Assembly: GCA_003222895.1 (NCBI GenBank) | Contig: QHXI01000060.1 | Coordinates: forward strand, 1 to 64,000 | Source: Acidobacteriota bacterium | GTDB taxonomy: Bacteria; Acidobacteriota; Blastocatellia; Pyrinomonadales; Pyrinomonadaceae | Length of the DNA stretch: 64,000 bases | Reading direction: 5' to 3' | Part shown: positions 1 to 64,000 of the stretch, in pieces | How the letters are laid out: every line of letters begins with the position of its first letter | Position numbering within the stretch: position 1 is the stretch's first letter | Notes under the pieces: model-generated | The model's database searches: none | Seen by the model: only the letters and a program-made list of their open reading frames with translations | What the model was told of the DNA's origin: nothing | Program-made: the position numbers and the translations under genes

Positions 1-300
1 AGATGATTGATCGTGGCTCGTCAGCCTTGATCACTTGAGGACCGCGAACGGCGGTTAACTAAAACCATCAGTCTCATGTCAAAGAGCAAACAACTGGAAC
101 AACTACAGGCGCTTCGGCGTCATGGGTGAACTCTGCACTAGAATACCCTTGACTTCGATCAGCGCTTCATAGATGACCTCAACTTTCTTCGTTAATAAAT
201 CGCTCACTTCAAACGTCTCTCCACTGGAACTTCCGTTCGGAATTCTTGTCCAAACTTTTTTGCGCGGCTCGTCGTACTTGAAAGCACTTGGTCGGGAATT
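1..300. other. left-edge non-coding stretch
   Basis: No gene is recognised here. A minus-strand frame stays open from a stop near position 103 through the following permease start, but it has no convincing start codon and no domain I know. A short plus-strand frame starting at 173 overlaps the permease start out of frame and looks spurious. The stretch probably holds the promoter of the permease at 301; no clear -35/-10 pair was identified. Confidence 0.4.
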
Positions 301-1545
301 ATGCGTTATCTCTATTCATTTTACGGCGACGCGGGCAAGATCGCGTTCCAGTCAATCCTGGCGCATAAGCTGCGCGCGTTTCTCACGCTCATCGGCATCA
401 TTATTGGCGTCGCGGCCGTCGTCGTAGTCGGCGCGTCGGTCAGCGGACTGAACACGTACGTGACCGACAAAGTTGCGAAACTCTTGGGCGCGAACCATTT
501 CATGATCGCGCGGATGGCGTTTCAAGGTCATATGTCCGACGACGATTTCGAGCGCATGAATCGCCGCAACAAGCGCCTTAACTGGGACGATTACGAATGG
601 GTCCGCGATCATTGCACGTCGTGCGCGGAGGTCGGCGTCGAGGTCGGATCGCAAGTCGATCTGAAGCAGGACGGCGTCGAGTTTCCGGGCGCAATCGTTT
701 TTGGCGTGACCTCGAACATGGAAGAGATCGAAGACAAGACGATCGCCGATGGCCGCTTCATTTCGCCAGACGAAGTTCAGCGTTCAGCTTTGGTATGCGT
801 GCTCGGCAGCGAGATCAAAGAAAAATTCTTTCCGAACGTCGAAGCGCTGGGTAAGACTTTGAAAGTGCGCGGCTTGCCGATGCAAGTCGTCGGCGTTGAA
901 GAAAGCCGCGGCGCGTTTTTTGGCGATTCGCTCGATCGGCACATCTACATTCCAGCGACAACGCACTTGCAGATTTTCGGGCGCAACGGTTTGCAGATTC
1001 ACGGCAAAGCGACGACGCGCGACAACTTCCGTCCGGTGATCGAAGATGCGCGGCTGCAAATGCGTAACAAGCATCGCTTAAAAGGAAACGATGACGATGA
1101 CTTTGGTTTGGTGAACGTCGAAGACCTGAATAATCAGATCGATCAATTCACCGGAACGATAGCAGCCGTGGTGGTTCCGATCACGCTGATCACACTGCTG
1201 GTCGGCGGCATCGTCGTGATGAACATCATGCTGGTCAGCGTCACCGAAAGAACTTTTGAAATAGGTTTGCGTAAAGCCGTGGGCGCAACCAAACGACAAA
1301 TCCTGACGCAGTTTCTGATCGAGTCCGGAATGCTCTGCGCGTTTGGTGGCCTGATTGGATTGTTAGCTGCTTACGGAGTGACGAAATTAATCACCGCGCT
1401 GGCGCAGATCACGATGACGATTACGATCGGCTACATTCTTTTGGCGCTGATCGTTTCATCGGTGATCGGAATGATTGCCGGCATTTATCCGGCATTTAAA
1501 GCAGCTCGATTGGATCCGATCATGGCGCTGACGAAAACGACTTAG
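301..1545 (+). CDS. ABC transporter permease, MacB/FtsX type
   Basis: This 414-residue protein has the MacB-type permease layout. There is one N-terminal membrane helix at about residues 22-45, a periplasmic core domain from about 50 to 275, and three C-terminal helices forming the FtsX domain, with the family segment [18 protein letters not shown] between the first two. Such permeases pair with an ATPase to export macrolides, lipoproteins or peptides, or to drive periplasmic machines by mechanotransmission. The ATPase is not in the window and may lie to the left. A second permease of the same type follows after a hairpin repeat, so the pair probably forms a heterodimer or a duplicated set. 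Substrate cannot be told. Confidence 0.88.
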
Positions 1546-1546
1546 A

Positions 1547-1702
1547 CACGGAGACACAGAGAATGCGAGCCACAAAAAGGCACAAAATGCGCAAAAAGGA
1601 GAGAGGACAACTGGATCAACCTGAGGCCGATCTTTCTTTTGTGCCTCTTGTGCCTTTTGGCGGCTGCTTCTTTCTTTTCTCCGTGTCTCTGTGCCTCTGT
1701 GG
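1547..1702. repeat. two-block hairpin repeat (CACAGAGACAC family)
   Basis: An imperfect inverted repeat fills the gap between the two permease genes. The outer arms read CACGGAGACACAGAGAA (1547-1563) and its near reverse complement at 1677-1693. Inner arms carry the CCACAAAAAGGCACAAAA type motif and its complement near 1635-1662. The same outer-plus-inner design recurs at 14341-14541, and the outer arm alone recurs at 18261-18310, 33341-33422 and 49585-49625. Confidence 0.75.
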
Positions 1703-1714
1703 CAGATGTGAATC

Positions 1715-2989
1715 GTGAAACTTCGCTTACCCAAAATCTTTCCGCGTGAAACGCTGAAGATGGCGCTCGACAACGTGCGCTCGAACAAGTTTCGTAGCTT
1801 CCTTACGGTGCTCGGGATCGTCATCGGCGTGATGGCAGCGATCGTAGTCGCGTCGATTCTCACCGGTATGCGCCAAAGCATTATCTCGATCATCGAAGAG
1901 TACGGCACGAATAATATCTACGCGTTTCATCTTACGACTGGACCGCGAACGACGACCGATCGCGCCGAGCGTCTGCGCAAACCTTTAACGGTTGCCGATG
2001 CTGACGCGATCAAGGCCCAGGCCAACTCGATTGAAGACCTCGCTGTTTGCGCGCCGAACGTCGGCTACAACGGCGGGCCATTCGACGACAACATAACTTA
2101 CCAGGGCCGAAACTATCGCTGGGGAAACACGCAAGGCGTGACGCCAAACTATGCGAACATCGTTAATATCACGATTCGTGAAGGCCGCTTCGTTACCGAC
2201 TCAGACGAAGAGCAGCGGCGCAACGTGATGGTCATCGGCGTAAATGCCGCCGACGCGTTGTTTCCTGGAAAGCAAGACAGCATCGTCGGCACTGAAGTGC
2301 GCATGGGCGGCTACAATTTTGAGATCGTCGGCGTTTTGGAGAAGCGCAAAGCCGGCTTCTTTGGCGAGAACGAAGAAGACAACGCCGTGCTGATTCCGTT
2401 TCGCACCGCGCAAAAAGTTGCGCCTGGCCGCGGCTGGATTCTGTTTGTGATTCAAGCGCGCTCCGGTCAATTGACTGAAGCGCTGACACAAGCCGAAGAC
2501 ATTCTGCGCCGCCGGCGCAACGTGAAGTTCGGCGATCCGGACAACTTCGATATCAAGACTGCGGACAACTTCGTCAAGCAGTTCGACAGCATCTTCGCGA
2601 TGATCGGATTGGTTGCGATCGCGATTTCCAGTTTGGGATTGTTGGTCGGCGGCATCGGCGTGATGAATATCATGCTGGTGAGCGTAACTGAACGAACGCA
2701 GGAGATAGGAATACGCAAGGCACTCGGCGCGCGCCGTCGCGACATCACGAATCAATTCTTGTTTGAAGCGATGACGCTGACGTTTCTGGGCGGGATGCTC
2801 GGCGTGATCCTGGCGATCGGCACCAGCAAACTGGTGATGTTATTGATTCCAAGCCTGCCCGCATCGGTTCCGCTGTGGGCGGTCACCTCGGGAATTAGTG
2901 TGAGCGTCGGCGTCGGATTGATCTTTGGAGTCTGGCCGGCGCGCAAAGCCGCGCGCCTGGATCCGATTGAGTGTTTAAGATACGAATGA
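1715..2989 (+). CDS. ABC transporter permease, MacB/FtsX type (second copy)
   Basis: This 424-residue paralogue of the preceding permease has the same order: N-terminal helix at about residues 28-50, periplasmic MacB core from about 55 to 290, then three C-terminal FtsX helices. Its VSVTERTQEIGIRKALGAR segment matches the first copy closely. The track start is GTG at 1715, only about 20 bases after the hairpin repeat and with no clear ribosome site. The ATG near 1760 (MALDNVRSN) is a reasonable alternative. It was probably co-transcribed with the first permease before, or despite, the repeat insertion. The cognate ATPase is not seen. Confidence 0.88.
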   Translation: MKLRLPKIFPRETLKMALDNVRSNKFRSFLTVLGIVIGVMAAIVVASILTGMRQSIISIIEEYGTNNIYAFHLTTGPRTTTDRAERLRKPLTVADADAIKAQANSIEDLAVCAPNVGYNGGPFDDNITYQGRNYRWGNTQGVTPNYANIVNITIREGRFVTDSDEEQRRNVMVIGVNAADALFPGKQDSIVGTEVRMGGYNFEIVGVLEKRKAGFFGENEEDNAVLIPFRTAQKVAPGRGWILFVIQARSGQLTEALTQAEDILRRRRNVKFGDPDNFDIKTADNFVKQFDSIFAMIGLVAIAISSLGLLVGGIGVMNIMLVSVTERTQEIGIRKALGARRRDITNQFLFEAMTLTFLGGMLGVILAIGTSKLVMLLIPSLPASVPLWAVTSGISVSVGVGLIFGVWPARKAARLDPIECLRYE

Positions 2990-2992
2990 TCG

Positions 2993-3064
2993 TGTCAGAA
3001 ACCCGCGCGTAAGCAAGAGCTGCTGTCGCGAGAGTTCCCCTCCCTAACGGTCGGGCTTCTGACA
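2993..3064. repeat. intergenic inverted-terminus repeat filling a convergent gap
   Basis: The segment begins TGTCAGAA (2993-3000) and ends with the exact reverse complement TTCTGACA (3057-3064), with CCCG/CGGG extending the arms. It occupies almost all of the 76 bases between the stop codons of the permease (2989) and the kinase gene (3066). It may act as a bidirectional terminator for the two converging genes. Confidence 0.6.
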
Positions 3065-3065
3065 C

Positions 3066-5507
3066 TCAATGCTCCTCGGTCGCCGGTGTGCTGATCGATC
3101 CAATGATCTCCTGATACTCAGGATCATTTCGCAACGAATCCCAATTCGTATCTCTTTCAAACCAGCGTTTGTTTTCGTTGCCTAACGCGATTGCGCGGCG
3201 CAACCATTGCAAAGCCTCGTCGCGCTCGCCTTCCATCGCGTACGCCGACGCCAACCAATACGCAACGTCGTGATCGGTGTCTGCGGTCTTTCTTACTTCG
3301 TCAGTCAATTGCGCGCGCGCCTCTTCATTGAATCCGAGCGCGCTTAAGAACGTCGCGTAAATGGGACGAATGCCGTCGAGCTGGGGCTGTTGCTCCAGCA
3401 CTTGTTCGAGAATTTCCGCGGCCTTCACGTGTTCGCCGTGATAGTAAAGCGCGCGTGCGCGGAATGTTTTGATCAGCGGATGGTCCGGTTCGACCGCTGC
3501 GCCCCTGTCGAGTTCCGCCAAAGCTTCGTCATATTTCCCCTGGCTCGTAAAAATTCGCGCGCGATTATAAGCAGCGACGACCTGCTCTGCCGGATTCAAA
3601 CGGACCATGCGCTCGAAAGATCGCAAGGCTCGTTCCGGATCGCCGTCGAGCCGCGCCAGCACGCCGCTGACGAAATGCACGCCTACATCATTCGGATTTT
3701 CGCGGCGAAGTTGCTCAGCCTCTGCCCGCGCCTTCTGCTTTTCACCCTGCGCAAGATGAATGAAGACCATGTGCATGCGCGCTTCCAACAGATGCGGATC
3801 GATCGCGAGCGCTTGATCGAAAGCTTCCTGCGCATTCGCATAATCGTCGGTCTCGCCGAATCCTTTTCTGACGCGATTCGCGTACGCGCTGCCTAAACCA
3901 CAATGCGCAAGTGCAAACGAAGGATCTATATAAGTCGCGCGCTGAAAATGTTCGATCGCTTCGTCGACGTCTTTGCGCGCGATCGTGTGATAAATGTAGC
4001 GGCCCAGCGAATCGCGGCCACGCAGGTATTCCTCGTAGGCCTCGGCGTTCGCAGTCTTGCCTTGTTCGAGACGATCTTTTTCGTCCGGCGAAAGCTCGAG
4101 CCGCAGCCCGTCGCAAATCTCCTGCGTGATCGTATCCTGAACATTAATGATGTCGGTCGCGTCGGCGTCAATGCGATCGCTCCAGAGCAAATCTCCCGAG
4201 TCGACATCGACCAGTTGCGCGGTGACACGAATCCGATCGCCGGCGCGCAGGAAGCCCGCCGATAAAACCGCCGAAACGCTCATCTCGCGACCGGCCTGCC
4301 GCGGATCGACTTGCGTGTTTTGATACCTGACGATTTCAGAGGAAGGACGCACGACGAGCGAACGCACACGGGCGAGTTCAGTAATGACCGCATCGGCCAA
4401 AGAGAATTCGTAAAAGCTGGACTGCGGATCGTTACCGACGTTTTTGAATGGAAGAATCGCGACGCTCTTGCGTTCGCGATCTCCCATACTGGTCGCCGGC
4501 GTTTCGTGAACGGGGCGCTCAAAGCTCGACTCGCGCGGTTGTGAAGGTCGATCACTGGTGACATTGCGCAACCAACGCAACGCGCGCCCCATGCGGCCGC
4601 TGCCGGCCATGTGTTTCGGCGCAACCGGCGTGATGCGCTCGTAGTTTTGCGGTCCACCGGTTTCGATTTCGCGCAACACGGCGCGCAGATTGTCGCGCAG
4701 CTCGCCAACTTTCTGATATCGGTCCTTCGGATTTTTCGCGAGCGATCGATCGAGAATCACTTGCAATTGCCACGGAGCGCCGCCCGGTCGCGCTTCATTC
4801 AGCGGCCGCGGATCTTCATGAAGCACCGCGTGCCGCACATCGATGCTCGTCTTTCCCTGAAACGGCCAGATGCCGGTCAGCATCTCGTAAAGCAAAACGC
4901 CTGTCGAAAAAATATCGGCGCGCGCATCGACGCGTTCGCCGCGGGCCTGCTCAGGCGCAGCATAGGTCGCTGTGCCATACGGAATTCCAACTTCGGTGAG
5001 ATCCGTGTGATGGATTCCCGCCGGGCTCATGCTTTCATCAACCAATTTCGCCAGACCGAAATCGAGGATCTTGACCTGGCCTGAAGGCGTGACCATCACG
5101 TTGCCGGCCTTGATGTCACGATGAATGATGCCGCGTTCATGCGCCGCGGCCAGCGCATCGGCAACTTGAATTGTGATCGAAAGCGCACTGGCGAAATCGA
5201 GCGGCCGTCCGTTCACCAAGTCGCGGACGTTCTTGCCATCGACGAACTGCATCGCGATGTAATGCACGCCGTCGATTTCGTTCAAATCAAAAATCGTGCA
5301 GATGTTCGGGTGATCGAGCGCCGAAGCCAGTCGGGCTTCGCGTTCGAATCGTTTAAGGTTGGCTTCTTTGACGGTTAGTTCCGGCGGAAGGACTTTGATG
5401 ACAACGGGGCGGCCAAGCTTTGTGTCGGTCGCTTTATAAACTGTTCCTTGACCACCGGCGCCAATCTTCTCGAGGATTCGGTAATTCCCAAGTTTCGCGC
5501 CGATCAT
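3066..5507 (-). CDS. Ser/Thr protein kinase with TolB-like and TPR domains
   Basis: This 813-residue protein opens with a Hanks-type kinase domain (about 8-275). It has the glycine loop GAGGQG at 16-21, Lys38, HRDIKAGN at 129-136, DFG at 149-151 and APEQ at 184-187, so it should be active. A linker leads to a TolB-like N-terminal domain at about 345-465, the module often found beside kinase and cyclase domains, starting with VAILPFKNV. TPR repeats fill about 480-800. No membrane helix is evident between the kinase and sensor parts, so the protein is probably cytoplasmic. Such fusions are common in Acidobacteriota and are presumed signalling scaffolds; the substrate is unknown. Confidence 0.9.
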   Translation of the reverse strand: MIGAKLGNYRILEKIGAGGQGTVYKATDTKLGRPVVIKVLPPELTVKEANLKRFEREARLASALDHPNICTIFDLNEIDGVHYIAMQFVDGKNVRDLVNGRPLDFASALSITIQVADALAAAHERGIIHRDIKAGNVMVTPSGQVKILDFGLAKLVDESMSPAGIHHTDLTEVGIPYGTATYAAPEQARGERVDARADIFSTGVLLYEMLTGIWPFQGKTSIDVRHAVLHEDPRPLNEARPGGAPWQLQVILDRSLAKNPKDRYQKVGELRDNLRAVLREIETGGPQNYERITPVAPKHMAGSGRMGRALRWLRNVTSDRPSQPRESSFERPVHETPATSMGDRERKSVAILPFKNVGNDPQSSFYEFSLADAVITELARVRSLVVRPSSEIVRYQNTQVDPRQAGREMSVSAVLSAGFLRAGDRIRVTAQLVDVDSGDLLWSDRIDADATDIINVQDTITQEICDGLRLELSPDEKDRLEQGKTANAEAYEEYLRGRDSLGRYIYHTIARKDVDEAIEHFQRATYIDPSFALAHCGLGSAYANRVRKGFGETDDYANAQEAFDQALAIDPHLLEARMHMVFIHLAQGEKQKARAEAEQLRRENPNDVGVHFVSGVLARLDGDPERALRSFERMVRLNPAEQVVAAYNRARIFTSQGKYDEALAELDRGAAVEPDHPLIKTFRARALYYHGEHVKAAEILEQVLEQQPQLDGIRPIYATFLSALGFNEEARAQLTDEVRKTADTDHDVAYWLASAYAMEGERDEALQWLRRAIALGNENKRWFERDTNWDSLRNDPEYQEIIGSISTPATEEH

Positions 5508-5546
5508 TCTTTCGTATATTAAACGCTTAGATGGTGATGTACCGCA

Positions 5547-5696
5547 AGCTGGTAGCTTGCGAGTCTGGAGTCTGGAGTGCGAAGTCTGGAGTCTTAGGCG
5601 TGCCAGTCGTCACAATAATCATGTCTTACTCCGTTGAAAGTTAATTGAACCTTTCATTAGAACACTTAACTCTTTAGACTCCAGGACTCCAGACTA
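5547..5696. repeat. AGTCTGGA heptamer-like inverted repeat
   Basis: Tandem copies of AGTCTGG(AGT) at 5561-5593 face complementary copies (ACTCCAGGACTCCAGAC) at 5676-5694. A small palindrome CGCAAGCTGGTAGCTTGCG precedes them. The right arm abuts the stop codon of the MFS gene, so that gene effectively ends inside the repeat. Confidence 0.6.
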
Positions 5697-7013
5697 TTTC
5701 TTTCCCTGCGCAATCTTCTCAGCTTCCGGCAGCATCCGCAGTCTTAACATCGCAATCACGCCAAACAACGGGCCCGGAGCGAGAACCGCAAACGCGTAGC
5801 GCCATCCCACGATTCTTTCAACATGCGGAATCAATTCGATTGAGATCGTCGTTAGCAGAAACCCGAGAGACGTCTGAATCGTCAAGGCCGTGCCAAGATA
5901 TTGCGGATCGCCAAGCTCAGTCACGCACGCTGAAAACTGAGCTGAATCTGCGACCACGCTCGCGCCCCAGATTGCCGCGACGATTAGGAGCGCGACTGGA
6001 TTCGCGCCAAACAGAAATCCAATTAAGAGACAACAACTACCGCTGATCGCCATTGCGGCTGAGGTCACAACCGTGCGGCCGATTCGATCCGCAACTAAGC
6101 CGGCGACCACACATCCGATCGCGCCGCAACCGATCACGAGAAACGATCCAACTTCGGCCAACGATGGATCGCTTTTGCGAGCGGACAGGCTCGCGCGAAT
6201 CATGAACGGAACCCACGTCCACATCGCATACAGCTCCCACATGTGACCGAGGTAACCAAGGTTCGCCAGTCGCACGCCACGATTGTGAAAGACTCGCCCA
6301 ACTTGCTTCCAATCGAATCGGGCCGCCGGCAAAGCGAATGGACCATCGTTCACAAAGATCAGCACCAGCAGTCCGCCAACGACCGCAAGCAGCGATACGA
6401 ACATTACGTTGTAGCGCCAGTTCGTGCTTCCAATTCCATTGATCAAGTACGGCGTCGCTTTGCCAAGCGTCAGCGCTCCGATCAGCGTTCCCAGCGCGAG
6501 GCCGCGTCCACGACCAAACCAGGTCGCGAGTATTTTCATCGCCGGCGGATAGACTCCAGCCAGAAACATTCCGGTTAGAAACCGCAACGGAATTGCGGCT
6601 GAGGCATCGTGCGCGAACCAACCGAATGCGCAGTTAGCGATGGCAGCGGCTATCGCGGTGACTGTGAACAAATGCCGGGGACTGATGATGTCTGGAAGAT
6701 TCAGAAGCGCACTCAGCAAGGTTCCCGACACGAAGCCGATCTGAACCGAGAGCGTCAACCAGCTCGCCGTACTTCCGGTGAGATTCCATTCCCTTGTTAA
6801 TTCCGAAACAACGGCTGAACCACTGAACCAAAGCGACATGCCCAGCAGCTCGGCGAGGGCTAGTAACGCGAGGGTCTGCCAACGCGACTTGAATCGTTCA
6901 GTCGAGGAATTTAGCCCGTTTTGCAAGCCGCAGATTGTAGCGCAAAGCGCAGCGAACAGCCCGCGCGATAATTGAGGGAAACGCTCCCGGCGCGCAGTCC
7001 GCGACGAACTCAA
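5694..7013 (-). CDS. MFS transporter
   Basis: The 439-residue protein has about 12 hydrophobic segments and the general major facilitator pattern, with basic loops such as VADRIGRT in the second half and GRGRGLALG in the first. It resembles nitrate/nitrite-type or general anion and organic-solute MFS carriers, but the substrate cannot be assigned. The first 40 or so residues are polar and unlike the family. A downstream TTG near the NGLNSSTERF segment is a likely real start, just before the first helix (TLALLALAELLGMSLWFSG). It is transcribed alone on the minus strand. Confidence 0.85.
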   Translation of the reverse strand: MSSSRTARRERFPQLSRGLFAALCATICGLQNGLNSSTERFKSRWQTLALLALAELLGMSLWFSGSAVVSELTREWNLTGSTASWLTLSVQIGFVSGTLLSALLNLPDIISPRHLFTVTAIAAAIANCAFGWFAHDASAAIPLRFLTGMFLAGVYPPAMKILATWFGRGRGLALGTLIGALTLGKATPYLINGIGSTNWRYNVMFVSLLAVVGGLLVLIFVNDGPFALPAARFDWKQVGRVFHNRGVRLANLGYLGHMWELYAMWTWVPFMIRASLSARKSDPSLAEVGSFLVIGCGAIGCVVAGLVADRIGRTVVTSAAMAISGSCCLLIGFLFGANPVALLIVAAIWGASVVADSAQFSACVTELGDPQYLGTALTIQTSLGFLLTTISIELIPHVERIVGWRYAFAVLAPGPLFGVIAMLRLRMLPEAEKIAQGKK

Positions 7014-7579
7014 GAATTCCTCAACTCTGTTCAGCTACGCTGGACTGGTTATGACAACCGGTGCTTCACCGTCGTTGTGAGCAGACGAGTCAGGTCCTTG
7101 GAGACTTGTCGACAGACTCTTCCCCGGCCTGGCTCGTTCCTGCCAACGACGACGCTTTACCTGAGGGGGGTTTGCGCATGTACGCAACAAGTTCCTCAAT
7201 CGGCGTGTTTCATCTGGTTATTGACGCGGCGAATCCCACGTCTACCTTGTGCGGATTGAGAGTAGTGCCAATCGTCATCGATCGTCCCGCCACAAGCGAG
7301 ACTCTATACCTAACATCGACGAAACCCGCCGGCTCTGTCTTGTGCCGGGAGTGCCGCAGTATCGACCAACGAGAAAGAGGCGACGACCCGTCTGCGTAGA
7401 GGAAACAGGTGTCTCTTCACGATTGGAAATTTTTTGTTGACTTCGTTGCTTCGCGGGACTAATCTGCGCGCACCTCGCAATGCCTTATACCTAAAACTGA
7501 CTCAGTCGCGTCTTCGCACTTTGTACGTGCGACGCTAAACATTTCTTTGTGTAACTCAAGATATTGGAGGTGATCTTCC
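7014..7579. other. 566-base gap without a recognised gene
   Basis: Several overlapping plus-strand frames are open here but have skewed composition and no recognisable domain, so I treat them as chance frames. The gap precedes the accessory gene at 7580, whose near-perfect ribosome site (GGAGGTGATC) lies at its right end. No repeat of the window's common families was seen. Confidence 0.45.
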
Positions 7580-8548
7580 ATGGCGAATGGTTTGAATGGG
7601 CAAACTACCCTGTGGGCCAAATTCACAAGTCTCATTATCGATAATGACGGCGAAGTAAGATGGACCTTCTATCAGGGGCTGGCGATCGTTGCCGGTATCG
7701 GCATCCTGATTGTCTATTCCGCGAAGAGCCCGGCATTTCCGCAGTCCCTCGCTGTAGGTCTGCTCGTCGCCGGCGCATCTTTGGCCTGTGGCATCTTTAT
7801 CGGCTTTCTTTTCGGCATTCCGCGCACGGTCCAGAAGCCGCAGGCTGCGGACGGCACTACAGCCTCTCAAAGCGATTCAGGTGTCAACACCAATCTCGAA
7901 CAGATCTCCGATTGGCTGACCAAGATAATCGTCGGCGTCGGATTGGTGCAGTTGTCCAAGATGCCCCCGAGAATTAAAGCACTTGTCGAATACATGTCAT
8001 CGGCTTTCGCAGATCAGAAAGTCTCGCCGGCAACTGTTCTGACGATCATGGCTTATTTCGCCATTTTTGGTTTTCTCTTGGGCTATTTGTGGACCAGGAT
8101 CTATCTAACGCGCGAATTCAATCGCGTTGAGAGACAAACGCGTGATCGACCTGAATTCTTTGAAGGACTAATACATGCCTTTCTGTATCAGCCGATGCCA
8201 ACCGGATTCAAGTATGCGATCGCTAAAGCGGACGAATATAAGCAGCGCTTCGGGATGGACAATTGGCGCGTCTGGTTTTACCTGGCCTGCGCGTATGCTC
8301 AACAGTACACTTTCGAGAAGCGGGCGCCAAAGCCTGATGAGCAGAAGAAGAACGCTGCGCGTGACAATTCGTTAGATGCAGTCCAACACGCATTGCAACT
8401 CAATCAGGATGCCAAGCCCATCATAAGAGGCCTATGGGATCCCGCACAGGCCAAGCCAACAGAAAATGATCTGCAAGTGTTTTATGAGGATAAGGACCCC
8501 GGGTTCATGGCGGTCCTGGGCAATCCTGGAGAGACGTACCCGCCGTAA
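7580..8548 (+). CDS. membrane protein of unknown function
   Basis: This 322-residue protein has three clear membrane helices, at about residues 30-48, 55-80 and 150-173. An extra hydrophilic segment sits between the second and third helices. The C-terminal soluble region of about 150 residues (WRVWFYLACAYAQQ onward) looks helical and may be TPR-like. An unusually strong ribosome site, GGAGGTGATC, lies upstream of the ATG at 7580. It opens an accessory patch with an M15 peptidase, a GH75-like protein and a second membrane protein, all on the same strand but separated by gaps. I do not recognise the family. Confidence 0.75.
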   Translation: MANGLNGQTTLWAKFTSLIIDNDGEVRWTFYQGLAIVAGIGILIVYSAKSPAFPQSLAVGLLVAGASLACGIFIGFLFGIPRTVQKPQAADGTTASQSDSGVNTNLEQISDWLTKIIVGVGLVQLSKMPPRIKALVEYMSSAFADQKVSPATVLTIMAYFAIFGFLLGYLWTRIYLTREFNRVERQTRDRPEFFEGLIHAFLYQPMPTGFKYAIAKADEYKQRFGMDNWRVWFYLACAYAQQYTFEKRAPKPDEQKKNAARDNSLDAVQHALQLNQDAKPIIRGLWDPAQAKPTENDLQVFYEDKDPGFMAVLGNPGETYPP

Positions 8549-8985
8549 ACCAGGGAGCAGGCAGGGCGATCGAAAACGCGCTGCCCGCGGCAATCATGAA
8601 TCACAACATGGAGTTGGCAGCCCTATAGTGTTCACCCGCTCGCGCGCTGATTTAGTTGCGCCGGCAATTGCTTATCTACCTTCGTACGAGACGGCAGAAG
8701 CCCAGTTCCGATACATTCCTTCTGGAGAATTCTATTGACTTCAAAGTTGAGCAGGAATATGCTTCGCCCACCTCGCAAGCGCACTTACTGAATCCGAGTT
8801 CAACTAACTCGAAACCATTAATAGGAACTCGAGATTCTTATCAGGCTGGTTCCCGGAGCCTGCGACCAAACCCGCATCCTCTTCGCGCCAGCCGAGATTG
8901 GCAGTCACCCTTTGACGGCTTCAATGGTCGACAAGTTACGGAGGGTGTAACTCTCTGAAAACATGCATTAGAAAGGAGCCTCAGA
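8549..8985. other. 437-base gap carrying a gene relic
   Basis: Apart from the M28-peptidase tail relic at 8632-8697, no gene or repeat is recognised. Open frames at 8466-8738 and 8656-8958 overlap other genes or the relic and show no domain. The right end supplies the AAAGGAG ribosome site of the M15 peptidase gene. Confidence 0.5.
8632..8697 (-). pseudogene. relic of an M28 peptidase C-terminus
   Basis: On the minus strand this segment reads LPSRTKVDKQLPAQLNQR followed by ASG and a stop. The intact M28 peptidase at 11240-12898 ends LPARPKVDKQLPAQLNQR and stop, so 16 of 18 residues agree. At DNA level 28 consecutive bases are identical (8646-8673 versus 11245-11272), with about 46 of 52 overall. 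Similarity is lost beyond about 8697, so only the 3' end of a paralogue or duplicated copy remains. Both copies lie on the same strand and bracket the M15/GH75/PLD-like genes. Confidence 0.85.
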
Positions 8986-9501
8986 ATGAACTTCCCTGAA
9001 TTCAAGCCTGCGGACAAGCAGTCGGACCTCGAGGCGTTTTACTCAAAACACATTCTCGGTTCAGATGGAAGACCGACAGCGGAATGGCAAAGCGAACACT
9101 TGACTAGAATCACGCCCGCCTATCCTTTAACTTTGGCTTTCCCTCCGGGTACCGAAGTAACGCGGGTTCTCTGCCATAAAAAGGTAGCCGATAGTCTGAC
9201 AAGCGTATTCGCAAGCATACTTGCGCACTTCGGCTCGCTGGACGAAGTTCGCAAAGCTCGCATGCATCTTTTTGGTGGCTGCTTCAATTTTCGGCGCATC
9301 ACTGGAGGCACGCGCCTAAGTGATCATGCGTGGGGAATCGCTATCGACATAGATCCCGACAAGAACCCGTTCAACAAAAAGCATGACCCATCAAAAGGAA
9401 TGATGCCCTTGGAGGTCGTCAAGATATTCGAGGATGCGGGTTGGCGGTGGGGCGGGCACTTCAAAAAGCCTGACTGTATGCACTTTCAGGCAACGGCCTA
9501 G
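8986..9501 (+). CDS. M15-family peptidase (D-Ala-D-Ala carboxypeptidase / endolysin-like)
   Basis: The 171-residue protein is a single M15 peptidase domain. The zinc-site motif SDHAWGIAIDID puts His114 and Asp121 (or Asp123) as ligands. The C-terminal WRWGGHF...DCMHFQ segment supplies the catalytic acid (Asp163) and the last zinc ligand, His166. These enzymes cut peptide bonds in peptidoglycan stems or cross-links. Length and compactness fit phage-type endolysins or VanY-like domains. There is no signal peptide, which is odd for a cell-wall enzyme. The start is fixed by AAAGGAG upstream. It sits before a GH75-like hydrolase, suggesting a cell-wall or polysaccharide-degrading set. Confidence 0.85.
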   Translation: MNFPEFKPADKQSDLEAFYSKHILGSDGRPTAEWQSEHLTRITPAYPLTLAFPPGTEVTRVLCHKKVADSLTSVFASILAHFGSLDEVRKARMHLFGGCFNFRRITGGTRLSDHAWGIAIDIDPDKNPFNKKHDPSKGMMPLEVVKIFEDAGWRWGGHFKKPDCMHFQATA

Positions 9502-9679
9502 CCAAGCGCATGTTCCTAAAATGTCTCCATGGTCGGCCTTTCTTAATGATGGAGAATGGCTGCAACGAGGGTTTGTGTCTGGCTCTCAAGAAGAACAATA
9601 GCCACGCTCATTTTTGAATCAAGCCGACCGGGTGACCCAGCGCCGAGCCGAACAAGTTAACTTCAGAAAGGAGGCTTTG

Positions 9680-10342
9680 ATGAACTGCGACAAGGAAACT
9701 GTAGCTACAATAGGTGGCACGAAGGTCTTCAGACTTAAGGGCAAGAGCGCCTTGTTCTTTCGCGCGGATATTGAGATTGATGCTGATGGTTCCCCTCGCG
9801 CTTACCATCCCACCAACGACAAGATCGCTCTTGATTTCAAGGCGAACGGTTTTCCGTTTGCGGTTGTTCATGTTAATGGAAAACCACATATACAGGGCCC
9901 AAACGATCCTGCCCCCGGTTTCTTTGTTTCGATGACCTCGCTGGAGGACACAAGTAAAGAGAAGACCGACCCCCGACGATACGTAGACTCTGTGGAGATT
10001 CCGTACATAGTGCTTCCTTCAGGGCTGATCGGAAACGGCAAGGCGAAGCTCGGAGATTTTGCGGCAGTTATCAATAAGAAGAACAACAAATCATCGTTTG
10101 CAATTTTTGCGGATGTAGGGCCAAAAAAGAAACTCGGAGAGGGTTCGATCGCTCTGGCGGCCGCTTTGGAGGTCAAAAAGAATCCAAAGACCGGAGGCCC
10201 TGCGGCCGATCTGATTTACGTTGTATTTCCCGGTTCTGGAAACGGGAAGCCAAGATCTCTCGACGAAGTAAACAGCAATGGTCAGGTGGCGTTTGCGAAT
10301 TTTGGCGGCATGGAGCAGGTGAATGCTTGCTTTGGTGCATAA
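9680..10342 (+). CDS. GH75-like chitosanase domain protein
   Basis: I choose the ATG at 9680 because AAAGGAGG stands directly before it, giving 220 residues. The sequence carries features of glycoside hydrolase family 75, the fungal chitosanase family: FRADIEIDADGSPRAYHP near the N-terminus, a QGPNDPAPGFFVS segment, YVDSVEIPYIVLP, and the catalytic block ADVGPKKKLGEGSIALA. In that block Asp145 and Glu154 are nine residues apart, the same spacing as the catalytic pair described for the Aspergillus enzyme. No signal peptide is visible, unlike fungal enzymes. Activity on chitosan or another amino-sugar polymer is an inference. Confidence 0.68.
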   Translation: MNCDKETVATIGGTKVFRLKGKSALFFRADIEIDADGSPRAYHPTNDKIALDFKANGFPFAVVHVNGKPHIQGPNDPAPGFFVSMTSLEDTSKEKTDPRRYVDSVEIPYIVLPSGLIGNGKAKLGDFAAVINKKNNKSSFAIFADVGPKKKLGEGSIALAAALEVKKNPKTGGPAADLIYVVFPGSGNGKPRSLDEVNSNGQVAFANFGGMEQVNACFGA

Positions 10343-10438
10343 CAAATGAGCTGGTTCCCAGAGCGATTATCGGCGCACACTTCTTGATCCAGCCTTTCGA
10401 CGACTAAACAAATGGTCGTCGCCTCGGAGAGATTAGAT

Positions 10439-11164
10439 ATGAACTTCCTAAGGTATCTGGATGCAGAGAAGGTTGGATTAGCTCTTGCTCTCGTCGCGTT
10501 AGGTGTGGGCTTATGGCATCTGCGAGAGATTAAGGAAATCTCCGGATCGATATCTACCCGATATGTCGATACCTTCCCTAGGAACTTGCCCTCCATCATT
10601 GATCTAATGGACCGAACCACTGGCAGCCTTTGGATCGTTACCGATACTCCTGCCTACGGCCATTTCTCGAACCCCGGTGGGTTTGAAAAATATAAAGTTA
10701 AACTAGAAGGCTTGGCCTCACCGGATAGTAAGATAAGTATTAGGCTGCTCACCTATGATGATCCAACCAGGATGTCTCACGCCAAACAGCAATTCTGCAC
10801 AACAGACATTAATCAGCTTCGGGAGAGAGACAGCTATAAAACTTACTTCGCCTATTGGAGGAACAAACCCCAGCCCGAGACGATGGACAATTTTTATAAT
10901 CCGATCCACGAGAACAATGATAACTTTCGGCGGGAACTTGCTCAGTACAACATTGAGATTAGCGAAACCAAAAACCCATTACCGGTTTTTCTTTGGATGC
11001 GTGACGAGCACGAGGCGATCTTTTCTTTTTACAACTACGGCCAAAGCCCTCGTGAAGTATCATTTCGCACTAATGATCAAAAGCTGCTTGCAGTACTCAA
11101 GGAAATGGCAGAGGTGGCCTTCAAAGACAGCAGTAGATATGAACCTCAGCCGAAGGCAAAATAA
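10439..11164 (+). CDS. membrane-anchored protein of unknown function, PLD-like region
   Basis: The ATG at 10439 follows GGAGAG and gives 241 residues. One membrane helix lies at about residues 10-27 (VGLALALVALGVGLWHL). The rest is a soluble domain: a segment SLWIVTDTPAYG, then ISIRLLTYDD, and near the end MRDEHEAIFSFYNYG. This strand pattern resembles phospholipase-D-like folds that have lost the HKD motifs, but no HKD is present, so the comparison is weak. It is the last gene of the accessory patch and ends about 75 bases before the M28 peptidase gene on the other strand. Function is unknown. Confidence 0.72.
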   Translation: MNFLRYLDAEKVGLALALVALGVGLWHLREIKEISGSISTRYVDTFPRNLPSIIDLMDRTTGSLWIVTDTPAYGHFSNPGGFEKYKVKLEGLASPDSKISIRLLTYDDPTRMSHAKQQFCTTDINQLRERDSYKTYFAYWRNKPQPETMDNFYNPIHENNDNFRRELAQYNIEISETKNPLPVFLWMRDEHEAIFSFYNYGQSPREVSFRTNDQKLLAVLKEMAEVAFKDSSRYEPQPKAK

Positions 11165-11239
11165 TTACCGGCTTCGACGCTTCAGGTGACTCTAAAGACT
11201 ACGAATAGAATTTTGAATAATGCCTGAGTTTATTTACCC

Positions 11240-12898
11240 CTATCGCTGATTTAGTTGCGCCGGCAATTGCTTGTCGACTTTCGGACGAGCAGGCAGGTCG
11301 GCGATAGTCCACAGAGTCATGTAGACCGTGCGCGTGACTTTCTCCATCTTGTCATAATCGATCTTCTGCGGCTCGTCGCCGGGGCGGTGATAGTCTTCGT
11401 GCACGCCGTCAAAATAAAAAATGATCGGGATGCCTTTGCGCGCATAGTTGTAATGATCGCTACGGAAAAAGAAATGATTCAAATCGTTCGGATCGTCGTA
11501 GCGATAGTCAAACGTCAGATTGAGGAACGATTTGTTCACCGTTTCGCTTAAGTTACCTAGTTCAGTGCTCATCATCTTCGATCCGATCACGTAAACGGTG
11601 TTCGGCCCAGACAGATCTTTGTTGAGTTGATTCGTGTCGCCTTCTTTTTTGCTCCGGCCAATCATGTCGATGTTCAGCTGCGTGACGATCTTATTGAGCG
11701 GGATCGTGGGGTAATCGGTAAAGTAACGCGAGCCCCACAGACCTTTCTCTTCGCCGCAATGCCACACAAACAAGACCGATCGTTTCGGTCGTCGCTTCGC
11801 GTGCGAGATCGCCTCGGCCATTCCCAGCAGAGCGGTAGTCCCTGAGCCGTCGTCATCGGCGCCGTTGCATATCGGATCGGCAGTTCCCGGCGCGCAGATG
11901 CCTATGTGATCGTAATGCGCGCCCACCGCGACGTATTCATTTTTCAAAACCGGATCGCTGCCTTCCCAAACGGCGACTATATTTTGAGTGGCCGGATGTT
12001 CGCTCTTCACCGCCACGGTAATCGTAACTTTCTTGTCCGCGCTAAGATCGAAAGCCGGAACGTCCTGGCCGTTCGCGAGCGCGACCGCATCGACTTTTTC
12101 GCCATCAAACAGGGCCTTCGCCATTTTCACGGACATCACGATGTTGGGAACGGGCGGCGTGCTCGGTTGGGAAGTGAACTTTTCGACGACCGAACGAGCG
12201 GGCTGCATCGCGCGCTGCTTAAGCTGTTCCCAACTTAGCAACGCGTTCGCATCCGGGATTACCAGCACGCCTTTGGCGCCGTGCTGTTGCGCGTAAACGC
12301 CGGGGCTGCTCCAATCGGTTCCCATCTGGCCAGCGAGGTCTGCGCGTGTCACTCCGCGCGGAAATCCGCTGCCCACAACCACCATGACCTTGTCTTTCAC
12401 GTCGACGCCTTTGTACGAATCAAGGTTCTTCGACTTGATCACCCAGCCATTGCCGGCAAACACAAACGGTCCGGTCAGTGTCGCCGCGACCGAGTTCGGC
12501 AGGAAGTCTTCGCCGACAACAAAATCTTTTCCGTTAATCTGCGCCGTTGTCTTGGTCGCGTCGACCGCCTCGCGCCGCAGGGCGATCTTTTGAAAGAAAG
12601 TTCCCTCGTCGCCCATGGGCTTAAAGCCCCAGCGGCCAAGATTCATCGCGATGAATTTCGCGGTCGTGTCCAACCCGCGCGAGGGTGTGTCGCGTCCTTC
12701 CATTTCATCAGACGCGATGAACGTAAGATAGCTGCGCAACAGTGCCGCGGTTATCGCGTCGACGCCGCGCGCTTTGATAATGACTACGGATGTATGCGCG
12801 CTGGCGCGAGCCGCTGGGCGTTGCGCAAGAGTCGTCGGCAGCGCGAGCGAAAGCGCCGCCAGAACGATCAGCGAATAGAGTTTTAGTGTCTTAAGCAT
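11240..12898 (-). CDS. secreted M28 family aminopeptidase
   Basis: This 552-residue protein begins with a signal peptide (hydrophobic stretch at about 8-24, ending near TLAQ). A PA-type insert domain (about 130-270) precedes the M28 zinc peptidase domain. Metal and catalytic motifs are complete: GAHYDHIG, NGADDDGSGT, CGEEKGLWGS, NIDMIGR and a late FRSDHYNYARKGIP...HEDYHRPGDE. It should remove N-terminal residues from peptides outside the cytoplasm. It follows pntB with a 38-base gap and may be co-transcribed. A relic of a second copy's C-terminus lies at 8632-8697. Confidence 0.9.
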   Translation of the reverse strand: MLKTLKLYSLIVLAALSLALPTTLAQRPAARASAHTSVVIIKARGVDAITAALLRSYLTFIASDEMEGRDTPSRGLDTTAKFIAMNLGRWGFKPMGDEGTFFQKIALRREAVDATKTTAQINGKDFVVGEDFLPNSVAATLTGPFVFAGNGWVIKSKNLDSYKGVDVKDKVMVVVGSGFPRGVTRADLAGQMGTDWSSPGVYAQQHGAKGVLVIPDANALLSWEQLKQRAMQPARSVVEKFTSQPSTPPVPNIVMSVKMAKALFDGEKVDAVALANGQDVPAFDLSADKKVTITVAVKSEHPATQNIVAVWEGSDPVLKNEYVAVGAHYDHIGICAPGTADPICNGADDDGSGTTALLGMAEAISHAKRRPKRSVLFVWHCGEEKGLWGSRYFTDYPTIPLNKIVTQLNIDMIGRSKKEGDTNQLNKDLSGPNTVYVIGSKMMSTELGNLSETVNKSFLNLTFDYRYDDPNDLNHFFFRSDHYNYARKGIPIIFYFDGVHEDYHRPGDEPQKIDYDKMEKVTRTVYMTLWTIADLPARPKVDKQLPAQLNQR

Positions 12899-12936
12899 GA
12901 TGTCGGTTTATTTATACGCGCCAATGCGGGATTTGG

Positions 12937-14337
12937 TTACGCGTGTTGGACCGCGCCGACCAACTTCGTTAGCGTGTCTTTCGCGTCGCCGTAGAGCATC
13001 CCCGTCACCGGTTTGAAGAATAGAGGATTTTCGAGGCCGGAGAAACCTTTGCCCTGACCGCGCTTGAGGACGATCACGGATTTCGATCGATCGACTTCGA
13101 TGATCGGCATGCCGGCAATCGGGCTGGATGGATTGTCGCGCGCGTCGGGATTCACAACGTCGTTTGCGCCGATGACGACCGAGACGTCTGTGCTGGAAAG
13201 TTCAGGATTAATTTGTTCGAGTTCGTAAAGCTGTGAGTAAGGCACGTTCGCTTCCGCAAGTAAAACGTTCATGTGACCGGGCATGCGACCGGCAACAGGA
13301 TGAATGCCGTACTTCACGATCACGCCGCGCTCTTCGAGCACGTTCGCCAACTCGCGCACCGCGTGCTGCGCCTGCGCCGTTGCCAAACCATAACCGGGCA
13401 CGAACACAACCTTGCTCGCGTACGCGAGTTGCACGGCAACATCATCCATGCTGACTTCGCGCATTGTGCCCTGTTCGCCTTCACCAGCCGTCGCTGTCGC
13501 CGCACTTCCGAAGGCGCCGAACAAAACATTCGTGATCGAGCGATTCATCGCGCGGCACATCAGAATTGAGAGAATGAATCCTGAGAATCCATCGAGCGTT
13601 CCCGCGATGATCAGCACGTTATTGCCGAGCACGAATCCCGTCGCCGCCGAAGCGAGTCCCGCGTACGAATTCAACAGAGACATCACGACTGGCATGTCCG
13701 CCGATCCAATCGGCAACACGAGCAAGACTCCGAAGACGAATGCCAGCCCCAGCATCACGTAAAACGGAATGACTGCCGTTGGCACGAAGATCAGATAGAT
13801 GAACAGCCCGATAGTCACCGCCAGCAGAGTCATGTTGAAGATGTTCTGCCCGCGATAGACCAGCGGCTTGCCCGGCACAATTCCCTGTAATTTTCCGAAC
13901 GCGATCAGACTGCCGGTGGTCGTGAGCGATCCGAGCATGATCTCGAAACCCATCGCGCCCATCTTCACCTGGCCTAACTCTGCCAGCGGCTTGAAGCCAT
14001 GCGTGTAGCTGTAATACTCCGCGATTCCGACCAGCGCCGCCGCGAACGCGCCGAACGCGTGCGACAACGCAGTTCGTTGCGGCATCGCAGTCATTGGCAC
14101 CCAGACACCCATCGCTGCGCCAAGCGTCGAACCCAGTAGCAGGCCCACGATGATCCAGGTGTAGGAGACGATCTCGAAGTGCATGAGCGTGCCGATGATG
14201 GCCATCATCATGCCGAACTCGGCCATGTGCATTCCGCGCTTGGCGGTTTCGGGATGGCTCAAGCCCTTCAATCCGAGAATGAAAAGGATCGAAGCAAGCA
14301 GGTAACTAAATTCGATGAAGTATGTTTGCCAGTTCAT
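12937..14337 (-). CDS. pntB: NAD(P) transhydrogenase subunit beta
   Basis: The 466-residue protein has about nine membrane helices in its first 270 residues (domain II). Then comes the NADP(H)-binding domain III, with the signature GYGLATAQAQHAVREL and later GANDVVNP and KRGQGKGFSGLENPLF. With PntAA and PntAB it couples proton flow across the membrane to hydride transfer from NADH to NADP+. The length matches the usual 460-470 residues. In this operon it comes after pntAB, separated by an inserted hairpin repeat of about 200 bases. Confidence 0.95.
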   Translation of the reverse strand: MNWQTYFIEFSYLLASILFILGLKGLSHPETAKRGMHMAEFGMMMAIIGTLMHFEIVSYTWIIVGLLLGSTLGAAMGVWVPMTAMPQRTALSHAFGAFAAALVGIAEYYSYTHGFKPLAELGQVKMGAMGFEIMLGSLTTTGSLIAFGKLQGIVPGKPLVYRGQNIFNMTLLAVTIGLFIYLIFVPTAVIPFYVMLGLAFVFGVLLVLPIGSADMPVVMSLLNSYAGLASAATGFVLGNNVLIIAGTLDGFSGFILSILMCRAMNRSITNVLFGAFGSAATATAGEGEQGTMREVSMDDVAVQLAYASKVVFVPGYGLATAQAQHAVRELANVLEERGVIVKYGIHPVAGRMPGHMNVLLAEANVPYSQLYELEQINPELSSTDVSVVIGANDVVNPDARDNPSSPIAGMPIIEVDRSKSVIVLKRGQGKGFSGLENPLFFKPVTGMLYGDAKDTLTKLVGAVQHA

Positions 14338-14340
14338 TAC

Positions 14341-14541
14341 GATCTATCCGCAGATTACGCAGATTTCACAGATTCGAAAAAAGAATTAGCCACGAAAAAG
14401 CACAAAAGGCTCAAAATGAAAATTCCTGGCTCGGGATCAATTTCAGTGAAGAACTTGCGTTCGGTTTTGATTTCATTCTGTGCGTTTTGTGCCTTTTTGT
14501 GGCCGATGTTTCTTATCTGTGTAATCTGCGAAATCTGTGGA
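14341..14541. repeat. giant two-block hairpin repeat inside the pnt operon
   Basis: Outer arms ATCCGCAGATTACGCAGATT (from about 14343) and AATCTGCGAAATCTGTGGAT (ending about 14541) are near complements. Inner arms GCCACGAAAAAGCACAAAAG (about 14389-14408) and CTTTTGTGC-type sequence at about 14481-14505 pair in the same way. The predicted structure spans almost the whole intergenic region between pntAB and pntB. Its design matches the repeat at 1547-1702. Confidence 0.75.
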
Positions 14542-14847
14542 TTATTTCTTTGTTTCTCTGCGCTTGAACATCCTCAACATGCGATCGGTAATTACGAAGC
14601 CACCGACCACGTTCGTCGTCGAACAAACAACTGCAATGAATCCAAGAACCATCGCGACCTTGCTGTGATGCGGCCCGGTGCCGCCTGCAATCACAATCGA
14701 TCCGACCAGCGAAATGCCTGAGATCGCATTCGTCGCCGACATCAGAGGCGTGTGCAAGAGCGGCGGCACGCGCGAGATGACTTGATAGCCAAGAAACGCG
14801 GCAAGCGCAAAGACGTAAAGGGCGGTAATGATGTTTGTTGGCGACAT
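14542..14847 (-). CDS. pntAB: NAD(P) transhydrogenase subunit alpha, membrane part
   Basis: This 101-residue protein contains three hydrophobic helices and matches the small membrane subunit of split-alpha transhydrogenases. The family segment SRVPPLLHTPLMSATNAISGI is near the N-terminus. It anchors the soluble PntAA to PntB. In related operons it follows pntAA directly; here two unrelated genes (14861-16077) come between. The C-terminal tail (FKRRETKK) is charged and ends next to the repeat. Confidence 0.93.
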   Translation of the reverse strand: MSPTNIITALYVFALAAFLGYQVISRVPPLLHTPLMSATNAISGISLVGSIVIAGGTGPHHSKVAMVLGFIAVVCSTTNVVGGFVITDRMLRMFKRRETKK

Positions 14848-14860
14848 TAGGTTCCTGATT

Positions 14861-15244
14861 TTAAGCAGCCTTACTCTGAGATAATAGTGAATTAACGATC
14901 TGGTGGACGCGCTTTCCTGAAAGAGTTTCTTTTAAGACCGCTATGAACGAAGTTTCATCCGGGCACTGGACATTACTCCCGCCTAGGTGGCGAATGACTA
15001 GTAAGGGATACAGAGTCATATCGTGAGAAATGGTGAGTACTGTAACTCGGTAATTGTCGAGTGCCGGAGCAACGATTTCGAACTCTGACACGATGTTGCC
15101 GCCCCTTTGTGTGGTTATCACGTCTCCAACCAAGACGTTATTTGTTTGGTCGCCAAGGATCGTCGCCTGCTCTCGCAATATGCTCACGGGTGTTCGTAGA
15201 TCCCCCGATTTAGGTAGGTCCCCCCAAAGATTTTCGGTGTTCAT
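14861..15244 (-). CDS. small protein of unknown function paired with EEP nuclease-fold gene
   Basis: The 127-residue protein begins MNTENLWGDLPKSGD and has no signal peptide or membrane helix. Its start is supported by AAAGGAAACGG upstream. Predicted strands (NNVLVGDVITT, NYRVTVLTIS, PLLVIRHL) suggest an alpha/beta domain. It lies 14 bases after the stop of the endonuclease/exonuclease/phosphatase-fold gene and is certainly co-transcribed with it. Both sit between pntAA and pntAB. I do not recognise the family. The tight pairing with a possible nuclease makes a partner, inhibitor or immunity role possible, but nothing in the sequence proves it. Confidence 0.72.
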   Translation of the reverse strand: MNTENLWGDLPKSGDLRTPVSILREQATILGDQTNNVLVGDVITTQRGGNIVSEFEIVAPALDNYRVTVLTISHDMTLYPLLVIRHLGGSNVQCPDETSFIAVLKETLSGKRVHQIVNSLLSQSKAA

Positions 15245-15258
15245 GCCGTTTCCTTTCT

Positions 15259-16077
15259 TTAGATCTCTGAAAGATCTAACGCAAATACGATCGGTAAATG
15301 ATCTGATGCACTCACTGTGTCAGGGATTCCTTCGTTCGTAAGGAGAGACTTCGCCCCTACAACCGTCACCACTTTGAATGCTTCGTCGCGAAATCTGTTA
15401 ATCAATTCAGGCCGTAATAAGATTTGATCGTAAGTATTCCAGAAGTAATTCACTTGTCTATTGCTCTGACGATAATACGTGCCTGGTGGCCCTTCGGAGC
15501 AATCTCCCATTCTTCCCCACATCGGGTTATAAAAGAAAAATCGCGCCTCACCCCCAACGACTCTAGATATCTTTAGCGCTGTTCTCTTGTCCATTACTGC
15601 ATGTAATGCCTCGGCAGCGGAGACTCCCGCTTCAAAAGGATTCATGTTGAGATCGCCTACGATGACTGTTCTCCGATGGCCAACATGGCTTTCTTGCTCT
15701 TCAATTTTTCTCGCAAATCGCGTTGCCGTCAACGATTGGTCCTCGGACTCTTGATAGAGTTTACTCGACAGATGAGCCGCGACGAGAAGTATCTCAACAC
15801 CAACGGGAGGAACCAATCGTCTGATTGAAAGAAACCCGGTATCCGCCAATGGCTGAATAGCAGTTCGAGGTAAGCGGGCCAAGATCAGCAACCGATCCAA
15901 AGCGCTAAAGGTCAACGAATACTTCCGTACTCTTTTTGCATTCAACGTTACCAATAGATCGGCGACTTGAATTTTGCACTCAGCTAATATGATAACGTCT
16001 ATATCATGCTCGACCGCGATTGCGGCGATGGTTTCTTGAAGTGGTTTCTGATTTAGATTCCAGAATAGAAAAGTCAT
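15259..16077 (-). CDS. endonuclease/exonuclease/phosphatase-fold protein
   Basis: The 272-residue protein has the full active-site set of the EEP superfamily (DNase I, ExoIII, inositol phosphatases). These are Asn7 in FWNLN, Glu33 in LAECK, His102, GDLN at 141-144 (Asp142 and Asn144), and SDH at 258-260. It therefore probably hydrolyses a phosphodiester or phosphomonoester with a metal ion. No signal peptide is seen, so it acts in the cytoplasm. The gene follows pntAA by 21 bases and precedes a small protein of unknown function by 14 bases. Its A/T-richer sequence and its position suggest insertion into the pnt operon. The substrate is unknown. Confidence 0.85.
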   Translation of the reverse strand: MTFLFWNLNQKPLQETIAAIAVEHDIDVIILAECKIQVADLLVTLNAKRVRKYSLTFSALDRLLILARLPRTAIQPLADTGFLSIRRLVPPVGVEILLVAAHLSSKLYQESEDQSLTATRFARKIEEQESHVGHRRTVIVGDLNMNPFEAGVSAAEALHAVMDKRTALKISRVVGGEARFFFYNPMWGRMGDCSEGPPGTYYRQSNRQVNYFWNTYDQILLRPELINRFRDEAFKVVTVVGAKSLLTNEGIPDTVSASDHLPIVFALDLSEI

Positions 16078-16098
16078 GGCTGCCGGTCTTTGTTTCGA

Positions 16099-17235
16099 TC
16101 AAGTTGCGCCCATCGCCGCCGCCACGCGTTGATTCATCCACTTGCCTTCGTGCGTCACGCACGATGGGCCGACGATGTTGTCTTCCATGTCGACGTGCAG
16201 CTCGCCGTCTTTGATCAGTAGAGTCAAAAACGATGTCACGTTGCGTGAATAAAGTTGACTGGCATGCACGGGCACAGTCGCCGGCAAGTTTGTAGGCGCG
16301 AGAACCGTGACACCATTGCGTTCGACATTCTCGTCGGGCTTGCTCAGTGTGACGTTGCCTCCAGTTGCCCCAGCGAGGTCGATAACTATTGAACCGCGCT
16401 TCATTCCATTCACGGCGTTCTCATCCATCAGCACGGGCGCGCGTCGACCCGGCACCTGCGCAGTCGTGATAATGACGTCGGCGCTTTTTGCTTGTTCAGC
16501 GATCAGATCGCGGCCGCGCTGCAAAGCTTCCGGCGAAAGCTCAACTGCATATCCGCCTTTGTCTTCGGTTTGAATCCCGCCGAGATCGACTTCCAAAAAT
16601 TTCGCGCCCAGCGAACGCACCTGCTCACCGGCCGCGGCGCGCACGTCGTACGCTTCAACCACCGCGCCCAGTCTTCGCGCCGTCGCGATGGCTTGCAAGC
16701 CGGCGACGCCCGCGCCTAACACGAGCACGCGCGCCGGCGGCACCGTGCCCGCCGCGGTCATCAACAAAGGAAACATGCGCGGAATTCGATCGGCTCCGAG
16801 CAGCACCGCTTTGTAACCCGCGACCGTCGCCATCGATGACAGCGCGTCCATGGCTTGCGCGCGTGTGATGCGCGGCACAAGTTCCATCGAGAACGTCGTC
16901 AATCCATTTTCCAGGGCTGGAGTTAACTTCGCAGGTTCATCCAGGGGTCTCAGAAATCCGAGCACGACCGCGCCCTTCTTCAACTTTTGGAAATCATCCG
17001 CGGAAGGACGATTGACGGTGACCAGCACATCCGCCCTGGCCAGTAAAGCGTTTCGATCAGAAACGATTTCAGCAGCGGCCGATTCGTAATCGTCATCGGT
17101 GCGCGCGGCACCGAGTCCTGCGCCGCTTTCGATTGACACGGACGCTTTCGCGGCGACGAGCTTCTGCACCGATTCCGGCATCAGCGCGACGCGCGATTCC
17201 GTTGACCCGGTTTCATTCACTACCGCAATGTTCAT
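16099..17235 (-). CDS. pntAA: NAD(P) transhydrogenase subunit alpha, soluble NAD-binding part
   Basis: The 378-residue protein matches the NAD(H)-binding domain I of transhydrogenase and is related to alanine dehydrogenase. It opens with MNIAVVNETGSTESRVAL, has the Rossmann motif VLGAGVAGLQAIATARRLGA at about 169-188, and continues with VVEAYDVRAAAGEQVRSLGA and IVIDLAGATGGN. It is the first gene of the operon and is read from a plausible promoter just upstream. The membrane partner pntAB is displaced by two inserted genes, so this is a split alpha subunit. Confidence 0.94.
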   Translation of the reverse strand: MNIAVVNETGSTESRVALMPESVQKLVAAKASVSIESGAGLGAARTDDDYESAAAEIVSDRNALLARADVLVTVNRPSADDFQKLKKGAVVLGFLRPLDEPAKLTPALENGLTTFSMELVPRITRAQAMDALSSMATVAGYKAVLLGADRIPRMFPLLMTAAGTVPPARVLVLGAGVAGLQAIATARRLGAVVEAYDVRAAAGEQVRSLGAKFLEVDLGGIQTEDKGGYAVELSPEALQRGRDLIAEQAKSADVIITTAQVPGRRAPVLMDENAVNGMKRGSIVIDLAGATGGNVTLSKPDENVERNGVTVLAPTNLPATVPVHASQLYSRNVTSFLTLLIKDGELHVDMEDNIVGPSCVTHEGKWMNQRVAAAMGAT

Positions 17236-17287
17236 TTGGATCTAGCCAGCGTCACCGAATCGGATGAACTAGGAATTGCGAACGCGG

Positions 17288-17315
17288 AGTATAACATGCG
17301 CCGTTTCCCAGTAAA
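17288..17315 (-). promoter_or_regulatory. possible sigma70 promoter for pnt operon
   Basis: On the minus strand TATACT (17288-17293) lies 16 bases after TTTACT (17310-17315), about 50 bases upstream of the pntAA start. The -10 is good and the -35 matches four of six consensus bases. Confidence 0.45.
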
Positions 17316-17345
17316 TGTGATGCGGAGCACATCGGGCGGTCGAAC

Positions 17346-17374
17346 TTGCGGGTGAACTCTAGCGTCTCTATAAT
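17346..17374 (+). promoter_or_regulatory. sigma70 promoter for tRNA-Glu
   Basis: TTGCGG (17346-17351) and a perfect TATAAT (17369-17374) are separated by 17 bases. The -10 box ends nine bases before the tRNA 5' end, as expected for a short leader. Confidence 0.75.
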
Positions 17375-17383
17375 CCGAATCAC

Positions 17384-17460
17384 GGCGCATTGGTGTAGTT
17401 GGTTAACACGCTGCCCTCTCAAGGCAGAGATCACGGGTTCGAGTCCCGTATGCGCTACCA
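17384..17460 (+). tRNA. tRNA-Glu (anticodon CTC)
   Basis: A complete cloverleaf can be drawn. The 7-bp acceptor stem is GGCGCAT with ATGCGCT, with a G-U first pair. The D stem is GTGT/ACAC. The anticodon stem CTGCC/GGCAG holds loop CTCTCAA, so the anticodon is CTC at 17418-17420. The T stem is ACGGG/CCCGT with loop TTCGAGT. A genomically encoded CCA ends at 17460. It decodes GAG. A promoter lies upstream and a hairpin with a T-rich tail lies downstream. Confidence 0.95.
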
Positions 17461-17507
17461 AAAAAATCAGCAGGCAGTAAGCAGAAAGCAGCAGGCAGAA
17501 AAAGCAG

Positions 17508-17550
17508 AGCCGAGCGGAATCGATTGATTTGCTCGGCTCAAGTTGTTTTC
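17508..17550 (+). terminator. probable terminator after tRNA-Glu
   Basis: The 9-bp stem GAGCCGAGC (17508-17516) and GCTCGGCTC (17531-17539) has a 14-base loop. AAGTTGTTTTC follows, a moderately T-rich tail on the plus strand, about 50 bases after the tRNA. Confidence 0.55.
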
Positions 17551-17575
17551 AGGTGACTCATAATTTAGCAGGGTC

Positions 17576-17638
17576 AGAGTACCAACTTTAGTCAGGTAGT
17601 TTTGGTAGAAAGCAATGCCCAACTAAAGTTGGTACTCT
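17576..17638. repeat. perfect 17-bp inverted repeat
   Basis: AGAGTACCAACTTTAGT (17576-17592) is exactly complemented by ACTAAAGTTGGTACTCT (17622-17638) across a 29-base spacer. It lies between the tRNA terminator and the convergent lipocalin-like gene. It belongs to none of the other repeat families in the window. Confidence 0.85.
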
Positions 17639-17664
17639 AACACCTGCACTTTACCGCTCACTGA

Positions 17665-18129
17665 CTACTGCTTGTCGTAAACGGCAGTGTTCGAAACCCA
17701 TTTGCCTTGCGCGTTCTTAGCAGTGGTGGTAACAGTCCGACTCTTGCCGTTGCGTGACACGGTGATCATGCCCGTCAGAACAACCTTGCCGGCTTGCTGC
17801 TCGCGAAACCTCAACGTGCGGCTGTTGACCATCGTGTACGAACGCATATCGCCGGTCGCACTTCCAGTGACGGCGTAGTACTTGCCGTCGAACTTCCCAG
17901 TCCATTCGCTATGCACCGCACTGCCGTCGGCTGCGGTTCCGTCCACGGTGACTTTGATCGAATCGCCGGATGCTTCGTACATGACCGTGTTGTTTTTTGT
18001 CGCGCCTTTACTGAAATGTGACTTTGTTTCGTTTAACTTCCATGTGCCCATGTGCGGGCTGTCGGCTGAGGCTACGATCGCGCCGGCAAAGAACACAACC
18101 AGAGCGAGCATCATCATTTTGAGTTTCAT
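17665..18129 (-). CDS. small exported protein, lipocalin-like, unknown function
   Basis: The 154-residue protein has a signal peptide (MKLKMMMLALVVFFAGAIVASA). A beta-rich domain of about 130 residues follows, with the opening GTWKLNETKSHF typical of small lipocalin-like proteins in soil bacteria. Repeated short strands (TVMYEASGDSIKVTVDG, MRSYTMVNSRTLRFRE) fit a barrel. Such proteins are presumed periplasmic ligand binders, but no ligand is known. It is transcribed alone, converging on the tRNA region. Confidence 0.75.
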   Translation of the reverse strand: MKLKMMMLALVVFFAGAIVASADSPHMGTWKLNETKSHFSKGATKNNTVMYEASGDSIKVTVDGTAADGSAVHSEWTGKFDGKYYAVTGSATGDMRSYTMVNSRTLRFREQQAGKVVLTGMITVSRNGKSRTVTTTAKNAQGKWVSNTAVYDKQ

Positions 18130-18260
18130 AACTTCTCCTCGTCGGGTCAGCAGATTTTAGAACTGTGTGGCGCGGATTCTAGTGCTGAGCGATTTCGGCG
18201 TCAATGCGCGTCATTGAAAGCGCCCTGACTTTCAGCTTCTCTGCATATCTCAGCCACGTC

Positions 18261-18310
18261 CGCGTCTCTGTGGTGAATCATAGACTAAAGTACACTCACC
18301 GCGGAGACGC
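18261..18310. repeat. CACAGAGACAC-family short hairpin
   Basis: CGCGTCTCTGTGGTGA (18261-18276) pairs with TCACCGCGGAGACGC (18296-18310), 13 of 15 positions matching. It is a short version of the outer arm of the repeats at 1547 and 33341. It lies in the divergent gap between the lipocalin-like gene and the TPM-domain gene. Confidence 0.6.
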
Positions 18311-18419
18311 AGAGAACGCGGAGGAGGCGCTGAGAATTTCAAATTAGGATGTACCCCTGACAAGCCTCTTTGTTGTTCTTCGAACCAGGAACATAATAAC
18401 TTCGTTAAGCTATTGGAAG

Positions 18420-19298
18420 ATGACAAAACCTCGGATCTTTCAGATTGGCGTGGGAGCATTGGTTCTGCTCATAACCGCGATCGTTTCGACTTCCGGTCAG
18501 ACGGCGCAATCGCCTTTGCCGCCGCCCACCGGATACGTGAACGACTATGCCAACGTAATCGACCGAGCAACCAAACAGCAGTTAGAGACGACGCTGGCTA
18601 ATCTCGATCAGCAGCAGAAGATTCAGTTCTCAGTCGTTACGGTTGACACGACCGGGGGCCGCGAGATTTTCGATTATTCACTGGCAGTGGCCAGAGGCTG
18701 GGGCATTGGATCGAAAGACGCGCAAAAGCCAAGTCTGCTCTTGTTGGTGGCGATCAAAGATCACAAGTATTTCACTCAGGTCAGTCGCCATCTGGAAGGC
18801 GATCTTCCCGACGGGCTCGTGGGCCAGATACAACGCGAACGCCTGGTGCCCGCGTTTCGTTCGGGAGATTATGGTCGCGGGTTAACCGACACCATCAATG
18901 AATACATCACGACAGTCGCGAGCAAGAACGGCTTCAGCACCGACGCTATCTTTCCCGCGGGCACAAAACGGCCGCCTGAAGTAAAGGGCGGTCCTGGAAG
19001 TAGTCCCGCGGGCGTCTTTGGTGCAGTCTTCTTGATTTTTCTCGTCGTCATCGTCGGCGCGATCGTTGTGATTATTGCGCGGATTCGCGGCGGCCGCGGC
19101 GGTCCCAGAGGCGGTGGCGGCGGCTGGCTCACCTGGCTATTAGTCAGTTTACTATTGAACAGCGGCAGAGGATCGGGATCGAGCGGGTGGTCCGGCGGAG
19201 GCTTTGGCGGACTTGGCGGCGGCAGCAGCGGTGGCGGCTTTGGAGGTTTCGGTGGTGGTGGCGATTTTGGCGGCGGCGGCGCGGGCGGCGGTTGGTAG
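18420..19298 (+). CDS. TPM-domain exported membrane protein (YgcG-like)
   Basis: The 292-residue protein has a signal peptide (about 1-27). The TPM domain follows at about 35-160 (YVNDYANVIDRATKQQLE onward). There is a membrane helix at about 198-222 and a C-terminal tail of about 60 residues almost entirely Gly, Ser and Phe, ending GGGAGGGW. TPM proteins have been linked to photosystem II repair in plants and to envelope maintenance in bacteria; the exact role here is unknown. It is 40 bases upstream of lemA, and TPM/LemA pairing is common. The glycine-rich tail is typical of bacterial members. Confidence 0.87.
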   Translation: MTKPRIFQIGVGALVLLITAIVSTSGQTAQSPLPPPTGYVNDYANVIDRATKQQLETTLANLDQQQKIQFSVVTVDTTGGREIFDYSLAVARGWGIGSKDAQKPSLLLLVAIKDHKYFTQVSRHLEGDLPDGLVGQIQRERLVPAFRSGDYGRGLTDTINEYITTVASKNGFSTDAIFPAGTKRPPEVKGGPGSSPAGVFGAVFLIFLVVIVGAIVVIIARIRGGRGGPRGGGGGWLTWLLVSLLLNSGRGSGSSGWSGGGFGGLGGGSSGGGFGGFGGGGDFGGGGAGGGW

Positions 19299-19338
19299 CG
19301 TCCGCATGAATCGAATAGAAACTCAATAGGAGAAACCA

Positions 19339-19953
19339 ATGAATAAGACATTTCTGATCGGGCTCGGAGTCGTCGTCTTGATCGTGCTGATCATCGGCGG
19401 CGTAATGTTCGGGAGCTATAACACTCTCGTCACCAAACAGCAGAATGTAAAAGCGCACTGGTCAGAGGTCGAGAATCAGATGCAACGTCGCGCCGATCTA
19501 ATCCCGAACATCGTCGCAACGGTAAAAGGCGTGGCGGGATTGGAAGAGAGAGTCTTTACGAAGATTGCTGAAGCGCGATCACAACTGCTTTCGACGATGC
19601 AGAATCCAAACAGCACCACTGAAGATAAAATCGCCGCGGACACAAAACTGACTCAAGCGATGCGCGACGGAGGGTTGTTGGGAACCGGGGGACGCTTTCT
19701 ATCAATAGCCGAGAATTATCCGCAGCTGAAATCCAACGAGAGTTTTATGAAGTTGCAGGACGAGCTGGCGGGAACTGAAAATCGCCTGGCCACGGCACGC
19801 CGCGACTACACGCTCGCCGCCCAGGATTACAACACCACGCGCAGCCGTTTTCCAACCGTCCTGATTGCGGGCTTGATGGGATTCAAAGAGCAGCCGTACT
19901 TTCAGGCAGATGCGGGCGCGCGCGAAGCGCCGAAGGTAGACTTTAATAAGTGA
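19339..19953 (+). CDS. lemA: LemA family protein
   Basis: This 204-residue protein has an N-terminal helix ([16 protein letters not shown], about 6-24). The LemA coiled-coil domain follows, with the hallmark [20 protein letters not shown] and [16 protein letters not shown] segments. LemA proteins are membrane-anchored helical bundles of unsettled function that usually sit next to TPM-domain proteins, as here. The stop overlaps the start of the next gene (TGATG), so translation is coupled. Confidence 0.9.
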
Positions 19954-20681
19954 TGGCTAACAAAACTGATTCAAAGACACTCGACACCCTGGTCGAGAAT
20001 TTGCGCGCCGCTCACGGTGATAATCTGGCGTCAATCGTCTTATACGGATCGGTTGCGGCCGGCGATCATGTCGCGGAGCATTCTGATCACAATCTGCTGA
20101 TCGCGCTGAACCGGATCGCATTGGAAGATCTGCGGCTGTCGCAAAATGCTTTGCGCGATTGGCTCAAGTCAGGCCAGCCACCGCCAGTGTACTTCACCGT
20201 TGAGGAGTTAAGCCGCGCGGCCGATGTCTTTCCCATCGAGTTCCTGCAAATGGAAAAGGCCCGCAAGATTCTCTACGGGCGCGATCCGTTCGAGTTCGTC
20301 GAAATCTCGCAGGCGAACCTGCGTCGTCAGACCGAATACGAACTCCGGACAAAATTAATTCAGCTTCGCCGCCTGTACATTCCGGCATCAACCTCAGTCG
20401 AAAAGTTGTGTGCATTGATGAGCGACAGCCTGGCCAGTTTCGCCGCGCTGTTTCGCGCTGTACTGATCCTGCATGTGCAGGAGTCGCCCGTCAGCAAGGC
20501 CGACAGCATACGTGCGACGGCGCGTCTGCTGGGGCTGAATGAATCACCCTTCGAGCAAATACTTCGGTTGAGATCAAAGAGCGGCAAACCTTTAACTGTA
20601 GCCGAAGCGAATAGCGTCTTTTCAGATTACCTGTCGCAGATCGAGCGGGTGATTGAAGCGGTTGATCGAATCGAGAGGTGA
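19953..20681 (+). CDS. nucleotidyltransferase-fold protein, probably degenerate
   Basis: The 242-residue protein begins at the ATG that overlaps the lemA stop by one base; a GTG at 19950 is also possible. The N-terminal half has the Pol-beta nucleotidyltransferase opening YGSVAAGDH...EHSDHNLLIAL. Families with this fold need D-x-D here (SDxDL); this protein has Asp45-His-Asn47, so the second metal ligand is replaced by Asn. The C-terminal half is helical, perhaps a substrate or partner domain. Coupling to lemA suggests a related envelope task, but no function is known. It may be catalytically inactive. Confidence 0.7.
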   Translation: MANKTDSKTLDTLVENLRAAHGDNLASIVLYGSVAAGDHVAEHSDHNLLIALNRIALEDLRLSQNALRDWLKSGQPPPVYFTVEELSRAADVFPIEFLQMEKARKILYGRDPFEFVEISQANLRRQTEYELRTKLIQLRRLYIPASTSVEKLCALMSDSLASFAALFRAVLILHVQESPVSKADSIRATARLLGLNESPFEQILRLRSKSGKPLTVAEANSVFSDYLSQIERVIEAVDRIER

Positions 20682-21166
20682 TATTTCGGTTCAGAAGAAT
20701 TCCGCAGAGGGACGCAAAGAAAATTCAACCGGGACATTACTGCATGAGAAGGTGGTTGTGTTTGACTCAATGCACTATCAGTCAAGGTAGCGCGCGGTGC
20801 AGAAAACGCCGTTCTTTAGCCGCCTTTCAGGCGGCTTCCCCGCAGGGTTCTTAGACCAGCCGTTTACGGCTGAGGCCAGAGGTGCGAACGAACCCAAAGG
20901 CCGTTTCAGCGGCCTTACCAATGATTGCACCCACAGTTGAAGCGCGCTAAAGCGCGCTCTTAAAGAGTGTCGTCGTCTGGCCCAGCGCTAAAATTGCTGG
21001 TCTAGGAACCCTGCGGGTAACCCATCTAAAGATGGCTTTAGCGACGCATGTTATCCTGTTCAACCGGGACATTACTCATGAGAAGACTCCAGGCCGGCTC
21101 CTTCCCCCGCCGTGTTAATATAACCATCGCCCCCGCATCCACTCGCATCTAGGTTTTCGAGACACT
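20682..21166. other. 485-base gap filled by palindromic repeat module
   Basis: No gene is seen. The gap holds the composite repeat described at 20725-21086, preceded by a half-copy of the CGCAGAGGGACGC repeat near 20702. The final 80 bases, before the lytic transglycosylase start at 21167, should contain its promoter. Confidence 0.6.
20725..21086. repeat. composite palindrome module flanked by direct repeats
   Basis: A near-identical direct repeat TTCAACCGGGACATTACT...CATGAGAAG occurs at 20725-20751 and 21059-21085, differing by two inserted bases. Between them an outer inverted repeat (CCCGCAGGGTTCTTAGACCAGC near 20840 and its complement near 20998-21019, 21 of 22 matching) encloses about six small hairpins, such as GCCGCCTTTCAGGCGGC and AGCGCGCTAAAGCGCGCT. 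The same CAGCGCTAAA and CCTGCGG words recur at 45493-45556. No reading frame of interest is present. Confidence 0.7.
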
Positions 21167-23518
21167 ATGATCACTTTTCGCAAACATCGCTTCGCATTTA
21201 TTCTCATGAGCCTCAGCACAATTTGCATCGCGCTCGCGCCGTTGCTTTTGGTCGCAAGCTGTACTTCGCTTCAGCAAACGCCGCAGGAGTTGCAGGCGCG
21301 CGAAACGTTGCGCACCATGACGCGCGGCGGCGTGCTGCCGGGCGAAGACGCGGTCGCTCGAATCGAGAAAGATTTTCCCAAGACAACCGCGGGCACCCTC
21401 GCGAAAATCGTTCATGCGCGAATCAAACTGAACGCGAAGGATTATGCCGGCGCGGCTGCCTTGATCGACGACAGCAGCGTTCGGAGTTACACGGTAATTG
21501 GCGATTACGCGCTGTGGATGAAGGCGAACGCGCTGGAGCAAGCGAATCGCCGCGTTGAAGCGCGCGCCGCCTATGAGAGTCTCGCCCGCCAGTATCCCAA
21601 TTCCCTTCGAGCGCGCGAAGCGTTGCTGCATGACGCGCAGATGTTGATGCAGGACGGACAGGCCGGCGCAGTGCCGGTTGAATTGAAATCATTAGCGGCA
21701 AAAGATGACGCCGCGGCATTGCTGCTGACGGCGAAAGCTTATGAGCAAACCGGGGATTCGACGCGAGCGCTAGCTGCTTATCGAAGAATCTATTTTTACA
21801 CGCCCGCGTCAGCAGAAGCCGCGGAAGCAGCCACAGCGATCACGCGTCTGAATTCTTCACTCTCCCCAGCGAACGCCGGCGAAGCACAGACGCGCGCAGA
21901 GAAACTATTTGCCGGCAAACGTTACGGCGAAGCTTACGACGCGTACACCACGGCGTTCACAGCTTTTCCAACCACTGCAAATTCGACAACGCAATCTCGT
22001 CGTGTAATCGCGGCTGCCAACGCGCGCAGATTCCCTGAAGCAACCGCGGCTTTGAACGCGATCCCAACGTCATCCGACTCGCGCGCCGAAGCCATGTTCA
22101 ATCTCGCGCTCGCTTACGGCCGCGCAAAGCAATGGGCGCAAGCGCGCAGCGCGGCTGACGATCTGCGAAAACAATTTCCGAGCAGCAACTGGACCACGCG
22201 GGCGTTTGTGCAGTTGGGACAAGCCGCCGAGAACAACAAAGATGATGTCAATGCGAGTTACTTTTATCGCGCCGCGGTCAACTTCTTTCCCGGCATGACG
22301 GAAGTTACGCCCGCGCAGTTCTATATTGCGTGGGCTGCACACGACGCGAAGAACTTTGCTCAATCGTCTCAATTGCTCACGGAGCACCTGGCGGTCTATG
22401 CCGGCAACAATTCGGATTTTCGCGGCAAGGCCGCTTACTGGGCCGCGCGCGACAGCGAACGCGCGGGCAAGCCAACCCAAGCGCGCGCTCTTTATGAAGC
22501 GATTCAGTTTCGTTACGACGCAAATTGGTATGGCTACTTGGCGAAGCAGCGATTGGACGATATGAACCGCAATGGTGTTGTGACTGATCTGCCTCTTAGT
22601 CACGCGCCCTTAGAATCTTTTCCGGACCCCGTGACCGGTCGAGCAATTGCGAACCTGAAAACTGTTACGGTCGCCGAAGAGACCGCAGGGCCAAATGAAG
22701 ATGAACGAATTGCGAAAGCCGATCAACTCTCGATTATCGGAACCGATGATTGGGCGCTGGATGAATTGAGCACGGCCGCATCATCCGCGCCGAACAGTCC
22801 GCGCGTTAACCTCGCCATCGCCAAAATCTATCGCGCGAAAAACGACAACGTGCAGGCGCTCAACTATCTAAAGCGCAGCTATCCCGACTATTCCCAGATG
22901 AAGCCGGAAGAGATGCGCCCCGACGAATGGGACGTGTTTTATCCGCTCGCTTACTGGGACATCATTAAGCAGGAGTCGCGCGCCCGCGGTCTCGATCCAT
23001 ATCAAGTCGCCGGTCTAATTCGCCAGGAAACAGTTTTCAACCCGCGCGCAGTTTCGTCGGCGCGAGCTTATGGCTTGATGCAACTGCTCGTTCCAACGGC
23101 GATCACGACCGCAAGACGGGTGGGAGTCGATCGAGCAATAACGATGGACTCGCTGTTCGAGCCGCGCCTGAACATTCAACTCGGCACCGCTTACTTCAAA
23201 GATCAAATCGAGAAGTACGGCCGCATCGAATACGTCGCCGCCGCTTACAATGCTGGTCCGAATCGCGTCGTTCAATGGCGCGCGTCTCTGCCTTTGCAGA
23301 TGGACGAATGGCAAGAAGCCGTGCCGTTCCGCGAGACTCGTCTTTACATTCAGGGGGTCGTGCGCAACACGCTGCAATATCGACGGCTGTACGATGATGA
23401 AGGTCGCTTCCGATCTGAAGTCGGCGCGCGCGCGATTTATCCAACGCCAAACTCAAATGCTTCGCCCGCGGATTCGACAATTCATGTGCGGCGCGTGATT
23501 GGGGAAGAGGAAGACTGA
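21167..23518 (+). CDS. lytic transglycosylase lipoprotein, Slt-like
   Basis: The 783-residue protein has a lipoprotein signal: a hydrophobic stretch at 12-30 and lipobox VASC. A long superhelical region of tetratricopeptide-like helices follows (about 50-590), then a C-terminal SLT domain. Glu621 in RQETVFNPRAVSSARAYGLMQL is the catalytic acid, and the AAYNAGPNRV motif is present. It cleaves peptidoglycan glycan strands to 1,6-anhydro-muropeptides from the outer membrane or periplasm. The order, with a ring of helices before the SLT domain, matches soluble Slt70-type enzymes. The next gene starts two bases after its stop. Confidence 0.92.
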   Translation: MITFRKHRFAFILMSLSTICIALAPLLLVASCTSLQQTPQELQARETLRTMTRGGVLPGEDAVARIEKDFPKTTAGTLAKIVHARIKLNAKDYAGAAALIDDSSVRSYTVIGDYALWMKANALEQANRRVEARAAYESLARQYPNSLRAREALLHDAQMLMQDGQAGAVPVELKSLAAKDDAAALLLTAKAYEQTGDSTRALAAYRRIYFYTPASAEAAEAATAITRLNSSLSPANAGEAQTRAEKLFAGKRYGEAYDAYTTAFTAFPTTANSTTQSRRVIAAANARRFPEATAALNAIPTSSDSRAEAMFNLALAYGRAKQWAQARSAADDLRKQFPSSNWTTRAFVQLGQAAENNKDDVNASYFYRAAVNFFPGMTEVTPAQFYIAWAAHDAKNFAQSSQLLTEHLAVYAGNNSDFRGKAAYWAARDSERAGKPTQARALYEAIQFRYDANWYGYLAKQRLDDMNRNGVVTDLPLSHAPLESFPDPVTGRAIANLKTVTVAEETAGPNEDERIAKADQLSIIGTDDWALDELSTAASSAPNSPRVNLAIAKIYRAKNDNVQALNYLKRSYPDYSQMKPEEMRPDEWDVFYPLAYWDIIKQESRARGLDPYQVAGLIRQETVFNPRAVSSARAYGLMQLLVPTAITTARRVGVDRAITMDSLFEPRLNIQLGTAYFKDQIEKYGRIEYVAAAYNAGPNRVVQWRASLPLQMDEWQEAVPFRETRLYIQGVVRNTLQYRRLYDDEGRFRSEVGARAIYPTPNSNASPADSTIHVRRVIGEEED

Positions 23519-23520
23519 CC

Positions 23521-24993
23521 GTGACTGCCGGCAACAGCAGATTTATTTTGCTTTTCTTAACGCTAATCGCGTTGGCCCCGTCTGTGCTGGTGGCCCAGGT
23601 CGAGGCTTCCTTTAGGGTTGTAAAGATCCAACCATTCGACAAAGCGGTGCCCGGAGAAATTCTTGAGCTTCGGGTCGAGGGACTGGGCGGTGGCCCTCCC
23701 GCAAAGCTTCTACCGCCGGAAGATTTTCAGGTTGAGGTTTCGCAGGACGGCGCGACCCAACAGGCTCGCCTTCGCGGGGTGCTGCCGACGCTTAGTCGTG
23801 AGCCAAACAGCGACGGCACGCCGGGCGAGATGAAGCCCTTTCAAAGTGTGAGCTTCGTAGTGCCACACGGTTTGCATCCGGGAGCTGCCCAGGTCGTGCT
23901 TGTCTACAAAGACAAGCGAGGAACTCCATCCGCGCCACCCGCGGGAACTCGAATAACTGATATGGGTTGGAGATTCGAACGCGACTCGAAGGTTCAACTC
24001 TATCTTAAGCCTTTGGTAGACCCGGATGATCCAGGCGCGGCGGTTTTGATCAAGTTCAAGCAGAGCAACCAAACTTACGACGCGACCGCGCGCGTCATAT
24101 ATGAGCCGCAACGAACCGAACGAACCGCGAGAGGCGTGGCGTTTCTTCCGCCGCGCGATTTTCTGCAAATTGAAATTCCGCCTGCGCTCGCCATGGGTCC
24201 CGCCGATATGGAGATCCGCCTGCGCGCTAATGGCGCCGAGAGCGATCCGATATCAGTTAAAGTGCAGATTAGCGATACGACTCGGTCTGCCGAGGGTCCG
24301 GTAATTAATGCACCGAGAGTTTTGAACGTCACGCCACGGAAAGTTGGCGCCGGACAGGGCTTGATGCTTTCGATTGATTACCTGCGAACGCTTAATCCTG
24401 ATCCCGCGCAGACTTTGATTTTGATCGAGCATGACACGGCTCGTTATTTCCTGAAACCTGAAAGCAACAGCGCATTGCGCATGCCCAACAAGGCGGCTGA
24501 TGCTCCGGTGATGCTGATTGTGCGACCAACGCGCGAAATAATTGGACCAGCGCAAATCCGCGTGCTCAATTCGCTTAAAGGCGAACAAGGCGGAACGAGT
24601 CCCGCAATACCGATTGAGATTGTTGATGACGTATTGCCGCCGGAGATTCTCAGCGCGAATGAATCAACCGATGCCGATCTTGCGCACCTGCGCGATACGT
24701 TCGAGATTCAGCGAGCGGCCGGGCACCCTTTCAATGCCTACGATCCGGACAGCCGTTACCTGACGATTCGCGGGCGCGGGATCGATCCGAATCCGCGATT
24801 TGTTCGAATCGTTTTAGAGCAGAATGGCCAAAGCACGGCGCTCGCGCTTGCTGATATTTCCTCGATATCTCCTGAGCTTCTGATAGTCCGCTTGCCAAAG
24901 ACGGCGACAGCGGGCCCGGCAAAGGCAAGCGTTGCAAACGTCGGGCTTGAGAGAATCAGCCAAGCCGCCGCCATTAACTTCGAACTGCATTGA
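23521..24993 (+). CDS. exported protein of unknown function with Ig/TIG-like repeats
   Basis: The 490-residue protein starts with GTG at 23521, two bases after the transglycosylase stop. It has a signal peptide (about 1-25, ending near LVAQ). The rest is beta-rich with several Ig-like or IPT/TIG-like segments, for example ILELRVEGLGGG, QSVSFVVPHGLHPGAAQVVLVYKD and LTIRGRGIDPNPRFVRIVL. No catalytic motif is evident. Its tight spacing to the transglycosylase and to the ABC permease after it implies one transcript. It is presumably a periplasmic binding or scaffold protein. I do not know the family. Confidence 0.72.
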   Translation: MTAGNSRFILLFLTLIALAPSVLVAQVEASFRVVKIQPFDKAVPGEILELRVEGLGGGPPAKLLPPEDFQVEVSQDGATQQARLRGVLPTLSREPNSDGTPGEMKPFQSVSFVVPHGLHPGAAQVVLVYKDKRGTPSAPPAGTRITDMGWRFERDSKVQLYLKPLVDPDDPGAAVLIKFKQSNQTYDATARVIYEPQRTERTARGVAFLPPRDFLQIEIPPALAMGPADMEIRLRANGAESDPISVKVQISDTTRSAEGPVINAPRVLNVTPRKVGAGQGLMLSIDYLRTLNPDPAQTLILIEHDTARYFLKPESNSALRMPNKAADAPVMLIVRPTREIIGPAQIRVLNSLKGEQGGTSPAIPIEIVDDVLPPEILSANESTDADLAHLRDTFEIQRAAGHPFNAYDPDSRYLTIRGRGIDPNPRFVRIVLEQNGQSTALALADISSISPELLIVRLPKTATAGPAKASVANVGLERISQAAAINFELH

Positions 24994-26717
24994 CCAGAAT
25001 TTCCCGTCGACAACGCTCTCGCCAGGATCACGCAAGCCGATCGCGCGGCTGGTCCGCTCGAGTTCCGCACTCTGTGATTCTGTTCGCGATCGTCGCGTTG
25101 GTGCTCGTTTATGGCGTGGTCTATCCCAACGCGCGAGTCTTCGTCGCCGCATTTCAGCATGAGGGCAACTGGTCGATCGCAAATTTCTTTGAAGTCCTAA
25201 CGCAGCGCGCGGTGATCGAGTCAGCTCTAACAAGCGTCGCTGTTTCCATTCTCACGGTTGTCTTCTGCGCATTTGTCGGGGTGCCGCTCGCGTTTCTGTT
25301 CGAGCGTTATTCATTTCCCGGGAGGCGCTTGTTCGCAACGCTGGCAGCATTACCGCTGGTCCTGCCGCCGCTCGTCGGCACAGTCGCATTTATTTTTCTG
25401 TGCGGCGAGTCGGGAATCCTCGCGCGAATCGTTCAACGCTTGTTTCATTTTTCAACCGCGCCGTGGTCGCTGCGCGGTTGGGGCGCGTTGTTGCTATTTC
25501 ACACTTACACGATATACCCGTTCTTTTACGTGCTGACCGGCGCGGGATTACAGCGCATCGACGCAGGATTGTCGGAAGCGGCGAAGACCCTCGGCGCTTC
25601 GAAACTTCGCGTCCTGTCTCGAGTAACACTGCCTCAACTGACGCCGTCGCTAATCGCCGCAGGATTGCTGACGTTCATGACTTCGATGGCTAGCTTCAGC
25701 GCGCCGCTTTTGTTTGGCGGCAACGTGCGCATGCTGACTCTGGAAATTTTCACCGCACGCCAACGTGGAGACAGCAGCGCCGCGCTCGCCGAAACAGTTT
25801 TGCTGGCGGTGATCTCGCTGGCAGCTCTGATTCTTTTTCAGCGATATGAAGGAACAAGACGATTCGCGGCCGCCGCGATGAAAGGATCGACGCGCCGTCG
25901 GGCGCCGCTGCGAAGCGGCAAAGCTCGTTTGCTTGCTGCTGCGGCGGGAATCTTTTGTAGTGTTGCGCTCGCCTTGCCAGTAGCCACGCTGATTATTGTC
26001 AGTTTTTCAAAGGACGGATCGTGGACGACGCAGACTCTGCCACCGAGCTACACGTTTGCGAACTTCGCGCGCATCGCCTTTGACGTCGACGCGCGATCAG
26101 TTTTCATAAACAGCTTGTTGATGAGCGGCATCGCGGCGATCGCTGCACTCGTTTGGAGTTTCGTCATAACTTCGCTGACGGCAACCAACCAGCCGGCGAG
26201 ATGGAAACGGGTCGTCAACCTGCTCGTGCTAATTCCGTGGGCATTGCCGGGAACGGTTGTCGCCCTATCCGTCGCCGAGGCCTACGGCCAACCGAACCCA
26301 TTGACGGGATCGTTCATCCTCGTCGGCACCTTCTGGATTTTGCCGGCAGTTTATTTTTTGCGCTTCATGCCCCTTGTCGTGCGCGCGGTGCAAGCGAGCA
26401 TGGAGCAACTCGATCGCGCGTTGGAAGAAGCGGCAAGTGTTTTGGGCGCTAGCTGGTGGCGAAGATTTTGGCGTGTGCGGCTTCCTTTGATCGCGCCGGG
26501 CGCGCTGGCCGGAACGTTGCTGGCATTCGTGATCGCGCTCGGTGAATATGTCGCGTCAGTGCTGGTGTTCACGCCGACCAATCGGCCTGTTTCAATCGCG
26601 ATCGCTTCAGCGATGCGCGATTTCAATCTGGGAACGGCGGCAGCGTATGGAGTGATTCTGATCGCGTTGATTGCTGTCGCGATGATCGTGGCGGGAAGAT
26701 TGGAACGTCGCGCGTAG
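24990..26717 (+). CDS. ABC transporter permease with two MetI-type domains
   Basis: The 575-residue protein starts with TTG overlapping the preceding stop (TTGA). Two copies of the binding-protein-dependent permease domain are fused (about 50-290 and 310-570). Each has an EAA loop (EAAKTLGASKLRVLSRVTLPQ and EEAASVLGASWWRRFWRVRLP). This layout is that of iron(III) (FbpB-type) or thiamine (ThiP-type) importers. The usual ATPase and binding protein are missing on both sides, so the partner genes must be elsewhere. Confidence 0.9.
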   Translation: MTRISRRQRSRQDHASRSRGWSARVPHSVILFAIVALVLVYGVVYPNARVFVAAFQHEGNWSIANFFEVLTQRAVIESALTSVAVSILTVVFCAFVGVPLAFLFERYSFPGRRLFATLAALPLVLPPLVGTVAFIFLCGESGILARIVQRLFHFSTAPWSLRGWGALLLFHTYTIYPFFYVLTGAGLQRIDAGLSEAAKTLGASKLRVLSRVTLPQLTPSLIAAGLLTFMTSMASFSAPLLFGGNVRMLTLEIFTARQRGDSSAALAETVLLAVISLAALILFQRYEGTRRFAAAAMKGSTRRRAPLRSGKARLLAAAAGIFCSVALALPVATLIIVSFSKDGSWTTQTLPPSYTFANFARIAFDVDARSVFINSLLMSGIAAIAALVWSFVITSLTATNQPARWKRVVNLLVLIPWALPGTVVALSVAEAYGQPNPLTGSFILVGTFWILPAVYFLRFMPLVVRAVQASMEQLDRALEEAASVLGASWWRRFWRVRLPLIAPGALAGTLLAFVIALGEYVASVLVFTPTNRPVSIAIASAMRDFNLGTAAAYGVILIALIAVAMIVAGRLERRA

Positions 26718-26727
26718 GCCTGGTTTC

Positions 26728-26888
26728 TTCGCTCCGTTAAGAGCGAGATATTTGTAGACCCATGAACCCGAAGGTTCCGATTCAGCTCCTTTAGGATCGA
26801 CATACCATTTCGCTCCTAAAGGAGCTTCATGTTGTAATTGGCTTTCGCAGACCCATAAATATTTCGGTCCTAACGGACCTCGGACCTA
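26728..26888. repeat. GCTCC-palindrome / ATATTTGTAG repeat element
   Basis: Small palindromes CGCTCCGTTAAGAGCG (26730-26745), CGCTCCTAAAGGAGC (26811-26825) and CGGTCCTAACGGACC are interspersed with ATATTTGTAGACCCA and its relative ACCCATAAATATTT. The element covers the gap before the PIG-L gene. The same palindrome-plus-TTTGTAG design occurs at 46547-46640 and 59350-59487. Confidence 0.65.
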
Positions 26889-26896
26889 AGGACTCT

Positions 26897-29422
26897 ATGA
26901 AAAGCTCGAAAAGCAGACTCGGCCGAAATGTTCATCGCCTTTTCTTCGCCGCGCTGACGATCTCACTGTCGATTTCGGCGCTCTATGCGCAGCCAGCAAG
27001 CACAGCGACACAATCGCCGGAAGATCACGTCTCGCTTTATCAGGCGCTGCTCGATCTACAGAATCCGTGGACGGTGATGTGCGTCGCCGCGCATCCTGAC
27101 GATGAAGACGGCACATCGCTAATCGTCATGCGGCGCAAATACGGCGCGCACACGGTGAGTTTGTTTTCAACTTTTGGTGAAGGCGGACAGAATGCCATCG
27201 GGCCGGAGCTTTACGAAGAGCTGGGCGCGATTCGCGCGCGCGAAACGATGGCCGCGGCTGAGATCCAAGGCTCAGAGCCGCACTTTCTTGGTCTGAAAGA
27301 TTTCGGCTATTCGAAAACACGGGACGAAGCCTTCAAGTTTTGGGGACACGAAGAAGGTTTGCGACGGATGGTTTTAGAGATTCGCAGACTTCGTCCGGAT
27401 GTCATCATCACCAATCACTCAGTCACGAATAACGATCACGGGCAGCATCAGGCCACCGCACTAATGGTGGTCGAAGCTTTCGACGCCGCGGCCGATCCAA
27501 ATAAATTTCCCGAGCAGTTGAAAGACGGCGTGACCACCTGGCAAGTGCAGCGACTGTTTGTTCGCGTGCGTGGTAATCAAGCGGCGAGCGACTCTACGTC
27601 AATCGTCACCATCGATCCCAACGAGAAGGATCCGGTTCGCGGTGTCGGCTACGCCGAAGAAGCGCTGTGCGCTTTGCAACAACACGCGACCCAAGGCCCC
27701 TGGCCCAAGACGTTCGCCGAATACGCCAACCGATTTCGCGCATTCAGCGGGCAACCAGGCGGAGCGACGGGCCAACTTCCGATGATTCGTTATGCCTTGG
27801 TGCGCGAAGCGAAAGGCAGTGCGCCGCTATCGGCAAAAGAATCACACAGTTTTCTTGATGGACTGCGATTGCCTGATGCAGAAGCCGCGCTCGTAGTTGC
27901 GCCACAAATCGGTGGCAAACCATTGACGGATTACGTCGATAAACCCGCGACAGTACTTGCGGAACTAAGCGTTTCATCGGTAGAGACTTCAAGGCAACAC
28001 GGCACCGCAATTGCGAATCAACCGCGAGCGCTCGCGATGAGAAACCGCATGTTTCGTGCGATGGGAGCAGCCAGCGGCATCATTGTCTCAATCTCGCCTA
28101 AGGGAGTTCTGGTTCCAGGAACCGTGACGGATATTACGATTACGGTTTCGAACAACGGCACACTAACGACACAAGTGGGACGGCTGGATTTGGAAGGGAA
28201 GCCAATAGCAGCAGAAACCGGTTTCCAGTCGCTATCAGCCGGCGAAAAGCGAACGTTCATTGCGCATTACAACACGCCGGTGAATGCGCAATTGAGCGTA
28301 CCGCACGCCGAGCACCTTTATGATGGCGGCGAGTTTGGGTCAAGACTGAAGGCGGTCGCAGTTTTCTCGATCGTTCACGACTCCCACCAGTTTGTTGTAC
28401 CTTCTGAAACGAATGTCGATATTGCGCGGCCCATCGAACTCGCGTCTGTGAGTACCTCGCCGATTGTGACCACCCCCGCGAACGATGGGAAATGCGGATT
28501 CCATCCCGTTGATTTCAAGCTGCGGGTCTCTAACAATCAGAACGACGCAATATCCGGGGCACTGCGGCTATTTCTCACGACTGGACCGATCATGGGACGT
28601 GGAAGCTCAACTCGCAAAGTCGAACTGAGGGCTCGTGAAAAGACGGATGAACTGTTCACCCTCGACGGGTGCCAATTGTCGAAGTCGCAAGGCGGAGTCA
28701 CCTTCATCCTCGAAAACCAAACGAAAACCTGGCCAGCGCTCTTGGTTCCGATCGTGGTTACCAACGCCAAAGTGGCTCCGGACCTTCGTGTCGCCTACAT
28801 CCGCGGTTTCGATTTCAGTTTGCCGAATGCCCTGAACGCGCTGGGCGTTGAATCGAAAGAGGTGAGCGTTGATGAAATTAGAACGTCCGACCTTTCAAAG
28901 TTCACTTCAGTCATCGTCGACAATCGCGTCTATGAATCCAAGCCGGAATTAATTGCGGCGAATCAGAAACTGCTTGATTACGCTCAGGCCGGCGGCAACC
29001 TGATTGTCTTCTATCACAAGTCGGACGAGTGGAATCCTGATCCGCGGCGCAACCGGCCGCAGCTCGCGCCTTACAAGTTGCTTCTCAGCAATGAACGCGT
29101 CACCGATGAGAATGCCCCGATTACTTTTATCGAACCGGATCATCCTTTGCTGAATGTTCCAAATAAGATGGGCCAGGATGATTTCAAAGACTGGATTCAG
29201 GAGCGCGGACTCTATTATCCGCGCGAGTGGGACCCACAGTTTCATGCGCTGGTGCAATCAAACGATCCGGGCGAAGCGCCTTTGAAAGGCGGCTTGCTGG
29301 TCGCCGATTACGGGCGTGGCCATTACATCTATACGAGCATGGTCTGGTATCGCGAGCTGCGCGGCGGCGTGCCGGGCGCCTATCGCATGTTGGCGAACAT
29401 GATTAGCTACGGACGGAAATAG
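26897..29422 (+). CDS. PIG-L family deacetylase, large exported form
   Basis: The 841-residue protein has a signal peptide (about 14-31, ending near LYAQ). An N-terminal PIG-L/LmbE domain follows, with AHPDDE at 65-70 and NNDHGQH at 178-184 supplying the zinc site. This family removes N-acetyl groups from GlcNAc-type sugars. The C-terminal two thirds contain an NPCBM- or Ig-like region (about 390-600) and a glutamine-amidotransferase-like fold from about 630 (TSVIVDNRVYESKPEL...GGNLIVFYHKSDEW) whose active-site Cys is not obvious. Large fused PIG-L proteins of this type occur in Acidobacteriota and Bacteroidota. The substrate is unknown. Confidence 0.87.
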   Translation: MKSSKSRLGRNVHRLFFAALTISLSISALYAQPASTATQSPEDHVSLYQALLDLQNPWTVMCVAAHPDDEDGTSLIVMRRKYGAHTVSLFSTFGEGGQNAIGPELYEELGAIRARETMAAAEIQGSEPHFLGLKDFGYSKTRDEAFKFWGHEEGLRRMVLEIRRLRPDVIITNHSVTNNDHGQHQATALMVVEAFDAAADPNKFPEQLKDGVTTWQVQRLFVRVRGNQAASDSTSIVTIDPNEKDPVRGVGYAEEALCALQQHATQGPWPKTFAEYANRFRAFSGQPGGATGQLPMIRYALVREAKGSAPLSAKESHSFLDGLRLPDAEAALVVAPQIGGKPLTDYVDKPATVLAELSVSSVETSRQHGTAIANQPRALAMRNRMFRAMGAASGIIVSISPKGVLVPGTVTDITITVSNNGTLTTQVGRLDLEGKPIAAETGFQSLSAGEKRTFIAHYNTPVNAQLSVPHAEHLYDGGEFGSRLKAVAVFSIVHDSHQFVVPSETNVDIARPIELASVSTSPIVTTPANDGKCGFHPVDFKLRVSNNQNDAISGALRLFLTTGPIMGRGSSTRKVELRAREKTDELFTLDGCQLSKSQGGVTFILENQTKTWPALLVPIVVTNAKVAPDLRVAYIRGFDFSLPNALNALGVESKEVSVDEIRTSDLSKFTSVIVDNRVYESKPELIAANQKLLDYAQAGGNLIVFYHKSDEWNPDPRRNRPQLAPYKLLLSNERVTDENAPITFIEPDHPLLNVPNKMGQDDFKDWIQERGLYYPREWDPQFHALVQSNDPGEAPLKGGLLVADYGRGHYIYTSMVWYRELRGGVPGAYRMLANMISYGRK

Positions 29423-29640
29423 CGGCCACAGATCAAAACGGATTTGCACAGATAGAAAAATCGGAAGGTTCTTTGTCTGTGTAATCTGCGTTAATTTGTA
29501 GCTGACGTTCTTCGATCAGTTACCGAAGGAATAGCGGCCGCAGATCAAAAACGGATTTGCACAGATACAAGGAATCATACCTAAAAGGTTTCTCTCTTAT
29601 CTGTGTCATCTGTGTCATCTGTGTCATCTGTGTTCATCTG
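29423..29640. repeat. CACAGAT repeat pair with 9-bp tandem array
   Basis: Two direct copies of a 30-base unit (GCGGCC-CAGATCAAAA-CGGATTTGCACAGATA) begin near 29421 and 29532. They are followed by complementary TCTGTGT words. TCTGTGTCA is repeated three times in tandem (29600-29626), then degenerate copies. The array runs into the 3' end of the SRPBCC gene. Confidence 0.7.
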
Positions 29641-30128
29641 TGGCTAGTTTCGCGCTCTAATTTCTCTTTCACACGCTCCAGAAAATTCTCAATTGCTTCA
29701 TTGATGCGTCGCTGCAAGGCGTTGCTTAGACGCGCTTCGCTCATCAAACCCACACCCGGATGCAGGTCCCACGCGCGCTTGCGACGCAACTCGACCTGCT
29801 GAGAGATATTCACAAAGGTCGCGCCGTTTTTATCTTCGAATTTCAAGGAATAGCGAAGCAGATTTTGAGATTCGTTCTGGGCGGGCGACCATTCGATCGT
29901 GTCCGCTTGCGGCGAGGTTTCATGCACCGGAAACGAGAAGCGCACGTGACCCACAGGCGTTTCCGTCGCGATGGTCCAACGCGCGATCCCGCCGGGCTCG
30001 CGACGAATGTCTTCGACTCCGCCAAGCATCTCAGTGAGATTCGAGAGCGTAGAAAAGAAAGCCCACACCTTTTTCAGCGGAGCCTTAATTTCGAGCCGAG
30101 TTTTGAAAGACGATTTAACGCGAAACAT
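29634..30128 (-). CDS. SRPBCC-fold protein
   Basis: The 164-residue protein matches the START/Bet v1-like SRPBCC fold: an N-terminal strand (KTRLEIKAPLKKVWAFFSTLSNLTEMLGGVEDI), a central antiparallel sheet and a long C-terminal helix (ALQRRINEAIENFLERVKEKLERE). It resembles CoxG-like or polyketide-cyclase-like members that bind hydrophobic ligands. The last residues (ETSHR) are encoded by the CACAGATGA repeat that follows, so the natural C-terminus may have been altered. It lies 43 bases after the small zinc-ribbon gene and is probably part of the glnE transcript. Confidence 0.75.
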   Translation of the reverse strand: MFRVKSSFKTRLEIKAPLKKVWAFFSTLSNLTEMLGGVEDIRREPGGIARWTIATETPVGHVRFSFPVHETSPQADTIEWSPAQNESQNLLRYSLKFEDKNGATFVNISQQVELRRKRAWDLHPGVGLMSEARLSNALQRRINEAIENFLERVKEKLERETSHR

Positions 30129-30171
30129 GAGAAGCAGTGGTCAGTGAGAAATGAAACCGTTTAGATTAAGG

Positions 30172-30369
30172 TCACGCCAGCGTGGATGAGCCAGAAGTTT
30201 CTTCGTACCAGCATCGCGTGCACCAGCAATGCCGCGCTTTGCGTTCCTCCGCAGAATAATCCGCCGACGCCGGCAGACGTTTCACCATTTCGCGATCTTC
30301 ATCGCTCAATTCGGCCCACGTTTGCAAACGGCCGGCGCCGCAGCGCGGACATTGATTACTGCTCATCAT
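30172..30369 (-). CDS. small zinc-ribbon protein of unknown function
   Basis: The 65-residue protein has an N-terminal CPRCG knuckle (about 8-12) and a second pair, CWCTRC, near residues 48-53, so it can bind one zinc. The middle is acidic and helical. Its start codon overlaps the 3' end of glnE by 14 bases, which argues for translational coupling. No specific family is recognised. The context with glnE is consistent but does not define a role. Confidence 0.65.
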   Translation of the reverse strand: MMSSNQCPRCGAGRLQTWAELSDEDREMVKRLPASADYSAEERKARHCWCTRCWYEETSGSSTLA

Positions 30370-33262
30370 CCCTCTCGCCTAACATGGTTCTTTTGTAAGC
30401 GTCGCGGATTTCGCTCATCCGCGATCCGAGGTTGTCAGACAACTCGTTACTCGATCTAAACCCTAAACGAACCGCAATGTCTTCAAAGGCGCCTTGCTCA
30501 GGCGAAGGCAAGACTGCCGATCGCCCCACGATCAATCGCGACTGATGATCGACGGCGCGCAGTAACTTATACCCTTCATATAGCGCGGCGAAATCCGTCT
30601 CACCGAGCGAACCCGCGTCGCGCAAACGCTGAATCGTGTGCAGCGTCGTTCGATCTTCACCATCATCAGGCACGGTGTCGCGTAACTGCAAGTACCGGGT
30701 CGTGAAGTAAACATCGAGCATTCCCCCGGCGCCGTGCTTTATGTTCAAGCCGCCGCCGCGCCGCGACGCTCTCTCCTTTTCCAGGCGTTCACGAACGCGG
30801 CGCGCTTCGTTACGAAGATCGTTTGGATCGATGTGCCGAGCCAATTCATGAATTGATTTGCGCGCTGCCACTTCAATGGCTCGGCCAAATTCAAGATCGC
30901 CGGCAACCGTGCAGAGCTTTACGTAGGCCAACCATTCCCAAACGTCGGCGCGCTTTTCGACGTAGCTCAGAAAAGATCGCGAACCGGCCGCGAGCGCGCC
31001 TTTCTGCCCATCGGGCCGCAACCGCAAATCGACGCGATAGAGATGACCTTCGCGCGTGATGCTGGATAGGGTTGCGATCAGCACGTCGACAAAACGCGCA
31101 TACGCTTCTTCGTGAGTTACCCCGACGATTGGCGGCGGCTTGCTGCTGTCATAGACGATTATCACGTCGAGGTCAGATCCGTAATCCATTCCTCCGCTTC
31201 CCAACCGGCCCAACCCGAGCACCGCGACGCGCGGGCTCTCGTTGCTTTCTTTGTAGCGACGGCACAACTCGCGTTGCGCGATCAGTAAAGCTGCGTCGAG
31301 GCTCGCGACGGCAAGTTGATTAAGAACCCGGTTCGTTTCGAATAGTGAAAGGAGGCCTTGCGAATCGCGCACGCTGACTCGAATGAACAGCTTCGACCAG
31401 AGCCGGCGCAGTGCATCCAGTTCAGCGCCGAAGCTATTTTCGTTGGTGACAGAACGAATCAGCTCATGCAGATCCGCTTCGGAAACGGATTGGTCGACGC
31501 GCGCGAGTGACTGAATCAACAAAGGTCGCGTCGCCATCATGTCACCGAAATATTCCGAGACACCGCACAGATGGACCAGCAGACGAATCTCATTTTCACC
31601 AAAGGCCAGCGGCTCACTTTCCTTATTCAACGACGCGGCGATTCGCGTGATCAGGGCAGTCGCGCGCTGCGCATTCAATGAACCCGCGACTTGCTCGCGC
31701 AGTAACTGCTCCATTTCGTCCGCTGCGGTTTGGGAATTTTCGAGCCAATCAGAGTGCTTTGAAAAAACCTTTGCCGCGAATTGCACGGAAACGTCGACTG
31801 ATGAAGCGCGCGTGTCGTCCACCGTTGCGCTTCGTGGGGACGGCAGGCGATATTCATCGGTGCTCGCTTCTTTGCCGAAGATTCGATCAAACGCCTCATG
31901 AACACGGTCAGTGTGCGCTATGAGGGCGGTATCGAATTCGGCGAGCGCGTCCGGGCCGGGATAGTTCATACGCCGCGCGACGAGTTCACGACGCGATGGA
32001 TTCTCGGGCAAGGAATGAGTTTGCAGACCATGCTCCATCTGCAAGCGATGCTCGAGCGCGCGCAGAAAATGATAAGCGTCCGAAAGCTGCCAGTGCTCAC
32101 GCTCACTAATCAGACCGCGGTCTGCGAGCCGGCCGAGGCTGACCAAGGTGTGGGGCGAACGCAACCACGGATCACGCCCACCGAACGCCACTTGCAAAGC
32201 CTGGGCGATGAACTCGATTTCACGGATGCCGCCGCGGCCCAGCTTTACGTTGAAGCCTTTTTCGGCGCGCTCTCGCTGGCGATCGATTTTTTCCTTCGAC
32301 AGCCGGACGTTGGCCAGCGCGCTCGCCACGCCGATGTCTTTACGAAAGATCCGATCGGTTACTCGATTTGCGAACAGCGAGTACAAGCTGGTTGAGCCGG
32401 CCGCCGCGCGTGACCGAATCAGCGTCTGAAGTTCCCATTCCCGCGCTGGTCCTTCGTAATACTTGACCGCTTCCTCGAGCGACGAAGCCAGCGTGCCTTC
32501 GCGGCCATGCGGCCGCAGACGCACGTCGATGCGATATGACGCGCCTTCGCCGGTTGGCTCGCTGACAATTCGCAGCAGTCGCTCGCTCAACTTAACAAAG
32601 TATTCGCGATTTGTGATTCGCCCGCGCGACCCGCCGATGGCGGTCATTCCGTCATCCGAAAATAGAAAAATCAGATCGATATCGGATGCGTAGTTCAGTT
32701 CGCTTGAACCGAGTTTTCCCAGCGCGATCACGCAGAACTCAGCCGTGGAAATCCTTTCGTGAGCATCGATGATTTGCGGCGCGCCATAGCGATTGTCCAA
32801 CTCCTGCCTGGCGACCTTCAGCGCGTAGAACAGAACGGCGTCGGCCACGTTTGACAACTCTTCGGTTGTCTCGACGATCGAGCGCGTGCGCCGGATGTCG
32901 TGCAGATACGTGCGCAAGAGCTCGCGGCGTCGAAACCTGGAAAGCATTACATGCGGATTGAGTTGAGAATTAATTAGCGCGAAGCGAGCCAGCGACTCGT
33001 CCAATTCCTCACGCGCGCGCACCCGGGCATTTACGCGTTCGCCTTGAATCCAAAAAACATATTCGGGGTTGTTCTCGATTGTCGTTGCGAGCAGCGGACT
33101 CCACGCCGCCAGAGTCAAAACGTCTGAACGCAAAGCGGCATTACGATCCAGCAGCGACTTGGCTGACGTGTGCCGCGCAAGTTGTTCGATAAGACGTTCC
33201 GCCGAGCGACGTTCCGGGAGTGAATTCAGCAGCTGATCGAGCGTGTCATTCGTCGCAATCAC
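30356..33262 (-). CDS. glnE: bifunctional glutamine synthetase adenylyltransferase/deadenylase
   Basis: The 968-residue protein has the two-headed GlnE layout: an N-terminal nucleotidyltransferase domain (deadenylylating half) with GSSELNYASDIDLIFLFSD, and a second domain (adenylylating half) with GSGGMDYGSDLDVIIVYD. Each is followed by a helical GlnD-like domain. Both keep the metal-binding D-x-D. The enzyme adds and removes AMP on glutamine synthetase in response to PII and glutamine. Length is typical (940-980). It lies downstream of glnA on the same strand, with a repeat between. Its target Tyr is present in that GlnA. Confidence 0.95.
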   Translation of the reverse strand: MIATNDTLDQLLNSLPERRSAERLIEQLARHTSAKSLLDRNAALRSDVLTLAAWSPLLATTIENNPEYVFWIQGERVNARVRAREELDESLARFALINSQLNPHVMLSRFRRRELLRTYLHDIRRTRSIVETTEELSNVADAVLFYALKVARQELDNRYGAPQIIDAHERISTAEFCVIALGKLGSSELNYASDIDLIFLFSDDGMTAIGGSRGRITNREYFVKLSERLLRIVSEPTGEGASYRIDVRLRPHGREGTLASSLEEAVKYYEGPAREWELQTLIRSRAAAGSTSLYSLFANRVTDRIFRKDIGVASALANVRLSKEKIDRQRERAEKGFNVKLGRGGIREIEFIAQALQVAFGGRDPWLRSPHTLVSLGRLADRGLISEREHWQLSDAYHFLRALEHRLQMEHGLQTHSLPENPSRRELVARRMNYPGPDALAEFDTALIAHTDRVHEAFDRIFGKEASTDEYRLPSPRSATVDDTRASSVDVSVQFAAKVFSKHSDWLENSQTAADEMEQLLREQVAGSLNAQRATALITRIAASLNKESEPLAFGENEIRLLVHLCGVSEYFGDMMATRPLLIQSLARVDQSVSEADLHELIRSVTNENSFGAELDALRRLWSKLFIRVSVRDSQGLLSLFETNRVLNQLAVASLDAALLIAQRELCRRYKESNESPRVAVLGLGRLGSGGMDYGSDLDVIIVYDSSKPPPIVGVTHEEAYARFVDVLIATLSSITREGHLYRVDLRLRPDGQKGALAAGSRSFLSYVEKRADVWEWLAYVKLCTVAGDLEFGRAIEVAARKSIHELARHIDPNDLRNEARRVRERLEKERASRRGGGLNIKHGAGGMLDVYFTTRYLQLRDTVPDDGEDRTTLHTIQRLRDAGSLGETDFAALYEGYKLLRAVDHQSRLIVGRSAVLPSPEQGAFEDIAVRLGFRSSNELSDNLGSRMSEIRDAYKRTMLGERDDEQ

Positions 33263-33340
33263 GGGGCTTATATTACGCGGCGAGCAACAACGCGAGCTAG
33301 TCGAGATTTACAAACAGTTGGCTAGACTGAGGATCCACTT

Positions 33341-33422
33341 CGTGTCTCTGTGCCTCTGTGATGAAACATTGCACAGGAAATTATCACCACAGAGACACCG
33401 AGAATTCACCGAGTCACAGAGA
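33341..33422. repeat. CACAGAGACAC-family hairpin between glnA and glnE
   Basis: GTGTCTCTGTGCCTCTGTGATGA (from 33341) and the complementary TCACCACAGAGACACCGAGAA (from about 33383) flank a short loop. A further CACCGAGTCACAGAGAAAA word follows. This is the outer-arm type of the repeat at 1547-1702. Confidence 0.65.
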
Positions 33423-33438
33423 AAAGCGCTCAAGGGAG

Positions 33439-34860
33439 TTAGACGTCGTAATACATCGAAAACTCGAGTGGATGTGGACGCATGCGCAGCGGCTGAATTT
33501 CCTTCTCGCGCTTGTAATCAATCCATCGATCGATCATACGTTGCGTGAACACGTCGCCTTTCAGCAAAAACTCGTAATCGTTTTCCAGCGCGCTTAGCGA
33601 AGCGTCGAGCGAGCCCGGCAGACTTGGAACATCTTTCAACTCTTCCGGCGACAAGTCATAAATATCCTTATCGAGCGGCTGCCCGGGATCGATCCGATTC
33701 TGAATCCCATCCAGGCCCGCCATCAACATGGCCGAGAAAGCGAGATACGGATTGCATGACGGATCGGGTGGGCGGAATTCGAGTCGCTTCAGCTTTGGAT
33801 TCGTCGAGAACATCGGAATGCGAATCGCCGCGGAACGATTGCGAGCAGAATATGCGAGGTTCACCGGCGCTTCGAAGCCGGGCACGAGTCGCTTATAACT
33901 GTTCGTCGTCGGCGCCGCGAACGCCGCGATCGCGGCCGCATGTTTCAGCAAGCCGCCGATGTAATGCAACGCCGTCTCGGATAATCCGGCGTAGCCGTCG
34001 CCGGCAAACTGCGGCTTGTCACCTTTCCACAAAGACTGATGGCAGTGCATGCCCGATCCGTTATCACCATATAAAGGCTTTGGCATGAACGTCGCCGTCT
34101 TGCCGTGCTTCCACGCCGTGTTCTTTACGACGTACTTGAAAATTTGCAGACTGTCCGCCGTGCCCAGCAAATTAGAAAACCGGAAATCGATCTCGCACTG
34201 TCCCGCAGTCGCGACCTCGTGGTGATGACACTCAACGGTTATGCCGCAATCGGCAAGCGTGAGCGAAATCTCGGATCGAATGTCGATCAACGTGTCAGTT
34301 GGTGCGACCGGAACATAGCCTTCCTTTGCGCGAATGCGATGGCCGAGATTTGGCCCACTTTCATTTGCGCCACGGCCAGTGTTCCAGTGACCTTCATCAG
34401 AATCAATTGCGTATCCAGATTCATACGGCTCGTTCTGGAATTGCACGCTGTCAAAGATGAAGAACTCGGCTTCGGGACCAAAGTTCGCTACGTCGGCGAT
34501 CCCCGTGCTCTTCAAATAGCTCTCGGCGCGTACGGCCACCATGCGCGGATCGAATGCGTATCCCTGACGCGAGATCGGATCGACGGCGTTGCATACCAGG
34601 CAGAGCGTCGGCTCTTTGGCAAACGGGTCCATCCAATAACGATATGGATCAGGAACCAGCAGCATGTCTGATTCATGAATTGCGGCCCAACCGCGAATCG
34701 AAGACGCGTCAAAGCCGAAGCCGTCTTCGAAAGAATCTTCGGACAATTCCTTGATTGGAAAAGAGAGGTGTTGCCAGGATCCGGGAAGATCTGTAAAGCG
34801 GGTGGAAATAAACTTCGCCCCCTGTTCCGAGGCATACTTCAACACAGATTTAGCGTTCAT
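33439..34860 (-). CDS. glnA: glutamine synthetase type I
   Basis: The 473-residue protein is a full-length GSI. It has the beta-grasp N-terminus, the [12 protein letters not shown] metal/glutamate-site segment (268-279), the ATP-site region [27 protein letters not shown] (323-349) and [19 protein letters not shown] (361-379). Tyr401 in [10 protein letters not shown] is the adenylylation site modified by GlnE, encoded downstream. It condenses ammonia with glutamate using ATP in the cytoplasm. The ribosome site CAGGAGATCAA precedes the ATG, and a near-consensus promoter lies about 140 bases upstream. Confidence 0.97.
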
Positions 34861-34996
34861 TTGATCTCCTGTCGAAATAAAAGTGAGTGATGTGGTTGAC
34901 CTTCGCCCCGAAGCGTTGATTTGGTGCGAAGCCGGATGTGGATCGGTCGATTTGCAGAGCGCGAAACGTCATTAACCGCGCAACTAAAAAACGTGC

Positions 34997-35024
34997 ATTA
35001 TAGCGTCGGAAGTCTGCGTGTCAA
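34997..35024 (-). promoter_or_regulatory. strong sigma70 promoter for glnA
   Basis: On the minus strand a perfect TTGACA (35019-35024) and a perfect TATAAT (34997-35002) are 16 bases apart. Transcription would begin near 34990 and leave a leader of about 130 bases before glnA. No sigma54-type GG-N10-GC signature was noticed. Confidence 0.8.
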
Positions 35025-35079
35025 GACCTTTCCTTGTACAAAAGCTTGAGCCGAATATTTTCTTGCAAAAATTTTCAGG

Positions 35080-35108
35080 TTGCGGACGTGTTCAGCACGG
35101 AATATAGT
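35080..35108 (+). promoter_or_regulatory. probable promoter for AraC-type regulator
   Basis: TTGCGG (35080-35085) and TATAGT (35103-35108) are 17 bases apart on the plus strand. This is about 50 bases upstream of the regulator's ATG and diverges from the glnA promoter. Confidence 0.55.
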
Positions 35109-35157
35109 GCCGACGTTCCATTGGCTGAACTGGCGTTCTTTCAATTTGGAGGCTCTC

Positions 35158-35496
35158 ATGGACTCCCGCATAGACCGCGTCCTCAAATTCATCGAAGAAA
35201 ACCTAACCTCAAGGCTCACAGAGAAAAGCCTAGCCAGTCATTCTCGGTTAACTCCGCAACACTTCTGCGTGTTATTCAAAGCTGAAACCGGAAAGACGCC
35301 CGCTCAGTACATCAATGATTTAAGAATGCAAAAGGCTCGTGATCTATTGGAGTCAGATAAGCACTCGCATCTTAGCATCAAAGAGGTCGCCATCCGGGCG
35401 GGCTTCCGTGATCTGAGCCATTTTGTAAGGGACTTTGAAAAACTTTTCGGTCTTTCACCTAAGCGTAACCGAAAGGCCAAACTGGACGCCGGCTAA
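35158..35496 (+). CDS. AraC-type DNA-binding regulator, stand-alone HTH
   Basis: The ATG at 35158, preceded by TTTGGAGG, gives 112 residues consisting only of the two helix-turn-helix units of the AraC family. The segments are LTEKSLASHSRLTPQHFCVLFKAETG and then IKEVAIRAGFRDLSHFVRDFEKLFG. There is no ligand or dimerisation domain, as in MarA/SoxS-type activators, so activity is probably set by its amount. It is the first gene of a three-gene accessory set with two exported proteins, which it may control. Strong ribosome sites precede all three. Confidence 0.85.
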   Translation: MDSRIDRVLKFIEENLTSRLTEKSLASHSRLTPQHFCVLFKAETGKTPAQYINDLRMQKARDLLESDKHSHLSIKEVAIRAGFRDLSHFVRDFEKLFGLSPKRNRKAKLDAG

Positions 35497-35510
35497 AGGA
35501 ATCTTCATAT

Positions 35511-35555
35511 TTGCCAACGCTTCTTAGGATTCGCCAACAGATTTGTTTTGCCAAG
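35511..35555 (+). promoter_or_regulatory. possible operator, three TTGCCAA-type sites
   Basis: TTGCCAAC (35511-35518), TCGCCAAC (35531-35538) and TTGCCAAG (35548-35555) are spaced 20 and 17 bases apart in the same orientation, about 60-100 bases upstream of the next gene. Same-face spacing fits monomeric AraC-type activator boxes. The regulator encoded just upstream is the natural candidate; this is an inference. Confidence 0.35.
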
Positions 35556-35612
35556 GAAAGAGGGATCGAGGTAAAAAGGTAAACCGGCTGTTCCAAAAAA
35601 GGAGAGGCTAGT

Positions 35613-36380
35613 ATGAGTGAACGAGCACTAACCAAGTTCAAATTAATATCCGTCGCGCTTCTGATTGTGGGGCTTGTTTCAGCAGCCGTTGCCGTCTCGC
35701 TGCATCGGACTAACGGGACGAAGTTTCGCCACGCAAAAGGCTTCACATTGATAACCAAGGAGACCACGATTCCGTTTGTTCCTCACCAACCGCTTCCCGA
35801 CGAGTCTACATATTCTGTGACCACCAGATATCAGAGGTCTGACGGAACCTGGAAACAGGTGCGAACCTATTACAACGCTGACGGCCAGGTTGTTATGAAG
35901 GACATCGGGTACGGCATTCCTGGTAGTGGCGTTTTTAGAATTGATAAGGCAAGGGGCGAGCTTGATTTTGTCTCATCTATGCCGCCGATAGAAAAGACGT
36001 CGTACGTTCCGATTGACGATGGACATACCCAACCGAATTTCCTTACCGACGACTCAGTGGCTGGCTATCAAACCTACGTTCTGCGTTTTACGGATCAAGA
36101 CGGAGGGTACACGGATTTCTACAAGGCCCCGGAATTGGACGGCCATACAATTCGGAAAGTAACCGTCTCTAGCTTGGGCGAAAGCATAGCCGAACCGCTC
36201 CAAATAAAAATGGGCGATCCGGACAACAGAGTTTTTGCCGGCTTACCTAATTGGCTGGTCAATTACGATCACTTTAAAGAAAAAATCTCGGTGATGGAAG
36301 AAGCTGGCAAACACGAAGCGGCCCAAGCCCTGCGGCGGGACCTCGATGAACAAATCGCAAAAGAGGTCAAAGAGCAATAA
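35613..36380 (+). CDS. membrane-anchored exported protein of unknown function
   Basis: The 255-residue protein has one N-terminal helix (LISVALLIVGLVSAAVAVSL, about 11-30) acting as anchor or signal. The outside domain is beta-rich (YSVTTRYQRSDGTWKQVRTYYNADGQVV), and a helical, charged tail of about 30 residues ends EVKEQ. AAAAAAGGAGAGG precedes the ATG. It lies between the AraC-type regulator and a Cys-rich exported protein. No domain is recognised. Confidence 0.7.
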   Translation: MSERALTKFKLISVALLIVGLVSAAVAVSLHRTNGTKFRHAKGFTLITKETTIPFVPHQPLPDESTYSVTTRYQRSDGTWKQVRTYYNADGQVVMKDIGYGIPGSGVFRIDKARGELDFVSSMPPIEKTSYVPIDDGHTQPNFLTDDSVAGYQTYVLRFTDQDGGYTDFYKAPELDGHTIRKVTVSSLGESIAEPLQIKMGDPDNRVFAGLPNWLVNYDHFKEKISVMEEAGKHEAAQALRRDLDEQIAKEVKEQ

Positions 36381-36434
36381 GACTCTTTTTGCCGACTGAC
36401 CGCACTTGCTAATCGGCGCCAATTTGGAGAAATC

Positions 36435-36878
36435 ATGATTAGAAAAAGCTTCCCACAAACAAGTAAATACGTCTGCTTTGGACTACTGGGAATCGTCTTG
36501 CTTGCGGGCTCGTTGTTCGGATTAGACAAGCTAATAGTCCCCAACACACAAGCGATTTGCAATTCCCAGCCTAATTGTAACGGCGACACCGGAAGCTGGA
36601 CGGTCGACGAGTATCAGTGTCATTCCTTGTGTTCATGTAGCGGTAATAATTATTCGAATACCTGCTATTACGAATCGGGACATTGCAATGATGCACCGTC
36701 GCAGCCCGCTTTTTACGAACACTGCTATCAGGGGACTTGTGCCTGTCCAAGCGGGACTAGACCTGGAGGAGGAAGCGGTGGCGGTAGCGGCGAAGATTGG
36801 TGCATTGATAATTTCGACTGTAGCTTTGGGAGTTGCAATGAAGCGGGATTCTGCACTTCGGATGGTCCCATCAATTGA
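36435..36878 (+). CDS. cysteine-rich exported protein of unknown function
   Basis: The 147-residue protein has an N-terminal helix (YVCFGLLGIVLLAGSLFGL, about 12-30) and then about 115 residues with 14 cysteines in clusters (YQCHSLCSCSG, HCYQGTCACPSG, DWCIDNFDCSFGSCN). A flexible GGGSGGGSG linker lies near residue 113. Such density outside the membrane implies multiple disulfides. GGAGAAATC precedes the ATG. It ends the AraC-linked set. It could be a structural knob, a binding domain or a secreted peptide precursor; I cannot assign it. Confidence 0.7.
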   Translation: MIRKSFPQTSKYVCFGLLGIVLLAGSLFGLDKLIVPNTQAICNSQPNCNGDTGSWTVDEYQCHSLCSCSGNNYSNTCYYESGHCNDAPSQPAFYEHCYQGTCACPSGTRPGGGSGGGSGEDWCIDNFDCSFGSCNEAGFCTSDGPIN

Positions 36879-37215
36879 GTCTCCGCCTTCTCTGCAAGAT
36901 GAGACGCTCAAACTTCACAAGTTTGGCTTCGGTTTTCTTTAATAACCGACCATGATTATGGCGCGATGAAAGCCTACGCAATAGGCCAGGCCAGACGAAC
37001 CAACCGATACTAGAGGCACAGCAATTACCTCGCTCATGCCTTTTTGCTGAAGAGTTCCGTCACAAAAAAGTGATAGACCGACCTCGTGTTTTCTGTTACA
37101 TTCTGCGGTCAAGGTTCCACCCCAAGAAATCCGCTATTTGGCCGGAAATAGCAGCCACGCCGGTTGCCAAGGCGGGTCAATGCTTTCAAGGGCGTACATA
37201 CCGGGAGACCGCTAG
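36879..37215. other. 337-base gap before speA
   Basis: A weak stem CAAACTT/AAGTTTG near 36909-36925 followed by a T-rich stretch may terminate the preceding genes. No reading frame of note and no member of the repeat families is seen. The right half should hold the speA promoter and leader; a GGGAGA ribosome site precedes the TTG start. Confidence 0.4.
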
Positions 37216-39153
37216 TTGACCACCGCGATAGAACAGACAGTCGAAACCTACGGGATCGAAAATTGGGGCGCTGGATACTTTGACGTTAATCGCAAAGGCA
37301 ATCTGATTGTGCGGCCAGCCGAAGGCGATCCGCGCTCAGCCGACGTGAAAGAAATCGTCGAAGACTTGGCGCGCCGCGGGATTACCGCGCCGATCCTGCT
37401 TCGCTTTCCCCAACTGGTTGCGGCACAAGTGCGCAAACTTCAGCGCGCGTTCAGTAAATCCATCCGCGAATTCGAATATCAGGGCGCGCATATGTGCGTC
37501 TATCCAATGAAGGTGAACCAGCAACGCTCAGTCGTCGAGGAATATTTGCGCGAAGGATCGCGATACGATTTTGGATTGGAAGCGGGATCGAAAGCTGAGT
37601 TGTACGCGGCGATGGCCCTGGAACAATCGGCTGACAGTTTGCTCGTGCTGAATGGTTTCAAAGATGAAGAGTTCATCCAGTTGGGTTTCGCCGGCGCGAA
37701 ATCGGGCAAGCGCGTTGTCATCGTTATTGAAAAATTGAGCGAGCTCGATCACATTTTGCGCATTGCTGAAACTCACGAAGGCAACTCGCCAATGATCGGC
37801 ATGCGCGTGAAGCTTTATTCGAAAGGTTCCGGTCGCTGGGAAAAATCCGGTGGCGAAGCGGCCAAGTTTGGCCTGACCACGACCGAGCTGCTCGAAGTCA
37901 TCAATCGTCTGAAAGAGGCGGGCCAAATCGATATGCTGCGTCTGCTGCACTTTCATATTGGATCGCAGCTCACGGACATCAAGCGCATCAAGAATGCGAT
38001 GAAAGAAGCCGCGCGCGTCTATGCGAAAGTCTATCAGATGAAAGCGCCGATCGAATTGCTCGACGTCGGAGGCGGCATGGCCGTCGATTACGACGGTTCC
38101 AAGACTGCGTTCGATTCATCGGCGAATTACAGCGCACAGGAGTTCGCCAACGACGTTATCTATACCATCAAGCAGGTTTGCGACGACGAGAATGTTCCGC
38201 ATCCGACGATCATTCAGGAATCAGGCCGTTTTCTTTCCGCCTATCACGCGATGTTGATCACGAATATCCTTGAAGAAATTGAAACGGTAGTCGAGGACAT
38301 CACGCCAATCGAAATCGACGAAGACGATCCGCAGGTGGTAATCGAGCTCGGGGATCTGCGCGAAACGATCACGATCAAGAATTATCGCGAGTACTATCAC
38401 GACGCGCTGGAACATCGCGAAGAGTTGTTCACGCTTTTCAATCTCGGATTGATTTCGCTGGAAGATCGCGCGAAGGGCGAAGTGCTTTTCTGGGATGTTT
38501 GCGAACGTGCCGACCGATACGCGCAGCAATCCAAGTACGTTCCTGAAGAGTTTGGCGATCTGCGAAAACTTCTCTGCGCAAAGTATCTCGCCAACTTCTC
38601 AGTTTTTCGATCGGTGCCGGACCACTGGGCGCTCGATCAGCTATTTCCGATTGTGCCGATTCAAAGCTTGAACAAAACACCGACTGAGTTCGCAACGCTG
38701 TGCGATATCACGTGCGATTCAGACGGCGTGGTCGACAAATTTGTCGACCTTCACGATGTGAAGCAGGTGCTCGAGCTGCACAAGCTTGATCCGGATGAGC
38801 CTTACTATCTCGCGTTCATGCTGGTCGGCGCTTATCAGGAAGCAATGGGAAACAACCACAACCTGTTTGGCGCACCGAACGAAGCCCATATTCACATCGA
38901 CGAAGAAGGTTATCTGATTAAGAAAGTGATCCGCGGCACGACCGTCGGCGAGGCCGCCGGACGGGCGCGCTACGAACGCGGTTTATTGCACGACGGCTTT
39001 CGCCGGCAGGTGACCCAGCGAATAAAAGATGGCGAACTCAGTGAAGCCGAAGGCTCCGAATTGGTAAATTTTTATGAATCGCGTTACGACGCCTACACCT
39101 ATATCGCGGTTAATGGTAACCAAGTGAAGGGTCGGCGTCGTCATGACTATTAA
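37216..39153 (+). CDS. speA: biosynthetic arginine decarboxylase
   Basis: The 645-residue protein matches the large SpeA-type arginine decarboxylase. Lys99 in VYPMKVNQQ carries PLP. LLHFHIGSQLTDI and LDVGGGMAVDYDGS are family motifs, and NNHNLFGAPNEAHI lies near the end. It makes agmatine and CO2 from arginine in the cytoplasm. The start appears to be TTG at 37216, after a modest GGGAGA site. With the agmatinase at 45624 it provides the arginine-to-putrescine route. It is followed by a deoxyhypusine-synthase-like gene. Confidence 0.96.
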   Translation: MTTAIEQTVETYGIENWGAGYFDVNRKGNLIVRPAEGDPRSADVKEIVEDLARRGITAPILLRFPQLVAAQVRKLQRAFSKSIREFEYQGAHMCVYPMKVNQQRSVVEEYLREGSRYDFGLEAGSKAELYAAMALEQSADSLLVLNGFKDEEFIQLGFAGAKSGKRVVIVIEKLSELDHILRIAETHEGNSPMIGMRVKLYSKGSGRWEKSGGEAAKFGLTTTELLEVINRLKEAGQIDMLRLLHFHIGSQLTDIKRIKNAMKEAARVYAKVYQMKAPIELLDVGGGMAVDYDGSKTAFDSSANYSAQEFANDVIYTIKQVCDDENVPHPTIIQESGRFLSAYHAMLITNILEEIETVVEDITPIEIDEDDPQVVIELGDLRETITIKNYREYYHDALEHREELFTLFNLGLISLEDRAKGEVLFWDVCERADRYAQQSKYVPEEFGDLRKLLCAKYLANFSVFRSVPDHWALDQLFPIVPIQSLNKTPTEFATLCDITCDSDGVVDKFVDLHDVKQVLELHKLDPDEPYYLAFMLVGAYQEAMGNNHNLFGAPNEAHIHIDEEGYLIKKVIRGTTVGEAAGRARYERGLLHDGFRRQVTQRIKDGELSEAEGSELVNFYESRYDAYTYIAVNGNQVKGRRRHDY

Positions 39154-39265
39154 TGATCAGTTTTTCTAAACCTGGAGATGTTGTTAAGAGTCGGGCTACT
39201 GCCTGACAGGTGGGCCGTTGCCCGCCGCTAAACGCGCCTGCGAAGAAAGAAGAAAGCGAATTCTT

Positions 39266-40327
39266 ATGGTGACACAACGCAAACCAAAGCCGAGCAAGTA
39301 CCTAACGATTCCAACCCGCCCGGTTCAAGTCGATCGCGATCGATCGGTGGCGGGGCTCTTGGAAAAGATGGAGGGCACAGGATTCGGCGGGCGGCAACTA
39401 GCGGAATCGCATCGCATCTGGCTCGACATGCTGGGCGACAACACGACGATTTTCATGGCCGCATCGGGCGCCTTGATCCCTGCGGGGATGCGCAGGCTGC
39501 TGGCCTACGTCGTCAAGAATCGTTTCGTCGATGTGCTGATTCTTTCCGGCTCGATGATCTTCCACGACCTGCATGAAACGCTCGGGCGTCATCATTTCCA
39601 GGCCCATCCGAACATGACTGATGCTGAACTCGAAGCCTCGCACATCAATCGCATGTGGGATTTGCTGGCGAGCGAAGAGGAATATCACGAAGCAGAAGAA
39701 TGGGTCGGCGGATTCGCGAGTCAGTTGGATCAATCGCGGCCCTACTCAACCCGAGAATTTCTTCATCTGCTCGGTCGCGAACTCGCGGAGATTGCCGCCG
39801 AGGACGGAGTGCTCACCGCAGCTTACAAATCACGCGTGCCTGTTTTTTGTCCCGGCATCATGGAGAGTGGCGTCGCTGTGGGCATCGGCGGTTCGCGTTT
39901 CGAGAAGAAGAACAACTTTCAGTTCGACATTGTGCAGGATGTTTTGGACATGGCCCAAATCGCGATTCGCGCGCGCGTGTCCGGCGTGATCAATATCGGC
40001 GGTGGCATCACCAAGAGTTTCCTGCGACAGACTGAAATGTCCGCGCACATTTTCAAACAGCAGGTGCACGGTCACAAGTACGCGATTCAAATCGCGGCCG
40101 ATGCGCCGCACCCCGGCGGCCGCTCGAGCGCCGTTGCCTTCGATGAATCGCTGGTGTACGGAAAACTCGGACGCGGCGCGCTGACCGCTTACGTGAATTG
40201 CGACGCCACGATCGCGCTGCCGATCATTATCACCGCGCTATCACAAACGGCAGCGAAATATATGAAGGGTCGACGCCGTCCGAACTTCACTTTTGGCGGC
40301 AAGGACTTGATCATAGACGTCCCGTAA
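39266..40327 (+). CDS. speY: deoxyhypusine synthase-like protein, probable homospermidine synthase
   Basis: Starting at the ATG at 39266 the protein has 353 residues; an in-frame start at 39218 would add 16. It belongs to the deoxyhypusine synthase family. The NAD-fold signature ILSGSMIFHDLHE is present, as are GVINIGGGITKS and the active-site region FDESLVYGKLGRGA, with the catalytic Lys at about residue 300. Bacteria lack eIF5A, the usual target. In Anabaena such a homologue makes homospermidine from putrescine. Between speA and speB the same role is likely here. Confidence 0.82.
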   Translation: MVTQRKPKPSKYLTIPTRPVQVDRDRSVAGLLEKMEGTGFGGRQLAESHRIWLDMLGDNTTIFMAASGALIPAGMRRLLAYVVKNRFVDVLILSGSMIFHDLHETLGRHHFQAHPNMTDAELEASHINRMWDLLASEEEYHEAEEWVGGFASQLDQSRPYSTREFLHLLGRELAEIAAEDGVLTAAYKSRVPVFCPGIMESGVAVGIGGSRFEKKNNFQFDIVQDVLDMAQIAIRARVSGVINIGGGITKSFLRQTEMSAHIFKQQVHGHKYAIQIAADAPHPGGRSSAVAFDESLVYGKLGRGALTAYVNCDATIALPIIITALSQTAAKYMKGRRRPNFTFGGKDLIIDVP

Positions 40328-40556
40328 GAAATATTTTTGCCAAGCCGCCGTATCCCTAAGAATAATCGGCGTTTGACTTACAAGCACTCCCACAAAAATA
40401 TTGACTTTCTCTCTTAACCCGCATATCGTTCGCAGCCGTTACAGAGGCTAGACACTCACGAGCCTGATCGGCCCTTGCAAACTCGGCCGCGTCCAGCCTG
40501 CCATCTGAAAAGAAATAGCAAGGCCCGGTTATTTTCCAAATATGATTGGAGGCGTC

Positions 40557-41801
40557 ATGAGCGATCAACCATTTAGTGTTTATTATGCTTTGGATGGACC
40601 AGACCTCGACGGGCTGGTCGGCAGCGCGGGCATCTTGCGCTTCGACTGGCCTGAACGAAAGTTCTACATCAAGCATTTCGACGGAATTAGTTCAGGACAC
40701 AATCCTTCGCTGGCGCCGAACGGCAAGCTGGCGCTGCTCGGCAACTTCAGCCAGACGATCATGCTGCTGGACATCGAGGATGCAAACAACATTCGCGAAG
40801 TCGCGCGACAATCGACGATGTTCTTTGAGGAGTGCGGTTATCGCATGCGATCGAACACGCATCACCTCTGGTATCCGGACAGCGAAAGTTTCATCGGGGC
40901 CGTCGGCGATCATCTTTATCACTTTCGCGTTGACGACCTGAAAAATCCCGTGAACCTCGGTCCGCATTATTTAGAGAATGCTCACGAGTTGCGCTGGGAC
41001 GCTACTCATCGATACATCCTGATGGGGGACCTCGGACCAGAAAAACAAGACGTGCGTCAGGTGGGCGTCTTCGATCTGCAGGAGCCTGACCCGAAGAAGC
41101 GGGCCCGCAAGATCAAGGTGCAGAACAACGTCTGGCACTGCCGGGTTCATCCGACCAAGCCGGTCGGCTATGCGCTCACCTATTCACTGATTACCGACCA
41201 CGAAGACTGGGTGAACTGGTCGCCGGGTTACGTGCGCGAGTACATATACGAGATCGATCTTCCGGCAGCGAAAATCACCCGCACCTGGAGCAGCGCCGCC
41301 GAGTTTCCGGGTCACCTCAACTCAGACGTGGAAATCTACGACGACACCTTGTACATCGCGAGTGGCGGCAGCCATGGTGTGCTCGAAATTCCGCTCGATC
41401 GTTTCGCCGAGTTTCGTTTTCTCGAGTGCATCCCACGCTTTTCGACGCGCCTTTTTAGTCTGAACGATCAAATGCACACGCTGCTCGGCGCGATGTCGCG
41501 TAAAGCCAGCGTTACGAGCACGCACTACATGCTGCAAACTCTTCAGATTACCGGCTGGCGCATTCTGGACGGCATCTATGCCACGCGCGTTTCACCCGAT
41601 GGCAAGTACATCATCACGGGCAACCGCGGCTACAACACCATAGCCGTTTATGACCGCAAGACTTTTCGTAAAGTGTACGAAAAGTTGCTTCCATTTCGTA
41701 AGCAGGTTACCGGCCGCGGTGGCTACAATCATTATCAGCTTACGAATAGTTTCTTTGGTTATCACCTCGGAGTTCATCACAGCGAATTAATCGCGCGATA
41801 A
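40557..41801 (+). CDS. beta-propeller-like protein of unknown function
   Basis: The ATG at 40557 follows GGAGGCGTC and gives 414 residues without signal peptide. Repeating four-stranded units (for example RYILMGDLGPEK...QVGVFDL and YIASGGSHGVLEIPL, then GKYIITGNRGYNTIAVYDRKTF) suggest a six- or seven-bladed propeller. Histidines are frequent at loop positions (His48, His102-103, His143, and later WHCRVHP, GHLNSD, NHYQ and VHHSE). Metal binding is therefore possible but unproven. It follows speY and precedes the duplicated protein by 43 bases. No family name is recognised. Confidence 0.7.
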   Translation: MSDQPFSVYYALDGPDLDGLVGSAGILRFDWPERKFYIKHFDGISSGHNPSLAPNGKLALLGNFSQTIMLLDIEDANNIREVARQSTMFFEECGYRMRSNTHHLWYPDSESFIGAVGDHLYHFRVDDLKNPVNLGPHYLENAHELRWDATHRYILMGDLGPEKQDVRQVGVFDLQEPDPKKRARKIKVQNNVWHCRVHPTKPVGYALTYSLITDHEDWVNWSPGYVREYIYEIDLPAAKITRTWSSAAEFPGHLNSDVEIYDDTLYIASGGSHGVLEIPLDRFAEFRFLECIPRFSTRLFSLNDQMHTLLGAMSRKASVTSTHYMLQTLQITGWRILDGIYATRVSPDGKYIITGNRGYNTIAVYDRKTFRKVYEKLLPFRKQVTGRGGYNHYQLTNSFFGYHLGVHHSELIAR

Positions 41802-41844
41802 CGGTTACGCACGCGCTGGCGTGCCTGATGAAAGGAGTTTCGTT

Positions 41845-43677
41845 ATGTCATGGAATGCTTCCGGCGGCGCAGCAGGAGTGGACGCCACTCTGAAGACTTT
41901 GACTTGTCTGAATAATGCCAATCCGAATGACGAATTAGTCAAAGAGATCAAAGCGGATCTCTCAGTAGCGTCTTCGATCCTCGAAATGATCAAGGATTAC
42001 ATGGCGCTGCTCAAGGACAACTTCAATAACGATGCGCCGCCATTTCGAAAGCTCGCGAAGCTTTTTGAATTGGGTGAAACGTTCGACGCTCTGGATGGTC
42101 ATTACTATGGAGTCTGTCCCGGTCTTCGCACTGGCGACCTGCACGGCGTAGCTGCTGAATTCGGCAACCTGCTCGGATACGTTTGGAGTTCGGCAATCGT
42201 GGGCCACTGTCCCTGGGCTGGGAAAAGCTACTCTCCGATGAGCGACGAAGACCGGGCGAGGATTCTCGGCGATACTGTGCCCGCTGATGTGAAAGTCCTT
42301 CGCGGCATCAATCATTTCAATAAGATTGAAGGCGCTCCGGTCAACGTCGCCACAGTCGCTTTACTAAATTTCATGTGGCACTTGCAGAAAGCGACCGACG
42401 AAGAGAAAAGCCAGTACGGTTATGACTATAAGGGAGGCAACATTGCCTCGCATCGCGCGCCTTCGATTTATCCCGGCACGCCGCGCGAAGTATTTCGTTT
42501 GAACTATCGCTATCCCGACCTCGGTAATTACCCGCCGCTGAGTTATTTGATTGATGAGATGGTGCAAATCGCCGATGGCATGTTCCTGGGCCAGGCGATC
42601 TTCGCAACTACAAAATTCTTAGACCGATACGATCCAAAAGCTGACCCGGCAACTTACCACTACCAGAACTTCGGCTACTTTCTTTTGTTCGAGCCGTTTT
42701 GGAACGCCGAAGCTAAACGCCTGTTTCCGTTTTTGGAAATGCCGGATGTCGCAGTTCCGGCTGAAGTGCCGAAGGCTTCAGCTCCTGCGCCCGCGCCAAC
42801 TCCACCGCCAACGGACAAGTTTTCAACTTTGTCGTTAGCCGATCCGACCGATGGCGACGTCGATGCTGCCCGCCTCAGAGAAGTGCGCGCCGACATTAAG
42901 AACGCCGGTGACATCATGCGCACGCTGAAATCCTATTCGGATATTCTGACGGCTGAGCACAAAACTGTCTCGCCGACATTCGACAAACTGCACACGCTTT
43001 TCAATGCAGGCATCGCGCCCCAAACGATGAATGGTTTCTATCGCGGCGCTTTGATTTCATGGCAAAGCCAGGGATTACTCGCGCCGTTTGAGGAAAACGC
43101 AATTAGTGTCGCGTGGCAGGCGTCGCGTTTCTTCTCGCCATGGACGGGAAAGAAATTCAATCCCATCGACGAAGCGGAACTAGCCAAATGGACTGAAGGC
43201 GGCGAGTCGATGGGCTCAGACCCGGCATATAACTGTTCGAACACAGTTGCCTTTCGCACGCTCAAAGAAAAGTTCACGCGCGAAGTTTCGAAGCTGGCCG
43301 GTGTGCGCATGGAAGACGCAACGCCCGAAGAGAAACAGAAGTACGGTTATGACGCGCACACTTTTTTCTTCATCGGGCGGCCCAACAAAACCAGCATGCT
43401 GCCAGAGAACAAGGGCAAAAAGATCTACCAATTCAATTATCGCTGGAAGCCTCTAAAGAATATTCCGCCGGATTGCTTTTGCATCGACGAGATTGCGCAG
43501 ATCGCTGAAGGTCTCTATCTCGGTCAATTGATTTACGCGACTGATTGGCTGAAGCCGTGGGATCCAAACACCCCGATCTCAGAATATAAGTACAAGCTGT
43601 TCGGCTACTTCCTCTTGATGGATGAGGAATGGCATCAAAGACGGCTGCGGATCGGATTCGATTTGCAGGACATTTGA
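41845..43677 (+). CDS. tandemly duplicated two-domain protein of unknown family
   Basis: AAAGGAG before the ATG at 41845 gives 610 residues. The protein is two related halves (about 30-300 and 340-610) joined by a Pro/Ala linker (308-325). Matching motifs include PWAGK at 123-127 and PWTGK at 432-436, then YGYD at 191 and 501. The segment IDEMVQIADGMFLGQAIFAT (236-255) matches IDEIAQIAEGLYLGQLIYAT (547-566), and FGYFLL (276-281) matches 586-591. There is no signal peptide or membrane helix, so it is likely cytoplasmic. I do not recognise the fold. It lies between a propeller-like protein and a GMC oxidoreductase. Confidence 0.75.
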   Translation: MSWNASGGAAGVDATLKTLTCLNNANPNDELVKEIKADLSVASSILEMIKDYMALLKDNFNNDAPPFRKLAKLFELGETFDALDGHYYGVCPGLRTGDLHGVAAEFGNLLGYVWSSAIVGHCPWAGKSYSPMSDEDRARILGDTVPADVKVLRGINHFNKIEGAPVNVATVALLNFMWHLQKATDEEKSQYGYDYKGGNIASHRAPSIYPGTPREVFRLNYRYPDLGNYPPLSYLIDEMVQIADGMFLGQAIFATTKFLDRYDPKADPATYHYQNFGYFLLFEPFWNAEAKRLFPFLEMPDVAVPAEVPKASAPAPAPTPPPTDKFSTLSLADPTDGDVDAARLREVRADIKNAGDIMRTLKSYSDILTAEHKTVSPTFDKLHTLFNAGIAPQTMNGFYRGALISWQSQGLLAPFEENAISVAWQASRFFSPWTGKKFNPIDEAELAKWTEGGESMGSDPAYNCSNTVAFRTLKEKFTREVSKLAGVRMEDATPEEKQKYGYDAHTFFFIGRPNKTSMLPENKGKKIYQFNYRWKPLKNIPPDCFCIDEIAQIAEGLYLGQLIYATDWLKPWDPNTPISEYKYKLFGYFLLMDEEWHQRRLRIGFDLQDI

Positions 43678-43691
43678 GGCCTTGGCTTTTT

Positions 43692-43781
43692 CCCCTCTCC
43701 CCCTGGGAGAGGAGCCCGGGGTGAGGGGCGAAGCTTCAGCGCGACAAGCCCTCACCCAGCCCTCTCCCAGTGGGAGAGGGC
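43692..43781. repeat. CCCTCTCCC/GGGAGAGGG palindromic repeat
   Basis: CCCCTCTCCCCCTGGGAGAGG (from 43692) and CCTCTCCCAGTGGGAGAGG (43761-43779) are each palindromic. GGGGTGAGGG and CCCTCACCC form inner complementary arms. This word is a widespread dispersed repeat in many bacterial genomes. Here it separates the duplicated gene from the GMC oxidoreductase gene. Confidence 0.75.
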
Positions 43782-43805
43782 TTTAAGAAATACAAGACCA
43801 ATCCC

Positions 43806-45446
43806 ATGAAAGACATTTACGACGTGGTCGTCATCGGCTCGGGTTTCGGCGGAGCGATCAATGCTTGCCGGCTCGCACAAGCGGGCCGATCTGTTTGCAT
43901 CCTCGAGCGTGGCAAGCGTTGGGGCAAAAAAGATTTTCCGCGCACCACGGGCCAGGTCGCGCGCTCGTTTTGGAATTACAAAGATCTCGGGTTGCTCGAC
44001 TATCGCGCGTTCGAAAACATCGACGTGCTGCAGGCGAGCGGCGTCGGCGGCGGCTCGCTCGTCTACTTCAACGTCCACATTCGCACCCCCAAAGAAATCT
44101 TTGAAAATCCGCGTTGGCCCAAAGGCGTCAAGCGCGACATACTAAATCCTTTCTACGACAAGGCTCGTGACATGTTGGAAGCGCGTCAACTGACGCCGCC
44201 CGCCGATCGCGACATGCCGCCCCGCACAGAAGCGTTCATCGCCGCGGCGCAAAATGCCGGACGCAAACCCGAACTGATGGAGATCTGTGTTTACACGGGT
44301 CCAGAAAAAGTGAATCGCCAGGGCGTCGTGCAGGACGGTTGCGTTTACTGCGGCAACTGCATGCTGGGCTGTCACGTTCACGCGAAGAACACGCTCGACC
44401 TGAATTACATCCCGCTCGCCGAACAAAATGGCGCCGAAGTTTATCCGCTGCATCAGGTCGAAAAAATCGAGCCCATCGATCCAGTTGAAGTGAACGGCTA
44501 TCGTGTTCACTTCCGCCAATTCGACCTCGAGACCGCTGAGTCGCAGCCGCTCACGGTCGATGGCGCCAGATTCGATCGGGGCGCCAAGCCCGACCCCACC
44601 TCTCAACCTGGATCGGTCATTGGACGAAAAGTAATTATCTCTGCCGGTTCGTTGGGCTCTACTGAAATCCTTTTGCGCTGTCGCGATCTCCACGAGACCC
44701 TGCCAAATCTCAGTCCGGCGCTCGGCACAAAGTTTTCTGGTAACGGCGACTTCCTTTTGGCCGGGTCGCTCGAATCGAATCGCGAAGTCGATCCGGGCTC
44801 CGGACCAAGCATCACCGCGGCCATCGACGCTTCGACGGCAAACAACAGAATCATGATTCAGGATCTGGGTTTTCCAGATCCATTTCTCTGGTACCTGGAA
44901 AGCGCCTTGCCGGTACCCCGACGTTTGAAGAATCTCGGATTGTTTTTCCGCAAATACTTGATGCGAACGCTCGGACTCGATCATGGTTCGGCTTTTACCG
45001 ATGGCGCCGACAAATTATTTAAGGGAGGCGTGACGCCAAAGTTTCTGCCTTTTCTCGGCATGGGAACGGACGCCGCGGACGGCTGCATGCAATTGTCGGA
45101 AGGCAACATTGAAATCGATTGGAATGTTCGCCGGAGCCGCGCGATGTTCGACGAGATGGAAGCAGCGTTGAAGGAATTGAGCAAAGGAATCGGCGGCGAG
45201 TACATGCCGAGCGTGCTGTGGGGCTGGCCCTGGCGAAAGCTTCTGACCGCGCATCCGCTCGGCGGCTGCACGATGTCCGACAACCCAAAAGAAGGCGTGG
45301 TAAACGAGTTCGGCGAGGTTTGGAACTATCCCAATCTTTACGTTTCCGACGGATCGATCATTCCGACGGCGCTGTCAGTAAATCCTTCGGCGACGATCAG
45401 CGCCTTGTCGGAACGAATTGCGGATTACATCGTGAGTTCCCAATGA
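43806..45446 (+). CDS. GMC family oxidoreductase, ChoD-like
   Basis: The ATG at 43806 gives 546 residues and places the FAD-binding GSGFGG (11-16) right at the N-terminus; upstream in-frame sequence comes from a repeat. A CxxCxxCxxxC set (Cys179, 182, 185, 189) followed by AKNTLDLNYI is characteristic of the ChoD-type cholesterol-oxidase-like branch. The C-terminal HPLGGCTMSDNPKEGV and NPSATISALSERIA segments complete the GMC fold. It likely oxidises a hydrophobic alcohol with FAD. It has no signal peptide. It is flanked by a protein of unknown family and agmatinase; the true substrate is unknown. Confidence 0.87.
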   Translation: MKDIYDVVVIGSGFGGAINACRLAQAGRSVCILERGKRWGKKDFPRTTGQVARSFWNYKDLGLLDYRAFENIDVLQASGVGGGSLVYFNVHIRTPKEIFENPRWPKGVKRDILNPFYDKARDMLEARQLTPPADRDMPPRTEAFIAAAQNAGRKPELMEICVYTGPEKVNRQGVVQDGCVYCGNCMLGCHVHAKNTLDLNYIPLAEQNGAEVYPLHQVEKIEPIDPVEVNGYRVHFRQFDLETAESQPLTVDGARFDRGAKPDPTSQPGSVIGRKVIISAGSLGSTEILLRCRDLHETLPNLSPALGTKFSGNGDFLLAGSLESNREVDPGSGPSITAAIDASTANNRIMIQDLGFPDPFLWYLESALPVPRRLKNLGLFFRKYLMRTLGLDHGSAFTDGADKLFKGGVTPKFLPFLGMGTDAADGCMQLSEGNIEIDWNVRRSRAMFDEMEAALKELSKGIGGEYMPSVLWGWPWRKLLTAHPLGGCTMSDNPKEGVVNEFGEVWNYPNLYVSDGSIIPTALSVNPSATISALSERIADYIVSSQ

Positions 45447-45492
45447 TGTCGTTCATCAGATCGTAATCGGCTGCTCAATCAACTCAGGCGAA

Positions 45493-45556
45493 GCCGCAGT
45501 GATCCAGCGCTAAAGCGTGGTCTAACAATCCTGCGGCAAGCCCGCTGAATCGGGCT
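45493..45556. repeat. CAGCGCTAAA...CCTGCGG palindrome repeat
   Basis: GCCGCAG (45493-45499) and CTGCGGC (45531-45537) enclose CCAGCGCTAAAGCGTGG. A second hairpin, AGCCCGCTGAATCGGGCT, follows at 45539-45556. It shares words with the module at 20725-21086. Confidence 0.6.
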
Positions 45557-45623
45557 CAAGAGTCGGTTCGAGCTTTAAGATTTATGATAGCTTCGCAGTC
45601 CATCCTTAGCTAAACTCCAGCGC

Positions 45624-46529
45624 ATGAGTGAATCACAGTCGCTTCCGATGAACTTCGGCGGAATAGCCGAAGAAGAGTTCTCGAATTTCGACCGGGCGCG
45701 CATTCTGGTCTGGCCGATCAGTTATGAAGGAACCGTCTCGTACGGCGGTGGCACGGGCAAAGGCGCGGCCGCGATCATCGACGCCTCGCGCAACATGGAG
45801 TTGTATGACGAAGAGACTGACGCCGAAGTTTATAAGCTCGGTATTCACACGCTCGCCGAATCCCCTTCGATCGATCCGCCGGAACGAATGATGAACTCGC
45901 TTTATGATCTAGCAAAGGAGCTTACGTCCAGCGGAAAATTCGTCACGATGATCGGCGGCGAGCATTCGGTCAGCGCTCCGGTGATTCGCGCGCACGCGGA
46001 GAAACATGCGAACTTGTCCGTGCTTCAAATCGATGCGCACGCGGATTTGCGCGACAGCTATGACGGCACGCCTTACTCGCACGCTTCGATCATGGCGCGC
46101 GTCGTCAAAGATCTGCGCATTCCCGCAGTGCAAGTCGGCATTCGGTCGATCTCTGTCGATGAAGCGCGGATTATCGATGATCTGCCGACGCGAATCTTTT
46201 GGGCCAAAGACATCGCCGGGCGCGACGATTGGTGGGACGATGCTATCGAAGGCCTGACTGAGAATGTCTATCTCACGATCGACATCGACGGACTTGACCC
46301 TTCACTCGTGTCGGCAACCGGAACGCCGGAGCCGGGCGGCCTCGGTTGGTACGAGACGGTGGGCTTGATTCGTACACTCGCTCGGAGACGCAACGTCGTG
46401 GGAATGGATTTGACTGAGTATTCGCACGTTGAGGGACAGAACGCTTCAGCGTTTCTCTGCGCGAAGTTGATCTACAAGACGCTCGGGTTTGTGTTTGAGA
46501 AAGAGACTGAGCGCGTCCGAAACGTCTGA
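45624..46529 (+). CDS. speB: agmatinase
   Basis: The 301-residue protein is a ureohydrolase with the manganese motifs GGEHSVSA, DAHADLRDSY and DIDGLDPS, and typical length. It hydrolyses agmatine to putrescine and urea in the cytoplasm. Arginase or guanidinobutyrase activity cannot be excluded by motif alone, but speA in the same cluster argues for agmatinase. It closes the polyamine cluster on the plus strand. A short dispersed repeat lies before it and another after it. Confidence 0.9.
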   Translation: MSESQSLPMNFGGIAEEEFSNFDRARILVWPISYEGTVSYGGGTGKGAAAIIDASRNMELYDEETDAEVYKLGIHTLAESPSIDPPERMMNSLYDLAKELTSSGKFVTMIGGEHSVSAPVIRAHAEKHANLSVLQIDAHADLRDSYDGTPYSHASIMARVVKDLRIPAVQVGIRSISVDEARIIDDLPTRIFWAKDIAGRDDWWDDAIEGLTENVYLTIDIDGLDPSLVSATGTPEPGGLGWYETVGLIRTLARRRNVVGMDLTEYSHVEGQNASAFLCAKLIYKTLGFVFEKETERVRNV

Positions 46530-46546
46530 AAGATCCTGCGGTTTCT

Positions 46547-46640
46547 GGCTCCGCTAGGAGCCGAATGTTTATAGCCCCGACGTTGGATTATAAACAAAGC
46601 AGTCATCGTGGCTATAAATATTTTCGCGCCTAGCGGCGTT
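46547..46640. repeat. GGCTCC-palindrome / TTTATAG repeat element
   Basis: GGCTCCGCTAGGAGCC (46547-46562) is palindromic. GTTTATAGCC (46567-46576) pairs with GGCTATAAAT (46610-46619), and CGCGCCTAGCGGCG closes the element. It follows the design of 26728-26888 and 59350-59487 and lies in the convergent gap between speB and the TPR gene. Confidence 0.65.
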
Positions 46641-46687
46641 TAGTTTTGCGTCGCGCGCTCAAGCGGGCAAGGATGCCCGCGCTCCAA

Positions 46688-47956
46688 TTACGTCAGTTTC
46701 CTTTTATAAGCTTCCTTCAATCCCAACTGCGCCTGGTCGTGCGCATCGTACACGTTAGGTCGCGCGAGCACGGCGCGGTACTGATTCAACGCATCAGTGC
46801 GCTTGCCTGCCAGATCTAGTGCTCGCGCTGCATACAGATGCGCCATCGTCGCCAATCCCTGTTGCGCGCCGGTCGAATCCGCCGACGCGAGAAACTCTTT
46901 CACCGCGTGTTCGTACTGGCCGGCCGTCATCAAGGCTTCGCCGTACTTGAAATGAATTAAGTCGAACTGCTGCGACGCGGTTTCGCGAACTGATCTGTCT
47001 CTCAGCAAAGATTCAAATGTCGCAAAGGCTTCAGTCTCGGTCGCCGAGGTTGCTGCTGCCGGATTTGCTTTGCGATCAAGGGCGGCTTGCGACACGAGCG
47101 CGTCCGCTGCTTCAAGGCGATAGAGATAGTTGCGTGGATATTTCGCGGCCAACTCGCGCGCGTAGCCGGCGGCTTCTCCAAATCTTTTTTCCCGCGTGTA
47201 CAGCACTATCAACAAAGTCTTGGCCTCGTCGTGAATCCATCGGCCTTCCTTCGCTACTCGCTCGAGCGTCGCCAGGCCGCGCTTTTTCGAACCGCGAAAG
47301 CCAACCACGCCGGCAATCAGTTTCGCCGGCAGAGGCAACGCGCCGACGGTGTAGTCATATAATCCGATTGTGATCTCGGCGTCGTGATAATTCGGATCGA
47401 GCTTGATCACTTCGCGATGCTTATCGACCGCGTCCGATCCATCCTTCAAAGCGGCAAAGTGCCGCCGCTCGACGGCTTCTTCGAACGAGGCTTTCAATCC
47501 CTCGATCGCGCCCATGAAATAAAGCGCTTCAACGTCCTTCGGATACAGCTTCACACGGGCCTCGGTCAGCAAACGCGCCTGGCGCGTGAGCGAACGAAAT
47601 TGATCGACGACCTTCGGGTCGGGTTTGTCGTCGCCCGTCGAATAGAACGTGTCGTCGTCACCATAAAGTGAAGACTGCAAACGCCGCGATTGATAAAGCG
47701 TTTCAGCCCACAACGTATCCGCCAGAAACTGCGGTCCGGCGGGATAGTTCGGGAACGCCGTCGCCATCTCTTTGAAATTCTTGCGCGCTGCTTCGTAATC
47801 GAGATTGAAGAGAGCTTCCGATCCAGCGATGCGCAGCGTTTCGAATTTCGCGCGTTCGGTGTCGGTGAGCCACGGCGCAGGCGCTGCGGATTGCGCCAGG
47901 CCAATGCGCGGCGCAAAGAGCAGGAATAGAATTGCGATACACTGTTGGACTTTCAT
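46688..47956 (-). CDS. exported TPR-repeat protein of unknown function
   Basis: I choose the ATG at 47956, preceded by GAGG, which starts a clear signal peptide (MKVQQCIAILFLLFAPRIGLAQ) and gives 422 residues. The mature part is helical with several tetratricopeptide-like pairs (for example ALFNLDYEAARKNFKEMATAFPNYPAG and ALYFMGAIEGLKASFEEAVERR). It is probably a periplasmic scaffold. The track's longer upstream start lacks signal-peptide logic. It is transcribed alone on the minus strand. Confidence 0.8.
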   Translation of the reverse strand: MKVQQCIAILFLLFAPRIGLAQSAAPAPWLTDTERAKFETLRIAGSEALFNLDYEAARKNFKEMATAFPNYPAGPQFLADTLWAETLYQSRRLQSSLYGDDDTFYSTGDDKPDPKVVDQFRSLTRQARLLTEARVKLYPKDVEALYFMGAIEGLKASFEEAVERRHFAALKDGSDAVDKHREVIKLDPNYHDAEITIGLYDYTVGALPLPAKLIAGVVGFRGSKKRGLATLERVAKEGRWIHDEAKTLLIVLYTREKRFGEAAGYARELAAKYPRNYLYRLEAADALVSQAALDRKANPAAATSATETEAFATFESLLRDRSVRETASQQFDLIHFKYGEALMTAGQYEHAVKEFLASADSTGAQQGLATMAHLYAARALDLAGKRTDALNQYRAVLARPNVYDAHDQAQLGLKEAYKRKLT

Positions 47957-48064
47957 TCGAACCTCAAATTTCTCGGGGCTATGCCGTCTGATGTGCGGTA
48001 ATAGGCTGCACCTTATCATAAGCCTTCAATCTTCATTTTAGAGGCTATGCCTCCGAATTCTGTC

Positions 48065-48124
48065 GCCCGCTAAAGCGGGCTTGGATTCAATTTGTTTGCG
48101 TGATCCCCGGGCTCACGCCCGGGG
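48065..48124. repeat. GCCCGCTAAAGCGGGC repeat
   Basis: Two palindromes, GCCCGCTAAAGCGGGC (48065-48080) and CCCCGGGCTCACGCCCGGGG (48105-48124), lie between the TPR gene and threonine synthase. The first resembles the words at 20940 and 45539. Confidence 0.6.
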
Positions 48125-48217
48125 CTACTCTCTGCACCACCTGCTTCGCAGGTTCATTGAACGTTCCAACTCCTGTTTCCTTTCAACGCGCGGTTCCAAT
48201 TCGAACACGTGTCTTGA

Positions 48218-49381
48218 TCACGAAAAGCTCTCCAGATATTTCACGCCGCTTCCGGTATTGAACAGCACCACGCTCTCGTTTGCTTTCACGGCGCCGTCGC
48301 TCATCAACTTCCTTAGCGCCGGCAGGCATGCAGCCCCCTCGGGCGCGCAAAAGATTCCCTCTGCCGATCCAATTTCTTTCGTAGCGTCGATCAATTCTTC
48401 ATCAGTCACCGCTACAGCAGTTCCGCCCGAGGCGCGCAGCGCATCGATAATTAGAAAGTCTCCAATTGCTTTCGGCACCCGCAGGCCTGAAGCGGTGGTG
48501 TGCGCGTTCGGAAATTCATCCGCGAATCGCTTCCCTTCTTCGAATGCACGGATGATCGGCGCGCACCCCGATGCTTGCACGGTCACCATGCGCGGACGCT
48601 TTCGTCCGATCCAGCCCAGCTGCTCCATCTCGTCAAAAGCTTTCCACATTCCGATCAAACCAGTGCCGCCGCCGGTCGGATAAATGATGACGTCCGGCAA
48701 TTCCCAATTGAACTGTTCGCCGAGCTCATAGCCCATCGTCTTCTTGCCTTCGATGCGATAAGGCTCTTTCAAAGTCGAAACGTCGAACCAACCTTCGGCT
48801 TCTTTTCGTCTGCCGACTTCGGCGCCGCAATCAGTAATCAACCCATCCAGCAATGTGACGTGCGCGCCGGTCTGTTCGCACTCGATCACGTTTGCGCGCG
48901 GCGTATCTTTTGGCATGAAGATGTGCGCTTCCAATCCCGCGCGCGCCGCATACGCGGCCAAAGCGCCCGCAGCGTTCCCGGCTGAAGGAACCGCCAGCTT
49001 CTTAGCACCCAACTCTTTGGCCATCGAAACGGCTGCGGTCATGCCGCGCGCTTTGAAACTCTGCGTGGGATTCTGTCCCTCGTCCTTGATGTAAAGCTCG
49101 CTCAATCCGAGCTGCTCGCCCAGTCGCGATGCGTGCACGAGCGGCGTGTATCCTTCGCCTAAACTGGTCACGTTCTCGTCGCGCTCCACCGGCAAGACTT
49201 CCCGATATCTCCATAAATCCGCCCTTCGGCGACTCAAACTTTCTTTTGTCAAAGAAGCTGAAGCCCGCTCCAGGTCATAGCGAACCAGCAGCGGTTTTCC
49301 ACATTCCGTGCAGAGATTGTGCAACCTTCGTGCCTCGTGCCTGAGACCGCACGCGGCACACTCAAGATGGGTGACATTCAT
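48218..49381 (-). CDS. thrC: threonine synthase
   Basis: The 387-residue PLP enzyme has an N-terminal zinc-ribbon-like segment (CAACG...CTECG, about 9-29), which is common in one branch of bacterial threonine synthases. The PLP Lys lies in [15 protein letters not shown] (about 110), [15 protein letters not shown] follows, and the phosphate-cup motif [13 protein letters not shown] comes later. It converts O-phosphohomoserine to threonine. Threonine dehydratase-like enzymes share the fold, but the zinc ribbon and full length favour ThrC. It is transcribed alone. Confidence 0.88.
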
Positions 49382-49475
49382 CGTTTTGCTTCGGTTCCTT
49401 TCAGCGACTCGCGGTGAACATGATAGCCGCTGGCAAGGAAATCCGTCAGGTGGAGCGGGAATTTTGCGGTAGTTA

Positions 49476-49580
49476 CAGAACCGCGAGCGGTAGCGACCGG
49501 ATCAAGTGATTCGCTCGATGCTCTTTTTCGTTCTGAACCAGAGAGACTTCATGATCCGGTCGCTACCGCTCGCGGTTCTG
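49476..49580. repeat. perfect 29-bp inverted repeat
   Basis: The arms at 49476-49504 and 49552-49580 are exact complements over 29 bases (core CCGCGAGCGGTAGCGACCGG) with a 47-base spacer. It lies between the divergent thrC and cyclophilin genes. A half-copy of the CTCTGCG repeat follows at about 49585-49620. Confidence 0.9.
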
Positions 49581-49660
49581 ACACGCTGCCTCTGCGTGAC
49601 CTTTGCAGTCTCTGCGGGTTAAGCTGTTATCAAAATTAAATTTGCAAAGGATGAGACTAA

Positions 49661-50146
49661 ATGCCAAATCGGACCGCAAACATTCAAACCAACAAAGGCA
49701 CGATTAAATTTGAGTTATTGGAAGAGGACGCGCCAAAGACAACTGAAAATTTTCGCTTGCTGGCCGAAAAGGGTTTTTACGACGGAGTGATTTTTCATCG
49801 AGTCATTAACGGCTTCATGATCCAGGGCGGCGATCCGGACGGCACTGGCCGCGGTGGTCAATCAGCTTGGGGTGGAAGGTTCAATGATGAAATCAATCCG
49901 TCGTCAGACGTGTATCGTCGCGGCTACAAAGCCGGAACCGTGGCGATGGCCAACGCCGGTCCGAACACAAATGGATCGCAATTCTTCATCATGCATGTCG
50001 ATTATCCGCTGCCACCAAGCTACACGATCTTCGGCCGAGTAACTGAAGGTCAGGATGTTGTGAACTCTATTGCGACTTCCAAAACAGATAGCGGCGATCG
50101 GCCGATGTCTGAGATTAAGATGGAGAAAGTTTCGATCGAAGAATAG
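49661..50146 (+). CDS. peptidyl-prolyl cis-trans isomerase, cyclophilin type
   Basis: The 161-residue protein is a single cyclophilin domain with no signal peptide, so cytoplasmic. Core motifs are FHRVINGFMIQGGDPDGTGRGG, AMANAGPNTNGSQFFI and YTIFGRVTEGQDVV. Arg (FHR), Phe (QFFI) and the Gln-containing MIQGG segment line the proline pocket. It accelerates folding around prolyl bonds. The length matches PpiB-type proteins. The stop is one base before the converging thiD stop. Confidence 0.94.
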   Translation: MPNRTANIQTNKGTIKFELLEEDAPKTTENFRLLAEKGFYDGVIFHRVINGFMIQGGDPDGTGRGGQSAWGGRFNDEINPSSDVYRRGYKAGTVAMANAGPNTNGSQFFIMHVDYPLPPSYTIFGRVTEGQDVVNSIATSKTDSGDRPMSEIKMEKVSIEE

Positions 50147-50147
50147 T

Positions 50148-50966
50148 TCAATTGTGAGTTCTGAGTTTTGAGTTTTGAATTTCGGCCGCGACGAATTGTT
50201 TGGCGGCGGCGATTGCGTCTTTCAAATTAGCGCCCCTCGCGAGAACCGCAGCGATCGCCGATGACAAAATGCAACCGGTTCCCCTCATCGGCTGCGCATC
50301 AATCCATCCACCCCGGAAGATTGTGACTTGGCCTTGTTCGTCGAATACATCAACAGCTTCTCGCGCGTTCTCTTCTGACCCCTGACCCCTGACTCCTGAC
50401 CCCCGTCTTTGGTGTCCACCTTTGATCAGCACGGCACGCGCACCCATCTCGCGCAGCTTCTGCGCAGCGTGACGCATCGTTAGTTCGTCTTCGATTCGCA
50501 CTCCGCTAAGTGTTTCGGCCTCCGGAATATTTGGTGTAATCAAGCACGCAAGTGGCAATAGTTCGCGGACAAAAGTTTCCGTCGCATCTTGCTCGATCAG
50601 ACGTTGGCCCGAAGAGGACTGCATCACCGGATCGACCACGGGCGCGGGCAATTGCTTCTCGTTAATCAGCGCGACAACTTCGCTGACGAGTTCCGCCGTC
50701 GGCAACATGCCGATTTTCACGGCTGCCACTTTGTATTCCTCAATGATGGGAAGAATCTGCGCGCGCAACGAGCGGGCGCTTTCGTGAATTGCGCCGAACA
50801 CGCCTTGTGAGTTTTGAAACGTCAGCGAAGTGATCGCGGCTGTTGGCCGGCAACCGAAATGAACGAACGTACGGACATCCGCGATCACTCCCGCGCCTCC
50901 CGAGGGATCAAAGCCGGCTATCGTCAGAACTACCGGATGCTCGCTGTGCTCGGACGTGACGCTCAT
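50148..50966 (-). CDS. thiD: hydroxymethylpyrimidine/phosphomethylpyrimidine kinase
   Basis: The 272-residue protein has the ribokinase-like ThiD motifs: GFDPSGGAGVIADVRTF near the start, VDPVMQSSSG at about 111-120, and RGTGCILSSAIAA with catalytic Cys232. It phosphorylates HMP and HMP-P in thiamine synthesis. Two oddities are visible. Residues about 188-199 (RGSGVRGQGSEE) are encoded by an in-frame copy of a CTGACCCC-type repeat at 50371-50404. The C-terminal tail (QNSKLRTHN) is encoded by another repeat near 50148-50180. It ends a thiE operon on the minus strand. Confidence 0.92.
   Translation of the reverse strand: MSVTSEHSEHPVVLTIAGFDPSGGAGVIADVRTFVHFGCRPTAAITSLTFQNSQGVFGAIHESARSLRAQILPIIEEYKVAAVKIGMLPTAELVSEVVALINEKQLPAPVVDPVMQSSSGQRLIEQDATETFVRELLPLACLITPNIPEAETLSGVRIEDELTMRHAAQKLREMGARAVLIKGGHQRRGSGVRGQGSEENAREAVDVFDEQGQVTIFRGGWIDAQPMRGTGCILSSAIAAVLARGANLKDAIAAAKQFVAAEIQNSKLRTHN
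50371..50404. repeat. CTGACCCC heptamer-like repeat inside thiD
   Basis: Tandem CTGACCCC-CTGACCCC-CTGACTCC-type units lie wholly inside thiD and in frame. They encode the Gly/Arg/Ser stretch at about residues 188-199, between the IKGGH and VDVFDEQ segments, a surface-loop position in the family. The same GACTCCTGAC words occur outside genes at 58441-58460. Confidence 0.7.
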
Positions 50967-50970
50967 CCTT

Positions 50971-51450
50971 TCAGCTCAACATCACCAGCCGCCGTTCAAA
51001 TCCTTCGACGCGTGGGGTTTTGCTGTTGTAATTGAGAGCGAAGCCCTCACCTTGCAGGCAACGCGCTTGTTTGTCGACGCCTCCAGGAAATTTTGGATTC
51101 AGACTGCCGTCGTCTTTCACGACTCTCCAATAAGGCGTAATTCGTTTGCGCCCGTTGGCACGATCTTCCTCGGCAGTCTCAGCAGCGATGCGAAGAAAGA
51201 TGCCGGTCGTTAGCGGACAAGTCACGTCGGAAGCAAAGTCCGCGGCGAGCCTTCGTCGCAATTCACTAACCGTCACAAGTTTGCCTTTCGGAACCTTGCG
51301 AACCAGATCATCGACCAGTTTTGGAGTCGGAATGAGCATCGTGCCTTTACCGAATCGAGACATTTTCGGTGGAATATTCACGACCTTAGGGTCTTGTTCC
51401 TTTTCCAGCTTTTCGCGCCAGCGAGTGCGGCTGATGAATTTATCTTTCAT
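50971..51450 (-). CDS. MGMT-like DNA-binding protein lacking the acceptor Cys
   Basis: The 159-residue protein resembles the C-terminal domain of O6-alkylguanine-DNA alkyltransferases, with a winged-helix region (KVPKGKLVTVSELRRRLAA) and the segment ITPYWRVVKDDGSLN. At the position of the usual PCHRV motif it has PYWRV, so the alkyl-accepting Cys is absent, as in alkyltransferase-like proteins, where Trp replaces it. It probably binds damaged or modified DNA without repairing it. It overlaps thiE by 11 bases and precedes thiD, so it is in that operon; the link is unexplained. Confidence 0.7.
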   Translation of the reverse strand: MKDKFISRTRWREKLEKEQDPKVVNIPPKMSRFGKGTMLIPTPKLVDDLVRKVPKGKLVTVSELRRRLAADFASDVTCPLTTGIFLRIAAETAEEDRANGRKRITPYWRVVKDDGSLNPKFPGGVDKQARCLQGEGFALNYNSKTPRVEGFERRLVMLS

Positions 51451-52114
51451 TATTTGACTCCCTCCGCTGATTCTTTATCGATCCAACTATGCGTTTCAGA
51501 TTTTCCGGCTCGCCAAACAGACTGATCCCGGCGATGCCTGCCGCGCCCGCGTCCAAACAGTCATTGGCATTGTTGGCAGAAATTCCACCAAGCGCCAGCA
51601 CCGGAAATCGTTCCAGCGCGCGAGTTACTTCAGCCAACTTTGATAATCCGAGCGGCGGTCCATATTGTTCCTTTGATTTCGTCTCGAAGATCGGTCCGAC
51701 GACGACGAAGTCAGCTCCCGATTCATGCGCCGCGATCGCCTCAGCCAAAGAGTGCGTCGAAGCTCCAATCAGAAAATCCTTGCCGAAGGTCTGTCGGATC
51801 GTCGCCGCACCGAGCGATTGCGTCGTCAAGTGAACACCGTCAGCGCGGGCGCCGGCGGCAATGTCGGCGCGATCATTTACCAGCAATCGCGTCGATGTGC
51901 CACGAGTAATTTCAACGGCCCGCGAAACTAATTCGAACAACACTCGCGCGGTCAGGTTCTTTTCTCTGATTTGAATCAGATCGAAACCGGCGTCAACAGC
52001 AGATGAAATTTGAGCAAGGAGGTCGCGAAATTCAGAACTGTTGGGCGTCGTCGCTTCCGTGGTTGCGCCGTGGGTAATCAGATAAAGGATCGGTCTTGAC
52101 AGGTTGAGCGGCAT
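51440..52114 (-). CDS. thiE: thiamine-phosphate synthase
   Basis: The 224-residue protein has the TIM-barrel ThiE pattern: LYLITHG near the start, IQIREKNLTARVL at about 46, LLVNDRADIAAGARADGVHLT, GASTHSLAEA, GADFVVVGPIFETKSKEQYGPPLG and LALGGISANNANDCLDAGAAGIAGIS. It joins HMP-PP and thiazole phosphate to thiamine phosphate. Its start overlaps the 3' end of a membrane-protein gene by 83 bases in another frame, and its end overlaps the MGMT-like gene. No TPP riboswitch was seen upstream. Confidence 0.92.
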   Translation of the reverse strand: MPLNLSRPILYLITHGATTEATTPNSSEFRDLLAQISSAVDAGFDLIQIREKNLTARVLFELVSRAVEITRGTSTRLLVNDRADIAAGARADGVHLTTQSLGAATIRQTFGKDFLIGASTHSLAEAIAAHESGADFVVVGPIFETKSKEQYGPPLGLSKLAEVTRALERFPVLALGGISANNANDCLDAGAAGIAGISLFGEPENLKRIVGSIKNQRRESNNER

Positions 52115-52451
52115 TCGTCGGCACGCGCGGCGTCAGAGTCTGCCGCGAGCTTTCCACATATGGCAGCCCGGCGTCCAGCGCGCGGACGGTCTTTCGGAAA
52201 TTGACCAGCTCCCAAAATCCCATGCCCAAATTGAGGATACCGATGCCAGAGACGGCGCCGCGCACCCAACCCGAGGCGATAAACCTTTGCACGCCGAAGC
52301 CGACTTTTCGCGAGGCGAGCAACAGAAAATAATTGTTGCCCCAATCGCTCAGGCCGAACCAGCCGTGCGGCACCCAGGGCAGCACCGCGAGTACGACGCC
52401 GATCTCGATGCACAGAATAATGTAGAAAATTACCGACAGCCGGGAAGACAT
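52032..52451 (-). CDS. small membrane protein of unknown function
   Basis: The 139-residue protein has an N-terminal membrane helix (IFYIILCIEIGVVLAVLPWV, about 8-27), a second hydrophobic region at about 63-82 (RGAVSGIGILNLGMGFWELV) and a polar C-terminus that lies in the 83-base overlap with thiE. It starts with ATG at 52451 after an AAGGAAA site. It heads the thiE-MGMT-thiD transcript. Similar small proteins occur in Acidobacteriota but I know no function. Confidence 0.65.
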   Translation of the reverse strand: MSSRLSVIFYIILCIEIGVVLAVLPWVPHGWFGLSDWGNNYFLLLASRKVGFGVQRFIASGWVRGAVSGIGILNLGMGFWELVNFRKTVRALDAGLPYVESSRQTLTPRVPTNAAQPVKTDPLSDYPRRNHGSDDAQQF

Positions 52452-52537
52452 AATTTGCTTTCCTTAAGAACAAAAATACCACAAAGCTAAGGTTCTGTCT
52501 CAGCTCTGTGGCATTGAATGGGGTTGCCTTATGATGC

Positions 52538-54739
52538 TTACTGGGCCAATCGCGATTGTAACGCGCGCAATCTTTCATTGACGCCGCGATAAGAAACGTT
52601 CATTCCGTAAATTTCAGTAAACAGATCCATCGCCTGATTCAAATCGCCCGCTTGCTCGTGCGCGGCGGCCAGCTCGAATCGCAGAGCTTGTCGTTCGTCT
52701 TCGGAAACGTTCGGCGCGCTCAACCCCTGGTTTAGCCATTTGACGGCGAGCTGCGGCACACCCTTCTGCATGAAACAATGCGCCAGTAGATTGCAGCACT
52801 GCATATAACGCGAGCTGCCATCATCGGCAGACACAAGGCTAATTGCGATCTGAAATTCTTCCAGCGCTTCTTCGAAGAGATCCATCTCTTGGTACGCCAA
52901 GCCCAGGTTGTAATGCGTTTCGTAATCTCCATTGCTCGCTGATCCGACTTCAGCGGATGCGCGGTATTCTTCGAAGACCTCTGCTAAACCAGAATCGATA
53001 GCCTTTGCAGGCATGGGCGAGGCCGTCTTGGGTGCGTCGTCAAACGACTGCAACGAGAAGTCCTCGTCAATACTCAACTCGAGAGGTTCCAAAGCAGGCG
53101 CAGATTGAGCAACTTCGGGCTCGGCTCCAATTGATAAGTTAAGCTTCTTGCGGCGCGCATCAATATCGGGATGCGCTCCGAACTGATTTTCCAAAAGACT
53201 CAGCGTATCAATTGCGATGTCGACATAACCCTGCTCGATATAGAAGTCGACGCTCTCCAATTCCTGCTTCCTGATCGCATCGTGTCGATCTGAATCTGCA
53301 TTTCGCTCTTCGGATGCAACTTGCGAATTGACCTTGTCTTCTTCATTCCCTTCGAACGCAAACCCGCGCTCAATGTCCATCTGATCTAGTTTTTCGGGGG
53401 GAGACACTTCAGTTGATGCTTCCTCAGCAAACTCGAATTGACTCTCACTAGCTGAAGCATCAGTTTGCGGCCCGAACGCAAATTCTTCTTCGAACGACTG
53501 AATCGGTTGTGGTCCAGATGGAACGGCCGACTCAGATTCCGTCATTAACCTTTCCTCAACAACCTCTTCTTCCGGACCACCAAGTTGATTCAGCCGTTCG
53601 ACATAATCACTATCTTCTGGAGCTAAGCGCACCAACTGGCTCAACGCGTGACGTTCATCTTCGGCTAAACCCGCGGCTTGGGCGGCCTCGACGAGTCGCT
53701 CGAGCGCGGCTTTCAGATTCTCTGAATCGCGACGCAACGAATACGCGTGGGCCAACAGCCGAAGTGCGGGGACGTTATCCGCATCACACGTCAACAACTC
53801 GTTCAATAATTCCAGCAAGTCGGCATCGTGACGCTCGGCCAATATCTGCTCTGAGATCGATCCGATCACTCGGATCGCATCTTCGAGTTTGTCCGATCGC
53901 ATGAACAGGCGCGCCACTTCGATCATGCGCAAGTAAGCGGAAGACTCTTTCGCGATCAATGCGATCGTGGCTGACTCAGCCCGGTCGGGATCTTCAGCTT
54001 CAATATATGCGCGCGCGAGGATCGAAACCAGATCGGCATCGTCGGGATGTTCCTGCGACGCACGCGCGATAATTTCGGCCGCCTCGTCGGCAGTTCCGCG
54101 CACTGTGTGCGCCGCTAACAGTCCTGCGAGCGTCGGGTGATCGGCGGGCTCCAACTCCAAAGACTTGCCAAAGACTTCGAGCGCTTCATCCAACGATCCC
54201 CGCGCCAACAAAGTTTGCGCCGCAATTGTGAAAGAGGCGGCGGCCTCTTTCTTCATTCCTTCGTTCAGGTACCCATCGGCAAGCTTGATTCGAACTTCGG
54301 TGTTTTGCGGATCGAGATCGGCTATCTTGCGCAGCACTTCCAGTCCGGCTTGCGTCGCTCCTGATTTCGCATGAGCGTTTGCCACCATCAGATAATGCGC
54401 GCGAGCCTCGACGATTAGATCCTGTTGCGCGTAAAGATCAGCGAGACTCATCGCGATCTCGGCGTCGTTCGGAGCCAGCCGATCGATCTTCTTGAACATC
54501 GCGATCGCCTTGGGCGCAAATTCCTGCTCGCGATAATGATCGGCGATGCGACGGAAACATGAGATCGCTTCGGCTTTGTTGCCAACGCGAACATGAAGAT
54601 CTCCAAGAGTGTTGAGGGTGCTGTAATCCTCCGGCTCGCTCTCGACGATCTTGCAGTACTCTGTTACTGCTGCCGGAATTTTCCCCGTTTCCAGGTACTT
54701 CTCGGCCGCACGCAGAGTCTTTACCTTATCGATTGCCAT
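52538..54739 (-). CDS. large TPR-repeat protein of unknown function
   Basis: The 733-residue protein is built from tetratricopeptide-like helical pairs in its first 400 residues (for example VTEYCKIVESEPEDYSTLNTLGDLHVRVGNKAEAISCFRRIADHYREQEF). A low-complexity acidic stretch rich in Glu and Ser follows (about 400-500), then more repeats to the end (NYETHYNLGLAYQEMDLFEEALEEFQIAISL type). It has no signal peptide or membrane helix. It is presumably a cytoplasmic scaffold, perhaps linked to surface motility or polysaccharide export, but the evidence is only its architecture. Confidence 0.82.
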   Translation of the reverse strand: MAIDKVKTLRAAEKYLETGKIPAAVTEYCKIVESEPEDYSTLNTLGDLHVRVGNKAEAISCFRRIADHYREQEFAPKAIAMFKKIDRLAPNDAEIAMSLADLYAQQDLIVEARAHYLMVANAHAKSGATQAGLEVLRKIADLDPQNTEVRIKLADGYLNEGMKKEAAASFTIAAQTLLARGSLDEALEVFGKSLELEPADHPTLAGLLAAHTVRGTADEAAEIIARASQEHPDDADLVSILARAYIEAEDPDRAESATIALIAKESSAYLRMIEVARLFMRSDKLEDAIRVIGSISEQILAERHDADLLELLNELLTCDADNVPALRLLAHAYSLRRDSENLKAALERLVEAAQAAGLAEDERHALSQLVRLAPEDSDYVERLNQLGGPEEEVVEERLMTESESAVPSGPQPIQSFEEEFAFGPQTDASASESQFEFAEEASTEVSPPEKLDQMDIERGFAFEGNEEDKVNSQVASEERNADSDRHDAIRKQELESVDFYIEQGYVDIAIDTLSLLENQFGAHPDIDARRKKLNLSIGAEPEVAQSAPALEPLELSIDEDFSLQSFDDAPKTASPMPAKAIDSGLAEVFEEYRASAEVGSASNGDYETHYNLGLAYQEMDLFEEALEEFQIAISLVSADDGSSRYMQCCNLLAHCFMQKGVPQLAVKWLNQGLSAPNVSEDERQALRFELAAAHEQAGDLNQAMDLFTEIYGMNVSYRGVNERLRALQSRLAQ

Positions 54740-54935
54740 TTCCTGAGTCAGCGGAATGAATTTGCGGCGAGGTCGGATGCCGATCGCCTTACGAGGATAA
54801 TTCAGTTCTCAGTGTGCCTGAGAGCCGCGTCGGAGCTGAGCGGCACTTCTAAACTAACACGCGACAGGGGCGGTGTCAACGAGGTTTTTCTGCGCTAAAC
54901 GTCGCCTAAACTGCTCGTTTTGCTTGGATTTCTCG

Positions 54936-55760
54936 CTAGATTACGTCGGCAAAATTCTTGCGCGTGCGCGCAAACCACCAGTAGCCAATGAGGAAACTCA
55001 GCAGAGCGAACGCCGAGAAGTACGCGAGCCCAGTCCAGTCGGGCGACGAACCTTCGATGAGTACGCGCCGGTAATTTCGAACCAGCGCCGTGAATGGATT
55101 CAAGTTGATGATTTTGCGATACGGCGCGGGCACGAGTGATTCCGGATAAATGATCGGCGTCAGGTACATCCAAGCCATTAAAACAAGCGCGATTCCCTGA
55201 ACAATGTCGCGGATGAAAACGCCGAGCGAAGCGACGAGCCACGCGATGCCGAAAGTTGCAACTAATTGCGGAATCAAAATCAGAGGCAGAAACACGATCG
55301 TAGCGTGAACCTCTCGCCGCAGGATGGCGATCGCAACGACCAGCACGATCGTTCCGAACAATTGATTAATTACTGCTGCCAGCGAGAGCGACACCGGCAA
55401 CGTCTCCAGCGGAAAGATCACGCGTTTAACCAGGTTCGCGTGCGCGACGATCGTACCGGCAGAAAGTTGTAGCGATTCCTGAAAGGCATTCCACGGCAGC
55501 AACCCACAGAACAGATACAGCGCGTAATCCCACTGCGAGCTGTTCATGCCGAACTTAGCTTTAAAGATTCCGGCAAAAATTATCGTAAAGATCGCGATCA
55601 TTACTACCGGTGTCAACAGCGCCCAAACGATTCCCAGGATCGAGCCACGATAGCGCGCAGCCAACTCTCGTTTGGTAAGCGAGATGATTAGATCAAACCG
55701 GCCAGGAAGTTGCCACAGCGGTCGCCATACAGCGCGTCGTGCTGTTTGGGCTGATATCAT
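54936..55760 (-). CDS. ABC-2 type transporter permease, polysaccharide export
   Basis: The 274-residue protein has six membrane helices and the ABC-2 membrane signature of Wzm/KpsM/TagG permeases: LIISLTKRELAARYRGSILGIVWALLTPVVMI at the N-terminus and YLTPIIYPESLVPAPYRKIINLNPFTALVRNYR later. It would export lipid-linked glycans with a Wzt/KpsT ATPase. No ATPase gene is adjacent; the neighbour upstream is a Tat-exported aminotransferase and downstream is a TPR protein. It may use an ATPase encoded elsewhere. Confidence 0.9.
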   Translation of the reverse strand: MISAQTARRAVWRPLWQLPGRFDLIISLTKRELAARYRGSILGIVWALLTPVVMIAIFTIIFAGIFKAKFGMNSSQWDYALYLFCGLLPWNAFQESLQLSAGTIVAHANLVKRVIFPLETLPVSLSLAAVINQLFGTIVLVVAIAILRREVHATIVFLPLILIPQLVATFGIAWLVASLGVFIRDIVQGIALVLMAWMYLTPIIYPESLVPAPYRKIINLNPFTALVRNYRRVLIEGSSPDWTGLAYFSAFALLSFLIGYWWFARTRKNFADVI

Positions 55761-55800
55761 CCGGACTATTGTAGATGGTTGAGCGATCGTTGTCAGCGCA

Positions 55801-57006
55801 TTAAGCCGTCCGAATCACTTCGCGGAAAGCCGTCAGGAAAGTCTCCATCTCAGACTGCTTGCCGATTGTCACGCGCAGGTGACTCGGCAGCGCCGGAAAC
55901 ATTCGGCCAACTTGCACGCCGCGTTGACTCAGCGCGCTAATCAGAGGTTGCACTGGACGCTTCACGTCGATCATCATGAAGTTTGCTTGCGATGGAATTT
56001 GCTGAAACCCAAGTTTGTCCAATTCAGAAATCACAAATTGTTTCGTCTGCCCGTTCAGCTTGCGCCCGTTTGGAACTTGATCAGGATCGTTTAGGCTGGC
56101 GATTGCCGCAACGACGGCCATAATATTTACGCTGTCCCAGGTTTGATGCGGCCGCATTCGCTTGATCGTTTCACTCTGCGCAATGCAGTAGCCGCAACGT
56201 AGACCGGCCATCCCGTAAATCTTCGAAAAGGTACGCGCGACGATCAGATTCGCATGAACCTTCACCATGGGAATTACGCTTTCGTAATCAGCACTGTCAG
56301 CATAGTGAAAATACGCTTCGTCAACGAGGATCATCGTTTCCTTCGGTGCGTTGGTAATGAAATCGCGGAGCTCTTTCTTTGGCGTGATGCTCGCCGTTGG
56401 ATTGTTTGGATTGCAAACATAAACGAGACCTTCGTTCGCTGCAGCCAGCATCCTCGTCAGATCGTGGGCGTACCTGCTGTTGAGTCGAACCTTGACCACT
56501 TCGGCGCGATTAATGCGCGCATGATTCAGAATCGCTTCGAACGTTGGATCGGCAACAACCATTTTTCCGCGACCCGGCACAAAGGTAAGCGCAGGCCCAC
56601 GCGTCGGCCGCGCTAACTCAACCGCGCGATTATCATTCGTCATCGGACCAGTGAACGCCGACGCGCAGATTTTCAAAATCTCGCCCGACCCATCGCCTAA
56701 CACAATCTGGTCGCGACTGACGCCATTCAGCTTCGCGATTGTGTCGATCAAAACGTCCGCGTGTTCATCCGGATAACGCCACGCCAACGAAAACGCGTCG
56801 GTCATCGCTTTCAACGCCATCGACGATGGGCCATAAGGGTTCTCGTTTGAACTGAGTCGAACAACTGGCGACGTCGAGGCGATGAAAGAGTTTTCAGCTA
56901 ACAACTGATGCGCGAAAGAAACATTCGGTCGAGCCACAAACGTTGCGGCTCCGAGTCCGAACAATCGAGCGAATCTGCGGCGAGACATCGACGCTAGTTC
57001 CGGCAT
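55801..57006 (-). CDS. histidinol-phosphate-type aminotransferase with Tat signal
   Basis: The 401-residue PLP enzyme matches class I/II aminotransferases of the HisC type: NENPYGPS, VYVCNPNNPTAS, LVDEAYFHYAD and SKIYGMAGLRCGY with the PLP Lys. It carries an N-terminal twin-arginine signal (SRRRFARLFGLGAATF, about 8-23) before the catalytic domain, so the folded holoenzyme may be exported by Tat; tatA lies 2.5 kb away. Cytoplasmic HisC proteins lack this. The substrate is unknown. The track start is ATG at 57006. Confidence 0.85.
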   Translation of the reverse strand: MPELASMSRRRFARLFGLGAATFVARPNVSFAHQLLAENSFIASTSPVVRLSSNENPYGPSSMALKAMTDAFSLAWRYPDEHADVLIDTIAKLNGVSRDQIVLGDGSGEILKICASAFTGPMTNDNRAVELARPTRGPALTFVPGRGKMVVADPTFEAILNHARINRAEVVKVRLNSRYAHDLTRMLAAANEGLVYVCNPNNPTASITPKKELRDFITNAPKETMILVDEAYFHYADSADYESVIPMVKVHANLIVARTFSKIYGMAGLRCGYCIAQSETIKRMRPHQTWDSVNIMAVVAAIASLNDPDQVPNGRKLNGQTKQFVISELDKLGFQQIPSQANFMMIDVKRPVQPLISALSQRGVQVGRMFPALPSHLRVTIGKQSEMETFLTAFREVIRTA

Positions 57007-57134
57007 GGTTGCACCTCCGTGCGTGTTTGATCGCGCGCATTATCCGCCATGAATTCGGTGAAGCAAAGCGTTTTTGATCACAAAGTCGCCGGGATGCCGG
57101 TCAATTCCGATTATGGTAGGCTGATTGGAAATCG

Positions 57135-58442
57135 ATGCCGCAGAAGAGATCGACAACCCTATTTCCAGAAATGTCTGAGCCCAGCATCGCTGCGCCGCTG
57201 CCGCAGCGTATGCGGCCGCGCTCGCTCCAGGAGTTCGTCGGGCAGGAACATCTGGTGGGCGAAGGACGAGTGTTGCGTCGCCTGATCGAGAGCGGCAGCA
57301 CTCTGCCTTCATTGATTCTTTGGGGGCCGCCGGGAACGGGCAAGACAACGCTGGCGCGCTTGCTTGCGGAAACAACTGACGCGGAATTTATTGCGGTGTC
57401 CGCAGTTTTTTCCGGAGTCAAAGAACTGCGCGGAGCAATTGCCGATGCGCGCCTTGCGCGGCAGCGCGGTCGTCGGACGACGCTGTTCATCGATGAGATT
57501 CATCGCTTCAACAAGGCCCAGCAAGACGCGTTGCTGCCGGCTGTAGAAGACGGAACTGTAACTCTTATTGGCGCGACGACTGAGAATCCTTCGTTTGAAG
57601 TTATCAGCGCGTTGCTTTCGCGCAGTCGCGTGTTGGTGTTGAATCCGCTCGACGAAGGCGAAATCGAAACTATTATTCGGCGTGCGCTGTCCAATGAGGA
57701 ACAAGGGCTCGCAAGCCTCAAAGCCGAACTATCTGACGAGCTAATCGCACGGTTGGCTCATTTGTCCGGCGGCGATGCGCGCGTCGCTTTGGCTTCGTTG
57801 GAAGCTGCGGTCAACGCAACTCAGCCGAACGACCGAGGGGTTAGATCTGTAACAGGCGAAACATTGATCGAAGCATTGGGCCGCGCGCAGTTCGCTTACG
57901 ACAAAGGTGGCGAAGAGCATTACAACCTGGCGTCCGCGTTAATCAAATCGCTTCGCAACTCAGATGTGAACGCTTCGTTATATTGGCTGGCGAGAATGAT
58001 TGAGGGAGGTGCTGATCCGGTGTTTATCGCGCGTCGACTTTGCATTCTTGCTTCCGAGGACATCGGCCTCGCCGATCCTCAGGCAATGGTGCAGGCAGCG
58101 GCGGCGGCAGACATCGTGCAGCTCATCGGCATGCCGGAAGGCTTGTTTCCATTGACGCAGGCGACGATCTATTTGGCGCGCGCGCCGAAATCGAATGGGG
58201 TGTTGCGCGCTTATTCAGCGGCGCACAAGGATGCAACCGAAACTTCGCGCGAGCCTGTGCCTTTGCATTTGCGGAACGCACCGACACCATTGATGAAGCA
58301 TCTCGGCTACGGCAAAGAATATCGTTACGTGCACAACGATGCAGCGGCAGAAGAAGAGATGTCATGTCTGCCTGAGCCGTTGAAGGGACGTGTTTACTTC
58401 AAGGAAGAGGAGTCGGGAGATGGGAGCCAGGAGCCGGGTTAA
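57135..58442 (+). CDS. rarA: replication-associated recombination protein A (AAA+ ATPase)
   Basis: The 435-residue protein has the RarA/MgsA layout: PLPQRMRPRSLQEFVGQEHL at the start, Walker A GPPGTGKTT, Walker B LFIDEIHRF, the sensor GATTENPSF, and the C-terminal tetramerisation region with KSLRNSDVNASLYWLARMIEGGADP and LKGRVYFKEEE. It acts at stalled replication forks and in recombination. The last residues (ESGDGSQEPG) are encoded by a repeat that continues past the stop, so this tail is probably not ancestral. Confidence 0.95.
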   Translation: MPQKRSTTLFPEMSEPSIAAPLPQRMRPRSLQEFVGQEHLVGEGRVLRRLIESGSTLPSLILWGPPGTGKTTLARLLAETTDAEFIAVSAVFSGVKELRGAIADARLARQRGRRTTLFIDEIHRFNKAQQDALLPAVEDGTVTLIGATTENPSFEVISALLSRSRVLVLNPLDEGEIETIIRRALSNEEQGLASLKAELSDELIARLAHLSGGDARVALASLEAAVNATQPNDRGVRSVTGETLIEALGRAQFAYDKGGEEHYNLASALIKSLRNSDVNASLYWLARMIEGGADPVFIARRLCILASEDIGLADPQAMVQAAAAADIVQLIGMPEGLFPLTQATIYLARAPKSNGVLRAYSAAHKDATETSREPVPLHLRNAPTPLMKHLGYGKEYRYVHNDAAAEEEMSCLPEPLKGRVYFKEEESGDGSQEPG

Positions 58443-58480
58443 TTTCAACTGACTCCTGACTCCCGGCCCCCCGTCTCCGG
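58417..58480. repeat. GGGAG/CTCCTGAC repeat at rarA 3' end
   Basis: GGGAGATGGGAGCCAGGAGC (from 58417) and the complementary ACTCCTGACTCCCGGCCCCC (from about 58449) form an imperfect hairpin. The left arm encodes the last residues of RarA. The words match those inside thiD at 50371-50404. Confidence 0.6.
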
Positions 58481-58487
58481 ACTACAG

Positions 58488-59312
58488 ATGACAGGATCCA
58501 AGACCCAGAAAGAACTAGCCTTCCTCCACGACCTCTACATCGCCACGGATTGGGGCGAACGCTTCGCTGAGCTTGTGGATGAACACGTCAAACTTCCAAA
58601 AGAAGGGCGCGTGCTTTATGTCGAAGCGGGCCCCGGTGGTCATGCGCTCGCTTTAAAGCAACGCGGCGGGCAGAAGCTCACGATGGTTTGTGCAGACGAA
58701 AACGAGGAATGTTTGGAACTCGCTCGTGTAAAGGCCGCAGCGCTGCACGAATCGACTAAGTTTCAGCACGAGAACCCTGAAGCCTTGTCGTTTACTAATG
58801 ACGAATTCGATTTAGTCCTCGGAAACTCTTCTTTCACTTTGCCGGGAAAACTAAGACAAGTGCTCGCGGAACTCGTGCGGGTAACGAAACCAGGAGGCAC
58901 GACTGCGTGGTGGTTAACGACCACGTCGAGCTTCGGAGAATTCTTTTCGATTTATTGGGAAGCTCTGCTGAGCGCCGGTGCAGACGAACATGGTACCGAC
59001 GTAGAACATTTGATCACTGATTTGCCTGGCGTTTCTGACGTAGAGCGCTGGGCCGCGGACGCCGGACTCAATGACGTGAAGTCATGGACAACAATCGAGG
59101 AATTCGATTTTGAATCAGGAGAGCAATTTCTGAACTCGCCGTTGATTGCAGATTTTCTGTTACCTGCCTGGCTGCAACCAATTCCGAAAGCCGCGCGTGA
59201 AAGCGTGAGGAAAGAGCTTTCACGCATTATTGATGAAGAGCGGCATAGCGGTGAGTTTGGGTTGAGCTTGAAAGCGACGTTGGTGATGGGAAAGAAGAGC
59301 AGGGTGCAGTGA
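58488..59312 (+). CDS. class I SAM-dependent methyltransferase
   Basis: The 274-residue protein contains the SAM-binding fold: motif I VLYVEAGPGGHALALKQRG (about 39-57), an acidic residue pair in VCADENEECLELA, and motif IV-like FDLVLGNSSF. The C-terminal part is family-specific and may bind the substrate, which cannot be named. It starts 45 bases after rarA, with the repeat between, and is probably transcribed with it. A strong palindrome follows its stop. Confidence 0.82.
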   Translation: MTGSKTQKELAFLHDLYIATDWGERFAELVDEHVKLPKEGRVLYVEAGPGGHALALKQRGGQKLTMVCADENEECLELARVKAAALHESTKFQHENPEALSFTNDEFDLVLGNSSFTLPGKLRQVLAELVRVTKPGGTTAWWLTTTSSFGEFFSIYWEALLSAGADEHGTDVEHLITDLPGVSDVERWAADAGLNDVKSWTTIEEFDFESGEQFLNSPLIADFLLPAWLQPIPKAARESVRKELSRIIDEERHSGEFGLSLKATLVMGKKSRVQ

Positions 59313-59349
59313 TATCGGCGCATTAGCCGGATCGTCAGAGAGGACGCTA

Positions 59350-59487
59350 GCGCCGAAGGCGCGAAATATTTGTAGCGAGGTCAACCTCCACCCGAAAAGA
59401 ATACGAGCGCGAAAGATGCAATCTTTCGCGCTCGTAATGATTTCCGGGTGATCTGTTTTCTACAAAGGCGTCGCGCCTTACGGCGCT
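59350..59487. repeat. nested palindrome element with 16-bp perfect stem
   Basis: The core TACGAGCGCGAAAGAT (59402-59417) is exactly complemented by 59421-59436 across a 3-base loop, and CACCCG/CGGGTG arms extend it to 59389-59450. Outer arms GCGCCGAAGGCGCG...TTTGTAG (about 59350-59375) and CTACAAAGGCGTCGCGCC...GGCGC (about 59461-59487) are also near complements. It belongs to the TTTGTAG family seen at 26728 and 46547, and separates converging genes. Confidence 0.75.
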
Positions 59488-59506
59488 TCATGTACTGCGC
59501 AGTAGT

Positions 59507-59779
59507 TTATCGTTCAATCTTCTTCGCTTCATCCGCCCGCATCTGTTGCGCTCGGCGTCGCGCTTCTTCAAACAAAGTTTCGTCATCAACGGAATCGAGC
59601 TTTGAACGCGAATCCGGCTTGGCGTCAGCTTCGTCGATTCCTTCCTTGAACGCCTTCTTGCTTTGGCCCAGCGCCTTGGCGAGTTGCGGCAACTTGCTGC
59701 CACCGAACAAAAGAAAAATCGCGGCGACGACGAGAATGATGATCGTCGGGCTCTCAATGGCGAACAGCAGCATAGTCAT
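59507..59779 (-). CDS. tatA: twin-arginine translocase subunit TatA
   Basis: The 90-residue protein has the classic TatA layout: one N-terminal helix (TIIILVVAAIFLLF), the hinge and amphipathic helix FGGSKLPQLAKALGQSKKAFKEG, and a charged, disordered tail. It forms the pore-like part of the Tat system that exports folded proteins. Here it could serve the Tat-signal aminotransferase at 55801. No tatC is nearby. It lies 20 bases after the HNH gene on the minus strand. Confidence 0.93.
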   Translation of the reverse strand: MTMLLFAIESPTIIILVVAAIFLLFGGSKLPQLAKALGQSKKAFKEGIDEADAKPDSRSKLDSVDDETLFEEARRRAQQMRADEAKKIER

Positions 59780-59798
59780 AGGGGTGCTCCTTCTTTAC

Positions 59799-60344
59799 TC
59801 ACGCGCGCACGCACAAATTGCTGTGGCCGTCTGACTCATAAAACAAATACTTGCGCCAGGTTTCATCCGCGCGTCCGATGTAGCGCATGATTTGCCGGTT
59901 CACGTGCAGCGAAAATGCCCGCGGCCGCCGCAAGAGGTCCATACCTGATTCTTCCGGCGTGCGATTTCCTTTGCGATGATTGCAGCGCTTGCAGCACGCA
60001 ACCAAATTGTCCCAGGTCGATTCGCCGCCACGCGAACGCGGCACAATGTGATCCAGCGTCAACTCAGCCGGTGAAAACTGCTTTCCGCAGTACTGACAGC
60101 ACGAGTGATCGCGCAGCAAAATGTTTTTGCGCGACAGCGAGCGACGCTCAAACGGAATGTGCCGGTATTCAGTTAGACGAATGACCGCGGGCGCGTGCAT
60201 CTCGATTCTTTGCGAGTGCAACATGTGGCCGTTATGCTCTTCCATGCGCGCGACGCCTTTGAAGATCATCACCACCGCGCGCCGCTCAGTGCACACGTTG
60301 ATGGGTTCAAAGGAAGCGTTCAGTACTAAAACCCGCGCATTCAT
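59799..60344 (-). CDS. HNH endonuclease
   Basis: I choose the ATG at 60344 ([17 protein letters not shown]), the usual start of this family, giving 181 residues. The C-terminal half has CQYCG, then the HNH core [36 protein letters not shown], with two zinc-binding CxxC pairs. These proteins are common single-gene housekeeping-like HNH nucleases whose natural target is unclear. It precedes tatA closely. Confidence 0.9.
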
Positions 60345-60378
60345 AGTTGAGGCTGATATTACGCGAGGCTTAAGGGCA

Positions 60379-60520
60379 GTGACAAGTGACAATTACCCGG
60401 TGGCGAGTGACAAGGGACGAGTGACGAGCACTTAGGGCTACCGAATGTGGTGGGTAATTTCGATTCGCAATTAATGAAAAAGTAGGTAATACAGGCTGTT
60501 TCGTGTCACCTGTCACTGGT
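60379..60520. repeat. GTGACAAG heptamer-like repeat pair
   Basis: GTGACAAGTGACAA and GAGTGACAAGGGACGAGTGAC words at 60379-60430 face GTGTCACCTGTCACTGG at 60502-60518. The right arm contains the stop codon of the proline iminopeptidase gene. Most of the region between the HNH and iminopeptidase genes is this repeat. Confidence 0.55.
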
Positions 60521-61442
60521 TTCGGAACTTATCCGTCCCTTCAACGAGCGCGCTCAGATTTCCCGGCTCCATGATCGAGTGACCCGCATCAGGCGTGATA
60601 TGCAACTCCGCTTCGGGCCAGGCGCGATGCAGGCCCCACGCACTGGTCATCGGACAGACGACATCGTACCTGCCCTGCACAATCACTCCGGGAATATGAC
60701 GAATCTTGTCGACATTCTCGATCAGGTAATTCTCTGTCGGGAAGAAACAGTTGTTCATGAAGTAATGGCATTCGATGCGCGCGAATGCTTCGGCAAAAGT
60801 CGGATCCGCGAATCGCTCGATCGATTCCGGATCGAAATAAAGTCTCGACGTTGTTCCCTCCCAGATCGACCACGCGCGCGCGGCTTCCAATCGAACGTTC
60901 TTGTCATCGCTGGTCAAACGGCGATAGTAAGCGCTGATCATGTCACCGCGCTCATTCTCAGGAATCACCTTCAAGTACTCTTCCCAGACGTCGGCAAAGA
61001 TCCAACTGCAGCCCTCCTGATAGAACCATTTGATCTCTTTCGGCCGGCAGAGAAAGATTCCGCGCAGGACAAGTTCGGTCGCGCGATCGGGATGCTTCTC
61101 GGCGTAAGCAAGCGACAAAGTGCTGCCCCACGACCCGCCAAATACTTGCCAATTCTCGATGCTGAGATGTTCGCGCAACTTCTCAATATCGGCGACCAGA
61201 TCCCACGTTGTGTTTTCTTCGATCGAAGCATGCGGCGTGCTCTGGCCCGAGCCTCTCTGATCGAAGAGCACAATGCGATAAGCCGCCGGATCGTGAAACT
61301 GCCGATATTCAGATGTGATTCCGCCACCTGGACCACCGTGCAGAAACACGACCGGCTTGCCGTTCGGGTTTCCGCACTGTTCGTAATAAATCTCGTGAAG
61401 GTTCGAGACTTTTAAACGGCCGGTGTTATAGGGTTCGATTGG
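60513..61442 (-). CDS. pip: proline iminopeptidase, frameshift near N-terminus
   Basis: This is an alpha/beta hydrolase with FLHGGPGGG, nucleophile motif GGSWGS, RYDVVCP (Asp) and GHS (His), all typical of proline iminopeptidases, which release N-terminal proline. The usual N-terminal segment (PIEPYNTGRLKVSNLHEIYYEQCGNPNG) is present in frame up to 61442, but no start codon follows. Upstream the frame shifts at a run of seven G (61441-61447). One extra base there would join it to the frame of the 61412-61879 gene. Either the run was miscounted or the gene is disrupted or frameshifted. Confidence 0.85.
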   Translation of the reverse strand, partial: PIEPYNTGRLKVSNLHEIYYEQCGNPNGKPVVFLHGGPGGGITSEYRQFHDPAAYRIVLFDQRGSGQSTPHASIEENTTWDLVADIEKLREHLSIENWQVFGGSWGSTLSLAYAEKHPDRATELVLRGIFLCRPKEIKWFYQEGCSWIFADVWEEYLKVIPENERGDMISAYYRRLTSDDKNVRLEAARAWSIWEGTTSRLYFDPESIERFADPTFAEAFARIECHYFMNNCFFPTENYLIENVDKIRHIPGVIVQGRYDVVCPMTSAWGLHRAWPEAELHITPDAGHSIMEPGNLSALVEGTDKFRNQ

Positions 61443-61879
61443 GGGGGCAGCGGCTTCTTTAAGGTATCGTTTGTGCGCGTTACGGTTTTCTTCTTTGTTT
61501 TCTGTGAAGACTTGCTCATCGACTGCGCAACGTGAAACTTTTTTTTCGCTCGAAGTAAACGGCGTTTCGAAAATGCCATTCCAAAAGCTATTCCGAACAT
61601 GATCGAAAAAACAACTGTAATTGCTATTGATGAAATATTCTTATTCGTAATACCGGCGACCAGAAAGCCGACAACAGCATTGGCTAACAAAGCGGCAAAA
61701 AAGAGCCATGCCTCATAATCAGCCAGAAAAGTCGCATTGACTAGAGGCACCTCGACGTTCTTAGGGATAGATAGGTTAATGGTAAGATCACGTTCAAGAT
61801 CACTCGATTGATTTCCCCGCCTTCTGCGTCGCTCATATCGCATCAGTTCTTGACTCCTCTGAAGTGTTCCTTTGGCCAT
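61412..61879 (-). CDS. small membrane protein of unknown function, overlapping pip
   Basis: The ATG at 61879 gives 155 residues with two adjacent membrane helices (WLFFAALLANAVVGFLVAGI and SSIAITVVFSIMFGIAFGMAF) and a Lys-rich tail (RRLLRAKKKF and QKTKKKTVTR). No strong ribosome site is seen. Its 3' end overlaps the pip 5' region in another frame. If the seven-G run at 61441 should be eight, its tail (from the internal Met at 61519) would instead be the pip N-terminus. Function is unknown. Confidence 0.5.
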   Translation of the reverse strand: MAKGTLQRSQELMRYERRRRRGNQSSDLERDLTINLSIPKNVEVPLVNATFLADYEAWLFFAALLANAVVGFLVAGITNKNISSIAITVVFSIMFGIAFGMAFSKRRLLRAKKKFHVAQSMSKSSQKTKKKTVTRTNDTLKKPLPPQSNPITPAV

Positions 61880-62058
61880 TGCCGAATGGCATTTTAGCCT
61901 GATTACGATGTTTCGATTCGCCGTAGATCTGTTGCTTCGATCGCTAGCAAACATCAAAACCGTGACCAGTATTAATTCGTCTGATCTTTCGGCCAAGGAC
62001 CGACTAGCGAAACCGTGACACGTGCGAGTGAAAACGGGAAGCACTTACGAAGATCATA

Positions 62059-62310
62059 CTAAATCGAACCAATCTTCTCCCGAACCCATCCGCGAATTAA
62101 CTCGGCATCCGCGACGCCTTCCGACTCGGCCAATTTCTTCACCGCTTCCGCTTCTGCGGAGTCCAGGTCCAACGCGATCACAGAACGCCGTTCGAAGACA
62201 GGTTGGGTGACTTCTTCCATTTCATCTTCAAACTCCGTCACATCGTGTGTGTCCCAGAACTGAGCCAGTTCTTGAATTGAATCAGTCAGTGGTAATGCCT
62301 CTGTTTTCAT
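62059..62310 (-). CDS. CopG/BrnA-like antitoxin, no toxin seen
   Basis: The 83-residue protein begins with an acidic ELAQFWDTHDVTEFEDEMEEV segment typical of CopG-type antitoxins of BrnTA-like modules. It ends with a ribbon-helix-helix-like region (VIALDLDSAEAEAVKKLAESEGVADAELIRGWV). Such proteins bind DNA and a partner toxin. No BrnT-type gene is found within several hundred bases on either side, so this is an orphan or a protein used for another purpose. Confidence 0.7.
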   Translation of the reverse strand: MKTEALPLTDSIQELAQFWDTHDVTEFEDEMEEVTQPVFERRSVIALDLDSAEAEAVKKLAESEGVADAELIRGWVREKIGSI

Positions 62311-62384
62311 CGTGCTCTGACTTCCATCCTATCCCACGATTCCAGTTTTCAACAAAATGGTAAGTCGCGCTCGGATGTTTATGT

Positions 62385-62482
62385 CGCCCTTACAGGGCTT
62401 GGGAATCAATTTCTATCTGATCCAGGGGTGGCGCGACTTCGTCGCTTACCCCTGGCTATTGTATTTCACGCCTTCGGCGTGA
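62385..62482. repeat. CCAGGGGTGGCGCGAC palindrome repeat
   Basis: CCAGGGGTGGCGCGACTTCG (from 62421) pairs with CGTCGCTTACCCCTGG (to 62454). TCACGCCTTCGGCGTGA (62465-62481) is a second palindrome, joined by GGCTATTG. The same GGCTATTG-TTTCACGC-GGCGTG arrangement recurs at 63345-63376. Confidence 0.65.
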
Positions 62483-62495
62483 GAACCGACAGCTT

Positions 62496-63254
62496 CTAAG
62501 CTCGCGCGACCGTCAGCACGAAAACATCTTCCGCACCGGACTGCTTCAAAGCTTCGGCACAAGACGAAACCGTCGCACCCGTCGTGAACACATCATCAAT
62601 CAGCAACACGCTCTTCCCCGTAATCAAATTCGCATGGCGAACGGCAAAGGCCCCTGCGACACTCCGACGGCGCGCCTTAGCATCCATGCCGGCGCGATGC
62701 CGGTCCGTGTGAATGCGCCGGACGACGCTGTGTTCGTCGAGGGGCAAACCGCTGAGACGTGAGAGTTCACGGCCGAGCACGAACGCTTGATTGAAGCCTC
62801 GTTCGCGTTCGCGATCGGGGTGCAGCGGAACCGGCACGATCAAGTCAGCACGGTTGAGCGGCTCTCGCTGTTGCAGGTCATGCATCAGCGCAACCAGGCG
62901 GCGACAAACATGCGATTGGCGTTTCAGTTGTAGAATCGACGCCCGTAAGGCGCCTTCGTAAGCTCCGCACGCGCGCGCCGCCGTGTAAGCATCATCGTCA
63001 CACTTGCGACAGCGAATTTGTTGACGGCGATCCTCGCTAACGGTTGCGCGACTTAAGGCGCCGCATTTCCAGCAAAGCGTGTCGCTTGCGCTGAACACAC
63101 GCGTCGCGCTCCAGCATGCGTCGCAGACGACGCCGTCATGGCGCGACTCAACGCTGCGGCCACAAACCGCGCACGATTGCGGGTAGACGAGTGAAAGACT
63201 GGCGTCGTAAAGATTGCTGACAATCGAAGAGATCGATTTCACGTGAGAGACCAC
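62496..63254 (-). CDS. ComF family phosphoribosyltransferase-like protein
   Basis: The 252-residue protein has an N-terminal zinc-finger region (CAVCG, CDACW, CWKCG, CRKCDD over about 28-90) and a C-terminal phosphoribosyltransferase fold with VLLIDDVFTTGATVSSC. ComF proteins are needed for DNA uptake in competent bacteria; the enzyme activity, if any, is uncertain. The family segment RERGFNQAFVLGRELS is present. The first residues before SLVYPQSCAVCG are variable, so the start could be slightly later. Confidence 0.9.
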   Translation of the reverse strand: MVSHVKSISSIVSNLYDASLSLVYPQSCAVCGRSVESRHDGVVCDACWSATRVFSASDTLCWKCGALSRATVSEDRRQQIRCRKCDDDAYTAARACGAYEGALRASILQLKRQSHVCRRLVALMHDLQQREPLNRADLIVPVPLHPDRERERGFNQAFVLGRELSRLSGLPLDEHSVVRRIHTDRHRAGMDAKARRRSVAGAFAVRHANLITGKSVLLIDDVFTTGATVSSCAEALKQSGAEDVFVLTVARA

Positions 63255-63344
63255 CTGATATCGTCGAACTGTAGCGCGAATGATCTGACCTTTGCGGGGT
63301 CAAACGATGCCAACCAATGATCGAACCCGTGAACGAGGCCCCAC

Positions 63345-63376
63345 GGCTATTGAATTTCACGCTTCCGGCGTGTTGA
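63345..63376. repeat. GGCTATTG-TTTCACGC repeat copy
   Basis: This short element shares GGCTATTG, TTTCACGC and GGCGTG in order with 62455-62481. It lies between the comF-family gene and the DksA/TraR-type gene. Confidence 0.6.
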
Positions 63377-63395
63377 AGCAGAAAATGCTGCCGCC

Positions 63396-63431
63396 AAAAA
63401 CAAATGCGGCCTTCGGTTTTCCGAAGGCCGC
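63396..63431 (-). terminator. rho-independent terminator after DksA/TraR gene
   Basis: A perfect 11-bp stem, GCGGCCTTCGG (63406-63416) with CCGAAGGCCGC (63421-63431), has a TTTT loop. On the minus strand it is followed by ATTTGTTTTT (63396-63405). It lies 35 bases after the end of the zinc-finger gene at 63466. Confidence 0.85.
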
Positions 63432-63465
63432 AATTATCTCACGATCGAATTGAGTCGACGAAGAT

Positions 63466-63834
63466 TTATTCTTCCTCAGCCACCAACAATCCGCGCTCGT
63501 TCAATTCCTGGCAACGGACACAATGCTGCGCCCAGGGCACTGCCTCGAGCCGCTTTTCCTGAATCGGCTCGCCACAGTTGTCGCAGAATCCATAGTCGCC
63601 TTCGGCAATTCGATACAATGCCGCGTCAATGGATTCCAAAAGTTGCCGATCGTTGGTCGACATCGACATCAACAGTTCTTTCGTGTAAGCGTTAGCCGCC
63701 ATGTCCGCCGGATCCTGCGTCGCCTCGGCATCGCGCTCGCGGCTGTAAGCTTCCGCGGCTTGCACCTGGCCCACCAGGCCCTCACGGCGTATCAATAATT
63801 TATCTCGATAGGTTTTTGCTTTTCTCTTGTCCAT
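63466..63834 (-). CDS. DksA/TraR-type zinc-finger protein
   Basis: The 122-residue protein has an N-terminal coiled-coil-like helical region and a C-terminal zinc finger, CDNCGEPIQEKRLEAVPWAQHCVRCQE, as in DksA/TraR proteins. These bind RNA polymerase in the secondary channel and modulate transcription with ppGpp. An AYTKELLMSMSTNDRQLLESIDAALYRIAEGDYGFC segment fits the family. A clear terminator follows at 63396-63431. Whether it is DksA proper or another member is not settled. Confidence 0.9.
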   Translation of the reverse strand: MDKRKAKTYRDKLLIRREGLVGQVQAAEAYSRERDAEATQDPADMAANAYTKELLMSMSTNDRQLLESIDAALYRIAEGDYGFCDNCGEPIQEKRLEAVPWAQHCVRCQELNERGLLVAEEE

Positions 63835-63862
63835 TCTGCTTGTTCAATCCTCCACTGAAGTC

Positions 63863-64000
63863 CTATTTCTGATACGGCAAACCGCGATTGATCGTGTAAG
63901 CCCGATAAACCTGCTCGAGCACCAGCACGCGCGCCATTTCATGCGTAAACGTCAGACGTGACACCCGCCAACGCTGATTCGCGCGCGACACAACTTCTGA
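63863..64000 (-). CDS. rlmH: 23S rRNA pseudouridine1915 N3-methyltransferase, C-terminus (partial)
   Basis: The minus-strand frame entering from the right edge ends WRVSRLTFTHEMARVLVLEQ, VYRAYTINRGLPYQK and stop. This matches the conserved C-terminus of RlmH (E. coli ends with a similar LAEQLYRAWSI...HPY pattern). Only the last 45 residues are in the window, and the start lies beyond 64000. RlmH methylates pseudouridine 1915 of 23S rRNA on the assembled ribosome. It precedes the DksA/TraR gene by about 30 bases on the same strand. Confidence 0.9.
   Translation of the reverse strand, partial: SEVVSRANQRWRVSRLTFTHEMARVLVLEQVYRAYTINRGLPYQK

What the first reader, a model, noticed from the sequence alone, without database searches (positions are those of the whole stretch)
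7580..11164. Accessory patch of membrane proteins plus two wall/polysaccharide hydrolases without signals
Four plus-strand genes with strong Shine-Dalgarno sites (GGAGGTGATC, AAAGGAG, AAAGGAGG, GGAGAG) encode a three-helix membrane protein, an M15 peptidase, a GH75-like chitosanase and a membrane-anchored PLD-like protein. Neither hydrolase has a signal peptide. Cell-wall hydrolases retained inside the cell next to membrane proteins suggest lysis, effector delivery or defence rather than nutrition.
Basis: partly seen in the sequence, partly recalled or inferred. Interest (0 to 1): 0.6.

Follow-up and report, generated by a model that had tools for sequence, protein, structure and literature searches.

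The report
Shared RNA leader on accessory operon
A small inserted operon of two unsecreted wall- or polysaccharide-cutting enzymes and a membrane protein carries the same promoter and RNA hairpin that stand in front of many immune-type genes in related soil bacteria, which points to a shared, undescribed control element.

Summary
The four ORFs, their ribosome-binding sites and the absent export signals are confirmed; the PLD-like assignment of gene 4 is not. They are not one unit. Gene 1 is the older neighbour of a peptidase (M28) gene. M15, GH75 and gene 4 form a block inserted beside it, flanked by a 53-bp copy of the M28 3' end. No other of 97 related genomes has the set.

The unexpected result lies upstream. 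The inserted operon starts with a sigma-70-like promoter and a leader carrying a three-step hairpin (8841-8896); a second copy (10346-10397) precedes gene 4. A covariance model of this hairpin, blind to promoters, found 16 further copies in the family. All 16 sit behind a TTGAC-type promoter, and 10 of 16 precede genes with TIR, SIR2, caspase, NACHT, patatin or trypsin/TPR-S domains. CHAT-CHASE2 genes carry it too. The hairpin shows compensatory changes, has no U-tract, matches nothing in Rfam and is nearly confined to two genera.

Best reading: an undescribed 5'-leader RNA shared by a patchy conflict-gene regulon, with M15 (endolysin-like) and GH75 (closest solved relative: a soil-virus chitosanase) as cytosolic lytic enzymes in it. 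That the hairpin regulates, and that these enzymes defend, is inference.

The parts
7437..7480 (+). Promoter block of gene 1: TTGACT-17-TAATCT then CGCGCACCTCGCAA; no hairpin of the family follows
7580..8548 (+). Gene 1: membrane protein with three TM peaks; resident neighbour of M28 in relatives; homologues in G042 and G067 have a response-regulator-like C-terminal domain instead
8645..8697 (.). Diverged copy (89%) of the 3' end of the M28 gene: left boundary of the inserted block
8735..8763 (+). Promoter of the inserted operon: TTGACT-17-TATGCT
8764..8985 (+). 5' leader; 8733-8894 is 78% identical to a leader in G005 that drives other genes
8841..8896 (+). Leader hairpin, first copy: GGCUGG/CCAGCC outer stem, GAG/CUC and UGCG/CGCA inner stems, conserved internal loops
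8986..9501 (+). M15 peptidase, endolysin-like, no signal peptide; SDHAWGIAIDID and MHF motifs kept
9680..10342 (+). GH75 chitosanase-like, no signal peptide; acidic active-site residues D34, D36, D145, E154
10346..10397 (+). Leader hairpin, second copy, between GH75 and gene 4, without its own promoter
10439..11164 (+). Gene 4: one N-terminal TM segment plus a domain of unknown fold (ATG 10412 is the alternative start)
11244..11296 (.). Native copy of the repeat inside the 3' end of the M28 gene: right boundary
11240..12898 (-). M28 peptidase gene whose 3' side is the insertion hotspot

Best explanation
The M15-GH75-gene4 block is an acquired operon inserted between gene 1 and the M28 gene at a genus-level hotspot. 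Its mRNA begins with a 5' leader that folds into a conserved three-step hairpin. The same promoter plus hairpin heads a patchy set of operons in two genera of Blastocatellia, rich in conflict/immune modules (TIR, SIR2, CHAT-CHASE2, caspase, NACHT, patatin, trypsin/TPR-S, MGS+8xMP). The hairpin most likely works as RNA, as a shared control site: a trans-acting protein or a small ligand binds its conserved internal loops and sets the output of these operons together. Here the output is two cytosolic lytic enzymes plus a membrane protein, which could act on the cell's own wall or on foreign polymers once the membrane is breached. Shown: the insertion, the conserved hairpin at a fixed place behind a promoter-like sequence, its base-pair conservation, the company it keeps. 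Inferred: transcription start, regulation by the hairpin, its partner, and a defence role for M15 and GH75.
For: Insertion: direct repeat, empty arrangement in G006 and G003. Leader: promoter-blind model R2 found 26 copies in 12 of 119 family genomes, 16 of them new; all 16 have a TTGAC promoter ending 12-24 nt before the hairpin, and over all 36 hairpins 30 have one within 110 nt, shuffled mean 0.7, maximum 4. Structure: 90% of cells paired against 32-50% slid, 6 of 13 pairs with double changes, 0 of 500 shuffles as high. Company: 10 of 16 new copies precede TIR, SIR2, NACHT, patatin, caspase or trypsin/TPR-S genes against 0 of 24 other window proteins, p 9e-6, or 1.7e-4 with orthologues collapsed. 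GH75 of G004 (74% identical) also lies in a hairpin-headed operon with other partners. A copy in another family (G075), in no training set, has promoter, hairpin and a cargo gene like that at G000:C19.
Against: No expression data. The background set is 24 genes of one window, not a genome tally. 16 of 28 copies at E<=1e-3 precede genes that are not recognisably conflict genes. The four window proteins have no PADLOC hit. RNAalifold alone supports only the outer six pairs, and alignment A8 was fitted to the model. Some copies do not fold better than shuffles (G006b, G038). Gene 1 has the promoter block but no hairpin. A plain consensus scan of the patch shows no excess of promoters.
Confidence: 0.55

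Rival explanations
1. The hairpin is a processive-antitermination or anti-silencing signal, working like the leaders that recruit LoaP or RfaH: it lets RNA polymerase read through long, acquired operons, without sensing anything about infection.
For: 5'-proximal position, conserved loop letters, acquired and often long cargo (for example 913 aa at G000:C19), copies inside operons before later genes.
Against: No NusG paralogue was searched for. Copies also head short cargo (58 aa and 165 aa ORFs in G051).
Confidence: 0.25
2. The leader block is mainly a recombination or mobility unit: hairpins mark cassette borders, cassettes swap by recombination within the leader, and any regulatory role is secondary.
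For: Same leader with different cargo at the same M28 hotspot (G000, G005, G004); hairpins at module borders inside operons (window 10346; G004:C801 and C5); direct repeat at the block ends.
Against: No integrase was seen among the window proteins given to Pfam; the repeat at the block ends is M28 coding sequence, not the hairpin; the hairpin keeps a fixed distance to a promoter in 16 of 16 new copies.
Confidence: 0.12
3. M15 and GH75 are stray viral genes: a relic of phage lysis and auxiliary genes with no present role beyond that.
For: M15 matches endolysins in 182 phage records (the 15 listed at 34-37.5% identity) and PHROG endolysin families; the closest solved GH75 is the soil-virus chitosanase V-Csn.
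Against: No GH75 relative in 50,697 phage records and none confirmed in viral contigs from single-query peptide patterns; no phage genes seen beside the block; active-site acids intact; GH75 sits in hairpin-headed operons in two genomes with different partners.
Confidence: 0.2
4. The first reader's four-gene lysis or effector-delivery module.
For: Endolysin-like and polysaccharide-cutting enzymes without signals next to membrane proteins.
Against: The four genes do not travel together; gene 1 is resident and has its own promoter block; no phage or secretion genes among 24 other window proteins.
Confidence: 0.08

Closest known systems
Soil-virus chitosanase V-Csn (GH75; PDB 7TVL-7TVP; PMC9485262, passages read)
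   Same: Whole-length match E 1e-34; acids D34, D36, D148, E157 present as D34, D36, D145, E154
   Different: Here in a bacterial chromosome behind a leader shared with immune-type genes; activity untested
M15 L-Ala-D-Glu endolysins of phages
   Same: Length and domain; phrog_17001 at 5e-31, 182 phage records
   Different: No holin or other phage genes seen beside it; nearest relative is bacterial, G096, 58%
Conflict systems of multicellular prokaryotes (Kaur et al. 2020 PMC7159879 and 2021 PMC8195603; start of abstracts and term searches of the main text read)
   Same: Same effector and sensor domains: CHAT, TIR, caspase, trypsin, TPR-S (that TPR-S and others come from this work is recalled)
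   Different: The words promoter and untranslated do not occur in either text and leader not in the 2021 text; here a shared leader links unrelated effectors
LoaP- or RfaH-type leader signals (recalled; search listing only)
   Same: Conserved hairpin near the 5' end of accessory operons
   Different: Partner protein not identified; no sequence likeness tested
Rfam structured leaders and riboswitches
   Same: Conserved 5' hairpin with conserved internal loops
   Different: No Rfam match at the hairpins

Membership tests
M15 peptidase, endolysin type | Peptidase_M15_4 domain with Zn-ligand motifs | tested here: met
   Pfam 4e-18; SDHAWGIAIDID and MHF present; motif roles recalled
M15 peptidase, endolysin type | Phage lysis cassette (holin and other phage genes) beside it | tested here: not met
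   No phage gene among 24 other window proteins scanned
GH75 chitosanase | GH75 fold family and catalytic acids | tested here: met
   Pfam 1e-8, V-Csn 1e-34, D145 and E154 kept
GH75 chitosanase | Activity on chitosan | not testable with these tools
   needs the enzyme
Phospholipase D superfamily (gene 4) | HxKx4D motif or PLD domain match | tested here: not met
   No motif, no Pfam, NCBIfam or PADLOC match
Phospholipase D superfamily (gene 4) | PLD fold | tested here: inconclusive
   AlphaFold2 single sequence, pLDDT 43
Known structured RNA (Rfam 15) | Covariance-model match | tested here: not met
   No match at the hairpins of the window or of ten other loci
Intrinsic terminator | Stem followed by a U-tract | tested here: not met
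   0 of 35 hairpins have 7 or more T in the 12-nt tail
Cis-regulatory 5' leader RNA | Conserved structure at a fixed place between promoter and gene | tested here: met
   transcription itself not shown
Cis-regulatory 5' leader RNA | Changes expression in response to a signal | not testable with these tools
   needs a reporter assay
LoaP or RfaH antitermination signal | Dedicated NusG paralogue co-occurring with the element | not tested
Known anti-phage defence system | Match to PADLOC models | tested here: not met
   0 of 4 window proteins at E<=1; 6 of 10 proteins behind other hairpins match at E<=1e-3

The most novel reading that the evidence does not exclude
A single class of 5'-leader RNA, unknown to Rfam, coordinates a whole arsenal of otherwise unrelated immune and cell-death effectors (TIR, SIR2, CHAT, caspase, NACHT, patatin, MGS-8xMP, and here endolysin-like plus chitosanase lytic enzymes) in a lineage of soil Acidobacteriota, by sensing an infection signal or by recruiting an anti-silencing factor. 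It would be an RNA-level immune regulon, and the hairpin would be a search key for new effectors.
Probability: 0.4. Interest if true: 0.82.

Novelty: new variant of a known kind. Interest (0 to 1): 0.62.

Why it matters
Bacterial immune genes are usually found by guilt of neighbourhood; how they are switched on is mostly open. A conserved leader RNA in front of many unrelated effector types would give a handle on common control, would let one list such an arsenal by one RNA search (including effectors with no known domain, such as the operon here), and would make the trigger directly testable with reporters.

Tried and rejected
Four-gene unit: rejected. The genes have different distributions in 97 genomes (GH75 in 6, gene 1 in 6, M15 in 12 of which only G096 is close besides the window, gene 4 in 4, the own genome counted each time).

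GH75 in viral contigs and phages: nothing. Core of the hairpin in viral contigs: nothing. Promoter pattern in GTDB genomes: 20 stretches, 5 from Acidobacteriota records by title; the other 15, from Proteobacteria and others, I took as chance or convergence and did not follow up. Most R1 hits at E 0.001-0.05 were left aside; those at G004:C5, G005:C23:626233, G002:C12:79905 and G075 were later confirmed by R2 or R3. The consensus promoter scan of the patch gave no excess (3 found, 3.6 expected), so the promoter claim rests on its recurrence before hairpins. Gene 4 structure: model unusable, no fold search made. Terminator and known-Rfam readings of the hairpin: rejected. Literature: the listings of searches showed no paper on this element by title or start of abstract, and 102 returned 0 papers; this covers open-licence PMC only.
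Full report
What is there. The window is G000:C74:1-64000 of a fragmented 4.8-Mb genome. The four ORFs exist with the stated SD sites. M15 and GH75 are above the Pfam cut-offs; proteins 1 and 4 match no Pfam family at cut-off. Neither hydrolase has a hydrophobic N-terminus, also not from an earlier start. Gene 4 probably starts at 10439. Its PLD likeness could not be confirmed.

The enzymes. GH75 matches the soil-virus chitosanase V-Csn at E 1e-34. The residues D148 and E157, whose change cut activity five-fold and nearly to nothing in that work (PMC9485262, passages read), correspond to D145 and E154 here, and D34 and D36 are kept. An active GH75 is therefore likely. M15 resembles phage L-Ala-D-Glu endolysins along its length: 182 phage records, the 15 listed at 34-37.5% identity, PHROG endolysin family at 5e-31. 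No GH75 relative was found in phage records or confirmed in viral contigs.

Not one unit. In 97 relatives GH75 is in 6 genomes, gene 1 in 6, M15 in 12 (only G096 close, 58%), gene 4 in 4, the own genome counted each time; no second genome has all four. In G006 the order kinase-MFS-gene1-M28 is kept with nothing between gene 1 and M28. In G003 thioredoxin and M28 abut, an empty site. In the window a 53-bp, 89% identical copy of the M28 3' end stands at 8645-8697 and the native one at 11244-11296; its core occurs only at these two places in the own genome. So M15-GH75-gene4 was inserted as a block, with a direct repeat as a single crossover or a site-specific event would leave. In five of the seven genus genomes (G000, G001, G004, G005, G006) the M28 side carries cassettes with the promoter block or hairpin; G003 is empty and G002 has other genes without it. 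In G004 the locus is split over contigs C801 and C5; that they adjoin is inference.

The leader. Upstream of M15 lies TTGACT-17-TATGCT followed by a CGCCCACCTCGCAA block; gene 1 has a similar block. The M15 leader is 78% identical over 164 bp to one in G005 that drives other genes. From nine leaders a sequence model (R1) and from eleven hairpins a structure model (R2) were built. R2 knows nothing of promoters. In 119 family genomes it gave 26 hits at E<=0.01 in 12 genomes: 7 of 7 genus-1 genomes, 4 of genus 9, 1 of another genus. Sixteen of the hits were new. All 16 have a TTGAC-N16-18 promoter ending 12-24 nt before the hairpin. Over 36 hairpins, 30 have one within 110 nt; block-shuffled upstream sequence gives 0.7 on average and 4 at most. 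A second window copy was found at 10346-10397, between GH75 and gene 4, by a model not trained on it. R3, built from 30 rows, gave 28 hits at E<=1e-3 in 32 chosen genomes: genus 1 7 of 7, genus 9 4 of 9, other genera 1 of 16; most of these were its training rows. In 162 class genomes it added one site, G075 of another family, not in training, with the promoter and a cargo gene resembling that behind G000:C19.

Structure. In 35 aligned copies 90% of cells form standard pairs against 32-50% when the partner is slid; 6 of 13 pairs show changes on both sides (shuffles: mean 2.3, 0 of 500 as high). The alignment was made with the model, so this leans towards it; RNAalifold on the same rows predicts only the outer six pairs, three with double changes. 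Of the first eleven copies folded singly most show the nested hairpin; G006b and G038 do not fold better than shuffles. 0 of 35 have a U-tract. No Rfam match lies at a hairpin.

Company. Genes behind the 16 new hits, by Pfam: TIR twice (one followed by nSTAND1), trypsin with TPR-S twice, SIR2, NACHT, patatin twice, caspase twice: 10 of 16. The other six are a CRP-like regulator, DUF4440, a CxxCxxCC membrane protein (below cut-off) and three first genes without families. CHAT-CHASE2 stands behind two of the earlier leaders, MGS and 8xMP behind a third. At E<=1e-3, 12 of 28 sites are followed by such domains, MGS not counted. None of 24 other window proteins has one at cut-off; p 9e-6, or 1.7e-4 with orthologues collapsed to 7 of 13. 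PADLOC matched 6 of 10 of the proteins behind hairpins at E<=1e-3 and none of the four window proteins. Which domains count as conflict-type is my choice from knowledge of the field. The 24-gene background is small.

How it probably works. Shown: a conserved hairpin just inside the presumed transcript start, behind a housekeeping-type promoter sequence, over many unrelated accessory operons, among them M15-GH75-gene4. Inferred: it is read as RNA, and a protein or ligand sets expression. A NusG-type antitermination role fits about as well as a sensing role and was not tested. The lytic enzymes have no export route of their own; the membrane proteins of the patch might provide one, or the enzymes act after membrane failure. 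That last step is speculation.

Against known things. The enzymes are ordinary members of known families by sequence. The regulon's effector domains are known from work on conflict systems in multicellular prokaryotes, where term searches found no mention of promoters or untranslated regions. What seems new is the shared leader. I found no description of it in Rfam 15 or in the listings of four literature searches, which do not cover subscription journals or preprints.

Noticed in passing
7580-8548; L066:7971-9065; L067:6837-7982: Gene 1 belongs to a modular membrane family: shared TM region with the motif NLEQISDWLTK, followed by different C-termini, among them a response-regulator-like domain in G042 and G067.
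   Followed up: partly
L184:3247-5985 (G000:C19) and L201 (G075:C267): A 913-aa protein without Pfam or PADLOC hits stands behind the hairpin, and a similar protein stands behind the hairpin in another family: a candidate new effector.
   Followed up: partly
L141 (G000:C45, leader-like promoter near 3653, minus strand): A weak leader-like promoter (R1 E 0.012) precedes a 321-aa ORF and a lysozyme-like ORF; the likeness to DUF2971 and GH25 is recalled, not searched.
   Followed up: no
8805-8840 and the leaders in L056, L081, L080, L140: Several leaders carry repeats of AACTCGAAAC between promoter and hairpin, which may form a variable upstream stem.
   Followed up: no
L053:1443-2276: In G001 the gene between gene 1 and M28 is a 277-aa signal-peptide-like protein with a weak RHS-repeat match.
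   Followed up: no
L054 and L031 (G004): A 5' hairpin, GH75, a second hairpin, an MGS-like gene, an 8xMP gene and a third hairpin appear to lie in one row up to M28, across a contig break.
   Followed up: partly

Follow-up and report, generated by a model that had tools for sequence, protein, structure and literature searches.

The described proteins closest to the one analysed here are those of the GXWXG/DUF4334 family and, at the level of beta-barrel architecture, members of the lipocalin/calycin superfamily such as lipocalin 2, lipocalin-type prostaglandin D synthase, a tick histamine-binding protein and the cockroach lipid-binding protein 4nyq. The glycyl radical enzymes (GREs) encoded near many of its relatives are most readily compared with the PFL2/dehydratase type, which comprises choline TMA-lyase, hydroxyproline dehydratase, glycerol dehydratase and the A. 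fulgidus protein 2f3o. No characterised GRE is known to have a lipid-binding barrel protein or an SCP2-like carrier as its partner, and titles and abstracts of the open-licence literature yielded no description of a GRE with a twin-barrel/SCP2-like system.

We analysed a 64,000-nucleotide stretch of an Acidobacteriota genome (contig QHXI01000060.1, hereafter the window), which encodes a protein composed of two predicted barrels, here called the twin barrel:

41845..43677, + strand: tandem calycin-like protein, 610 aa (open reading frame with AGGAG upstream; internal duplication; AlphaFold2 model)
41899..42744, + strand: predicted N-terminal barrel domain, the N-type half (alignment of the halves, tree, model)
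42745..42813 (about), + strand: Pro/Ala linker between the barrels (sequence; pLDDT <50 at residues 306-322)
42814..43674, + strand: predicted C-terminal barrel domain, the C-type half, with GxYxG, PWTGK, NYR, IDE and FGYFLL (domain-alone model; 4mve Z 9.9)

The frame is open from a GTG at 41821 and stops at 43677, and the start codon is likely the ATG at 41845, before which AGGAG lies at 41833-41837. The initial annotation described a tandem duplication at 41845-43677 with a Pro/Ala linker joining the two copies, and our computations confirmed both, with coordinates in agreement. BLASTP aligns the two halves with E 3e-34, at 29% identity across 287 columns; their local alignment scores 294, while the best of 500 shuffles reached 54. 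The linker is real, and its low-confidence prediction is as expected of a flexible piece. That no described family has this pattern likewise holds at the sequence level, as we found no credible match for the twin-barrel protein in Pfam, NCBIfam, PHROGs, PADLOC or PDB sequences, and PDB sequence searches with profiles of 5 and of 44 halves returned chance matches only. A phage or defence role was considered for the protein and rejected, given the lack of a credible match in PHROGs and PADLOC.

The fold, previously called unknown, is in our models a familiar one. AlphaFold2 gave a pLDDT of 83.2 for the full-length protein, and for the C-half alone, modelled with 44 sequences, a pLDDT of 92.5 and a pTM of 0.91, with helices followed by a barrel. 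Each half is thus predicted to be a lipocalin/calycin-like beta-barrel, closest to the GXWXG/DUF4334 protein Tcur_1030 (4mve), which VIA-align placed at the top for the full-length and C-half models alike (Z 10.1 and 9.9, rmsd 3.0-3.1, 141/148 residues). The rows below 4mve scored Z 6-7, about 3 Z units lower, and were mostly lipocalin-like barrels, with avidins also present. Foldseek returned zero matches at E <1e-3 for the full-length and single-domain models, and 4mve was absent among the 50 matches it listed for the single domain. The likeness to the lipocalin/calycin superfamily lies in beta-barrel architecture at Z 5-7 (the lipocalins themselves at Z 5-6 for the single domain), values typical of a merely common arrangement, and we found no sequence similarity between its members and the twin barrel.

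The relationship to GXWXG/DUF4334 appears closer. The membership of Tcur_1030 in this family is shown, as far as sequence comparison goes, by a bridging myxococcal protein that matches both PF14232 (1.3e-8) and 4mve (2.1e-5). In the predicted models the twin-barrel halves have the fold of 4mve, superposing over 141/148 residues at Z about 10, and the order of motifs is similar: LF, G-x-aromatic-x-G, W-x-G-K, a tyrosine motif (YD or NYR) and I-D. In contrast, identity is 14%, the twin-barrel domain is much longer and tandem duplicated, its gene neighbours are others, and none of the 44 half-domains matched PF14231 or PF14232 up to E 10. Comparison with DUF4334 by hhalign placed GxYxG and WxGK in register with E 0.0025 in one comparison, at a weak probability of 12%, against E 0.89 for an unrelated pair. 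A search of the window's phylum for GXWXG had no match, nor a responding control, and carries no weight here. Sequence homology to GXWXG/DUF4334 is therefore only suggestive, and we regard the twin barrel as a probable distant relative with the fold in common rather than as a member of that family.

Conservation among the halves bears on what the barrels may do. The motifs PWxGK, YGYD, NYR, IDE..QIA.G..LGQ and FGYFLL are shared by the two halves and follow one common order, as the initial annotation had it, although its wording 'FxxNYR' and 'IAT' was inexact: the two halves read FRLNYR and YQFNYR, and IFAT and IYAT, respectively. YGYD is confined to close relatives. Invariant across the 44 half-domains (C-half query numbering) are F64, G75, G79, W111, G113, N144, S195, Y210, R211, P220, E227, G238, Y261, F264, G265, F267 and L269, with D226 and K114 nearly so. 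The same annotation proposed a ligand- or metal-binding core, in which a metal would be held by the IDE motif. Its ligand-binding part is plausible. The metal part draws on the invariance of E227 and near-invariance of D226, yet neither His nor Cys occupies any invariant or near-invariant position among the 44 halves, and the two acidic residues sit on the strand that follows the one ending in NYR, which makes a salt bridge or a polar ligand contact equally likely; we consider a metal site very improbable. Alternatively, the barrels may have a catalytic role of their own, like that of an isomerase, cyclase or hydrolase, at a step preceding or following that of the GRE or GMC oxidoreductase in one pathway. 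N144, Y210, R211, E227, D226 and K114 together exceed the needs of a passive binder, and the barrel enzymes OlmO, a spirocyclase, and NanoLuc are among the structural matches. These matches are weak, however (Z about 5 or less), we recognised no known catalytic set among the conserved residues, and retention of the same residues in both halves is also consistent with a structural salt bridge, which leaves catalysis by the barrels a rather unlikely reading.

Orthologues within the genus are 81-92% identical, and 396 sampled genomes of the phylum contained no further family member; thus the twin barrel is rare in the phylum. Across 84,980 species genomes, many of them metagenome-assembled records, a scan with two peptide patterns recovered at least 45 loci, which we treat as a sample. 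The matches listed come from Acidobacteria, Planctomycetes, deltaproteobacterial groups, Myxococcota, Nitrospirae, Nitrospinota and others, and their predominant form is the fused protein of about 600 aa; one subfamily has large inserts and reaches about 820 aa. Single-domain relatives, whose existence had been left as a point to check, were found as lone N-type halves at two Desulfobacteria loci. At a further locus (L023) the N-type and C-type halves are separate adjacent genes, which supports the earlier view of the protein as a pseudo-dimer made by fusion. In our tree, a branch with 100/100 support parts the C-halves from the N-halves and single domains, and from this full support it follows that one old duplication was inherited and that it predates the spread of the family. 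The architectures also bear on another reading, in which the protein is an assembly or envelope factor without a lipid role, a scaffold that docks the GRE or GMC oxidoreductase at the membrane. Lipoprotein-type starts, seen by inspection at L034 and at the lone N-type half of L036, the additional transthyretin-like N-domain of some relatives and a membrane protein gene nearby in close relatives would fit such a scaffold. The window protein, however, has no signal peptide by inspection, and the conserved residues are those of the barrel motifs, and we judge this reading improbable.

We found a strong association between the family and GREs. PF02901 was detected in 41 of the 45 listed relative genomes, compared with a GRE frequency of 25% in a sample of 199 genomes from the window's phylum. 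In 32 of the 45 a GRE lies within 10 kb of the twin-barrel gene, where about 0.4 would be expected; it lies within 5 kb in 30 and within 500 bases in 10. Pfam analysis of the genes adjoining the family at five loci (L019, L022, L029, L031 and L034) identified a GRE and/or its activase. The remaining nine GRE-bearing genomes carry the enzyme's gene on a different contig or at a long distance, and no GRE was found in four of the 45, which are the window's close kin, or in the window's own genome; the partnership is therefore not obligatory. PFL-like and Gly_radical domains, together with a catalytic Cys and the glycyl motif, identify the neighbouring enzymes as GREs. GC(V/I)E and R(V/I)(S/A)GY are retained in every one of the 12 operon GREs examined, which are 35-89% identical to the first. 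They resemble the PFL2/dehydratase type in these motifs and domains and in having a dedicated activase. They differ from it in adjoining a barrel protein and, at some loci, an SCP2-like protein, and in that the three copies tested fell under every NCBIfam equivalog cut-off. A 991-aa divergent GRE immediately adjoins the twin-barrel gene at L031 (8925-11900), and a 1035-aa open frame of the same kind lies about 8 kb from the twin-barrel gene in genome G461.

Other genes recur near the family. Against the PF02036 (SCP2) cut-off of 21.3 bits, the small gene product next to the GRE scores higher at L036 (22.0-22.8), equal at L041 and lower at L023 (19.9) and L038 (17.3); the small neighbour proteins of L034 and L019 gave no SCP2 match. 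The proximity of the oxygen-sensitive GREs points to an undescribed pathway, probably one acting on lipids. A calcineurin-like phosphoesterase gene is nearby in both cassette settings (L011, L016, L013, L029 and L005). Adjoining the twin-barrel gene at L034 (5894-6910) is a DUF6765 protein (5.9e-67), by eye like zinc-dependent phospholipase C, and at L022 (9039-10301) a radical SAM protein with weak matches to B12-type methylases only.

The window itself carries a cassette of the GRE-free type, in the order arginine decarboxylase, deoxyhypusine-synthase-like protein, propeller, twin barrel, GMC oxidoreductase and agmatinase, with these additional features:

40557..41801, + strand: beta-propeller-like protein, a conserved neighbour in the GRE-free cassette type (weak Lactonase/WD40 matches)
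43693..43780, no strand: paired palindromes CCCTCTCCC..GGGAGAGGG (4 pattern matches, 0 expected)
43806..45446, + strand: GMC oxidoreductase, cholesterol-oxidase-like (GMC_oxred_C 8.5e-18; CholsOxChoxAB 1.4e-66, below its equivalog cut-off)

The arginine decarboxylase and deoxyhypusine-synthase-like genes (37216-40327) and the agmatinase gene (45624-46529) flank the cassette, and L011 has size-matched ORFs in that order. The window's deoxyhypusine-synthase-like protein does not reach any NCBIfam equivalog cut-off. The propeller occurs in eight of the 45 listed genomes with the family, one copy being a remnant; the window's kin and two Terriglobia have it on the same contig or on a matching fragment. 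That remnant, interrupted by a stop codon, lies just upstream of the twin-barrel gene of a Phycisphaerales genome (L013; G430:C1:4178952-4179164). GMC copies at least 59% identical to the window's were found in only six relative genomes. In the two Terriglobia, copies of the propeller and the GMC oxidoreductase with at least 55% identity flank the twin-barrel gene, and GREs are on other contigs. The GMC oxidoreductase is likely the redox enzyme of the window's cassette. The gap at 43693..43780 is the site where close relatives (L002, L003, L005 and L011) have the gene for a membrane protein of about 210 aa; at L011 this gene and a metallophosphatase gene lie between the twin barrel and a GMC-sized ORF. 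A search, run without a positive control, did not find the relatives' membrane gene in the window's genome, and the palindromes are possibly a repeat element marking a loss.

These observations suggest to us, at about even chances, that the fused pair of calycin barrels binds a lipid-like molecule and presents or carries it for a lipid-modifying enzyme, a GRE in most relatives and the GMC oxidoreductase in the window's family. The duplication, the predicted fold, the association of genes and the GRE motifs come from computation; the lipid nature of the ligand, the joint action of protein and enzyme and the replacement of GRE by GMC are what we infer. A lipid-like ligand is the most economical guess because the predicted fold resembles that of hydrophobic-ligand binders, an SCP2-like protein is a neighbour at some loci, and the GMC oxidoreductase is cholesterol-oxidase-like. 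The lipoprotein-type starts of L034 and L036 also speak for the overall reading. Each barrel would hold a hydrophobic molecule in its predicted cavity, and the flexibly linked pair may accommodate a pair of chains from the same molecule, or a substrate along with its product. In most relatives, largely of anaerobic lineages, this enzyme would be a GRE of an uncharacterised Cys-X-Glu group, whose gene is accompanied by those for its radical-SAM activase and for a small carrier of the SCP2-like kind. The genes alongside the binder in the window's family are those of the propeller and the GMC flavo-oxidoreductase, and the latter would carry out the redox reaction under aerobic conditions, not necessarily on the substrate of the GRE.

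More tentatively, GRE, activase, SCP2-like carrier and twin calycin binder may form an undescribed lipid-modification pathway in which some soil Acidobacteria swapped the GRE for a flavin oxidoreductase and kept the binder, a scenario to which we give less credence than to lipid binding itself. For an orphan GRE group spread over several phyla, a recurrent binder partner would offer a concrete handle on the GRE substrate, and the window's relatives, with their cassette, would provide a natural case for asking whether flavin chemistry can stand in for radical chemistry with the binding protein retained.
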